NCBI RefSeq assembly: GCF_000508245.1
Contig: NC_023062.1
Location: 310,001 to 374,000, forward strand
Reading direction: 5' to 3'
DNA: 64,000 bases
From: Mycoplasma ovis str. Michigan
Lineage (GTDB): Bacteria > Bacillota_I > Bacilli_A > Mycoplasmatales > Mycoplasmoidaceae
A program made the translations under genes and the position numbers. Numbering within the stretch: the first letter of the stretch is position 1; each line of letters starts with the position of its first letter. This document shows, piece by piece, positions 1 through 64,000 of this stretch. A model generated the notes under the pieces. It was given only the letters and a program-made list of their open reading frames with translations, had not been told where the DNA came from and made no database searches.

Positions 1-51
1 AAAATTCCCTTTTGCCCCCCCCGCATTCCGACTATATATTAGTTAATAATC

Positions 52-1095
52 CTATAATTCCTGCTTGTCCTCTCTATCTAAATCACTGTTATTTTTTAAC
101 AGGCTTTCTTCAAGTTTTGTTTTTCAGCTATTCAAATTAACTTCTTGTTGTTTAAGTTTTGTATATGTTTGATGATTAGAAATAAGTTTCTTTTGAGAAC
201 TATTAATTTCTGTTATTAATTTTTTTGTTTTTTCTCCTTTGGATTTAATATCTGACTCTAAATTATTTTTTTGAGAATTAAGAAACTTTATTCATCCCTC
301 CAAGAAGAGAAGTTTGGAAAATAATAATTTTTCTTGTACTCTAGCCAAAGCATGTTTAACCTTATATTCATTGTTCTTTGTTTCCATTTCAGAAATCAAT
401 TGAGTTAATTCTTTACTTACTTCCTCCAATTCTTTTTTAGCTTTTTCTGCTCCGCCTCCTCCAGAACCATTAGTTGACTCTGCCCCCCCCGAAGCTACAG
501 AACTAGTTATAGGTAAAACTGGAAATATAGAGTTAATTAATTTTGTAATACCACCAATTATGGTCTTCTTGCAATTTTGTTTTATTGCACAATTAATTTC
601 TATCATAGAATCTTCCCAAGTTGTAAGTGCATCACTCAATTTAGAGTAGGCATCCTTTAAAGCAGATTGAAGTTTCTGTTCTTTTTCAGTTTGTAATTTT
701 TCTTGTGTAGATGTAGAAATTTCCTCATATTTTTCATTTAATTTTTTTATTTGAGAAACAATTTCTTTATATAAATTAGTAAGTTGATTTTCTGCCTGAG
801 ATAACTTCTCAAATATTTTGTCAATATTGTAGTAAGCGACTTGTTTTCAAATATTAGTTATTGTTTTTGCCAAACTAAACTTTGAGATTTTTGACTTTAA
901 TACTTCGATATTTTCCTTAGCTTCCTGATCTAATTTTTGAAAATCAAACTTATTTTTTGAAAGATCTTCTTTGAATATGACATTTGAAAAAACACCTGCT
1001 TCTGTATTTTGAAAATAAGGAATCAAAAATGCTGAAGCTGTTCCTGAAGAAATAACAGTTCCAGCTAAACCTATGAGTTTAGCTAGAAGGAACAC
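52..1095 (-). CDS. Exported coiled-coil hypothetical protein (347 aa)
   Basis: The frame is open for 347 codons once TGA is read as Trp; it starts at a GTG and ends at TAG. Residues 3-28 are hydrophobic and small-residue rich, like an uncleaved signal or membrane anchor. Residues about 60-160 and 215-340 are rich in Lys, Glu, Leu and Gln and look coiled-coil. They are separated by a hydrophobic, then Gly/Ser-rich stretch (about 165-215) that holds a run of eight G on the coding strand (483-490), read as Gly-Gly in frame. I recognise no family. Position and composition resemble the large exported or surface proteins of hemoplasmas. An in-frame TAA lies just upstream of the GTG, so no ATG start is available. 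Function unknown. Confidence 0.7.
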
Positions 1096-1193
1096 TAATA
1101 AATTGGATATTTAATTACCAAGCCCAATCCTATCCTCTTACTTAAATGATATTTTCAGTTAAGTAATGCATTAAAAGCAACTACAATGGGTAA

Positions 1194-1826
1194 CTAAATT
1201 AAATCTGTTGGTTGCTGAAATTCTTCTAAATCAACAGAAAGACCTTGTAATTCTTCTGGTTTTTTATTGAGATTAGTTAATTTCTTTTCAAATAGATGAG
1301 GGTTCATATTTTTTAATGTTTCTGTATCTACTAACTCTGAAAGTGAATAATTTACGTAGTCAAAAGGTTTATATCCAAAAAGAAATACAAAAGGAAGGAG
1401 GCTAAAAAATAAGGAGAGCCTGACTGTGGATTTACATTTTTGTAAATGTAAACCTTCATTTGATTTAGTCTTATACTTTAATAGTTCTCTTGATTGGGAG
1501 CAATAGAGATAATAAATGAAATAAGTGAAAAAAGTATAAACACCAAAAATACCAAAACTTCAATGAGAGGCACTACTTACTAAGCATCCAACAGGCAAAG
1601 TTATTAGAGATACTATACAAAGCCCTAGCTGAAAAAACTTCAAAATCTTGAATCACCTTAATATCTTTTTTCATATTGTTAGTCATTTATTCAGTCCATG
1701 TTCAATTTTGAGGTATTTTTTAGTTTCTTGTTTATTGGTTGGATTTTCAAAATTATTTCATCTACTCTTTTTTGATAGTCATTTACAAAAAGCAACAAGT
1801 CCAAATAACTTAAAAAGACCTGCCAA
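1194..1826 (-). CDS. Hypothetical membrane protein (210 aa)
   Basis: An uninterrupted frame with several TGA (Trp) codons, from a TTG directly after an in-frame TAA, to a TAG. The N-terminal 75 residues are basic and Trp-rich. Two strongly hydrophobic stretches follow at about 78-120, probably two or three helices, and another at about 140-155. The C-terminal 55 residues are acidic and soluble. It lies 61 bases downstream of the c-subunit gene on the same strand. It does not look like an F0 b-subunit, which has one N-terminal helix and a long coil. No family recognised. The start is the least certain part; a later TTG at about residue 60 is possible. Confidence 0.55.
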
Positions 1827-1887
1827 TTAATTACTTTTTTTAAGTATTTTTAAAAGATTTTTGAATGAAAGAAATAAAAATCAATTA

Positions 1888-2196
1888 TTAACCATTTACA
1901 GCAAACATAATCAATATTGCAACAATTAAACCATAAATTGCTACAGATTCACAAACTGCAGCTCCCACTATAAACTGCTTAAAGATTAGGGCTTCAACTT
2001 CAGGGTTTCTCGCTAAAGATTCCACAGCCTTTCCTCCAATATATCCCTGAGCTAAAGCGGCTCCTAGGCCAGCTAGTATTGCAACTCCTGCACCAATACC
2101 TTTTCCAACCATATTTTGTTGATTAAAAAGTAAGAGAGAATCTTTGCCCCCCCCAGACAAAATAGAAACCAATTTATTTAAGAGCTGATTAAGCAT
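1888..2196 (-). CDS. atpE: F0F1 ATP synthase subunit c with N-terminal extension
   Basis: A 102-residue proteolipid of the membrane rotor that carries ions through F0. The C-terminal 75 residues show the two-helix hairpin: a Gly/Ala-rich first helix (GKGIGAGVAILAG), a polar loop with ARNPE, and a second helix with the ion-binding acid in ESVAIYGLIV. The family is usually 70-80 residues. The extra 25 or so residues at the N-terminus carry the eight-G tract (2147-2154, read as Gly-Gly-Gly), which is unusual in a housekeeping gene. ATG start. No other atp gene is recognisable nearby, so the rest of the synthase must be encoded elsewhere. Identity is firm; the role of the extension is unknown. 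Confidence 0.9.
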   Translation of the reverse strand: MLNQLLNKLVSILSGGGKDSLLLFNQQNMVGKGIGAGVAILAGLGAALAQGYIGGKAVESLARNPEVEALIFKQFIVGAAVCESVAIYGLIVAILIMFAVNG

Positions 2197-2336
2197 AAAA
2201 AAATTTGACTAGCTTTCTTAAAAAATATTTAGAAGGATACTATTTGTTGACTATTAATGGCTTTTCATCTTAAATTAAATCTAATTTTTTGAGAAATTAA
2301 CAACTAAATCCCCTTTATTTAACTTATCTTTTTTAA

Positions 2337-4235
2337 TTAATCAGGTAACAAAATCCCAAATCAATTTACTAACTCAGATTCTTTGTCTGGAGTTCAATTT
2401 TTGAAATTAAATTCTCTCATTCCCTTCTCATTTATACTGCCAGAAAAATCCGATGTAAAAGAAGCTGGCTTATAGTATTCTGAGCTAAAAATTGATTTTT
2501 CCCTAGAACTTTTTAGTCCATAAAACAAAGCCACTCCCTTAATTTCCCTAATATTCTTTATTTTTATTAATTGACTGTACAGAGTCTTAAGTGGCTTTGT
2601 TCCTGAAACTTTCTCTTTTATAACCAAGACTTTGGAATAGTCTTTAGATAATTCCAATATCCTTTGATATCAATTAGAACTTTCAAAGCTTAGAAAACAA
2701 TCTGCATTATTGCACGGTATGTCAACAATAGAGAGAGAAAAATTTAACAGTGAAATTAACTTACTGTTAAATGTTGAGTTCTCATCTGATAATGAAATAA
2801 CAATTATTTTTTCATTATCTAATACTTTTAATTCGTAATATCAATTAAGCCTTTGGGAAAGATAATATATGGCATTATCAATTTCATACTTATTAAACGA
2901 GTTTGGAGTTTTATTGATTTCTTTTGTAAATATTTGCTTATGTAGCCTAGGAAAATATTGGAGATAATAATCTAGGTTCTCAACTTTAGATAATACTGAT
3001 GAGATTTTTCCATTTTGAAAATTGGAGAGAGCTGATTTCAGAGAATCAAACTTCCCGCCAACAATATCTTTAGTTATTTGGGATACAACTTCCCTAGCTT
3101 CTTTTCTAGAGCTGATACTTGGATCTTCTAACGAAGATAAAGAAACTATTTGAGAATGTATCAATCCTTTAGATAAATTCAAATTTTCCTTTATCTTTAG
3201 ATCATTAACTTTCAGTTTTTTTAGGAAATCATTCATTTTTAAAACTATATTTCCCAAAAGAATTGGTGTGTCCATTAAACTTACTCTTTCATTTGATGAA
3301 TGAGAAATATCTCTTTCATCTCATAGTTCTATATTTTGATTAGCTACATCAGATAATCCCGTTAACCACCTAGAAAGTCCAGAAATATTTTCTAGAATTA
3401 CGGGATTTACTTTATGTGGCATGGCAGAAGAACCCACTTGTGATTTTTCTGACTCTAAATAAATTTCAGATATTTCTTCTCTGGCTAAAGTTCTTAAGTT
3501 AACTGCTAAAGAGTTAATTATTCTTCCGATCTGAGATAATGCAAACAAATAAGCCGAGTGTCTATTTCTCGGTAATGCTTGAGTAGTGCCTCAGATGGTA
3601 AATAGACCTAATCTATTTGCTAAATCTTCTTGTATTTCATTGCCTATGTGCGCAAAAGAGCCAGTGGCTCCTTTAATAGTGATTACTTCTATGTATTTTC
3701 TAGATAAGTAAAGTTGTTCTAAAGCATTTTCTAATTCTTGATAACAAATAGCAAATTTATGACCAAAAGAAATAGGTTCTGCGTGCCTCCCATGTGTTCT
3801 GCCTACTTGAGGAGTATTTAAGTATCTTCTAGAAACTTCATAAAGAGTTTCCTGTAATTCCTCTATTCACTTGATTAACTTTTTGTTAACTCCTCTAATA
3901 ACTAGAGAAGTAGCGCTATCAATAATATCTGAGCTAGTTAATCCGTAATGCAAATACTTAGAAATAGAAGAATTAGATAATTTTCTCTCCAATACGTTCA
4001 GAAAGGCAACAAAATCATGTTTTGTTTTTTTCTCCTCCTCTTCTATTTCTGTTTCATGTATCTCCAAGGAAGATCAAATTTTTTCTAACTCTTTGATTTT
4101 TGACGAATCAAGATTGAGAATGCCATTATTCTGGAGAGCATAAAGAACTTCTCGTTCCAAGAGACTTCATCTCTTATATTTAGCATCCTCAGAGAATAAT
4201 TGCTTTAATTCAGGAAGTTGATATCTCTTTATCAC
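2337..4235 (-). CDS. purB: Adenylosuccinate lyase with long C-terminal extension
   Basis: PurB cleaves adenylosuccinate to AMP and fumarate, the last step of AMP formation in purine salvage. The GTG start gives IKRYQLPELKQLFSEDAKY, matching the family N-terminus. Visible signatures are YGLTSSDI near residue 97, GRTHGRHAEPISFG near 147, and the fumarate-lyase loop GSSAMPHKVNP near 268, which carries the catalytic Ser. The lyase region ends near residue 465; the family is about 430-460 residues. The same frame continues without a stop for about 165 more residues to a TAA, giving 632 aa. I do not recognise that tail. The frame contains many TGA codons. The gene is divergent from dnaK across a 168-base gap. 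Confidence 0.9.
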
Positions 4236-4354
4236 TATCTATAACCCTATCTACTAGAAATAATTAAATTACTTGAAATTTGTGCATGAAAGTATCTTTA
4301 TAGAACAACTTTTGAAGAAATTTTCATTTTTTAAAAAATGAACTATTTAAAAAC

Positions 4355-6251
<1,897 letters not shown>

Positions 6252-6297
6252 TAAATTTTTAGTCTAACAATTTAAATCCTTACCACAGAGAGGAGGG

Positions 6298-6325
6298 AGG
6301 GGATATTTTCCCCCTTTATTTAATT
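6298..6325 (+). terminator. Putative intrinsic terminator after dnaK
   Basis: A short hairpin AGGGG-N8-CCCCT is followed by a T-rich run, 47 bases after the dnaK stop. It separates dnaK from the next cluster, which has its own strong ribosome binding site. Confidence 0.5.
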
Positions 6326-6415
6326 ACTTTGTTGGTTTCTTAAATTTAAAAAAGGGTGTTATTCTCTAATTTTTGTTCCTTCTTTTAAGACTTAGATTAC
6401 TGTTGGAGGGGGAAA

Positions 6416-6949
6416 ATGAAGGAACAAGAGAGTAATACTAAAACAAACTTATCTGATAAAGAAATAGAGGACATAATTATTAAATTATTAGCTGTAGACC
6501 CCAAGCCTGTTCCATTAAATGTTTTAAAGTCTAAGTTTTTTAGATATATTAGATTCCATCACCCTAAAGAATTTCTTCCAGAAGAATTATTTTCTAAATC
6601 TTTAAATTCGCTGAAACAAAGATATGTTATAGGTGAAAATCAATATGGTAAATGATATATTGACTATTTAGACTATAGGCCTAGTGGTAGATTTGGATTC
6701 GGATATTTAGACATTGATGCAAGTGGCAACGGTTTCATAACCATAAAGCAGAAAGATCAGAAATTTAAAAAGTCTTCCCATTTTGTTCATAAGAAGAATT
6801 TAAATGGGGCAAAATCAGGAAATTATGTGAAATTTGAAGAACTGGAACCTAGATTTAAAAAAAAGAGAATATCAAGATTTTCTTTAGTTGATGCAAGTAT
6901 TGTTGAGATATTAGAAAATTCAGATTCTAATTCTCAACCCCCTAATTAA
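6416..6949 (+). CDS. RNase R N-terminal-like protein (winged helix plus cold-shock-like domain)
   Basis: 177 residues, ATG start preceded by a strong GGAGGGGG site (6404-6411). Residues 15-80 look like the helix-turn-helix found at the N-terminus of RNase R (PKPVPLNVLKSKFF, then LNSLKQRYVIGENQYGKW). Residues 85-145 look like its first cold-shock domain (SGRFGFGYLDIDASGNGFI, then a Phe/His-rich strand and a GAKSGNYVKFEEL end). The catalytic RNB domain and S1 domain of RNase R (normally over 700 residues) are absent, and the next gene overlaps the stop. It is therefore either a stand-alone RNA-binding protein or a remnant kept without catalysis. It is the first gene of the cluster that runs to rpoC. 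The assignment is by eye only. Confidence 0.6.
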
Positions 6950-8856
6950 TGTCCATAATAACTTCTCGATCTAAGGATAGAACTGAACCTTTATTTTCAG
7001 CACCAAACCAACAACTCAATACCCCGGCGGAAATTTGTAAGGCAAAGATAACTAATGATCTGGGAATTACTGCTGAAGCTCCTAGACAAAGTCAAAGGAT
7101 CTTTGCTCTATTTAAGCTATTTTCCTATTATCTTGTAAGATCAGAGGCCAAATCCTTTATAGCACTAAAGATTATAGAAATATCTGAAAAGCTTCAAGAT
7201 AGATACAGAGAAAACATTTCCTGTATCAATGAGGCTTTAAAAGAATCTGGTTTAAAGCCAACAGCAGAATTGCAAAAGCAAGTTGGTTTTATAAATCAAA
7301 AAGATTTGGTCGAGTTTAAGGATGGAGAAGAACAAATTAATTTTTTAAAACAATTACTTTTCTATTACGACAGAAGAAAAGAGGGTCATTTAGAGTTACC
7401 AATTTCTACCTTGAAATTAAATATTGCATCTTTGAAAAAGATAGAGGAAGACTCCTTTGAGTGTTATTTAAGATTACTGGATGTTAATTATGAACTCAGA
7501 AATACTATTATTGGTGCCGAAAATAAGAAATCAATATATTTCTTAACACAAAAATATGTTGATTTATATACAATCATCGAGCAATCTAAAGAAGAATTTT
7601 TAACTGATTTAGAGAAGCTTAGAGAGGATTTGGTTGAGGAATATTATGACATTATGAGAAACTTCTCTCTTCCATCAAATAAATTGCTTAACTTTAGATT
7701 ATTTATTCAAAAGAAGCTGGAATCCAGAATGTATGAAGCTCAATTTTTGAAAATGCAATCAACAAATTCAATTAACTATCAGTTAAATGCCTTAGAAAAT
7801 AACTGTAATGAATTAAAAAGACAATATCTTTTAAGTCTTAAAGAAATTTCAGCCATAGTTAATTTCTATAAAACAAGAGTAGTCAAGTATCAGACTTTCT
7901 TTAGTTTTGAATTGGACAAGTTAATTACATACTTAAAGGAAAACTATTTAAATTTGATAAATATGGTTTATACTAGACTCTCTGAGGCAAAGGATTATTT
8001 GAAAGACGAATCTTCTTTCTTTAATCCAGAAGAATTAGATATAGTCCTTACTTTAGAAAAAGAAAAATTGGAGATCAGCTTAAGAGAACTTAAGTTGAAA
8101 TACTCAAATTTTTTAATTCCTCTTATAAGTTCTTTTGACTCAGAAATAGAAAGTATAGAAAACAAATATTGCTTCAATATGAATTACTCAGAAAAGAGAT
8201 ACACTAATCTAAAAAACTTAAAAAATAAGTCTATTGAAGTCTTAGTTAAGAGATTTGAACAAGAAAAAGAGAGAATGGAGAGAATAATTGAAGAAAAGAA
8301 AATGATATTGTCAAATTTGGATGAAAAAATAACTACTGATGTGAATTCAATAGTAGAGGATTTAAGGGAAGAGTGCAATACTATTTGTTGTGATTTACTC
8401 AGAGAAAATCAATATTTTTGATCTAAATACAACGCTAAATTCAATTCAGCTTCTAGAGAATATTTTGTAAAGCTTTATTATGAGTATGCACCATATATCA
8501 ATAGTTGAAAAGAAGGCGAAGAGGGCTGAATGCAAGAATATCTTAAGTTAAAAATAAATCTAGAGTATTTAAGGAAAATAGGATCTTCTGTGAAAGAATT
8601 TTCTCCGGAGGGAAGATTTTACATTAAATGCTCTCAACTATTGGATAGTTATTCTAATATCTTTAGAAATGTCTCTTTGCAAAGAGATAGAATAGAGTAT
8701 GATTCGTTAGTTCAACTAAATACTATTCCTCAAATTGATTACTTAAAAGTGGAGGAAAAGTTAAACAGGAGTTTAAAAGAACTTCAAAAAATTCATAACG
8801 AATACTTAAAATTATCAAATGGAGTATTACAAGATTTTAAGGGGATAAAGTCTTAA
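6949..8856 (+). CDS. Large coiled-coil hypothetical protein (635 aa)
   Basis: The ATG overlaps the previous stop (TAATG), indicating translational coupling. The frame passes two TGA codons near 8419-8530 and ends at TAA 8854-8856. The protein is rich in Glu, Lys, Leu and Ile with long heptad-like stretches from about residue 70 to the end. There is no signal peptide or membrane segment, and no ATPase motif that I can see, so it is not SMC or ClpB. It may be a cytoskeletal or scaffold protein, but that is only composition-based. It sits between the RNase R-like and trigger-factor-like genes, with 1 base before the next start. Confidence 0.75.
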
Positions 8857-8857
8857 A

Positions 8858-9463
8858 ATGGGTGAAGCTCCAGTTAGGGTTCCATTAAGATCTAGAATAG
8901 TGAGTAAAAAACCTGTTAAGTGAGGTAAAGTTCTTAGAATCGAAAGACTTTACTTTAACGAATCTTTGGTTCAAAATTTTGTTGAATCTTTGAAAGCGAA
9001 TAGACCTAAAATTTCAGAAGAAGAGATAGAACAAGAAAAAAGAAGAATGATCATGAGAGATAATCTTTTTAACGCAGCTATGGATGAAGTTTCTTCTGCA
9101 TATACAGTGGAATTTGATGAGTCAGAATTGGCTGAAAAAAAAGAAGAATTCAAGAGAGGTAATTCTAATTTTTCTGAAGAACAAATTGAAAACAATGCAA
9201 AAATAATTATCTTCAAGCAATTAATTTACGATGATCTAGCAAAAGATTGGGAAATAGAAGTTACTGATGATTTAGCTAAGCATGTTTTGGAAAATTACTA
9301 TAAGCAAACAGGTAAGTCCATAAGGGAATACTTTACAGATGCAGAAAAAATGTCTACAGTAAAAGAAAGTGTTTTAGAACAATTGATCACTGAAAGAATC
9401 ATGAATGCTTTCGGTAGTCACTTTGACGTAAGTGAAGATAACTTAAATTCAGCAAAATCCTAG
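8858..9463 (+). CDS. Trigger factor-like protein lacking the N-terminal domains (201 aa)
   Basis: The ATG at 8858 is one base after the upstream stop; codon 23 is TGA (Trp). From about residue 50 on, the pattern resembles the C-terminal helical arms of trigger factor: EEIEQEKRRM, an arm with VEFDESELAEKKEEF, then EVTDDLAKHVLENYYKQTG followed by a VKESVLEQLITERI helix. Trigger factor is usually 430-480 residues with a ribosome-binding tail and a peptidyl-prolyl isomerase domain. Both appear absent here, leaving a chaperone-like body. A SurA-like chaperone is an alternative. The gene abuts eno with no gap, so it is co-expressed with glycolysis genes. Confidence 0.55.
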
Positions 9464-11005
<1,542 letters not shown>

Positions 11006-11037
11006 GTATTAGTATTTTCTTTTGTTAACTTAGCTAC

Positions 11038-12024
11038 TTGGTGAGGAAGGTAGCTATTCTCACTTCTGGAGGTGATTCTCCAGGAATGAATAGCTCTCTT
11101 TATTCATTTAGTAAATTAGCAACATCAAAAAATTTTGAGGTTATTTATGTCCAAGATGGATATCAAGGACTTATTGAAAAAAGATATGCCAATTTAAATC
11201 TTGGATGTCTTAGGGAAAAAACTTACAATGCTGGGACTGTAATAGGTTCTAGTAGATCCTCACAATTTAGATCTTCCGCAGAGCTAAGAGAATGCGGAAT
11301 CAAGGCTCTTAAAGATAAGGGTGTTGAAGCATTAGTTGTATTGGGCGGAAATGGTTCTTATGAGGGGGCAAAATTAATTTCTCAATCAGGATTACCAGTT
11401 ATTCTTCTTCCGGCGACTATTGACAACGATGTAAGTTCGACTAAATACACTATTGGTTTTTTCTCCGCTTTGGAAGAAATTGGACAAGCAATAAAAAAGA
11501 TTTGATACACTGCCAATTCGCACTCACAGCTAACTATTGTTGAGGTTATGGGAAGAGATTGTTCAGATTTAGGAGTAATGGCTTCTTTTTCTTCCCCATT
11601 AGTTGAATTAGTAATTACTCAACAAAATGTTCCTAGTTATGAACAATTAAGAGACAAGATTAAAGAGATCAAAAGTTTTAAAGGAAATAAGGGATTAGTT
11701 ATTGTTGTAGTTGAAAAAATTTTGGGAGTGATTAAACTCCCTTCAATGTCTGAATTGACTAAGAAATTGGAAGAAGATCTTGGTTTTACAGTTAGGGGAT
11801 GTTCTTTAGGTCATGTTCAAAGAGGCGCAACTCCTACTACTTGGGAAATGTATGTGGCATCATCTTTTGGAGTAGAGGCATTCAATTCTTTTGAAAAAAG
11901 AGAATTTAATGTGGCTATAGGGTTTGATGGAGATAGCTTTTACAGAACTAATCTATCAGAATTGATAGACAAGAGTAAAGGCGACAGAACTTCTTTGGTT
12001 GAATTTAAGTGCAAGTTTTCGTAG
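11038..12024 (+). CDS. pfkA: 6-phosphofructokinase
   Basis: PfkA phosphorylates fructose 6-phosphate, the committing step of glycolysis. It has 328 residues, normal length. It shows the ATP-binding loop TSGGDSPGMNSSLYS near residue 9, GGNGSYEGA near 103 (usually GGDGS), PATIDNDVSST near 124 with the catalytic Asp, and EVMGRDCSDLG near 168. The frame passes TGA at 11503. The start is TTG 11038 or GTG 11041; both are in frame and one codon apart. It lies 32 bases after eno and 2 bases before pyk. Confidence 0.95.
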
Positions 12025-12026
12025 TT

Positions 12027-13604
12027 ATGTCTAACTTTAAGTTAGGCTGTACTAAGATAGTTGCCACAATTGGTCCATCAATTACTTTAAAGTTACACAC
12101 TAATTCTCAGAGAGATAGGTCCAATCCTGATTATTTAGAAGTACTTAATTTATTCACTGAACTATTTTTTAAGGGATTAAGTTGCATTAGATTTAACTTT
12201 TCACATTCTAATAATGAAGAAAGATTATTTAGATTACAACTTTGAAGAGAGGCCAAGGCTGAATTTTACCGAATTTTTAACAGAATAGATGATCAAGGCA
12301 ATTCTCCATATAAGTTCAAATTTTTGTTTCCAATTGCTGAGCTAGCAGACACTAAAGGACCAGAAATCAGAGTATGAGACATGCAAGATAAATCAAAGGG
12401 ACAACTTTATAAAAGGGGAGATATCGTAAAAATCTACTGCAAAGATAAGAAAGCTGGAGATCAAAATTGTTTTTCAGTTACAGACTCTACAGCTAAATAC
12501 AATATGGCATTGGATTGTTCCGTTGGATCAAAAATATTAGTTGATGATGGAAAGTTATCTTTTCTGATTCAATCTGTTGATGTTGATTCAGGCGTTGTTG
12601 TTGCAATGGCGGAAAATGATCATTTCTTGAAGGGAAATAAAAGAGTTAATCTGCCAAATGCAGATTATTCACTTCCATTTGTTAGTGAAAGAGATAGAGG
12701 GGACATTTTATTCTCTTTAGAACAAGGTTTCCAATTTATTGCTCTTTCTTTTGTTAATAAATTAGAAGATATTTTGGAAGTTAAAAAATTAATCAAAGAA
12801 AATAGTTCGGGAAAGAATCTTCCTCTGATTATTTCAAAAATAGAAACCACTCAATGTTTAAAAAACATAGATTCAGTTATTTCTGAATCTCATGGAATTA
12901 TGATAGCGAGAGGAGATCTTGCACTAGAAAGTCCTTATTATCTTGTGCCTTATTGAACTAAAGAAATTTTGAGAAAGACTGCAAGAGAAAAGAAGCCTGC
13001 AATAGTTGCTACTCAAATGTTGGACTCTTTGGAAAGAAATGTAGTTCCTACTAGAGCGGAAGTATCAGATGTTTATAGAGCCGCAGAATTAACTGCTGAC
13101 TGTACTATGCTTTCTGGGGAAACAGCTCAAGGACTTTTCCCACTAATAGCCGTTTCAACTATGTCTGAAGTTATTAAGGCCGCGGAAAAGCAAGGCAACT
13201 ATGAAAAGATTTTTAAGCATTTCTATAGAGAAAATAAATCAGATAGATTGAAAAGTTTGGGAGATCAATTGTTTTTAGAAATTAATAAGTTTAGTTCGGT
13301 TGTTTCTTGCTTTTTATTCTCTGATGAACTTTTAGAAGAAGAGTTAAATCAACTATCTTCTTTAAAACTACCTTTTCCATTTGTAGTTTTCTATAGAAAA
13401 AGTAATTATCAAGAAGCTGAGGGGGATTTTGAACTTAAATGTAGTGCATTAAACAGAGGAGTTTATAAGATTGCATTGGTAGGATCAAAAGATGAGTCTC
13501 TTGAAGATTGCTCTAAAGCTTTCCTACATCTTTGTGGATATTCAAGTTCAGGCAATTTAGTTGCATTTTACAAGGCCAAGAATATTCAATTAGTAAATCT
13601 CTAG
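12027..13604 (+). CDS. pyk: Pyruvate kinase
   Basis: Pyruvate kinase makes pyruvate and ATP from phosphoenolpyruvate, the final ATP-yielding step. ATG start two bases after the pfkA stop. Motifs are [11 protein letters not shown] near residue 8, CIRFNFSH near 53, a substrate loop with DTKGPEIR near 109, ISKIETTQ near 272 with the active-site Lys-Glu pair, IARGDLALE near 295, and [22 protein letters not shown] near 330. Total 525 residues, slightly longer than usual because of insertions in the first third. TGA (Trp) codons occur at 12243 and 12375 and around 12955. With eno and pfkA it forms a lower-glycolysis group. Confidence 0.95.
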
Positions 13605-13608
13605 CTTT

Positions 13609-21549
<7,941 letters not shown>

Positions 21550-21744
21550 TAAAAACACTCTACTCAGGAAATTAAGTTTTAAGTTTTTAACTTTTCGATA
21601 ATACTTTTCTAGATCGATTCAAGGAAATAATTTTTAAAAACATTATTTAGAGATCGCTGATATTTAAGGACTTTTATTTTCTATTAACACCGTTATTAAG
21701 TTTTTTAAAAATAGAAATAAAATACTAAAAAATTTGTAAATTAG

Positions 21745-23122
21745 ATGCTCTGGAAGAAGTTGCTTCTAGAGTTGGCTACTGTTAGTGGATTGGGGGGGCA
21801 TCGGAGGTTGATTCGGAGTTAATGGACAAGGCGTTTCGGTTGATTCAGAGGAAGAGACTTCATATTTAAAAAAAGAAGAAGAAACTTTAAGGTTACAAAA
21901 GGAATCGAGGAATAATTTAAGTGATGGATGAGGAAAGATATCTGAATTAGATCACACTATTTTAGGTTCTTGAAGATGGCGAAGTGAAGGAGTTGGGGAG
22001 GATTTACTCTTTATCAGAGGATGAAATGGGGCTGGTCCACACAAGAGGATATCTAGTGACCAGCACTCTCAGGCAGACAAAGATCTTTGAGGAGGAAGAA
22101 AGATTAGTATTGGTCAAGAGTGGTTTGGACCTAGAAGGGTATTTAAAGCTCTTGAAGATATGGAGAAAGTTGATAAAGAAAAATTTAAAAGTTATTGGCC
22201 AATAATACAAAAATCAGCACAATATCTGAATCAAGAAGATCTTGATGGAATACAAAGATATTGGAAAAACAGAAGCAGAGATCTAGAAGAAGATATTTTT
22301 GGACTATATCATGGTCGAAAATGATGAGCTGACAAATTTGGGATAAAGAAAGGTCAAGACAGGGTAGATCTTGAATTCGATTTTTCTAAGCTTAAGCAAA
22401 TGTTAAGTAAAACTGAACAAGAATTAAGGGATAAAAAATGAACTTTTGGACAAATATTTCAAAATCCTAAATTAGCTCAGGTTAGACTACTTGGAGATGT
22501 AGAAGCAACTGCATTTAATTATTTAAAACATGTTGCTTGACCGGAAGCTGAAGAGGTCAAAAAATTGCAAGAAAAGAAGATAGCTATTGCTGTGCTTGCC
22601 TTAATGCTTGGAGAGGAAATAGGTTTTGACTGTGAAAAAGGTGAGGAAGATCATAAGAGTCAATTCTTTGGGGAATGTTCTGCGAAAGTAACAAACGGCG
22701 AAGTTCAAGTCAAGAGAGTATTAAAAAGCACTTTAAAACATAAAAATGAATATAAAGTTCCTATGAAGAATCATGGTGGAGCGTGACATCTGCAAAAAAC
22801 TTTAAAAGATCCACAGGCATTGAAAAAATTAATCCAAATGGATAATATCAAGGACACCTCTTTATTGGATGAAAAATGTGAAGATGCGGCAGCATTATGA
22901 CAATTTTGGAGTTACGGAGCCACCGAAATTAGGAGAGAAATTTGTGATCAAATATTAAGACCATGATTTGGAGATAGAGTTGACGATAAAAGATTATGTT
23001 TATTTGAAGCAAAGGAATTTAAAAATTATTTCAGACTCAATATATATTTACAAGTCCTTGAAATTCCTTTATGAAACAAAAGGAATACTTTTTGGACTAA
23101 ATGCTCTAACTATGGAATATAA
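21745..23122 (+). pseudogene. Family A exported protein gene, out of frame at a G7 tract (phase-OFF candidate)
   Basis: ATG start, then a conserved hydrophobic N-terminus (WKKLLLELATVSG) leading into seven G at 21792-21798. From there the ATG frame meets TAA within about 15 codons. The frame matching the intact paralogs is open from the tract to TAA 23120-23122, about 440 codons with many TGA (Trp) and no other lesion. Six or nine G would rejoin the halves into a protein near 459 aa. Family landmarks are all present: SEGVGEDLLFI, EWFGPR, DLEEDIFGLY, GFDCEKG, DKRLCLFE and a final FWTKCSNYG. The family has no relative I recognise. This is the first member of an A-B-C cassette. Either a reversible OFF state or an early pseudogene fits. 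Confidence 0.75.
21792..21798 (+). repeat. G7 tract, length variant of the common C8/G8 word
   Basis: Most copies in the window have exactly eight C or G; this one has seven. The preceding codon has changed from TTC to TTG, which extends the run, so nine rather than eight G would be in frame. Confidence 0.8.
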
Positions 23123-23217
23123 AAAATTTGTTTAATTCATATTTTTACTTTCCCAAAAAGACTTAAGAACTTTAAAATTTAAAAATTAAATTTTAATTAC
23201 ATTTTTGAATCTTTAAG

Positions 23218-24161
23218 TTGTCTCTTTTAATAAAAGCTTTTACCGGATTCTTTAGTATAGGAGCTATTTCTCTTACTTCTTTTGTTGCAACAAACCAAAA
23301 TAGAGCATTGAACCTTCTTTCTGATGCCCCCCCCAGAGATAGGCTTGAAAGAAATAACTTATTAGGCAAACTAAATTAGGAGGAGGGCAACAAAATACCT
23401 TAGTTTCTTCGCAATTAAGAAAGTATTCTGAGGGAGCTCCAATACAGGGAAGAAGCGCTTCACAAAACGCATCTAAGGAGGACTTAAAAGAGTCCAAAAA
23501 ACAAGATAATGTTTTATTTATTGATCTATTGTTTGACAGGTTCAATGAATCTCAAGGAGATAGTCCTATTTATTATTTTTGGGAATCAGAAAACTCAAAA
23601 GATCAATCCAATAAATCCTATGTGGATTTATACAAATGAGATAATAAAACCAAAATATTCACTTTATCTAAAGAAAAACAAGAATTAACTATTTGGAAAT
23701 GATGAGGTAAAGGAGGGTTTAAAGTAGGTGACTATGACCTAAATTATTTTTATAAGTTTTCAGAGGATAATTTTTTGAATACAAATTTAAAAGAATATTT
23801 TGCTTCAGGAAATGAAACAAATAAATCAGGTTCTTTAATGTGAGGAAGAGGAGTTAATAGAAAAATAGAGAGATATGTTTATACAGGAAAATGAAAAGTG
23901 ATTAAGTTAGGTGAAGGAACTACCAGTGTAATTCCTGCTATAAACCAATCTCCTCAGGATATTACCTCAGAAAACTTAGAAAGTATAGAACTAGTGAGAC
24001 CAATTTACTGGTCTAATACTTTAAAAACTTTTGGAGCGACCAAGAGAGATGATACCATAGAAATTAAGAAATATAAAGAATATTTAGATTTCTTGGGATT
24101 TAAGTGAGAAGATAACCAAAAACAGGTAGTTTTTAAAGGTTCGGCCCTTAAAAAGAGTTAA
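23218..24161 (+). pseudogene. Family B exported protein gene with one frameshift
   Basis: TTG start in the shared context CTTTAAGTTGTC. A hydrophobic leader (LLIKAFTGFFSIGAISLTSF) is followed by the C8 tract (23327-23334, read Ala-Pro-Pro). About 12 codons later the frame hits TAG. Comparison with the paralog at 26593 places a one-base deletion near 23376-23380. Downstream, the remaining 260 codons are open with several TGA (Trp) and end at TAA 24159-24161. The body alternates aromatic-rich segments (PIYYFWESENSK, WKWWGKGG, IPAINQSP, then KKYKEYLDFLGFKW). The family is unknown; the leader suggests export. It lies in the first A-B-C cassette. Confidence 0.7.
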
Positions 24162-24269
24162 TTTTGAAAAAACTTTTATCAGCTTAGAACTAAAAACACA
24201 GAATAAATCGTGGGAATCCAAGATTCTAAAATCTAAAAAGCTTTTTGTTGATAGTTTTTAGTCCTTAAA

Positions 24270-24809
24270 TTGTCTCTACTAACTAAAACCGTGACTGGGT
24301 TTTTTGGCTTGAGTACAATCGCCGTTTCCTCTTTTGCGCTGGCAAATCACAACAGGGAAGTAGTTCCAGTATTTGCTGTTGCCCCCCCCGATGTAATTAA
24401 GCAAGTATCCAGTCCAGTTACTGAATCTATACAAGAACTAATGAAGGATGGTGAATACAAAGGTTGTTCCTCTCTTGCGACTAGAGAAGGAAAGGGAAGT
24501 CAGTTATATGTGTGTTTGAAAACTACAAATAATGATTCTTATGTTCCACATTTCTATTTTTTCAATAAGAAAGCTTTATCCGGTAAGTTCCCACAAGTAA
24601 GTCAAATTACTAATTCCAAAAATAGCTATTCTATAGATATACAGTTAGCGGAAGGTAAGAATGAAAGCTTGACTTATTTCCCATTCTGATTAAGAAATAT
24701 TTCAAAAAATTCATTAAATCCAGAGGCAGATTGTCAAATTTCCAAGGAAAATTCCTCTTACTCTCTAACCTGCAATAGTAAAAAAGTTCAAACAGGGATT
24801 CAAATTTAA
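24270..24809 (+). CDS. Family C four-cysteine exported protein (179 aa)
   Basis: TTG start in the context CCTTAAATTGTCTCT. The leader is SLLTKTVTGFFGLSTIAVSS, then a C8 tract (24382-24389) reads Val-Ala-Pro-Pro in frame. Two Cys pairs follow: GCSSLATREGKGSQLYVC near residues 70-87, and DCQISKENSSYSLTCN near 155-170. This spacing recurs in families C, D and G. One TGA (Trp) near 24687 lies inside a W-LRNI motif. It is the only intact C gene of the two duplicated cassettes that keeps the tract. Predicted exported; function unknown. Confidence 0.8.
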
Positions 24810-25033
24810 TTAAGTTTTTTCTAGATTTAATAGAAACCAACTGGTAGGCCTTTTAAGTTAAATCCTTTTCTCCCCCCTCCTTTTTTCAGCCAATCCTGTT
24901 AAAGTTAAAAGCTTTAATAACAGCTTTTTACATGATTGTCTAAAAGAACCATTGATTTTTAAAAATATTTAACTCCTGTAATAGATTTATTATTAAAGGT
25001 TTAATTTATTTAAAAAAATAAGTAAATCAAAAA

Positions 25034-26410
25034 ATGATTTGGAAGAAGATTCTTTTAGAAATTGGAGCCATAACAGGATTCGATGGTGGGGGCATTGGTG
25101 GTTGATTTGGAATTAATAATCAAGGTGTTTTAGTTGAGTCAGAGGAAGAGACTTCATATTTAAAAAGAGAAGAAACTTTAAAGCTACAAAAGGAAGCGAG
25201 GAATAATTTAAGTGATGGATGAGGAAAGATAGCCGAGTTAGATCACACAGTGCTAGGATCTTGAAGATGGCAAAGTGAGGGTGTTGGTGAAGATTTACTC
25301 TTTATCAGAGGATGAGATGGAGCTGGACCACACAAGAGAATATCTAGTGACAAGCACTCTCAGGCAGACAAAGATCTTTGAGGAGGAAGAAAGATTAGTA
25401 TTGGGCAAGAGTGGTTTGGACCAAGAAGGGTATTTAAGACACTTGAAGATATGGAAAAAGTTGATAAAGAAAAATTTAAAAGTTATTGGCCCATAATACA
25501 AAAATCAGCTCAATATTTAAGTCAAGAAGATCTTGATGGAATTCAAAGATATTGAGCAAATAGAGACAGGGAGCTAGAAGAAGATATTTTTGGTTTATAT
25601 CATGGTTGAAATTGATGGGCTGAGAAATTCGGGAAAAAGAAAGATAAAGATCAAGTAGATCTTGAATTTGATTTTTCTAAGCTTAAGCAAATGTTGAGTA
25701 AAACTGAAAAAGAATTAAGAGATCAAAAGTGAACTTATGGAAGAATATTTCAAAATCCTAGATTAGCTAAGGTAAGACTACTCGGAGACGTTGAAGCAAC
25801 TGCATTTAATTACCTAAAACATATTGCTTGACCAGAAGCTGAAACAGTTAAAAAATTAAAAGAGAAGAAAATTGCTATTGCCATACTTGCTTTAATGTCT
25901 GCAGAAGAAATAGGGTTTGATTGTGACAAAGGAGAACAAAATCATAAGAGTCAATTCTTTGATGAATGTTTGGCGAAAGTAGACAGTTCAGTTAAAGTGA
26001 AGAGAGTCTTAAAAAGTACTTGGAAATACAAAAATGAATATTGAGTCCCTCTTAAGAAACATGGTGGTTTGTGACATCTACAAAGACCTTTAAGGGAGAA
26101 ACCTGTAACTCAACAATTGATAAAAATGAATGATATAAATAGTACTTCCTTACTAGATGAAAAGTGCGAAGAAGCTGTTCCAATGTGACAATTTTGGATT
26201 TACGGAGAAACAGAAATTAGAAGAGAAATTTGCGATCAAATAATAAGACCATGGTTCGGAGACTGAATTGACGATAAGAGATTATGTCTAATTGAAACGA
26301 AGGAATTTAAAAATTATTTCAGACTTAATACTTATTTACAAGTTCTTGAGATTCCTTTATGAAACAAAAGAAATACTTTTTGAACTAAATGTTCTAATTA
26401 CGGAATTTAA
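25034..26410 (+). CDS. Family A exported Trp-rich protein (458 aa), intact
   Basis: ATG start and an open frame to TAA 26408-26410, with some 20 TGA (Trp) codons. The N-terminal 20 residues are hydrophobic (WKKILLEIGAITGF). The homopolymer is broken here to GATGGTGGGGGC, so this copy cannot slip as the others might. Landmarks include QSEGVGEDLLFI, the WFGPRRVF region, ELEEDIFGLYH, FNYLKHIAWP, GFDCDKG, KCEEAVPMW, PWFGD, DKRLCLIE and the C-terminal FWTKCSNYG. Conserved Cys suggest disulfides outside the cell. It opens the second A-B-C cassette and is highly similar to the gene at 21745. No known relative recognised. Confidence 0.85.
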
Positions 26411-26592
26411 TGCTGATATGGCATAAAGAGCCTAAATTCCTAGAGTAAAAAGCAAAACTTTTAAATAAATAGGAAATTGAATTTCATGTTTCTTAGAAAA
26501 AATCTATTTAATTCAATTGATAATTTTTTAGATTGTCGTAAGAGCTTTAAAATCTAAAAATTAAATCCTAACTAAGTTTTTAAGTCTTTAAA

Positions 26593-28272
26593 TTGTCCTT
26601 TTTAGCAAAAGCTTTTACAGGATTTTTTAGTATAGGTGCTATCTCACTTACTTCCTTTGTTGTATCAAACCAAACTAAAGCACTAAGTCCTCTTTTCGTT
26701 GCCCCCCCCAAAGATAATGTTGAAAACAATAACTTAGACCAAACTGGAGTAGAAAGACAACCAAATACCTTAGTTGCTGCACAACCAAAACAATATTCTG
26801 AAGAGCCTCGAATACAGGGAATAAGCGCCTCCAAAAACGACCAAGATGATTCCCAAGAGAACTTAAAAGAGGACAAACAACAAGACAATGTTCTATTTAT
26901 TGATCTACTGACAGGTTAAACGAATCTCAAGGAGATAATCCTATTTATTATTTTTGAAAATGAGAAAACTCAAAAGATCAATCTCAAAATAAATCTTATG
27001 TTGATTTATATCAATGGGATAGTAAGGCTAAAATATTTTCCTTAGCTAAATCCAGACAGGAATTAACTGTCTGGAAATGATGAGGAAAAAGGGGGTGCTT
27101 GAGGGAGTGGATTAGACTTACAATACTTCTATAAGTTCCAAGGAGATAACTTTGCAAACACACACTTAAAAGCTTATTTTGATGCAAATTATGAAACGGT
27201 TAAAACAAACTTTATTGATAAAGAAAAAGCAAAAGATTCTGCATATGTAGGACAATGGAGAGTAATTAAGTTAGATGAAAGGATGGCAAATTCCATTCCT
27301 GCAATCAAGAAAACTCCTAACTTAACTTCAGATAATAAATTAGAAGAAATCCAGTTAGTTAAACCAATTTATTGGTCTAAGAAGCTCAAGAGTTTCTCAG
27401 AAGTTCCTTTGGAGGGAGAACAAAAAGAAGGCGTTATTGAACTGAAAAACTATCAACAATATCTAGATTTCTTAGGACTTAAGTGAGATAGTTACAGAAA
27501 TATGGCAGTATTTGGAGGTGAAGAAAACTTTACTGCAGTCACATCTCCAGAACTAAAGTCAAAAGAATATAAAGATAGTGTTTTATTCGCGACCTCAATA
27601 CTTGATAGATTAGAAACACATTAGGAAAATAATCTAATCTATTATTTTTCTGGTTGAGAAGAAAGACATAATGAAGAATGAAGGGGACAAAAAAGATTGA
27701 AATCTTATGTAGATCTCTATAAAAGAGATAGCAAAGCAAAAATATTTGTTTTATATAAGCCCAAACAAGAATTAACTGTTTGGAAATCTTGAGGCCAAGG
27801 AAAAACTTGGGGAGGTGGTTATGATCTTCAATATTTTTACAAATTCTTAGAAGATAAGTTCTTGAATGATAACTGAAGAACATATTATGTTTCGGGAAAC
27901 AAAACTGATGAATCTCCCTCTTTATTGGGGAGATTGGGACAAAGACAACAGGATCAAGTGAAATATAAAAAGTTTGTCTATGTTGGAAAATGGAAACTTA
28001 TTGAGTTAGGCAAAGAGCCTTCCCATGTTATTCCTGCCATAAAACCACTAACTAAGGATATAACTAAAGATGGTCTTATAGATATAAAACTAGAAAGACC
28101 AATTTATTGGTCTAAAAAATTAAAAAGCTTCGTATTAAATTCTTTTGGAAAGGAAGATGGAGAAACTGTAGAGATTCAGCACTATAAAGATTATCTAGAT
28201 TTTCTGGGATTAGAGTGAGATCAGGAACAGGGAAGAGCAGTATTTCAAACTTCAGTCCCTAAAAAGAGTTAA
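26593..28272 (+). pseudogene. Family B gene with internally duplicated body, multiply broken
   Basis: TTG start, leader SFLAKAFTGFFSIGAISLTS and an in-frame C8 tract (26702-26709). The frame stops at TAA 26917-26919, after a 4-base loss relative to the paralog at 23218. A second shift lies in an A/G run near 27090. The first body ends near 27560. A second, homologous body then runs to TAA 28270-28272 with a TAG near 27622. The second body lacks a leader, so the gene was a B-B tandem fusion before it decayed. Matching landmarks in both bodies are LTVWK, the RPIYWSKKLKSF-like segment and YLDFLGL. Not expected to make a full protein. Confidence 0.7.
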
Positions 28273-28379
28273 TTTTGAATAAAGCCTTCAGTAATTTACA
28301 ATTGCGAACAGAGAATAAAATGCAGGCATAAAAACTTTAAAATCTAGAAAATTTCTTATGGTAGTTTTTAGGACTTAAA

Positions 28380-28928
28380 TTGTCTCTATCAAATAAAACC
28401 GTTAACGGTTTTTTGGCTTAAGTGCAGCTTTTGTTTCTTCCTTTGTTTTTGCAAATCGAAATAAGGAATTAGTTCCAGCATTTTCTGTTGCCCCCCCCCA
28501 CTAAGTTAAACAAACAACTATCACTGCTACTGAAGTCATAAAGGAGTTAGTTAAGATTGGCGAATATAAAGGTTGTGCCACTTTAGTAACTAGTGGAGGA
28601 AAGGGAACTCAATTGTATGCATGTTTAAAAACTACAACAAATAACGATTCTTACTGGCCACATTTTTATTTCTTCAATAGAGCAAACAATTTCAACAAGT
28701 TCCCGAGAGTAAGTCAAATTTTTAATGTGAAAACAGGTTATTCTACTTTATATAAAGTTAGAGGGAGGTCAAACTAAAAGTTTGACTTATTTCCCATATT
28801 GATTAAGAACTATTCAAAAAATCCCATTAATTCCAGAGAAAGATTGTCAGGTTACAAAAGATAGTGATAATTCTTCTCTTTCATTAAAGTGCAACGCAAA
28901 AACAGTTCAATCAGGAATTCAAATTTAG
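28380..28928 (+). pseudogene. Family C gene, degraded
   Basis: Aligned with the intact gene at 24270, this copy has three lesions. One base is lost in the leader near 28405. A tract of nine C (28491-28499) is followed by CAC TAA in the frame that carries the family sequence. A further shift lies near 28745-28765. The Cys pairs (GCATLVT...YACLK and DCQVTKDSDN...LKCN) are still readable. It occupies the C position of the second A-B-C cassette. Confidence 0.75.
28491..28499 (+). repeat. C9 tract in degraded family C gene
   Basis: The only nine-base version of the tract in the window. It lies at the same codon position as the C8 tracts of the paralogs at 24382 and 26702. Confidence 0.85.
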
Positions 28929-28987
28929 TTAAGCTACTTTTTTTTAGAATTAAGAGAAACTAACTTTAAAGTCTCGGCGCCACTTTA

Positions 28988-29512
28988 ATGTCTTACGCCT
29001 TACATACTCTTGGTGGATTTTCTGGGCTAGGAATTGTCTCCCTCACCTCTTTAGTTTTGGTGAATTTTGGAAGAGAAACTTTACCACCTGCTTTACCCGC
29101 ACAAGTAATGGCCGAAATGGATAGCTCAATAGCAGAAGTAATTTCTAAAAATAGTTATAAAGGTTGTTCAGCTTTCTTTCATCACTCCCAAAGTACTTCT
29201 TTATATGTATGCTTGAAAGATGATACAAATGAAGTAATTAAACCTCTATTATTTCACTACAGTAGAAAAAGGAACGATAGATTTAAACAAGTAAGTCATT
29301 TAATAAAAGAGTCAAAATTTCCTAGCACCATTACGATGCACTTCTTAGACCATACTTCTGAAATTTTGAAATATCCTCCTATCTGGTTGAGAGGTTTGTC
29401 AAGTTTTCCTCTTCACCCAGAAAATGATTGTGAAGTTAAGAGTGAAGGAGCATACACATTCAATTTGAGTTGCAAAAAGAATGCAAATTTAAATCAAAGA
29501 ATTCATCTTTAG
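28988..29512 (+). CDS. Family C four-cysteine exported protein without the C8 tract (174 aa)
   Basis: ATG start and a complete frame to TAG. The leader is SYALHTLGGFSGLGIVSLTS. The paired Cys motifs are retained: GCSAFFHHSQSTSLYVC near residues 59-75 and DCEVKSEGAYTFNLSC near 147-162. WLRGLSS matches the W-LRNI motif of the gene at 24270. Where paralogs have Ala-Pro-Pro from the C8 tract, this one reads LPPALPAQ from mixed codons, so it cannot switch by slippage. It is not a TTG-start gene and lacks the shared CTTAAATTG leader. Exported protein of unknown function. Confidence 0.8.
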   Translation: MSYALHTLGGFSGLGIVSLTSLVLVNFGRETLPPALPAQVMAEMDSSIAEVISKNSYKGCSAFFHHSQSTSLYVCLKDDTNEVIKPLLFHYSRKRNDRFKQVSHLIKESKFPSTITMHFLDHTSEILKYPPIWLRGLSSFPLHPENDCEVKSEGAYTFNLSCKKNANLNQRIHL

Positions 29513-29836
29513 ATTTTTAAAGTTATTTTTTTAAGTTCAGATTTGGTTTATTCTCTCTTCTCTTTATGCTAGTAGAAATTATTTAGTTATAAACCTTATA
29601 GATAGGAGTAAATTGAGCAAATCTTTGAGATTAAAAATTACAACTTTTTGAAGCTTTCGTAATAGTTTTTATTGTAAAGTTGTTTTTGAGGTAAAAACTT
29701 TTAAAAGATTTTTACTTTAATGCCAATCAATTACTGCTTTCGCTTGCTTCAATACTTTTAAAAAGTAAATTTGCTATTTTTAACTTGTTGAAATATTGAA
29801 ATAAGTTAAAAAATAATTAACTCTCTGGGCTAGTAA
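29513..29836. other. Intergenic stretch without genes
   Basis: AT-rich, 324 bases. It contains the imperfect inverted pair CAACTTT (29641) and AAAGTTG (29678), possibly a weak transcription end between convergent genes. Nothing else is recognisable. Confidence 0.4.
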
Positions 29837-30592
29837 CTAAGCCAAATCGTCCTCAAAGAAACTTCCCAAATCAAACATCCTTGAGTCATCCACCATAAGA
29901 AACAATCCTAAATCCTCTGGGATTTCTGGAGGGTTATGATCGTACAAGTCAGCGGAACCAACAAGAACATGTGACAATTGTCTAGTACCATACTTCAAGT
30001 AATTTAAATTCACGATTATATCTTTTTCTCTCAAACCTGGTCCAGCTGAATATTCTTCAGAAATAGCAGGAACTATCCACTCATCTGAAGTATTTTCATA
30101 TTGTGATTTAACGTACTCTAAAGCACTCTTAAATATAGGAGTCCCTTTTCTCTTCAAAAATGCCTTTCACACTTTATCAATTCTGTCTCACATTTCCCCT
30201 TCATCCATTGCATAAAATCTGCCTGAAATAGAAGATAGAATTCCCCCAGTTTCTTTGATTTTTGCTTCTATTTCGGGAAGATCTTTTAAGAATTGTTTTT
30301 TAGGTACATCTTTCCCGTCACTAAATATATGTACAAAAGGCTTAATTCCATGTTTCTTAACAACATCAAGAAAAGCATACAAATGGTCTAGATAAGAATC
30401 TATTCCCCCTCTAGAGGCCAACAAATAAATATGCAGATTTGTGTTTCCGTTGAACTTTAATTGTTCAAAAACATCCAAAACACCTTCTCTATTAGGAAAA
30501 TCACCTGTTTCTATCGATTTATTAATAATTGGCAACCAATGTTTAGCCTCTTTAATTCTTTGTTCTCTTGTGATATCTCCTGAACTACACAT
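29837..30592 (-). CDS. Partial cofactor-independent phosphoglycerate mutase (domain B only)
   Basis: 251 residues, ATG start, with TGA codons near 30186 and 30165. The sequence follows the phosphotransferase domain of iPGM: LLASRGGIDSYLDHLYAFLD corresponds to the conserved LxSDGGVHSHxDH segment, PFVHIFSDGKDVP to VHxFxDGRDVPP, and ISGRFYAMDEGEMWDRIDKVW to the SGRYYAMDRD segment. The N-terminal part with the phosphate-accepting Ser and the C-terminal metal-binding half (family about 500-550 residues) are absent. Several catalytic positions are altered (SRGG for SDGG; IDSYLDH for VHSHIDH). It is probably a remnant or a re-purposed domain. The rest of the gene is not nearby. A full gpmI would have to be elsewhere for glycolysis to run through eno. 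Confidence 0.7.
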
Positions 30593-30934
30593 CTTAATAA
30601 AACAAGTTTTTAGAGATTTTAAACCATTGTTTTAAAAATAACAAATTTTTTTTTTCATAAATATAAACTAAGTTTTTTTGTCAAAAAAGGAATAATGGTC
30701 ACTAACAGGTATAAAACATTTCAAAAAAAAGAAAACCATGCTATTCTTTTAATTTGGGTGTAGTTGTTTTTTGAAGTCGAGGAATAAAAATTTGAAGATA
30801 AATAAAGAAAATTCAGTAATTTGCTTAAAAATACAATTTTATGGGGAAATTTGATTCAAAATTTGAAAATAATAAAATAATTGGGCCTTTGTTTGATTTT
30901 TAGCGAATTTACTCACTTAAAGATTTAATGTTCA
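30593..30934. other. Intergenic stretch without genes
   Basis: 342 bases, very AT-rich, between divergent genes, with a ten-T run near 30646. I see no reading frame or RNA gene. Confidence 0.4.
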
Positions 30935-32320
30935 ATGCTGTTGAAAAAGTTGTTATTGGAGTTGGGAACTCTAGCTGGTCTAGTCGGAGGGGTTGCTGGA
31001 GGGTTAGCGAGTTCTTCACAAAAAAGTATTGAATTTAATGATGTCGATGAAACGACTTTCTTAAGTGAAAATTCATCAACTTTAGTTCAAAATCAAAAAG
31101 TTAATACAGATCTAAAAAAGAGAAACAGTCTAATTTCTCACTTAAATTACAATGTTCTGAATTATTGGAGATGACAGAGTGAAGGGGTAGGAGCAAACTT
31201 TCTTTTTATTAATGGTTGAGAGAAAGCGGGAAAGCCGATAGAAATAAATAGCGAAACTCATTCTCAGAAAAAACGTGAATTATGGGGAGGTAGACTGATT
31301 ACTTTTAGTAATTATGATGGAGGTTGATTTGGACCTAGGGATTTAACCAAAATGTGAAAAGATTTGGAGAAATCAAAGGAAATTACAAAAGGTAAATCAT
31401 ATTGAACTATGATTCAAGAATCAAAAAATTACTTGAAACAAAAAGATTGAGAGGAATTGACTCGGTTTTGATCCGATAGAAGTAAAGAGCTTGAGGAAGA
31501 TATATTTGGGCTTTGAAAAGGTAGAGATTATTGAGCTAAGCAGTTTGGCGTTAAGCAGGGTGGAAAAGTTGATTTGGAATTTAGGCTTACTAATTTAAGT
31601 AAGTTTTTGGAAGCTAGTGAAGATGATCTAAGGACTCAAGGTTGAAAATATGGTGAATTAGTCAGCAATTCCCTTTTAGATGGAATTAGATATTTTGGAG
31701 ATCTTGAGGGAACTGTTTTTAATTACTTGAGAAAAATTGCTTGGCCGAATGACGAAAATACAAAAAAATTAAAGGAAAGAAATGTTGCCAAAGTTATTGA
31801 GAAACTCATCCATGGTGAAGAAATGGGCTTTAATTGTAATCGAGATGATGATAATGAGATAAAGAAAAAATATTTTGAAGAATGCGAAAAAGGTGCAAAA
31901 GAAAAGTTAGGAAAATTTGAAGTTGTGTCCGTTTTAAAAGCTACAAATTATAGTAGTGGTTATAGAGTTCCTTTGAAGGGGAAGAAAGCTCCTTGAAAAG
32001 AACACCCCTCTTTGACCGCAGACGAAAAGAAGTTAATAAATTTTGACAAGATTGAAGATTCAACTTTAATTTTTGAAAAGTGCGAAGAATCAGGTTGGAT
32101 TTTGTTTTTGGACGCCAATAAACAAATTCGTCAAGAAGCTTGCGAAAGGTTATTGAATCCATGATTCGGGGATTCTGTTCCAGATAAAAGGTTATGTTTA
32201 TTTAAATCTCTGGAAAATGATTATCTCTTGAGATTAATTAACTACGTAAAAGTCGTAACAATTCCTACTTGACATCATAAAAACACTTTCTGAACTAAGT
32301 GCTCCAATTTTGGGATTTAA
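30935..32320 (+). CDS. Family A exported Trp-rich protein (461 aa), divergent copy
   Basis: ATG start and an intact frame with many TGA (Trp) codons to TAA. The leader is LKKLLLELGTLAGLVGGVAGG; Gly codons are mixed, so there is no homopolymer. Landmarks match the family: SEGVGANFLFI, an ELWGGR segment, WFGPRDL, ELEEDIFGLW, FNYLRKIAWP, GFNCNRD, KCEESGW, PWFGDSV, DKRLCLF and FWTKCSNFG. Identity to the other A genes is clearly lower than among the cassette copies, so it is an older paralog. It stands alone, with the phosphoglycerate mutase fragment divergent upstream and a convergent A pseudogene downstream. Confidence 0.85.
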
Positions 32321-32371
32321 ACAAAAAAAATTACTGATTTTTTTAAGTAGGGTTTTATTTAACTTAAATTC

Positions 32372-33762
32372 CTAAATTCCATAGTTAGAACATTTAGTCC
32401 AAAAAGTATTCTTTTTATTTCACACAGGAATTTCCAGAACTTGTAAATAAGTATTAAGTATTAAATAATTATTAAAGTCCTTAATTTCAAATAGACACAG
32501 TCTTTTATCTTCAACTCAGTCTCCAAATCAAGGTCTTATTATTTGGTCACAAATTTCTCTCCTAATTTCTTTTTCTCCGGCAGATAATATTTCTCACCAT
32601 TGAGCAGCATCTTCACATTTTTCATCTAGTAAAGAAGTGTTCTTTATATCATCCATTTTTACAAGTTCTCTAGCTTCACTTGCATTCAATTTATTTTGTT
32701 GTTTTCAACCATGTCCAGCGTCTTTTTTCGGAGAATAATAACTTCCATAATTCTTTTAAGTACTTTTTAAGACTCTCTTTACTTTAACTGAATCACCTTC
32801 ATTAGATTCACATTCTCCGAAGAATTTACTTTTATAATCTGCTTTTCCGCCTGCACAATCAAAACCTATTTCCTCCCCTAGCATTAAAGCCAGTATAGCG
32901 ATAGCTATCTTCTTCTCTTTTAATTTTTTGACCTCTCCAGTTTCTGGTCATGCAACATGTTTGAAGTAATTAAAGGCAGTTTCCTCAACATCCCCAAACA
33001 CTCTAACTTTAGCTAATTTAGGATTCTGAAATATTTGTCCAAAAGTTCATTTTTGTTCCCTCAATTCTTTTTCACTTTTACTCAACATTTGTGTTATCTT
33101 AGAGAAATCAAATTCAAGATCTACTTGATCTTTACCTTTCTTTTTTCCGAATTTCTCGGCTCATCAGTTTCAACCATGATATAAGCCAAAAATATCTTCT
33201 TCTAGTTCTCTACTCCTGTTTTGTCAAAATCTTTGAATTCCATCAATATCTTCTTGAGTTATATATTGAGCCGACTTTTTGTATCTTTGGCCAGTAGCTT
33301 TGTAATTCCTTCTTATTTAATTTCTCCTTATTAACTTTTTCCATATCTGCAATTGCTCTAGACAATTGTCTAGGTCCAAATCAAGTATTTCCAACACTAA
33401 TATTCCTGCCTCCTCAAAGATCTCTTTCTGCCTGAGAATGTCTTTCACTAGATATTCTTTTATGTGGTCCCGCCCAATCTCATCCCCTAATCTAATAAAA
33501 AGTAAATCTTCACCAACACCCTCACTTTGTCATTTTCAAGATCCTAGAACTGTGTGATTTAACTCAAATATTTTTCCTCATCCTTCACTTACATTACTCT
33601 TAACTTCCTGTCTTATCTTTAAGCCCTCTTCTTCCCTTAAATAAGAAATGTCTTCTTCTGAATCAACTAAGACACCCTGATTATTAATTCCAAATTAACC
33701 ACCAATGCCCCCCCCAATCCACTAACAGTAGCTAACTCTAAAAGAATCTTCTTCCAGAGCAT
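32372..33762 (-). pseudogene. Family A gene, multiply disrupted
   Basis: The ATG and leader are nearly identical to the 21745 copy. The tract is G8 on the coding strand (33708-33715) where nine would keep frame. Immediately after it, the Trp codon conserved in paralogs is TAA, which would stop translation even if the tract slipped. Further lesions are a one-base insertion near 33280 and a TAA near 32757, where paralogs have Trp. The C-terminal FWTKCSNYG end is preserved and followed by TAG. A decaying copy. Confidence 0.8.
33708..33715 (+). repeat. C8 tract (G8 on coding strand) in family A pseudogene
   Basis: It reads ATGCCCCCCCCAA on the plus strand. It is out of frame with the family A body by one base. 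Confidence 0.8.
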
Positions 33763-33797
33763 TTAATTTACAAATTTTTATTATTTTACTTCTATAT

Positions 33798-35171
33798 TTA
33801 GGCACCGTAATTAGAACATTTGGTTCAAAAAGTGTTATTACTGTGCCAAGTGGGTAAATCCAAAACATTTAAGTAGGTGTTGAGTCTTAAGTAGTATTGG
33901 AATTCTGGAATTTCAATTAAACATAAACGCTTATCTCCTACTACATCTCCAAACCAAGGAATAACTATCTGGCTACAAATATTCCTTCTCAACTCCAATG
34001 AGGAATCTCCCAAAAAAGAAAAGAGATTTGATTCTTCACATTCTTCATCTATTAAAGGACTCTTTTTTAAATCATCCCTTTTAATTGCTTTTGCCTTATC
34101 TGTAACCTTTCTCATATCATTTCAAGTTCAAAATGTTTTAATTTCTTTTTCAGGAATCCTGAAGTATCCATTTCTGTAATGGGTGCTTTTAAGCACAGAT
34201 TTAAGATTCGCATTCCCTTTGAATTTTTGGCATTCGCTAAAAAATTCTTTTAAACTTACTTCGTTGTTTTCGGAGCAATCAAATCCTGCTTGTTCTCCGT
34301 TCAATAAAGCTTTAATGACTAGTCCTATATTTTTCTCCCTTAAACTTTTAGACTCACTTCGATTCCCTCAAAATATTTTTCTTAAGTAATTAAAGAAGAC
34401 TTGTTCAACGTCACCCAAAAGTCTTGATTGTTTAATTTTTTTATTGTTGACAATTTGTCCAAATTGTCATCCTTTAGTAATCAATGCTTCCTCGTTGGAC
34501 TCCAAAAGCTTCTTTAAATTTGTTAATTGAAATTCAAGTTCAACCAATCCCGTATCTTTGACAACACCAAATTTATCTATTCACCATTCCCTCCCTCTAT
34601 ATAAACATAAAATGTCTTCTTCTAAGTCTGGATTTCTTTCTTTTCAATACTTATCAATTCCCTCCAAATCTTTCTTTCCAATATATTCTCCTGATTTTTG
34701 TAATATATCTCAATAAGTTTCTTGTTTAATCACATCTTGAGTTTGATTTAATTTCTCAACCTCTAAACTTAATTTCCTTGGTCCAAATCACCTTAAACTT
34801 TCGCTAACTTTTCTTCCCCCAAAAAGCTCTCTTCAGCTTTGAGAATGAGAGTCACTTTTTACTATTTGGTGTGGTCCCGCACCATCTCATCCACTAATAA
34901 AAAGAAGATCTTCTCCGACTCCTTCGCTCTTGTCTCGTCAAGAACCGAGAGAAGTTTTATTTAATTCATTAACCCTACCCTCCCTGGGATTTAATTGTTG
35001 TTTGATTTTTTCATCTAGATTTAGTACATCAACACTGTCTTTAAAGTGAAAGTGATCAATCGAGGTGTCGATTTTAATATCTCCTCCCTTAAGGCCAAAT
35101 AAACCACCAATGCCCCCCCCAGCGAATCCTGTCATGGCTCCAATTTCTAAAAGAACCTTTTTGAAGAGCAA
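33798..35171 (-). CDS. Family A exported Trp-rich protein (457 aa), intact with in-frame G8
   Basis: TTG start; an open frame with many TGA codons to TAA. The leader FKKVLLEIGAMTGFAGGGIGG includes the G8 tract (35113-35120), read Gly-Gly-Gly, so this copy is ON. Landmarks: SEGVGEDLLFI, WFGPRKLS, DLEEDILCLY, FNYLRKIFW, GFDCSENN, ECEESNLF, PWFGDVVGDKRLCLIEI and FWTKCSNYG. It ends 36 bases before the start of the A pseudogene on the same strand, so the two are a tandem pair. Exported; function unknown. Confidence 0.85.
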
Positions 35172-35503
35172 GATTCTAGAAAAGACCTAATTATTGAATT
35201 ATTTAATTAAAAAGCTAATAAAAACTAACTACTTAAATAAATAGATCAAAAAAATTTATCTAATGAATTAATTTTTTAGTGAAACTTTTAAATGCTGCAT
35301 TTAAGTGAGTAGAATGTTGGAAGAAAAAATAATTAGATTAATTCCTATGAAATATAAGAAGAAAGACAAGACTTTGAGAATTTAATAGTTCAGAATATTT
35401 GAATGTTCCATATTTTTGTTTTCGTGATATAAAGTAACTGAAATTTAGGAAAATTTTCAAAAAAATAGAAAAAACATCTAATTGATAAAGAAATTACAAA
35501 AAA
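35172..35503. other. Intergenic stretch without genes
   Basis: 332 AT-rich bases upstream of the family A gene on the minus strand and downstream of the 35504 gene. No conserved frame, repeat or RNA seen; the family A promoter must lie in the right-hand part as drawn on the minus strand. Confidence 0.4.
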
Positions 35504-36173
35504 TTAATTTGCTTTATTTTTTAAGGGAAAGTAGATTTTAGGATTAAAACCTTGGACTCACTTTAGCTTATTTTCCGAATCAAAAGAGATATTACACTCC
35601 CTTCCCTTTTCTAAATCTTTGCATTCAGTTAGATTGAAGCTAAAAACATTTTGTGAAAATGTTTCTTCACCAAGGCGATAATCTTCTTGATCTTTAACTG
35701 CAGAAATAATAGTCTCCATTGATGAGTCTCCCGCTTCTTTAAGTTTTATTTTTCTTTGGTCGCAATTTATAGAAATATGATCTTCTGACAAAAACTTCAT
35801 ATTTTCTCTGGGAACTTTCAATGAAACTCTTCTCTCCCCCTTGTAACATAAGTGCTCAATTAGTTCACTTTTCTCCTTCTTTTACATTAGGTCTTCAAAC
35901 AATATTGTCTTTATTGTTCGAATCTAAAACTTTTAAAGAAATGTAATTAGAATCTTTTGCATTTCATTCATTTATTTCTTTAGATGTCAAATATACTCTA
36001 TAATGCTTGCCATGTTGTTTGCAATTCAAAATCGGGATATGCGCACTTACCTCATCCAATCCAGTTGTTAACGCTGAATTTTCTCCGACTAAATTTATAA
36101 AAGCCGGTATAGACAGGCAACTTCCAAAAGTTAAGCCACACTTAAAAGCTAATCCTAAATTAAAAAAACTCAT
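35504..36173 (-). pseudogene. Exported hypothetical protein gene with one frameshift
   Basis: ATG start, leader SFFNLGLAFKCGLTFGSCLS, then about 110 codons in one frame. The downstream 105 codons, ending at TAA 35504-35506, lie in another frame. The two meet near a run of five G on the coding strand (35836-35840); four G would join them into about 223 residues. Both halves have TGA (Trp) codons and similar composition, so they were one gene. Cys-containing segments (LNCKQHGKHY, INCDQRK, LTECKDLEKGRECN) recall the exported families, but I cannot place it in A-H. It may be a real frameshift, a switch, or a sequencing error in the run. Confidence 0.6.
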
Positions 36174-36237
36174 CTGAGTTATTCAAGAATACTGCTGATA
36201 TCTCTAATATATCATTAATAAGAGGAGTACATTTGGA

Positions 36238-36732
36238 ATGTCAACAAACTATATAACTGAAGAAAAGTTAGCTGAGATTAAATCTCAGCTTGCTAAGTTA
36301 ATAGATGTAGAAAGACCGCAAGTTTTAGAAGAACTTAAGTATGCTAGAAGTTTAGGAGACTTATCGGAAAACGCTGACTATGACAGCGCAAAGATGAGAC
36401 AAGAACAATTGGAGAAAAAAATTTCTGAATTGGAATACATATTAAAAAACTACGAAATTATTGATAAAGGCAATAAAGAAGGTAAGGAGGCTGGCAAGGA
36501 ACAAAAAGTAGTTAAGATAGGTTCAAAAGTTAGAGTGTTTCACTCACTGACAAATGAGGAATATACTTTTGAAATATTAGGTAGTTTGGATGCTAATCCT
36601 TCTCAATTTAAGATTTCTAATGAATCTCCTATAGCCAGAGCCATATTGGGCAAGCCTGCTGGCGGAACCTATACAGTAGAAGTTGAAACTAGACAAAAAA
36701 GTTACTCTATTAAGGTACTTGAAATTTTTTAA
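36238..36732 (+). CDS. greA: Transcription elongation factor GreA
   Basis: GreA rescues backtracked RNA polymerase by stimulating cleavage of the transcript 3' end. It has 164 residues, normal for the family. The N-terminal coiled coil carries the acidic tip motif ARSLGDLSENADYDSAK near residue 40. The C-terminal FKBP-like domain contains SNESPIARAILGKPAG near 128. ATG start with an AGAGGAG site 9 bases before. It is divergent from the frameshifted exported gene and is followed on the same strand by a hypothetical gene. Confidence 0.95.
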   Translation: MSTNYITEEKLAEIKSQLAKLIDVERPQVLEELKYARSLGDLSENADYDSAKMRQEQLEKKISELEYILKNYEIIDKGNKEGKEAGKEQKVVKIGSKVRVFHSLTNEEYTFEILGSLDANPSQFKISNESPIARAILGKPAGGTYTVEVETRQKSYSIKVLEIF

Positions 36733-36783
36733 TCTTCTTCAATTTACTTCAATAACTTTCCCACAATAGCCTTTAAAAGGGTT

Positions 36784-37536
36784 ATTAATTTTGAAATTCT
36801 GATTATAGGAAAAGTTAAGGATATACTTTCTGAAGGTATTCTAGTAACTCCAAAGATGTACGCTTTCTTTTATAAAAATAGAAGCTTATATTTTGCAGAT
36901 GTACCTAAAGGGGGAAGTTTGGCACTTCTTTGTCCTTACCCCTCTTTGAGCGATCACTATGAGAACTGAGAACAATTGGCGTGTTCAAAAGAAGAGCTTA
37001 AATTTCTCTTACCCACTAATTGGGAATTAATTCACTACTTGTTAGAGGAGTTAAAGGCTATGGGAAAATATGTAGATGTTCCTGAAAAAAATCCTTTATC
37101 TTTAGAAACTGGTTATTTTCATACTTGAAAATCAAAACTTAAACAATCTTTATCCACACTTATTGAATTTGATTATCAAAGATTGATAGAAAAATATATA
37201 AGTCAAGTTTTTAGTGATCAATATTCAAAACTTAGTTACAAGTTAATGCATCCTGAAGAAATAAAAAATAAAAATAAGTTGTATCCTACAATCTCAGGAA
37301 CTAAAAACTTGTATTCTCTCCTAAATAGAAAGTTAGAAATTTTACCTCTGTTTACAAGTCGAAAAGAGCCCGATTTAAAGATTTATGATGGTTGACCTTT
37401 GGAGAATTTAGGAAATACAGAAAAACATAATTATTCCTCAGAATGAATTTCCAAACTAGAAAAAGATTCTCCGGATCTTTTTTCCTTCTCTCCCTTTAAA
37501 ATACCTAAACTTCCTGACTTAGAAGCCAAAAAATAA
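36784..37536 (+). CDS. Hypothetical protein (about 225-250 aa)
   Basis: The frame is open from the greA stop to TAA 37534-37536, with TGA (Trp) codons near 36967, 37129, 37393 and 37444. No ATG, GTG or TTG occurs before ATG 36856. An ATT at 36784, seven bases after an AAAAGG site, is a possible earlier start, because the residues before 36856 (EILIIGKVKDILSEGILV) look like a real beta-rich domain edge. The rest is soluble, with mixed charge and a Pro-rich end. No family recognised; a very divergent RuvA-like N-terminus is a weak guess only. It is followed by rpsP after 13 bases. Confidence 0.6.
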
Positions 37537-37549
37537 AATTCCTAGAGAT

Positions 37550-37792
37550 ATGGTTAGATTAAGACTCAAAAAAAAAGGAAAAAAGCATAATCCTTTTTTC
37601 AGAATAATTGCAATAGACTCTAGAAGAGCTAGAGACTCTGCTGAACTTAAGACATTAGGTTTTTATGAACCTAAAAAAGGTAATTTTGAATTGGATATGA
37701 ATTTATACAAAGAATTCATAAGTAAAGGTGCTAAGCCCACTAAAAACTTGTTAGATTTAGTTAAAGCTCAATCAAGACTTTCGAAATTATAG
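37550..37792 (+). CDS. rpsP: 30S ribosomal protein S16
   Basis: An 80-residue small-subunit protein that binds 16S rRNA. It shows the family start MVRLRLKKKGKKHNPFFRI, the segment AIDSRRARDSAELKTLGFYEPK and the end GAKPTKNLLDLVK. ATG start. In many bacteria rpsP precedes rimM, trmD and rplS; here it is followed by an unrecognised gene instead. Confidence 0.96.
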   Translation: MVRLRLKKKGKKHNPFFRIIAIDSRRARDSAELKTLGFYEPKKGNFELDMNLYKEFISKGAKPTKNLLDLVKAQSRLSKL

Positions 37793-37793
37793 T

Positions 37794-38279
37794 TTGAAAT
37801 TATCTATTTCAGCAATACCTAAGTTATCACCAGAGGGTTCTCAAATTTGCTTACCTATAATTCTTCACTTGGAAAGTGATGAAGAAAATAAGTCTTTGGC
37901 TTCGCAATGATCTCCTTCTTCTTTTCCTTTTCAAGAGGAAAGAGATTGGAGTATTTCTAAAGACATAATTACTCAACACATAGAAAATATTGAAAATTTA
38001 TTAAGTTCTAGCAGAGAAATAGGTTATTTTTATCCTGAAGATTGTTCCTTGACTTTAGATAGAGAACAATTTTTTCACTATCTACTAACTGGCTGTAAAG
38101 TTAGTAAGGCTTTAAATAGATTACTAAAAAATACAAGGTTTGATTTAGTTGGCATGGAAAAATTTAAGTTAAGTACTTTGCTATCTGGCGGAGCGGGAGA
38201 TGACTTTAAGATTAAAAATTCTTCTGAAATATTAGAATTGTCTGAGCAATTAAGAATTTTTAATCAAAAAAAGAAATAG
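37794..38279 (+). CDS. Hypothetical protein downstream of rpsP (161 aa)
   Basis: TTG start one base after the rpsP stop, with a single TGA (Trp) near 37911 and end at TAG. It is soluble and acidic, with no signal peptide, membrane helix or motif I recognise. It contains a Gly-rich turn (LLSGGAGDDF) near residue 130. It sits where trmD or rimM would be in many genomes but does not look like either (no trefoil-knot GGGPGMV-type motif). Tight spacing argues for co-translation with rpsP. Confidence 0.6.
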
Positions 38280-38394
38280 TCTGTAATAGACAGGATTAAC
38301 TCAGGAAATAATTGTTTACCAAATCTAATTAGGTCTTCAATAAGGAACTGGGGAAAATCCTTTCAAAAATTAGAAAAGCTTAAATAATTTTTAT

Positions 38395-39201
38395 ATGCTC
38401 TCTTTTAATTTGTTATCTAAGTCCTCCTTAGCACTGTGCGCTTTAGTTGGAGGAGCTGGAGTTGCTTATGGTTTGACAAATTCTTCAACCAAAAATTATA
38501 TAAATCATCTTTCAAAACAATCATTTATAGAGAAACCAAAGAGTGAAAATGTTTTGACTCCCTTGACTTTAAAGGCTAATGAGGTAAGTTTCTCAAATCA
38601 AGAAGAAAGTCCAGAAAAACATACTTTAAGCCGAGGGGAGAAGAATCCTACTCAATTGAGAGTTAATTCTTTAGACAATAAGCAAGATTCTGATCAAAAA
38701 TTAAAAAATGAGGATCAAAGAACATTATCAAAAGATCCAAATTCAAAAACCAGAGAACAAAAAGAAAGAGAAAATAATTTTGACATAACACAAAATCCTC
38801 CAATTATTGTTGAGAAAAATCCCGATATTGAAAGCTCCTATCCTCCTATAGATGAGTTATCGAAAAATAATTCTTTATCTAAGAATTATTTCATAAAAGG
38901 TGAAGAAGATTTTCTGGAAGAAGAGGAATGAACGGCCAATGAATGTGAGTGATTGGGCTCCGGCTTAGAGGTTAAATTGAAATGCCAATGAACCAACGGG
39001 GAAATTTATTCTAAATCTAGAGAAGTTATATTCCACTTCTCTGAGAAGGATATTATTATTATTCATCAACTGAATAATTCTGATATAAGAGACCAAAACA
39101 CAAAAATTTATTTTGATCCATCATTAGATGGAGGGGAGCTTACTTTAATTTTTAAGTCTTATGAAACTATAAAAGTAAGACTAGAACACAAAATTTCTTA
39201 A
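38395..39201 (+). CDS. Exported hypothetical protein with disordered linker (268 aa)
   Basis: ATG start; hydrophobic leader with LALCALVGGAGVAYGLT (residues 10-27). Residues 40-165 are a low-complexity stretch rich in Ser, Lys, Glu, Asn and Gln, probably disordered. A compact C-terminal domain with Cys (NECEWLGSGLEVKLKCQW) then alternates beta-like strands to the TAA. The C-terminal pattern of a Cys pair, a Trp pair and strands resembles the small exported families D, E and G, here carried on a long stalk. Several TGA codons are read as Trp. No close relative recognised. Confidence 0.75.
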
Positions 39202-39403
39202 TTAAATAAGTATAGGTAAATATTCTTAAAGCTTTATCTGAAAGTTCTATCTATCTTAATTAAGAAATAACTTAGTAATTTAAGTGAAAAATATTTAAGC
39301 ATGTCTATAAATTCAAAACAAAAAGTTAAGTTATGAAGGAAAAATAGATTGATATTAAAAAACTAACCCTTCGAATTCCTATTAATAATTACTAAAAAAT
39401 TAA

Positions 39404-39943
39404 TTATTTAAATTCTGACAATTTTCACTTAATATCTATTCCTCCTACAGAACATTTGAAAATTCTGTTGTTCAATTCATGACCTTTTACTTGCACACTT
39501 TCAAATCGACACTCCTTATTTAATCCAAATTTCCCTAAATCAGACTCTTGTTCTTTGTAATTCTTAATTCCCCTTTCTTTATTTCAAAATCATCCAGATT
39601 TAGTTTTTACCAAAATAGAATTATCTGCATAAGGATTCTTTCTTAAGCTAATAGCTTCTTCTCAAGTTCCACCATTGTAAAAATAATGTTTGGTCGAGTG
39701 AGTTTTATCGCCATTATTTGACCCCATCTTTTTCAAACAAACGAACAACAAGGAAATCTTATTGTCCTCATTCAAAAATTGATAACAAGAATCGAATCCG
39801 TAAGATTTTTTAAATTGATCTAGTTGTTGAACAACTAATGGATACTTACTCGCAAACTGTTCGGAAAGTGCAAATGACGAAGAAGTAGTGGCAACACCAC
39901 CTAAAACAACAGCTAAAGGTATCTTTAGAACATTACTTAGCAT
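39404..39943 (-). CDS. Family D four-cysteine exported protein (179 aa), intact
   Basis: ATG start; leader LSNVLKIPLAVVLGGVATTSS. The first Cys pair is SCYQFLNEDNKISLLFVC near residues 51-68, the second ECRFESVQVKGHELNNRIFKC near 147-167, the same layout as families C and G. The frame passes TGA codons near 39660 and 39588 and ends at TAA. A close copy, broken, lies at 45696-46235. The flanks of the two copies are also alike, so a larger segment was duplicated. Exported; function unknown. Confidence 0.8.
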
Positions 39944-40699
39944 AAAGAATATACTTTGTTATTTCCAATTTATAGAAACAATTTTAAGAGAGGATTCCTA
40001 AACCTTTAACTATTCTTAGTTTCGGTTAAGTCTAACTTTAATTAGGAACTAAAAAATTAAAGCGACTTTTTGCGGGATTAAATGTTCTGTTGCTATCCTT
40101 AATTGGTTATTTTGTGAACTTTCTTATATTTTTTAAAGAATAAAGGTCTTGTAATCAAATAACAAGGGAGGATACATATGCATGAACATATGTCAAATCT
40201 AAGAAGATTATCTTTCTTATAACTTTCTGAGTGACAATCCTGAAAATTCTTGATTATTCATCAATTTAGTAACCCAATCATAAACATTGTGAAATTAGCA
40301 CCTGACAGAAACAATAAAAAGTTTGGGCTTCATGAACTTCCAAAACCGTAACCTAATACAGAAGATCAATAGGAAACTGTAAATGGAATTTGTGTAAAGA
40401 AAAATCTGATCATCTTAACATACGAATCCCAACTATATTTATCTTTCTTGAAGAAATAAACTAGATATTTTCAAAGATTTTTAAAAAATTTCATACGTTA
40501 ATACATAAATTATTGGATAAATATGTTTTTTTACACTTCTATCTCTTCTCCTAACAAGGAGTAAAAATTTACAAATTGAATATTCGCCTTTGGAATTATA
40601 TTATTTCCAGATTTTGTTTATTCCTATGATTTTATTTAAAAAGTAAGTAGTTTTGAAACAATTTTGATAGAAAGTAAGTTTTTAATTTCACAAAAAACC
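39944..40699. other. Intergenic stretch with a broken reading frame
   Basis: 756 bases between family D and hsdS. A good ribosome binding site (AAGGGAGGAT, 40164-40173) precedes ATG 40178 on the plus strand. That frame has TAA or TAG at about codons 15, 55 and 63, with protein-like sequence between them (HQFSNPIINIVKLAPD, KKFGLHELPKP). It is probably the remnant of a gene that I cannot name. The 39989-41837 interval is missing from the duplicated block at 46 kb. Confidence 0.45.
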
Positions 40700-41858
40700 C
40701 TAATCTAACGTCTCTATTCAGCATTTTTTCAAACTCAAACACTTTGTAATTATTTGTTCATTATTTTTCTGTAATTCAAATATTGGATTGCAAATTTGGT
40801 TGAATTTGTCGATTAAGTCTTGGGGGCGGGAAACAATAGTTCATTTTTTCGGATGGTTTCCTTTGAGGTGGAGGTGGTAGACTTGCTTAATAGAAGTTCA
40901 ACATTCTCCTTCAAAGAATGAAAAAGGAAAGTTAGCCCGACATTTGCATTTGGCTTAAGTGCCCATAAATCTCCCTCCAAATATAACCTTATTTCATTTA
41001 TAGCTATATTTTTAATTGTTTTGGCAATTCCGTGATGACAAAAAATGAGGTGCCCCCCCCAAGAAGAATTCCTCTGCATTTCTTCAACCCTTCTTCAGTT
41101 AATTGTTCCAAAGTAGAAACTAAAAACTTACATTTAGATTTAGAAATATCTTTTACTTGCAAAAAGGGGACTCCCCCTGCTCTGCAGTAGTACAACTTAT
41201 CTCAATAATAATTGGATCTGGGAGGTCTACTTCCTTTAATGATTTGAAACAAATTCCCAAAAGTTTCATGAGTAAATTCCTCTAGGTCATCAAACATTGA
41301 ATGAAATAAACATTGCATCCACTCTTCAAGTAATTCGTTAATTTTTTTCTTAAATTGAATAATTTTCCCTAGAGTTTCATAATTATTAACTATTCTTTTC
41401 TGAACCTCCAGAGGAGGTAAAGAAATAGGAAATTTTATGAAATTATCTCAAGATAAAGTTCCCCTTATAGATCCATGGCAAACTCACTTTAATCATTTTT
41501 CAATTTTTGAATTTTTAAACATGATTAGCAAATATTCTTTCATTAATTCTGAGTTAGTTACTCGAAAAACGTTATAGATATGACTAATTGCCACCAATTC
41601 ATTAAATCTATTAATATCAACAGCTAAATGAACATTGTTTTGTATATTCACAAGATCAATCACAAAATCACCTTTTTCAGCTATCCAACCTGTCTTTAAA
41701 TAAGATTCTTTAACCTCTCTAATGTTGTCAATAATGACTGAATACACGGAAATTCCCACCAACTTAGTGGTTTCTAAATTCTTGTTTTTTCTCTTGCAAA
41801 GGGCAACAAAGTTGCCAAGAGGAACAGCAGTTTTAAGCGCATTAACAGATTCGTCCAT
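40700..41858 (-). pseudogene. hsdS: Type I restriction-modification specificity subunit, out of frame at a G8 tract
   Basis: HsdS sets the DNA sequence recognised by a type I methyltransferase. ATG start; the N-terminal half reads through TGA codons with the typical repeat-ending segment PISLPPLEVQKRIVNNYETL, then a second target domain (GGVPFLQVKDISKSKCKF). At the eight-G tract (41053-41060) the frame runs out to TAG. The other frame continues with the expected HsdS segment CHHGIAKTIKNIAINE and LWALKPN. Nine (or six) G would join them. A second shift in a C5 run near 40824 separates the C-terminal DLIDKFNQICNPIFELQ. An ATG just before the tract could instead start a C-terminal half protein. 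It lies far from hsdM. Confidence 0.8.
41053..41060 (+). repeat. C8 tract inside hsdS (switch candidate)
   Basis: It reads GGTGCCCCCCCCAAG on the plus strand. The same word and position occur in the second hsdS at 58854-58861. Tract length decides whether the N-terminal and C-terminal halves of HsdS are joined. Confidence 0.8.
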
Positions 41859-41973
41859 CTAGATATTTAATTTACTTTACTTTTTATGAGATGTGAGCAA
41901 ATACTATTCCTTTTAAGTAATTACTTTTTAAGCTTTTTGGAAGTTAAGTTAGAAAAACGAAGTTACTACTTTT

Positions 41974-42633
41974 TTAAAAATTTTTAACACTTAAGAATAT
42001 TGATTTTTCTTCTAAGTGAGGTTCTGTAATTTTTAATGAATATATGTTCTCGTCCGAGTCTAGAAAATCACTTAAGGGGTCTCCTCCCCAAGTTCCATTA
42101 ATTACAGAATTCATAAAACTCTCGCTTTCAAATCGGGTTTTAAACCAATTTGCATTGTCATCATCTTCAATCGGGTTTGTATGAGTTTTTATAACAATTC
42201 TTTGTTCCCCTTCTCATAAATTCTTTTCCTTTAAAAGTTTTGTAGGTATTCATATTGTCCAAGTCGATTCAATAATGGAATCTTACTTTCCACTATTATC
42301 GCAAGAAAAGGAGAGATAGGGGTAAGAAGTGGGAGGTAACTTAGAAATTACCTTATCTGATCCCTTGTTTAATAAACAGTTTGGCAAATCTTTTCTCTCA
42401 GGTTCAGGACTTAAAAAATCCTCCTCTTCTTTTTGGACCTCATCTGGAGAATCACTTTGAATAGGTTGCGAAGGTGTAACTCTTTCTGCATCCTGTGTAG
42501 ACGAATCTGAGGAACTTTGTGTCGAAAGGTTAATGCCCGGGGCGCTATTTGGGGAGGACATGTTCAAAAATGCCCAAATGCAAGACCCTCCTCCCGCAAA
42601 TAATAATGAAGCTGATTTGGCTAAAAAACTCAT
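41974..42633 (-). pseudogene. Family E exported protein gene with in-frame TAA
   Basis: ATG start; leader SFLAKSASLLFAGGGSCIW; a Ser/Thr/Gln/Pro-rich stalk (residues 28-75); then NCLLNKGSDKVISKLPP and SFSCDNSG. The paralog at 46420 continues with Gly-Asp at this point, whereas this copy has TAA (42283-42285). After it the same frame carries the rest of the family sequence (WIPTKLLKEKNLWEGEQR, then FESESFMN, GTWGG) to TAA 41974. So a nonsense change truncates the protein to 116 residues. A shortened exported protein is possible, but decay is more likely. Confidence 0.75.
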
Positions 42634-42734
42634 TTAATGAAACTCTTTATATTCTTCTATGTTAATGGGGAGGGATTAGTAAAGAAGCTAATAATTTGGT
42701 TCCAAGTAATTTAAAAAGATTGAAAAATTAACAA

Positions 42735-43412
42735 TTAACTAGAAGTTTCATCATCAAGATTTTCTATTGGAGGAAGAATGAGATATATTTGTCTAGAAAC
42801 TTTTCCAGCTTCTTCTACTGTAACAGAAGCTAATCTTTGATTGGGTAACTCTCTACTGTCATCCATCTCATTTCAGATTCCTGTAATAGTTTCATTTAGT
42901 TCTTTACCTCTAAAAGTTGCTTGAATTTGACTATTTAAGATTCTTAGATTTTCAACTTGTTCTGTTTCAGTATTTATTTCAAATTTTTGACCAGTTAATC
43001 TGGTCAACTCATCATTCAGGAAGATCTTAGGAAACAAGCCTTTTCAGTCTTATGGAAGAAATATATAGTCATTCTTTCTATTTGTATTTTTGCAATTAAT
43101 TGATAAATAATCCTCTTTAATTTTTGTTTGAACTTTAAGAAACCTTTCTAAATTTTCTGCAAAAGGAATAACTTTACATGACCCCTTGGCTTCGCTAGTT
43201 TTGACTTGAGTTGACTCTCTACCCGAATTTCTTGTGGAATCCAAGCTTAATGTTGAGCCTGCATTTGTTGGAGTAGATAAAATTGTTGAACTTGGGGAGG
43301 GAGAATAAGTGGAAGCTCCTACAGTATTGTGGGATTTTCAAAGATATAAAGGAATTCCAGTACAACCGCCTAGGGTTGTAACTGTAATAAAGACTTTTGT
43401 GCCTGAGTTCAT
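42735..43412 (-). pseudogene. Family F exported protein gene with one in-frame TAA
   Basis: ATG start; leader ending in FITVTTLGGCTGIPLYLW; a Ser/Thr-rich stalk; the Cys segment GSCKVIPFAENLERFLK through SINCKNTNRKNDY. The next conserved piece in paralogs is LPKDW. Here the Lys codon is TAA (43050-43052). The remainder is open (GLFPKIFLNDELTR, then LRILNSQIQATFRGKEL) to TAA 42735. A single nonsense change in an otherwise complete gene of about 225 codons; it may be recent. Confidence 0.75.
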
Positions 43413-43731
43413 GAAGAGAATTTCAATTACTATCCCTTTGGAAACCTAGTTATACTTGGTTTTTTTCGGTAGGGTTTAAGCCCCTAACCTCCGCTAAAAG
43501 TTTCTAACCAAAAATTAGAATGGTTGAACTATTTTTTTGAAAAAGACTTTGACTGCTAAAAAATTATTGAGAAATTAATTTATAACTGTCAAGAGAGAAT
43601 ATAGAATGCTCCAAAAATAAGGATTACTGTATAAAAAATAATTTTCCATATTTAACATATCAAATATGGGAGGAAGAGGGCTGGACAATTAAACTGTTTA
43701 ATAAAAGCTCACAAAAATTAAATAAAGTTCC
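43413..43731. other. Intergenic stretch without genes
   Basis: 319 bases between divergent genes. A GGGAGGAAGAGGG segment at 43667-43680 is purine-rich but is not followed by a start codon at a useful distance. No frame or RNA gene seen. Confidence 0.35.
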
Positions 43732-44201
43732 ATGTTTTTGCCTATGAAATTAATTTTTCTTATATTAGGTGGAGTGGTCTTCGCTTCTGTTGCGACTCCT
43801 GTCGCTTTAACTACTGATTTTCTTTATGGTAATTTAACTATAGAAGAAAAAGCTAAACGATTAGGAGATTGTAAGATAGTGAAAAACAAAGAAAGGAGGG
43901 CTTTAGACAAGGAGACCTAGTGGCATGCGTAGATAAATATAAGAAAGTTTCATTTAAGTGATTTGACTATAAATCAAATTCTCCAATTGAGGTAGTTAAA
44001 TTAGCATTTAAGCCCTTAAGCCTCAAACTTAAGTTAAAGGTCACAGAAAATAATCCTTATGATTGAAAATGGTTCTATATCGGAGAGAGTGAAGGTATTT
44101 CATTTAAAAATGTTGCATTCGGAAATGATGAGCATAACTTTACAGGGAATGAATGTGCGGTAAGTGGTAATGAAGAAAATTGAAAAATTAACTGTTCGTA
44201 G
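43732..44201 (+). pseudogene. Family G small exported protein gene with one frameshift
   Basis: ATG start, leader FLPMKLIFLILGGVVFASVA, then the first Cys (GDCKIVKNKE). The frame stops at TAG 43918-43920. The frame carrying the rest of the family (VACVDKYKKVSFKWFDYKS, later ECAVSGNEENWKINCS) continues to TAG 44199-44201. The shift lies in the purine-rich stretch 43890-43915. Joined, it would be about 156 residues, matching the intact members at 47348 and 55662. Confidence 0.75.
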
Positions 44202-44290
44202 TTTTTATAGGATTTTAAAGCTTATCTTTAAAACTTAAAGCTATTTTTTAAAATTAGGACTTTCTAAATTACTGAAGACTCAGATTTTTC

Positions 44291-44373
44291 AAATCTAAAA
44301 GATTGAACTCTGGAAGTTAATTCTTTTTATACTAGGAAAATATACCTTCTTAAATTTCCTATTAGTAGTTAAT
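44291..44373 (+). repeat. Dispersed non-coding repeat, copy 1
   Basis: About 75-80 bases nearly identical to 47155-47226. It contains the inverted pair TAGGAAA and TTTCCTA around a loop of about 14 bases. It lies between the family G pseudogene and the end of a family H gene. Confidence 0.7.
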
Positions 44374-44492
44374 CTTTAGTTACTAATATTATTAATTTAT
44401 TTTTAGTCAATACAATTCAAGGGAAAATTGGAAACAACTTAATTTAAAAATATGACTGTTGAAAGCCAGATTAATCAAGATTTGATACAAAC

Positions 44493-45572
44493 TTAATTAA
44501 TTGACTGACCCATAAAACTAAGTAATTTAGAGGCAATTTGCAATTCAATATGTGAGTGAATTCTTGATTTTGCTTTTTCCGCCTCTCCCTTCTTTTCCTT
44601 AATTCATTTTTGAACTTTTTCTGTTCAAGAAATCAGAATCATACTATTTAATCTAGCAACTTCTTGTTCCTTTCTATATGCTATTCCTGCATTTGCATTT
44701 GACCTACTAATATCTGTTTTTCATTCTTGCTCTGTTTTATAAAAAATTTGAAAAGGATTTTGACTCTTTCAATCCCCTCAGCTATCAGCCTTAAAAAATT
44801 TATCACTTAGTTGCCCCTTCTGAACTTTCAAGTCTTTTCTAATTCAACCTATAGATTGAAGGTTTTTTAATACTACAGTAGAAGATGGACTATTAGATGA
44901 TTTAGATGTCTCCAGCAAACTGCCATATTCTTTTAATTCTTCGTTAAAATTATTACTTTCAACTTTTAAGCCATTGTGTAATTCATAAACTTTTTGCAAA
45001 CTAAACTTTTCACCTCGTGTTAAGGGTATTAAAGAATTAGCACCATTTGTTGATTTTTTTCAACTTTCTACTTTCAACTTAGCGCTTTCAAATTCTTTCA
45101 AAAAGACAGTTCTTATTGACTCGCTATTGGTTAAATGTAAATCTCTTTTATCAACATATTTAGAATCCATCTTTTTCTTAATTACCCCTACTTTTCCTTC
45201 TTTCACAATTTCTGAAAAAATTTCAGAAATTTTATCTTTTGGGGAATCTAATAGCTTAGGTGATAAGTCTAATTTAGTGGCATCTCAATCGTTTGATTCT
45301 AGTCGCAAGACAGGTAATGTCGCATTAGAACTATCAAGTTGTATGTTACTAGGTGAATTCTCCTTAGTCCCAAGATCTAACTTTGAGTCTTTGGAAGAGT
45401 ATGTAGAGTTTTTAAGCTGTGAATTAATCTTAGGTTTGGGGGGGGCTTGAGTGCTTAGAAATTTACCTATCGAATCAAAGAGATTAAACTGACTATCTAT
45501 TGCGGGTATAGTTGCGCCATTCAGTGCCAAAAAAGCTAAAGCTGATAAAGAAAACTTTAGCCTATTAGTCAA
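44493..45572 (-). CDS. Family H exported coiled-coil protein (359 aa), intact
   Basis: TTG start; leader RLKFSLSALAFLALNGA; then STQAPPKPK, whose Ala-Pro-Pro is encoded by an in-frame C8 tract (45438-45445 on the plus strand as G8). The rest is Lys/Glu/Ser/Asn-rich and mostly helical, with long heptad-like runs. A conserved C-terminal region contains WGDWKSQNPFQIFYKTEQEW, a helix with TEKVQKWIKEKKGEAEKAK, and an end IASKLLSFMGQS. Two damaged copies lie at 49591 and 50917 and a fragment near 49290. TGA codons are read as Trp. Exported; unknown. Confidence 0.8.
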
Positions 45573-45695
45573 ACTAAATTAGTGTTCTGAAGGAAAAACT
45601 ACTTATTTTGATTTAAAAATATAGATATTTATTAGTTTCAAATTAACAAAAAACTAACTCCCTGAATTTCTTATTAATAATTATTAAACAATTAA

Positions 45696-46235
45696 CTATT
45701 TAAATTCTGAAAGATTTCACTTAAGTTCTGTTCTTCCTACAGAACATTTAAAAATCCTTCCTTTTAACTCATGGCACTTCACTTGAACGCTTTTAAATTG
45801 ACATTCTTTGTTCAATCCAAAACTCCCCAGATTAGACTTTTGTTCTTCTGAATTCTTAATGCCTCTTTATTTATTTCAAAACCAACCAGATTTAGTTTTT
45901 ACCAAAATAGAATTATCTGCATAAGGACTTTTTCTTAAGCTAATAGCTTCTTCTCAAGTTCCGCCATTGTAAAAATAATGACTAGTAAATTGAGTTTTGT
46001 AGTCAGTTGTCTACACTATCTTCTTTAGGCAAACAAACAACAAAGAGACCTTATTGTCCTCATTCAGAAATTGATAGCAAGAATCAAAACCGTAAGATTT
46101 TTTAAATTGACCTAGCTGTTGAGCATCTAACGGATACTTACTAGCGAACTGCTCAGAAAGTGCAAACGACGACGAAGTAGTGGCAACTCCACCTAAAACA
46201 ACAGCTAAAGGTATTTTTAGAACATTACTTAGCAT
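45696..46235 (-). pseudogene. Family D gene, disrupted copy
   Basis: The leader and first 70 residues are almost identical to the intact gene at 39404. TAG at 46011-46013 then stops the frame just after the first Cys pair (VCLKKIV). Downstream the family sequence continues in the same frame with a second stop (TAA near 45872, where the intact copy has a Glu codon) and ends at TAG 45696. Total length equals the intact copy, so the damage is point mutation only. Confidence 0.85.
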
Positions 46236-46280
46236 AAGGAATATATTTTGTTCTTTCTAATTTATAGAAACAATTTTAAG

Positions 46281-46301
46281 TGAATTAACGGCTTCATCCA
46301 T
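46281..46301 (-). pseudogene. Remnant of hsdS start (first seven codons)
   Basis: The minus strand reads M-D-E-A-V-N-S, matching the M-D-E-S-V-N-A start of the hsdS at 41858, with the same upstream bases (AAATATCTGG before the ATG, AAATATCTAG there). The rest of hsdS is missing: the next bases are the upstream flank of the family D copy. The join lies at TTTTAAG (46274-46280). Confidence 0.7.
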
Positions 46302-46419
46302 CCAGATATTTAATTTACTTTTTTGTGAGATTTTAGTAAATACTATTACTTTTGTAACTTTAAAAAGATAAAGGGAGAATGGTTTAACCGACTACTTTAA
46401 AAAATTTCTAATACTTTAT

Positions 46420-47064
46420 TTATATTGGATTATCTTCTAAGTTCGGTTCTGTAATTTTGACTGAATATATATGCTCTTCCGAACCTAGAGAATCCTCTAA
46501 GATATTCCAGCCCCAAGTTCCAGTCATTACAGTATTGACAAAACTCTCACTCTCAAATCTTGTCTTAAACAAATCTAAATTGTCGTCATCTTCAACTGAG
46601 GTGGTATGAGTTTTGATATCAATTCTTTGTTCTCCTTCTAATCAATGCTTCTCGTTTAAAAGTTTTGTAGGAATTCATATGGTTCAAGATGCCATAATAA
46701 GGGTATCTCCCCTTCCACTATTATCACAAGAAAAGGAGAGATAAGGAGAAGAAATAGTAGGTAACTTAGAAATTACCTCATCTGGACCCTTTCTTAATAA
46801 ACAATTTGGCAAATCTTTATTCTCAGGTTCATCAGGACTTAACACATCCTCTTCTTTTTCTGTTTGGCCATCATCTTGAGAATCACTTTGAATAGTTTGT
46901 GCGGGCGTAGTATTTTCTGTATTTTGTGTAGACAAATCTGAGGAACTTTGTGTCGAAAGGTTACTGGGGTGAGTGCTATTTGAGGAAGTCATGTTCAAAA
47001 ATGCTCAAATGTAAGAACCGCCTCCAGTGAACAATAAAGAAGCTGATTTAACTCAAAGACTCAT
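46420..47064 (-). CDS. Family E exported protein (214 aa), intact
   Basis: ATG start with TGA at codon 4; leader SLLFTGGGSYIWAFLNM; a Ser/Thr/Gln-rich stalk; a two-Cys segment NCLLRKGPDEVISKLPT to SFSCDNSGRG; then WTIWIPTKLLNEKHW, THTTSVEDDDN, FESESFVN, GTWGW and a final strand before TAA. The paralogs are at 41974 (nonsense) and 57072 (intact). It has no C8 tract. Likely a surface protein with a flexible stalk. Confidence 0.8.
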
Positions 47065-47154
47065 TTAATGAAAACTTTTATATCTACTTATGTTATTGGA
47101 AGTGAGATTAGTAAAGAATCTAATAATTTGGTTCCAAGTAATTTAAAACTTTCT

Positions 47155-47226
47155 AAATCTAAAAGATTTAACTCTGGAAGTTAATTCTTTTTATACTAGG
47201 AAAATATACCTTCTTAAATTTCCTAT
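47155..47226 (+). repeat. Dispersed non-coding repeat, copy 2
   Basis: Nearly identical to 44291-44373, including the TAGGAAA/TTTCCTA inverted pair. Here it lies upstream of the intact family G gene at 47348, so it may carry a promoter. Confidence 0.7.
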
Positions 47227-47347
47227 TAAGAGTTAATAGTGAGTTACTAATATAAGGAAAAAAGGGGATAGTTTTTCTCTGAATTAAGAATAAAATTAAA
47301 TTTTTCTAAATTCTAGAAGGTAGGAAATAATAAGTTTTTAACTTTCA

Positions 47348-47812
47348 ATGTTGAGTTCACTCAAATTATTACTTGTTACTTCAGGGTTCATTGGTTCTAT
47401 AGCCGTGGCCTCTTTAGCTGTAAATTTAAGTAGTAATTCTTGGAAGAAAGTTGAACTGTTTTCATCTGTTAGCTGTAGGGAAGTCTCGGGAACAGATTCT
47501 TCAGGGGGAGATAGTTCAGGAAAATTAAAAGCTTGCTTATTAAGTGGAAAAGAAGGTACAGTTCAAAATTGAAACTTTAAGTGATTTAAGAGCAATACTG
47601 ATACGAACCCTGTAGACGTTCAAAATATAACGGTTCACTCAAGCTCTTTACTGAAAATAGACTTAAAAGACAATACGCAAAAGTGATTTACACCTGACTT
47701 TAAGTATTTTGAAGTTCCATCTTTAGGTAAATCATTTAATTCAGCTAATTGTAAGTTCGAGGCAAAAGATGGAGAGAATTTGAAAATAAATTGTTCTGAA
47801 AAAAGTAAATAA
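47348..47812 (+). CDS. Family G four-cysteine exported protein (154 aa), intact
   Basis: ATG start; leader LSSLKLLLVTSGFIGSIAVAS. The first Cys pair is SCREVSG to KACLLSG (residues about 43-63), the second NCKFEAKDGENLKINC near the end. A central WFTPDFKYFE motif is shared with the genes at 55156 and 55662. Trp codons are TGA. Exported small protein; function unknown. Confidence 0.8.
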
Positions 47813-48086
47813 ATTTACTTTCTAGTTATTACTTAATCTCTAAAGTTTTTATTATTTGCGACTGGAATTTTAATTCGTAAGGATTTAAGGCAAATAATTA
47901 CTGCAATAAGTTTTTGGTTCAGCTTTATCTATTTCAATTAAAAATTACCTAAATGAATTAAAGGGGGACTGAAAGCTAGGTACTTATATTTTTTGATTGA
48001 GCTTTCAATTCCACATTTTTATATAGACTAAGTTTGTAATGATTTAAGATAAAAATCAAATTTGGGGAATTTAATTTTCAGACTTT

Positions 48087-48701
48087 ATGCCCTTAAGTCT
48101 TAAGGTTTTCACTTCAACATTACTTATAGGCGGAGATGTTGGAGGGATTCCTTTATTATTGTCTTCTAAAAATGGAATTGGAGGTGAAGCAGAAAAGGGC
48201 GTATCCGCTCCTATCAATACTGGCCATGAGGTTACAGACACTGAAACGGAAGAGTCTCGACCCGAAACTATAGAACAAGCAAATGTTGGAAATTGTGTTA
48301 TAAAGAAAGAGCTGGAAGAATTAGAGAACATTATTTGAACGTTTGAGGACTCTATAAATATTGATACCTTTGTAAAAGTTTCCTGCCAAGATACAAATAC
48401 AGTTCTTGGTTCTCCTATGGCAAATAATTGAGAAGGCTTATTTCCTAATGTTCTTTTTAAAAATTTAAGCTCACTAATTATGGGAAAAAAGCTGAAAATA
48501 AAAGAAGTTACCGAATCAAAACAGGAATTAGGAGTTTATAAAACAACTTTCGGAGGAAATAGTTTTTATTCTCCAATAGTTGGAGAATGGACAAAAGAAA
48601 CTGCAGAAGAGAAAGAACCGAAAATTACTGAAGTGAAAATAACTGCTTCGGGAAGCGTGCCTTCTGGTGTAATTTATTTATTATTCAAAAATCAAAAATA
48701 G
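48087..48701 (+). CDS. Family F-like exported protein (204 aa)
   Basis: ATG start; leader LSLKVFTSTLLIGGDVGGIP; a Glu/Thr-rich stalk; a two-Cys segment GNCVIKKELEELENII to KVSCQDTN; then WEGLFPNVLFKNL, corresponding to WTGLFP in family F; and a C-terminal strand region ending SGVIYLLF, matching IYLxL at the end of family F. TGA codons are read as Trp. It is on the plus strand, unlike the other F members, and is more divergent. Confidence 0.75.
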
Positions 48702-48807
48702 TTAATTAAGAAGAGACTACTACTTCTCAAGGATTAAGTTCTTAATTAACTAATAACTAACTTAACTAAAAAAGGGGAAGAAGAGAATTAACTTTTTGAA
48801 GTAAAAA

Positions 48808-49182
48808 CTAACTTACAAGCTCTTTAAATGAAGGAAAGGATTCATCAAACCATTTTGGAAGAAGATATTTACATGTATTATGTAGTGAATGACCTCTGCA
48901 TGATTCGTACTTTTCTCACCCCTTCTTAAGCGCATCCATTTTTGTGGCAGATTCTGAAAGAGGGGTTGAAGAGTTAGTTGATTTCTGATTGCTTGCAACA
49001 CTATCAGTTGATTCAGATGGTTGAGTTTCCCTTACTGCTGGAGTGTCAATGGCAGGAGCAGAAACAGAAACAACTGAAAGAGACTCGGGAAGCAAGCTTC
49101 TGGTTCCTAAGGTTGTCGCCGCAACAACACCAGCAGTGGCGGTCGTTCCAATGAAACCAAGAAGAAACTTATTTAACTTCAT
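48808..49182 (-). CDS. Small exported hypothetical protein (124 aa)
   Basis: ATG start; strong leader LNKFLLGFIGTTATAGVVAA; a Ser/Thr/Pro-rich stalk (residues 35-85); one TGA codon; and a short domain with two Cys (SCRGHSLHNTCKYLLP) and several aromatic residues before TAG. It has the same plan as families E and F (leader, stalk, small Cys domain) but with a much shorter domain. No relative recognised. Confidence 0.65.
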
Positions 49183-49590
49183 GTTTCACTAATTTTATTA
49201 CTTTTTCAATTAATTATGTTCTCATTAATCTTCTTTGAGTACAAAAGTGCAACCCGCCTATAAATGCTTGTTTACTAAATTGCTCAAGATGTAAATCTAA
49301 TTTAGTTGGATCGAGATCCTTGTTTTGTAGTTGAACGGCTGGAAATTCGTAGTAGAACTATCAAGTTGTATGTTACTAGGCGAATTCTCATTAGTTCCAA
49401 CATCTAACTTTGGGTATTTGGAAGATTATGTAAGGCTTTAATCTGTGAATTAATCGTAAGTTGTGAGGTAGCTTTAAAGAAATTTTTGAAAAAATACGGA
49501 CATTTAAAACCCTCTAATCTTTTATTCCTTGTTTTAAAAGATTAGGAGAAAAACTTAACTATTTTTAATTATTTAGAAAATAATTCATAT
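49183..49590. other. Intergenic stretch with a family H fragment
   Basis: About 180 bases (49290-49470) resemble 45261-45430 inside the intact family H gene, on the same strand; for example a segment around ATCAAGTTGTATGTTACTAG is shared. Insertions and deletions destroy the frame. This is a broken duplicate fragment upstream of the small exported gene. Confidence 0.6.
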
Positions 49591-50649
49591 TTAGTTCTGG
49601 TCCATAAAAGCTAATAGTCGAGAAGCTACTTTAATAATTATATACGAATCAGTCGATTGGACTCAATGTTTTTTTAATGTTTGAGCTTGATATTCTCACT
49701 GACTCCCTCCGCCTTTTTGTCTAGCTCTCTGTCTATCCAGTTCCTGTCGCACTCTATACATAGATATAGTATTCTTTTGTAATTTATCTATATCATTAAA
49801 AAATTCTGTTTCTGAATTGTAAAAGTGTCTGAAGGGATTTTCCTCTCATTTCCCTCAGCTATCTTTTTTAAAAAATAGTGTTTTATCATTTCGATTCTTT
49901 TGTGTTTTAATTGCCTCTCCTCCCCAATCTATCTGACTTAAGGCGCTTTTAACATCTTTTTTTGAAGGGGAGGAAGTATGATTAAGTGATTCATCTGAAA
50001 ATAAATCTGATTGTTGTGCCTCTTTTTTTAATTCCTTAGACAATTTTTCTGCAAGTCCCTTTAAACCATTGTGGAGATTGTATTGTTTTTCTATCGCGAC
50101 TCTATGTTCTTGAGTTAAAGGTTTTTGAGAAGCCTCTGGCTTTACTCCTCCTGAACCTTGTGTTCTAGTTCCCTGAATTAAAGATTTGGCATCTTGATAG
50201 TTCTTTAAATGCTCTTGTTGCTTAACTTGAGATTCATCTAATTCCTTATTTAAAAGTTTTGAATACTTATCACCAAGTTCTTTTTCTATTCCTTTAACCT
50301 TAGTTTCCTTATTTATCTCAGAGTGAATTCCCGAAATAGAAGTAGAAATATTAGTATCTATCTGTTCAGAAGATAATTGAATTTCTTTTGATTCTTGTAA
50401 CTCTAACTTAGGTATATTTAAGTTTGTATTCTCTGAAAGATTTAATTTGGAATCTTGAGACTTTAAATTTTTTGAATCTAACTCAAGTTTTAAAACTTCC
50501 GAAGAAAAGCTTAATCTATCTAAGGTGCCCCCCCCAGTTAATGAATTAACAGAAAAATTAGAAAAATTTTAGCCATTGAGGGAGGGCACAATTGCCCCAC
50601 TTATTCCTACAAAACTAATTCCAGCTAAAACTAACTTGAGATGTTTAAT
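49591..50649 (-). pseudogene. Family H gene, start lost and nonsense in the leader region
   Basis: The frame matches family H from the leader (KHLKLVLAGISFVGISGAIVP) through the eight-G tract (50528-50535, read Gly-Gly-Gly) to the end IIIKVASRLLAFMDQN. It has no ATG, GTG or TTG start (an ATT stands at the expected place), and a TAA at 50569-50571 interrupts it before the tract. From the tract on, about 310 codons are fully open, with W-G-K-W matching the W-G-D-W of the intact gene. Either translation begins downstream and yields an unexported protein, or the gene is dead. Confidence 0.7.
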
Positions 50650-50916
50650 CTTGGCAAAAGATTAACTACTAGCACTAATCCATATTATTTTCGTAAATTC
50701 TTCAGGCTTACGTATAGCTAGTCCTGTTATCCCCTTTCTATTGAAAGAAAAACCCACCTTTTTCATTAGATTAATTGCCTTAAAATAGGTAAGCCCTAAT
50801 TCTCTAAATTTAACATTCAATTTCCTAAATTCTCTTCTTCTATTTCTACATTAATTTTGTAGTAATTAATTTATTCCAATATTAATTCCAAGTCTAAATA
50901 AACATTATCCCTAAAC

Positions 50917-52018
50917 TTATTCAGTTAATTGCCCCATAAATACTAGTATCTTTAGAGCTACTTGAGCTTCAATATGAGCCTGAGATTTTTCATATAGTTT
51001 CTCTAAGGCTTTAACTGTTGTTGGCGATGTTGTTGAGCTCTTTCTCAACGTCACATAGCTTCTTGTCTAGCAATATCTTGCTCTAAATGATGAATTTTTG
51101 ACAAAGTTGAGTTTAGGATTTATAAATCCCTTGCAAGTTCTGTTTCTTGATCATAAAAATGTCTAAAGGGATTTTGACTTCAACTTCCTCAATCTCTCGT
51201 TCTATTAAATCTCTGTTTTGAGGAAGAAGTTCTTTGAACTTTTACTTTGGAAGTAGATCAGGCAATCATTGATAAGGCTTTTCTTACTTCCTTTGCTTTA
51301 GCTTGTTTAGTATTTAAACTTTCAGTCTCATTACATAAATCTTGAACTTCCTCTCCTTCTTTTTTTAGCTCAGAAATAAGTTTTTTCTTTTCACCATTTT
51401 AACTCGTTATATAGTACATAAACCTTTTGTAAACTTTCTCTTTCTCTTGCGGACAAAATTGGTTCTGAATTATGTTCTTTCTTATTCTTTTTTCATTCTT
51501 CTAACTTTTTCTTAACTAGCAAAACATCATATAATCTATCTTCTCTTTCTTTTTTTCGGCTAGTTAAATATTTATCTGTTTAGAATTTATATTTACCAGA
51601 AATTTCCTCTCCACATTCCTTTAAGGTACTTTCTCTATGAATTTCTTTGCCAATCCCCTTGATATTAGAGCTAATTCCGGAAGATTGATTTCCCTCAAAA
51701 GAAATCAAAGGTGTTAATGGTTCTTTTGTTTAGCTTAGGTCTAATTCCACTTTTTGCAAACTTGTAGAACTATCAAAACCTAACTCAACTGAATTTTTAT
51801 CTGTTAAATGTGATTCCAATTGAACAGTACTATTATCTCTGGTTATAGTTGTTCTGTTGGAAAAATTAGTAGGACTAGATTGACCTAAATTATCGGAAAT
51901 ATCTGAAGAGTTAAGAAAATCGGAATTTGAAATTCACAAAGGAATTGCAACTCCACTTGCCCCCCCCAGCAACTAAAAAGAAGGAAAATATTGCACCATT
52001 CTTAAATTTTTTGGTCAT
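50917..52018 (-). pseudogene. Family H gene, multiply broken
   Basis: ATG start and leader KFKNGAIFSFLLVAGG run into an eight-G tract (51960-51967), where seven would keep the family frame. Beyond it lie TAA codons near 51735 and 51588 and several shifts. The conserved end (IEAQVALKILVFMGQLTE) is still readable before TAA 50917-50919. A decayed copy. Confidence 0.7.
51960..51967 (+). repeat. C8 tract out of frame in family H pseudogene
   Basis: It reads CTTGCCCCCCCCAGC. Length eight is kept although it is out of frame here, as in most other copies. Confidence 0.75.
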
Positions 52019-53049
52019 TTATTAACCTGATAGTTTCTGAGATCTAAAACTAACTACTTATGAAAAGCTTAAGAGAAATCTAAATTTGTGTTCGTTGCCT
52101 AATTTAGCTGGTTAGATTAAGGAAATTCTTTTAAAAAAATACTAATTCACTAACAGTTTATTTATGAAAGTAAAACTGAATTTCAGCAATTTTAATGTTC
52201 TCTATAGCCTAACTTTTAAGTAAGTGGTCTGTAATTTTGTATTGTTCGTAATTGAATAGCATGATTTTTCTGAGTTTTCCCTCTCTCTTAGTAGTTTTTT
52301 GCATAAGCGCGATTAGATCGTCGAGACCTCTTTCCCTTAATCGTTCCAAAACCTAAAAATACAACTATATCCAACTTTCTCTAAAGAACACTATTTAGAT
52401 GCAGAATTATCAAAGAACAAATATTTAAGCTAAAGGGTTTAGTGGCTTTTTCTAAAACAGAGTTAAGACACAAATATCTGGACAATAAGAGTTTTAAAAA
52501 AGAATTCAAGAGAATCTTTTTTAATCTAGAAACTATTAGAGAAATGTTACTTTTAAGAATGTACTTGATTATCTGTTTTAATACTAGAGAAAAGCTTTAT
52601 TGATAGTTTTCGCATAATTAATATCTCTACTACCCCCCCAAAAAAAAAACTTTATTCCTTCTCTAGGGTCTGAAGGTTCGATTCAATTTACTATAGAAGA
52701 AATGAATTCATTGATAGAAAAAACCAGAAAATAACAGTAATGAATCATTAAAAGAAGCAATATTCCTTTTGAAGATGGTTTCAAAAATATAAGCCTTTTC
52801 TATTTAGTAATAAATAGTTAAGAGAGAACTTTAAAAAAGGTTTCCGGAAGAGAATTATCCTTTCAAAACCATAGGATTAATAAACGTTCTCCTTTCGGTT
52901 TATTTCTCGTAAAACTATTAGAAGTTCAGGGTAGATGACATCCAATATGACGATACCAATATTAATGAGTAAAAAATGAAAGAAGTTAATAATTCTCTTC
53001 CAAACTCACTAAAGAGTACATAGTCTTATCTCTTTAGCTATTTATAGTA
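52019..53049. other. Gene-poor stretch of about 1 kb with gene debris
   Basis: No intact frame longer than about 60 codons that I can support. On the plus strand 52822-52975 is open and protein-like (ELSFQNHRINKRSPFGLFL, then GRWHPIWRYQY) with TGA as Trp, bounded by TAA on both sides. It looks like a fragment of an unidentified gene. A C7-A10 run stands at 52633-52649. It precedes the hsdR remnant. Confidence 0.4.
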
Positions 53050-54883
53050 GTTCTGATCGGGTTACAAAGAAAAGAATTACAGTCATACATTATTGATGAG
53101 TTAAAGAAAATTGGTTACCTAACTTCTACTAAAGAACCAGAAAATACTCAAAATATTGAATTATTAATTTCTGAAGATTTCGAAAGTTTTTTAAGAACTA
53201 AGAATTTAAGTTCACATGCTATACAAGAATTTACTGAACAGTTAAATTCTTTACCCAAAAACATAGAAAATAACTATCAAATTTTTTCTTTTTTAAGAGA
53301 CAAATTAATTAATTTAGATTCTCCTGAAAGAAATATTTTTAGAGTTATTGACTTTCAAGGAGGAGAGGAAAATATACCGAACTTAATTGTCTATCTCAAT
53401 GGGATTCCCATAATAACTTGAATAATTGGAGAGCCAGATGACACATTAAGAATTATTCATAAAAAATACAAGTTACAAGTAGAACAGAACCCTGTACTCT
53501 ATAGCTTTAATGTTTTTTCATTAGTAGTCTCGAATAATAAACAAGCAAGAATGGGAGTTCCTTGATTAAGTTACGAAAAATGACAAGAATGGAAAGAGAG
53601 TGTCTCTAATCCAGAATCTTTGCAGTCAAGTTCGTTAGATTCAACAATAAAAAACTTATTTAAAAAGGAAATAATTATTGAGCTGATAAATAACTTTATT
53701 CTCTGTTCTTCGATAAACCCCTGAAATAAAAGAATTATTAAGACTTCTTCCCTGTATTGGATTCAGGAAATTTCTGAAGAAATTATTTCAAAAATAGGAA
53801 AATGAAAAGTAAAAATAGGTTCTTATTCTCTTGGAGAGGAGAAAGAAGGGAAATATACATTTTTCTTCTTACTAAATCCAATAAGACAAAGAAATGTTAC
53901 CCATCTTATATTGGCCGATAATAGGATATCAAGAGATACATTATTTTCTACTTTATCTCCTTATCGAGATTGGATTCAAATTGAGGGGATATCGCTCGTT
54001 AAAGATTCAAAGAAAATTCAGTCAGAAGTTTTAGAGAACAACGAAGTAATTCTTATAGATTTTGAGACTTTAAATATACAAATGCCAAAAATATCTAAGG
54101 AAAAAATTCTATGTATTTATTTTGGCGAAAAAAATAATTCCCATTTAATAGAAAGACACTTAAAAACTGTTTTTCCTCATTCTTGTTATTTGGAATTAGT
54201 TTTTGAAAGAAAGGAGAAAACAAAAAATAGCAAAAAATTGTTTCTGAAGCGGAACGAAAAAATACATGAACATTTTTAGATAGAAGTATCGTTTTAAAAA
54301 AAGTAAGGGGAAGCATTGCTCGACACTTTAAGGGTGGAATTGAAAGGGCTGATGCCATTTCTTATAACATAGTCCGAAATTTTGAAACCAGAACTCTAAA
54401 AGGATATTCCAATGGAAAAGCATTCATCTATGCTCGAGATAAATTTAGCGCTTGAAGAATTTATCAAGGAATTCGAAAGCTAAGGCCTGATTGATTCTCT
54501 TATAACCCAAAGGAACTCTCCAAAGTACATATGATTCTTCCAGAACAAGGTTGGAGTGAAGGATTATGATGGAGAGATAACACAGGCAGACAAATAAGTT
54601 GTTATGAGAAACTTGGGATATAGAATGAAGGGAACTATTAATGCGAGAATTTCAAAACGAGGATTCTGAATTTAAAATAGACATCTTGGTTTATGAACTA
54701 AACCAAGAATTTAATTACCCACTTCTAGACACTATTTATATAAATGAACTCTTTGATTCATCTAATTTAAAGCAAGTTATTTCTAAATTAAATAAATTTT
54801 CTGTTGGCAAGAAAAAGCCTTTAATAGTTAGTTATGATTCAAGAATTTCTGAACTATTGAAGAAAGAACTTAAGAAAAACTAG
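53050..54883 (+). pseudogene. hsdR: Type I restriction endonuclease subunit, decayed
   Basis: Three consecutive frames carry HsdR-like sequence. The first (to TAG 54277) has the N-terminal nuclease-domain pattern: IFRVIDFQ, then NLIVYLNGIPIITW, VVSNNKQARMG, and LFKKEIIIELINNFIL. Where family members have the GSGKS nucleotide loop and a DEAH box, this copy has unrelated residues. The second (about 54282-54623) resembles the helicase segment ending GIRKLRPDW. The third (54641-54883) resembles the late motor region (YPLLDTIYINELFDSSNLKQ, then GKKKPLIVSYDSR). No start codon is evident. Normal length is about 1000 residues, so restriction activity is lost. Confidence 0.7.
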
Positions 54884-55155
54884 TTTAAACAATACTTTGA
54901 TTTTTTAGGAATATAAATAATTAAGAAGAAAATCTTCACAAAGTTTTTCAGTATTAAAAAATTAAAGTCAAAAACTAAATAGAAGTTTTCTTAATAGAAA
55001 AACTAACTAAATTAAGGAACATATTAATGATGTTTTAATTCAGTATAGACTGAATACAATCATTCAATGTTTCCCATCGTAAATTTGAAGAAGGGAGAAT
55101 AATTAAATATGGAATTTTCTAAAAAGGATATTTAAATTCAATTTTTGGATGGGTT

Positions 55156-55642
55156 ATGTGATCATTAAAACCTTTTCTTATTTTTGCAGGAGCAATAAGC
55201 TCGGTTGTTGCGATTCCTGTAATTTTTTCCCTAAATAATTCATCTGTCCCAGAAAATTTATTAGAAGTCAATAAACTTAATGACTGTAAAAAAAAAAATT
55301 TCAAAGGAAGACTCTTCTGGCTCAGAAGGAACAGTAAGAGGGTCATTATGGACTTGCGTAGAAAAAGATTCAAAAATGGGTTTACAGAAAAACTTGAAAT
55401 TTAATTGATTTAAAAACGATTAAGATCCAAATCCTGTTGAAGTTAAAGAATTGACTGCAAATTCTTTTACTATTTTTCTGATAAAGTTGGATGGCAATCA
55501 AGAGAGATGATTTACACCTGACTTTAAATATTTTGTTGGTCCAGATTCTAAAGATATAAGTAAAACCTTTTCTGCTGATAAATGTTTTGTTACATCAGAT
55601 TTAAATGACTGAAAAGTAGATTGTTTTAAAAAAGAAAAATAA
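55156..55642 (+). pseudogene. Family G gene with A11 tract shift and nonsense
   Basis: ATG start; leader PFLIFAGAISSVVAIPVIF; first Cys at DC directly before a run of eleven A (55288-55298). Ten A would keep the family frame (SKEDSSGSEGTVRGSLWTC). A TAA near 55422 also interrupts the family frame before PNPVEVKEL. The rest (WFTPDFKYFVGPD, final KCFVTSDLNDWKVDC) is intact to TAA 55640-55642. It is directly upstream of an intact family G gene. Confidence 0.75.
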
Positions 55643-55661
55643 ATTCATCATATCTAAGTAA

Positions 55662-56123
55662 ATGTTTTGATCCTTAAAGTTTTTGCTTACCGGAGGAAGT
55701 CTCATTGGATCTTTTGTTGTAGTTCCTGTCGCTATCGCTTTAAGGAATTCAACTATTTCCGAAACTGAATCAAAAATTAAGAAATTTGAAAATTGTAAAG
55801 AAGTTTTGAGAAAAAATGGGAAAGGAAGTTTATGAGCTTGCTTAAAAAATGAAAAACCTAATTCACATAAAACTTTGGAAATTTTTAAATGGTTTAATGA
55901 TGATTCTGATGAAAAAGCTTTAATAGTTGAAAATATAACTTTTTGATCTTATTCTCTTTTAAAGGTACTTTTATCCAAAGACAATAAAGAGGCTTGACTT
56001 GAGCCAGACTTTAAATATTTGCATGGAGAGTTAAGTAAAACATATGTTGCTTCTGATTGCAAAATCACAGAGGAAATTGGACAAAATTGAAATATAACTT
56101 GCGGCTCCCAAAAAAGTAGTTAA
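55662..56123 (+). CDS. Family G four-cysteine exported protein (153 aa), intact
   Basis: ATG start; leader FLLTGGSLIGSFVVVPVAIA. The first Cys pair is NCKEVLRKNGKGSLWAC, followed by the LxPDFKYLHG motif; the second is DCKITEEIGQNWNITC. Trp codons are mostly TGA. It lies 19 bases after the broken tandem copy, so the pair arose by tandem duplication. Exported; function unknown. Confidence 0.8.
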
Positions 56124-56260
56124 TTATTTCCAATTTTGAAAATCTAGAAAAGAACTTTAAATTAGAGAAAGAAAAAGTAAATAAACTAATTTCCGAACTT
56201 ATTTAAAAAATAATTATTTAAGTGACTTTCTCTAACTAAAAATTTTCATTATCTATCTAA

Positions 56261-56866
56261 TTAGTTTTTAGGCAGAAAAAGATATATTAAGTTACCTTTG
56301 GCTTCCCCTTCTTTTATCAAAACGGATACCAATGTTTCTGTCAATGGTTGCTTTGAATCAATATAAGTTCATGTTCCTTCTACATCAGATTTCAAACCTG
56401 TTCCTCTAAAAATTGCTTTGATGCTACTTCCGGTATTGCTTTCAACTTGTTGCGTTTCAGTATACATTTCAAATTTCTTACCAGTTCCAGAGGCAAGATC
56501 TCCAGATAAAACCAATTGGGAAAATAATCCAGTTCAATCTTTTGGAAGAGGTATATAGTCATCTTTCACATCAGTATTACTACAAGTGACTCCAACATAA
56601 TCTTTCTGTTCTTTTTTTACCTCTTCGAGAAAACCTTCCAAATTGTTTGGAAAGGGAATAGTGGTACATACTCCTTTAGAGATACTTTTTCTTTCTTCTG
56701 GCGCTGAACTTCTAGAAGTAGATGTAGCTTCTGCAACTACATTTAATGCGTTGGGAGAGGAAGAAGTTCCTTCAGTATTTTGTGTTCCTCAGAAACAAAG
56801 AGGTATTCCTATGCAACTTCCTCCTAGGGAAACTGCTGTAACCAAAACTTTTGGGTTAATAGGCAC
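56261..56866 (-). CDS. Family F exported protein (201 aa), intact
   Basis: GTG start; leader KVLVTAVSLGGSCIGIPLCFW; a stalk of Ser/Thr/Glu; the two-Cys segment GVCTTIPFPNNLEGFLE to GVTCSNTDVKDDYIPLP; then KDWTGLFSQLVLSGDL, KKFEMYTETQQVES, SIKAIFRGTGL and a final IYLFLPKN before TAA. The frame is complete, with TGA as Trp. Paralogs at 42735 and 57790 are interrupted. Likely surface-exposed on a flexible stalk. Confidence 0.8.
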
Positions 56867-57071
56867 AGTAAAAGGGTTACATTAATCGGTTCTTATACCT
56901 AGAGGACTTTAATTATATAGAGATTATTGAAACATTAATCTAAAGTTTCAACTGTTAATTTTTTGAAATCAAAAGTGATTTATCCATTATTCACTTATTC
57001 AGTTTTTTGGAACTTAATTTTTAAAAAAGTGAAACTTTTCTATCTAACTTTTGAACCTAAAAGGAAAGATT

Positions 57072-57731
57072 TTAGTAATTAAGATACATGACAACATCTT
57101 CTAGTTTCGGTTTAGTAATTCTAACTGAATAAACTTGAGAATTGTCAGAACTTTGAAAATCTTCTAAAATATTTCCTCCCCATTTTCCAGTAACTGCAGG
57201 GTAAGAAAAACTTTCACTTTCAAACTTAGTTTCAAAAAAATCCCAACTATCAGTATTCCCGGTAACTGAAGTTGTGTGAGTTGTTATATCAACTCTTTGA
57301 CCTTCTTTAAATCACTCTTCCCTTTCTTTTAAAAGTTTTGTAGGAGCTCATAATGACCACTTTGAATAAACCACTTCATCATCTCTTCCGCTATTGTCGC
57401 AAGAAAAGGAAACATATGGAGCAAAAGAGGGAGCAAGTTTAGAAATTACCTCATCTTTACCAGATGTCACTAAACAATTTCATAATTTACTAGTTTCAGT
57501 CTCATCACTTAATTCATCTTCAGATTCCTCACTCGCTTCAACAGGAGGATTAGGAGTCGGTATAGAGCTGGGGGGGGATGCTTCTGATTTACCTTGTTCG
57601 GAATCAGCAACTGTCTGTTGAGCCGAAGTGGGAGAAACGTTACCTGAGGAAGTATGAGAATTTATAAAAGGAATAATACCTGCTCCTCCACCCAAAATCA
57701 AAAAAGAACCAGACTTTAAAAGAAGACTCAC
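57072..57731 (-). CDS. Family E exported protein (219 aa) with in-frame C8 tract
   Basis: GTG start; leader SLLLKSGSFLILGGGAGIIPF; a Ser/Pro/Glu-rich stalk that includes the tract (57570-57577), read Ser-Pro-Pro-Ser; then WNCLVTSGKDEVISKLAPS to SFSCDNSGRDD, WSLWAPTKLLKEREEW, THTTSVTGNT, FESESFSYPAV and GKWGGNIL to TAA. It is the only family E member here with the tract, which sits in the stalk rather than the leader. TGA codons are read as Trp. Confidence 0.8.
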
Positions 57732-57789
57732 CTAATAAGTTTTTTATTTATTTTTACCTTATAGGAAAATAATTAATTAGATATTTTAT

Positions 57790-58413
57790 TTAGCTATTAT
57801 TCTGATTTGAATTTAGTAAAAGATATATTGCTTGATCCTTAAATTTACCTTCTTCAATTGAAACAGATATAACAGTATTCTTTAATGTCTTTTCTTATAC
57901 TTCTTCCCTAGTACCTTTAACAGGAGACTTTAAGCCTTTACCACTCAAAATCATTTTGATACTACTTCCAAATCTACCTTCTTCTTGTTTGCTCTCTGTA
58001 ATAATTTCCAATTTTTCTCCAACTTTTTATTTTAGATTACCAGCTAAAACAAGACTAGGAAATAAACCAGTTCAGTCTTTCGGTAGAGGTATGTAATCAT
58101 TTTTAACTCCAGTATTTTTACAAGAAGTTGAAACATAATCCCCTTTATTTTTATGTTGCCCTTGAAGAAATTGTCCTAAATTTTCTGGAAGAGAAATGAT
58201 TGCACATTCTCCTTTTGCGAAACTTTTCTTAGATTCTGGAACTGAATCAACTGACTCAACTTTAGTTAATGAAGTAGATGGCATTTGATGTTGTGGTTTC
58301 ACTGAACTTATTACGGAATTTTGTGTCTGCGAAAAATATATTGGCAATCCAATTATTCCTCCTGCCCCACCTATAGTTAAGGCGGGAATTCATATTTTTA
58401 GACTAATGGACAC
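57790..58413 (-). pseudogene. Family F gene with two nonsense codons
   Basis: GTG start; leader region LTIGGAGGIIGLPIYF; Cys segment GECAIISLPENLGQFLQ to VSTSCKNTGVKNDYIPLP; then KDWTGLFPSLVLAGNLK followed by TAA (near 58030). The downstream family sequence (KLEIITESKQEEGRFG, SIKMILSGKGL) is readable in the same frame to another TAA near 57898 and the end at TAA 57790. A product truncated to about 127 residues is possible. Confidence 0.75.
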
Positions 58414-58482
58414 TATAAAAAGTTTGTGTTGGTTGTATCTTATCTTTCGAAGACCCTAACTTTATCTAGACTATCAAGAAAA

Positions 58483-59683
58483 CTAATCCAAAGTTTCAAC
58501 AATACATTTTTTTAATCTCAAACACTTACCAATTATTTGTTCATTATTTTTTTGTAGTTCAAAAATGGGATTGCAAATTTGGTTGAATTTGTCGATTAAG
58601 TGGCGGGGCGGGAGTTTAATCGGGTGCAATAACAATTTATCTTTTCGAATGGTTTCCTTTAATTAAGGTGGAGGTGGTAGATTTTCTTAATAGAAGTTCA
58701 ACATTCTCCTTCAAAGAGTAAAAAAAGGAATGGCAGCCCAACATTTTCATTTGGCTTAATTGCCCATAAATCTCCCTCCAAACATAACCTTATTTCATTT
58801 ATAGTTATATTTTTAATTGTTTTTTCAATTCCGTGATGACAAAAAATGAGGTGCCCCCCCCAAGAAAAATTCCTCTGCATTTGTTAAAATCCTCCTCAGT
58901 CAATTGTTCCGAAGTAAAAGTTAAAAACTTACATTTAGACTTAGAAATGTCTTTTACCTGCAAAAAGGGTATTCCCCCTTCTTGACAAAAGTAAAGTTCT
59001 TCTAAATATTTACTAGATCTTGGTGGTCTGCCTCCTTTCGAAATTTGAAACAAACTTCCAAAAGCTTCATTAGTAAATTCTTCTAGGTTGTCAAATATTA
59101 TATGAAATAAACACTGAATTCATCTCTCAAGATTCTTGTTAATTTTTTTCCTTAGTTGAATAACTCTTTCTAGAGTTTCATATTTATTCACAACTTTCTT
59201 TTGTGCCTCCAAAGGAGTTACTGAAATAGGAAATTTGACGAAATCTTTTCAAGACAGTTCTCCCCGAATTCCTCCAAAACACATGTAAAGCAGTCACAGT
59301 TCTGTTAACTCTTTTTTAAAAATAAGCTTTAAATATTCACTTAAAAGATTTGGATTGGTAACTTCAAAAACTCGGTAGCGAGAAGATACTACTCATAAGC
59401 ACCCTTCTTTATACAAACCAATTGGTAATCTTTTGGTTTGCTCCATGGCCGTAAGGCTTGTAACAAATTGGCCATAAGAAATTAAAAAACATACGCTTAG
59501 GTTGGTTTTCTTCTCTTCCCGCGAAGAGTTAATAATTTTCTTGTCTGAACTAACGCCAACTAACTTAGTGCTTTCTAAATTCTTGTTTTTTCTCTTGCAG
59601 AGGGAAACAAAATTGCCAAGAGGGGAAAATTTCCCCTCAGCTTTTTGCTTTACTTTTTCTAAATTAGTAGTTTGTTGGATCAG
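58483..59683 (-). pseudogene. hsdS: Type I specificity subunit next to hsdM, multiply out of frame
   Basis: This frame overlaps the end of hsdM and shares the same promoter direction. It reads PLGNFVSLCKRKNKNLES, then PISVTPLEAQKKVVNKYETL and a second target domain (GGIPFLQVKDISKSKCKF) into an eight-G tract (58854-58861), where it terminates a few codons later at TAA. The continuing frame has CHHGIEKTIKNITINE and LWAIKPN. A T-run near 58725 and further changes break the rest, although LIDKFNQICNPIFELQ is still present. No ATG, GTG or TTG start is visible. A close paralog of the hsdS at 40700, with a different first target domain. Confidence 0.75.
58854..58861 (+). repeat. C8 tract inside second hsdS
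   Basis: It reads GAGGTGCCCCCCCCAAG, identical in context to 41053-41060. Nine C would join the two halves of the gene at this point. Confidence 0.8.
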
Positions 59684-61229
59684 CTAGAATTTTCTCAACT
59701 TTCAATTCAAGTTCTCTAGATTCCTTGAGAATTTGAGTTAATTGTTCTGTTATCTCCTTGATTTCAGCATTTCAATCGTGATCATTTGCTGGAGCCTTAA
59801 AGGAAATATAAGTATTTGGGAATAAGGAATATTCTGGACTCTTTTCTCTTAACTCTTCCAGAGTAACACTTTTACAGAATCCATCCTTATCTTCATATTT
59901 TTCTGGATATCCTACATATCTTCATGAGTGAAATGTTTTAGTTATTAAGGATATATCTTCTTCAGTTAGCTTTACGTAACTTTTTTCATATACAACTCCC
60001 AATTCTCTCGCATCAATAAATAGTATTTGATTTGTTCTATCTCTCAATTCTCTTTTTTGATCTTGGATTGCTCTTAATTCTCTAGATTTTTTATTTCTAT
60101 TAATAATTCAAAGAGTTACTGCAATATCTGTGTTATAAAAAGTTTTTCGAGGCAAAGTAATTATTGCCTCAATTAAGTCATTTTCTATTAACTTCCTTCT
60201 AATCTTTTCTTCTTTTCCAGTTGCATCTAAAGATTTATTGGCCAAAAGAACTCCGGCAACTCCATTTTGTGATAATTTATCTCTTATGTGAAGTATTCAT
60301 GCATAGTTTGCATTAGAGACAGGAGGAACTTCATACCCATTTCACCTAGGATCATCTAATAGAGTGTTGTCTTCCCTTCACTTACTTTGATTAAAAGGTG
60401 GATTAGCTAAAACAAAATCAACCTTTTTGTCAGGATGTTGATCATTATTAAAGGTACAACTAGGTTCTCCTAGTTCAGCATCTATGATCCCTCTCATTGC
60501 AAGATTCATCTTGCAAAGACCGTATGTATCGCTCTTAAGCTCTTGACCGTGTACCCTTATTTTTTGATTACCAAATTGAAGTTCCTTTACCATTTCAGAC
60601 GTTTGAACAAACATTCCTCCGGATCCGCAACAAGGGTCATAAATATTACCTTCAAAGGGTTCAATTAATGAAACCATTAATTTAACTATTGTTTGAGGTG
60701 TATAAAATGCGCTACTATTGTCTCCTTTTTCTGAAAATCTATTTAAAAGATATTGATATGCTTTTCCTAAGAAATCTCCTTCTTCTTCGGAACTTTTTAA
60801 ATTAGTAATTACATTAATCAGAGACTTAACATTTGTTGGATCTAGTCTGGCATTTTCTGAAGAAAAAAAGTTTCTCTCAAAAACTCCTTTAAAAGTTTCA
60901 ATGTTTGCTTCCTCTATTGATTTAAAAACCTTATCTAAATGAACTAATATATTTCCTGTTTCTCCCCTCATTTCATCTCATCTTGCTTCTTTATAAAGGA
61001 AGGGAACTCCCTTTGCAGCATAGAAAGAAGGATTATCTATATGTCTAATCCCATTTTCTTTATGGATTTCTTCTCTTCTTTCCTGAAATTTATCGTCTAA
61101 ATATTTCAGGAAAAAAAGATATAAAACTGCATATTTATAGTTATGTTTATTTGCTGAGCCTTGAAGTGCTTCAATTTTCTTTCACATCTCATCAAAGATT
61201 TGAGTTACTGTTTTCTTTTCTGTCAACAT
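59664..61229 (-). CDS. hsdM: Type I DNA methyltransferase subunit
   Basis: HsdM transfers methyl groups from S-adenosylmethionine to adenine; two HsdM with one HsdS form the active methyltransferase. ATG start, 521 residues, full family length, with an intact frame through many TGA codons. The N-terminal helical domain has ALQGSANKHNYKYAVLYLFF. The cofactor loop is DPCCGSGGMFVQ near residue 200, and the catalytic motif is NPPF in DFVLANPPFNQSKW near 278. The usual LLANKSL and ITLPRKTFYNT segments follow. It is the only complete gene of this restriction-modification set in the window. Methylation activity depends on which hsdS is in frame. Confidence 0.93.
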
Positions 61230-61311
61230 AATTAGTTACTAAATATTTACTATCTATTTTTAATTTTCTTACCCTGAGGTTTTTCTAGGAAATAAAGGAA
61301 GTATTTAATTT

Positions 61312-62670
61312 TTAAATTCCGTAGTTAGAACATTTGGTTCAGAAGGCATTTTTATTGTGTCAAGTCGGAAAATCAAATATTTTGAAATAAGTTTGTGATT
61401 GAAGAAGATAATTAAAATCCTTAACTTCCACTAAACATAGTCTTTTATCTTTGACAATATCTCCAAATCAAGGAATAACTAACCTTTTACATAATTCTTG
61501 TCTTATTTTTATGGAAGTATCCCAAAATGCTCAGCTACTTTGTTCGCATTCCTCCTCAATCACTTTTGTTTTTTCAATATCATCCATGTTATTTAGTTTC
61601 TTTCAATCTGGATAACTAGCTTTTGTTTGAGTTTTTCAACCAGCGCCTTGTCCTTGTTTGGGAACATAATATCCGGAATTACTCCAAACAGATTTCAGAA
61701 CTGCTTTTACCTCAATTCCTTCTGTTTTTTTCTTGCATTCTTCAAAATATTTACTAAGTTCTTTATCTTGTAACGAGCTACAATCAAATCCAATTTTTTC
61801 TCCACTCATTAATCTTTTGATAACAGTTGCAATATCCTTTTCCTTTAATTTTTGGTTTTTCGCCTCTTCAGGTCAAATCATTCTTTTTAAGTAATTAAAG
61901 GCAACTTCTTCTAAATTTCCCAAAAGACGAATTGTTTTTATTCAGGAGCTGTTAACTCATTCTCCATAACTTCACTTTTGTTTCTTTAGTTGATCTTCTG
62001 TGTGGTTGAGCATATCCTTTATTCCCGTTAAGTCCAATTCCAAAGCAACTCTTTTCTTTTCCTTGTCTTCGCCCATAACTTTAATTCATCAACTTCTAGG
62101 TTGATATAAGCTCAACACATCTTCCTCTAATTCAATACTTCTTTTGCCTCAAAAATTAGATAATCCTTTCAATTCTTCTTTACTTATATATTTCCCCGAA
62201 TCTCTCAGTAAATCCCAGAGGTTTTTGTTACTCCCTCGCCCTTTCTTTCCGTATATTTCTTGGGCAATTCGACTTGCAATTCTAGGACCAAATCAACCCA
62301 TGCTACTGCTTATTCTCCTACCTCCAAAGAGCTCTCTTGAGCTCTGGGAGTGAGAATCACTATTTATTACTTTATGTGGTCCCGCTCACTCTCAACCCTT
62401 TACGAACAATAAATCTTCACTAACTCCTTCACTTTTGAACCTTCAAGACTTGAAAACCGTACTATTCAAAAGAGAGACCAATCCAACATCAGACTCCAAC
62501 GAATTACTAAATTTTGGTTTTTTAGTTAAATCGGGAGAACTTTCTCCGAAGTAATAAAGTTCATCTTCGGAATTGACTTCCAAACCATTATTAGAAGAGC
62601 CTATTCATCCTCCTATGCCCCCCCCAAATCCTGTTATAGCTCCAATTTCCAATAACAGTTTTTTTCACAT
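61312..62670 (-). CDS. Family A exported Trp-rich protein (452 aa), intact with in-frame G8
   Basis: ATG start; leader KKLLLEIGAITGFGGGIGG, with the tract (62618-62625) read Gly-Gly-Gly in frame. It is open to TAA 61312-61314 with many TGA (Trp) codons. Landmarks: SEGVSEDLLFVKGW, ELFGGRRISS, WFGPRIAS, ELEEDVLSLY, FNYLKRMIWP, GFDCSSLQ, ECEQSSW, PWFGDIVKDKRLCL and FWTKCSNYG. It is divergent from the next A copy, with only 54 bases between the two start codons. Confidence 0.85.
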
Positions 62671-62724
62671 TATTGCTTAAAAAACAATTAATCTTTAAAA
62701 ATTATTTAAAAAAACAAATTAAAA

Positions 62725-64000
62725 ATGCTTTGGAAAAAGATTCTTCTAGAGTTAGCTACAGTTAGTGGCTTCGGGGGGGGCATTGGTGGTTGATTTGGAG
62801 TTAATGGTCAAGGTGTTTCAATTGATTCAGAAGAAGAAATTTCATATTTAAAGGGAGAAAAATCTTTAAAGATAAATAAGGGAGTTAGAAGTAGCTTGAG
62901 TGATGGTTGAGGTCAAATAGCGGAGTTAGATCATACAATCTTAGGATCTTGAAGATGGCAAAGTGAGGGTGTAGGCGAAGATTTACTATTCATAAAAGGA
63001 TGAGATAGGGCGGGCCAACACTAGAGAATAAATAGCGATAAACACTCACAAGCAGAAAGAGATCTCTGGGGAGGAAGAGGTATTAGCCTTGGAAATAATT
63101 GATTCGGACCTAGAAGGGTATCTAGGTCAATTGATGATATTGAAGTAGCTAAACAAGCAAAGTTAAAGAAAGGCGAAATAGATAGTTATTGGCCCATAAT
63201 ACAAAAATCGACACAATACCTAAATCAAGAGGATCTTGATGGAATTCAAAAATTTTGACAAAACAGAGACAGAGAGCTAGAAGAAGATATTTTTGGTTTA
63301 TATAATGGTTGAAGCTGATGAGCCGAGAAATTTGGGAAAAAGATAGGCCAAGAAAAGGTAGATCTGGAGTTCGATATTTCGCAGATAAAACAAGTTTTTG
63401 AAATGAGTGAAAAGGATTTAAGAGATAGAAACTGAACTTACGGAGAATTAATTAAAAATCCTAAATTGTCTGCAGTTAGATTATTGGGAAATGTCGAAGC
63501 AACTATCTTTAATTATTGAAAGCATATCGCTTGACCTGAGGCTGACAAAGTAAAGAACTTAAAAGAGAAGAAAATTGCCATCGCAGTTCTTTCCTTAATT
63601 CTAGGTGAAGAGATAGGCTTTGATTGCGAAAAAGGAAATGGAGGAGATAAGACCATTTTCTTCAGTGAATGTAGTTCAACAATTAATGGCGGTAAAGTCA
63701 AAAGAGTTCTAAAAAGCACTTGACAAAATAGCAGTGGCCAATATTGAGTGCCTCTTAAGAATCATTGCGCGGCATGAAATTTTCACAGACCCTTAAGAGA
63801 TAGGAGCAAAAAGCAATAATTGATAAAAATGGATGATGTTTCAAAAACTTCTTTATTAGATGAAAAATGTGAAGAATCTTCTTTGTTTGATTTATTTGAT
63901 CCCAATAAAAAAATTAGACAAGAGGCTTGTGAAAGGTTATTAAACCCATGATTTGGTGATTCTGTCGAAGACAAAAGGTTATGTTTATTTCAATCTTCAG
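62725..64000 (+). pseudogene. Family A gene with two nonsense codons, truncated by window end
   Basis: ATG start and leader WKKILLELATVSGF with G8 (62773-62780) in frame. The family sequence continues until TAG at 63022-63024, where paralogs have a Lys codon. A second stop, TAA near 63820, stands where paralogs have Gln. The rest matches the family (SEGVGEDLLFI, WFGPRRV, ELEEDIFGLY, PWFGDSV, KRLCLF) and runs off the right edge before the expected C-terminus. Confidence 0.8.

Follow-up and report, generated by a model that had tools for sequence, protein, structure and literature searches.

In NgoAV, a change in the length of a poly-G run within hsdS alters the methylated motif (PMC6789123, PMC9577141), and the truncated specificity subunit ends at about residue 208 of 410 (PMC9577141). 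The hsdS gene studied here resembles that of NgoAV of Neisseria gonorrhoeae (hsdS1/hsdS2), where the poly-G run splits the gene and a change in its length fuses or truncates the subunit. It lies within a stretch of 64 kb, hereafter the window, that spans positions 310001-374000 of Mycoplasma ovis strain Michigan (CP006935; a single contig of 702,511 bp). M. ovis is a blood parasite of sheep.

The interrupted hsdS gene and the hsd genes of M. ovis

Read with genetic code 4 (UGA = Trp), the locus at 40700-41858 contains no uninterrupted frame with two target domains; three frames take its place (Table 1). The first stops 15 codons past the G8 tract, and the second, one base off from it, is still HsdS sequence. 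The same three frames in the same order were recovered by tblastn with uninterrupted HsdS relatives as queries. The gene therefore does lose its frame exactly at the C8 of the forward strand, as the initial annotation had proposed, and the second shift placed there in a C5 run near 40824 was likewise recovered. Methylase_S (PF01420) was detected in the first frame (E = 5.5e-9), and the HsdS family profile matched the solved structures 1YF2 (3e-41) and EcoR124 HsdS (3e-23). A PDB search with one HsdS sequence alone retrieved no match, Rfam gave zero matches in the 64-kb window, and a search for related loci reported no close relatives.

Table 1. Features of the hsd loci in the window (window positions)
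Feature	Position	Strand	Remarks
hsdS, first frame	41004-41858	-	284 aa, start at 41858; TRD1, central conserved region and about one-third of TRD2
G8 tract, frame break 1	41053-41060	C8 on +, G8 on coding minus strand	CAC next on the coding strand; in TRD2 loop
hsdS, second frame	40813-41052	-	Remainder of TRD2; reads HLIFCHHGIAKTIKNI...LWALKPN
Frame break 2	40822-40830	C5 inside CCCGCCCCC on coding strand	C-rich PP, LPPQ-type motif
hsdS, third frame	40700-40821	-	C-terminal helical part; reads LIDKFNQICNPIF...CWIETLD, then stop
Second hsdS copy	58486-59683	-	Adjoins hsdM; broken at its own G8 plus two more breaks
G8 tract of second hsdS	58854-58861		Position equals that of the 41053-41060 tract
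hsdM	59664-61229	-	Intact; only hsdM found in the genome
hsdR, N-terminal remnant	53038-54880	+	Frameshifted, no motor domain

Alignment to uninterrupted relatives and to 1YF2 puts the tract at the turn before the strand that enters the GxxGK-like loop of TRD2, a spot that is probably glycine-tolerant, in that the turn could take extra glycines. The predicted shortened product would keep TRD1 and the central region and end inside TRD2, so that it resembles a half subunit less clearly than the product of NgoAV does. A half subunit that starts from the ATG just before the tract, suggested earlier as an alternative, is implausible, since this 88-aa piece (41079-40813) has no Pfam domain. The M. 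ovis Michigan genome was sequenced with Illumina HiSeq at 1500x and MiSeq at 1000x (PMC3907730); at such depth homopolymer miscalls at runs are unlikely, and so is a sequencing artefact as the source of the G8 at hsdS.

M. ovis carries hsdS at seven loci. Five copies (the two in the window and those at 258, 452 and 645 kb) are broken at the G8, and a sixth, at 455 kb, has its G8 in frame and is broken elsewhere. The only uninterrupted M. ovis HsdS, at genome positions 457940-459130, has 397 codons and no tract. The G8 occupies the same TRD2 position in the gene at 40700-41858, the hsdM-adjacent copy and the 258-kb copy, and lies further on in the 452-kb and 645-kb copies. A GA-rich simple repeat, which reads EREREREKRERERE, was found between two hsdS copies (L014, near 5400-5500; genome about 453400-453500). 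M. ovis does not encode the complete HsdM and HsdR of an active type I restriction-modification system: HsdM is intact, N-terminal remnants are all that is left of hsdR, and the SWI2_SNF2 motor domain had no match anywhere in the genome. The HsdR motor is present in five sister genomes. Restriction in M. ovis is probably dead as a result; methylation through its intact HsdS is possible, judging from the gene content.

Such a gene set suits plain decay, in which the hsdS at 40700-41858 would be a pseudogene whose G8 is one indel among several and plays no part in switching in present-day M. ovis. Besides the two breaks in this gene, the hsdM-adjacent copy has three, every other tract-bearing copy has additional lesions, HsdR has lost its motor, and one uninterrupted HsdS exists that has no tract. 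We give decay somewhat less than an even chance. The same lesions bear on the switch envisaged in the initial annotation, in which one added base would join the frames. A full-length HsdS would not result from that step at 40700-41858, where the second break remains, and with the further lesions of the other tract-bearing copies and a sole uninterrupted HsdS that is tractless, a one-step switch is unsupported for this gene.

G8 tracts, reading frame and hsdS in the suis cluster

Runs of eight G or C are far too numerous in the window for chance: about 0.18 would be expected by extrapolation from the tail of the shorter runs, and 16 were observed, next to 21 runs of length five, one of six, two of seven and one of nine. 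The tract of the hsdS gene is thus an above-chance homopolymer within coding sequence. M. ovis has 120 exact 8-runs, and six sister genomes (M. suis Illinois, G002 in 40 contigs, Ca. M. haemolamae, M. wenyonii, Ca. M. haemominutum and M. parvum) have 55-131, against 0-4 in the family's other genera. All seven hemoplasma genomes of the suis cluster are rich in them, while M. haemofelis and M. haemocanis have four each, and this contrast identifies the tract set as a suis-cluster trait. Such tracts are not described in the open hemoplasma genome papers that we examined. MutS is absent from all seven suis-cluster genomes, which favours slippage. In the window, the run also lies in the part of a surface-protein family that encodes the signal peptide (21792-21798, 33708-33715, 35113-35120, 62618-62625 and 62773-62780). 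The frame is kept in three of these copies and lost in the other two, one of which has the G7 and one a G8.

Tracts in hsdS were found in six species, at about five positions within the gene. In M. wenyonii, five copies are intact save for a G8 break, one of them at the position of the 41053-41060 tract and four at that of the 452-kb M. ovis copy; a single length change would restore each of these five, whereas it would not restore the gene at 40700-41858. In the 121-kb gene of M. wenyonii and two genes of G002 the G8 is in frame and separates the central helix from the second target domain. One M. wenyonii HsdS (L061:1100-2347) combines an in-frame G8 with a tandem array of about eight LERQ repeats that lies between the target domains. 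Six Ca. M. haemolamae paralogs, with a G8 after the first target domain, are off by one. In a seventh (L048, near 3900-4000) with the same G8, a single-base difference about 70 nt downstream restores the frame, and this natural indel indicates that full-length HsdS has been selected for. The hsdS genes of M. suis and M. parvum carry G and C tracts, in frame in some and out of frame in others, and no hsdS was found in Ca. M. haemominutum.

Tract windows were assigned a phase by comparison with every other open frame in the stretches sampled, which amount to about one-third of M. ovis plus portions of the sister genomes. Of 51 scored frames broken at tracts of length eight, 50 had a -1 offset, and all 8 broken at length nine had a +1 offset, in a scoring where short-match scores are weak and tandem paralogs are not independent; many tracts of length eight were in frame. 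A real change of length at the tract predicts this coupling. Tract length sets the frame across the lineage, and at 41053-41060 the one-base offset between the frames suggests the same.

Judged by its substitution pattern, the coding sequence beyond the hsdS tract is conserved as protein. The dN/dS ratios past the tract, rough values because many synonymous distances are near saturation, are mostly 0.1-0.35. For the gene at 40700-41858 the ratio is 0.11 against the 258-kb copy and 0.32 against M. wenyonii; that against the hsdM-adjacent copy, 0.87, takes in the out-of-frame part of that copy. The G8 itself is identical letter for letter in six hsdS copies of three species in which the surrounding DNA is 54-86% identical. 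Neither the constancy of the run in such divergent surroundings nor the protein conservation downstream of it is readily explained by decay, which on its own also leaves the genome-wide set of tracts unexplained.

Conservation past the tract would also follow if slippage occurred at the RNA level, by ribosomal -1 frameshifting or RNA polymerase stutter on the G8, giving a fixed mix of short and full-length HsdS from unchanged DNA. The near-uniform offset in hsdS frames broken at length eight and the almost constant tract length in M. ovis fit this mechanism as well. However, it would be purely harmful at the many tracts in frame at eight, the coding strand carries G at 131 and C at 53 of the phased tracts, and the compensating indel in one Ca. 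M. haemolamae copy would be needless if slippage made the protein. We regard RNA slippage as very improbable, the least probable of the readings considered here.

Recombination offers another account of the copies. Two hsdS copies of G002 share a common sequence before the tract and differ after it, and in M. ovis several dispersed partial copies accompany one intact gene and a single hsdM, as might be expected if the tract-bearing copies were silent cassettes that donate sequence by recombination to an hsdS that is expressed, as happens in other mycoplasmas, with the tract marking or promoting exchange. The fixed C after the run, described below, would suit such a recognised element. Tracts are present in unrelated gene families too, which argues against this role, and we consider it unlikely.

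The base after the run and the floor at eight

In the window and the sister genomes, C comes next after G/C runs of at least eight in 296 of 343 cases (86%), and in 214 of 256 once similar flanks are removed; after runs of four or five it does so in 286 of 1573 (18%). Examples in the window start at 33708, 35113, 62618 and 62773. Hardly any runs of six or seven occur. Slippage by itself predicts neither a fixed neighbouring C nor a floor at eight and is therefore insufficient as an explanation. The bias towards C is seen in either orientation of the run relative to genes, and this suggests a feature at the level of the DNA. A more tentative proposal, and a rather unlikely one, is that G8C (at least eight Gs followed by C) is a suis-cluster-specific DNA element in surface-protein and hsdS genes, recognised or created by a dedicated factor. 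The tracts would then be slippage sites and also part of a maintained system that diversifies antigens and methylation together.

The state of the M. ovis tract and comparison with known systems

Poly-G phase variation of HsdS, of the NgoAV kind, is in our analysis the best reading. We consider it fairly probable that the G8 in hsdS is a slippage-type phase-variation tract of the suis-cluster set, and most likely that the M. ovis copy is a member of it that has become locked off or is decaying. This likelihood refers to the origin and class of the tract, and the one given above for decay to the present state of the copy, so that the two overlap. In the proposed mechanism, the tract would lie in a glycine-tolerant loop of TRD2, or between the target domains, and replication slippage by one base would fuse the two parts of the specificity subunit or split them apart. 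The HsdM-HsdS methylase may then gain, lose or change its target. From the sequences we infer that tract length varies in living populations and would alter methylation.

At the level of the system, the specificity switch put forward in the initial annotation thus agrees with the recurrence of tracts in the hsdS genes of six species, with the link between tract length and frame, with the conserved protein downstream and with the absence of MutS, whereas as a one-step switch it lacks support at this locus. The second break, together with the missing HsdR motor, means that the gene at 40700-41858 is probably locked off, and a relative of the sister-species switches that no longer switches is a likelier reading of it than a working switch. 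Every M. ovis hsdS tract has length eight, and the entire genome has only two runs of nine; this constancy counts against free slipping, under which there should be more spread.

The G/C runs of the suis cluster probably act as genetic on/off switches, and the tract system as a whole looks like phase variation with HsdS as a repeated target. Hemoplasmas are unculturable and remain in the blood for a long time. With about 100 tracts in each genome, located in genes for surface proteins and methylation specificity, they would have a simple means of generating variation within the host, and tract variation is directly checkable by sequencing blood samples.

Some M. wenyonii and G002 copies are like NgoAV in that the run lies between the two halves of the gene, and the four-residue LERQ repeat of M. 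wenyonii HsdS recalls the LEAT repeats of NgoAV. Unlike NgoAV, the hsdS at 40700-41858 has its run inside TRD2 and bears a second break, and the hemoplasma genomes contain many run-bearing hsdS copies with putative switching. The contingency tracts of Campylobacter similarly comprise dozens of G/C runs inside the genes of an AT-rich genome, and many of these genes encode surface proteins (in part, PMC8355987). The suis-cluster tracts differ from these in a length sharply set at eight, with six and seven nearly absent, and in the C that follows in 86%. Several hsdS copies with proposed variation of specificity are shared with the hsd loci of Mycoplasma pulmonis and M. haemofelis (PMC3196708); those loci instead use gene rearrangement or tandem repeats, and M. 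haemofelis is without the G8 set.
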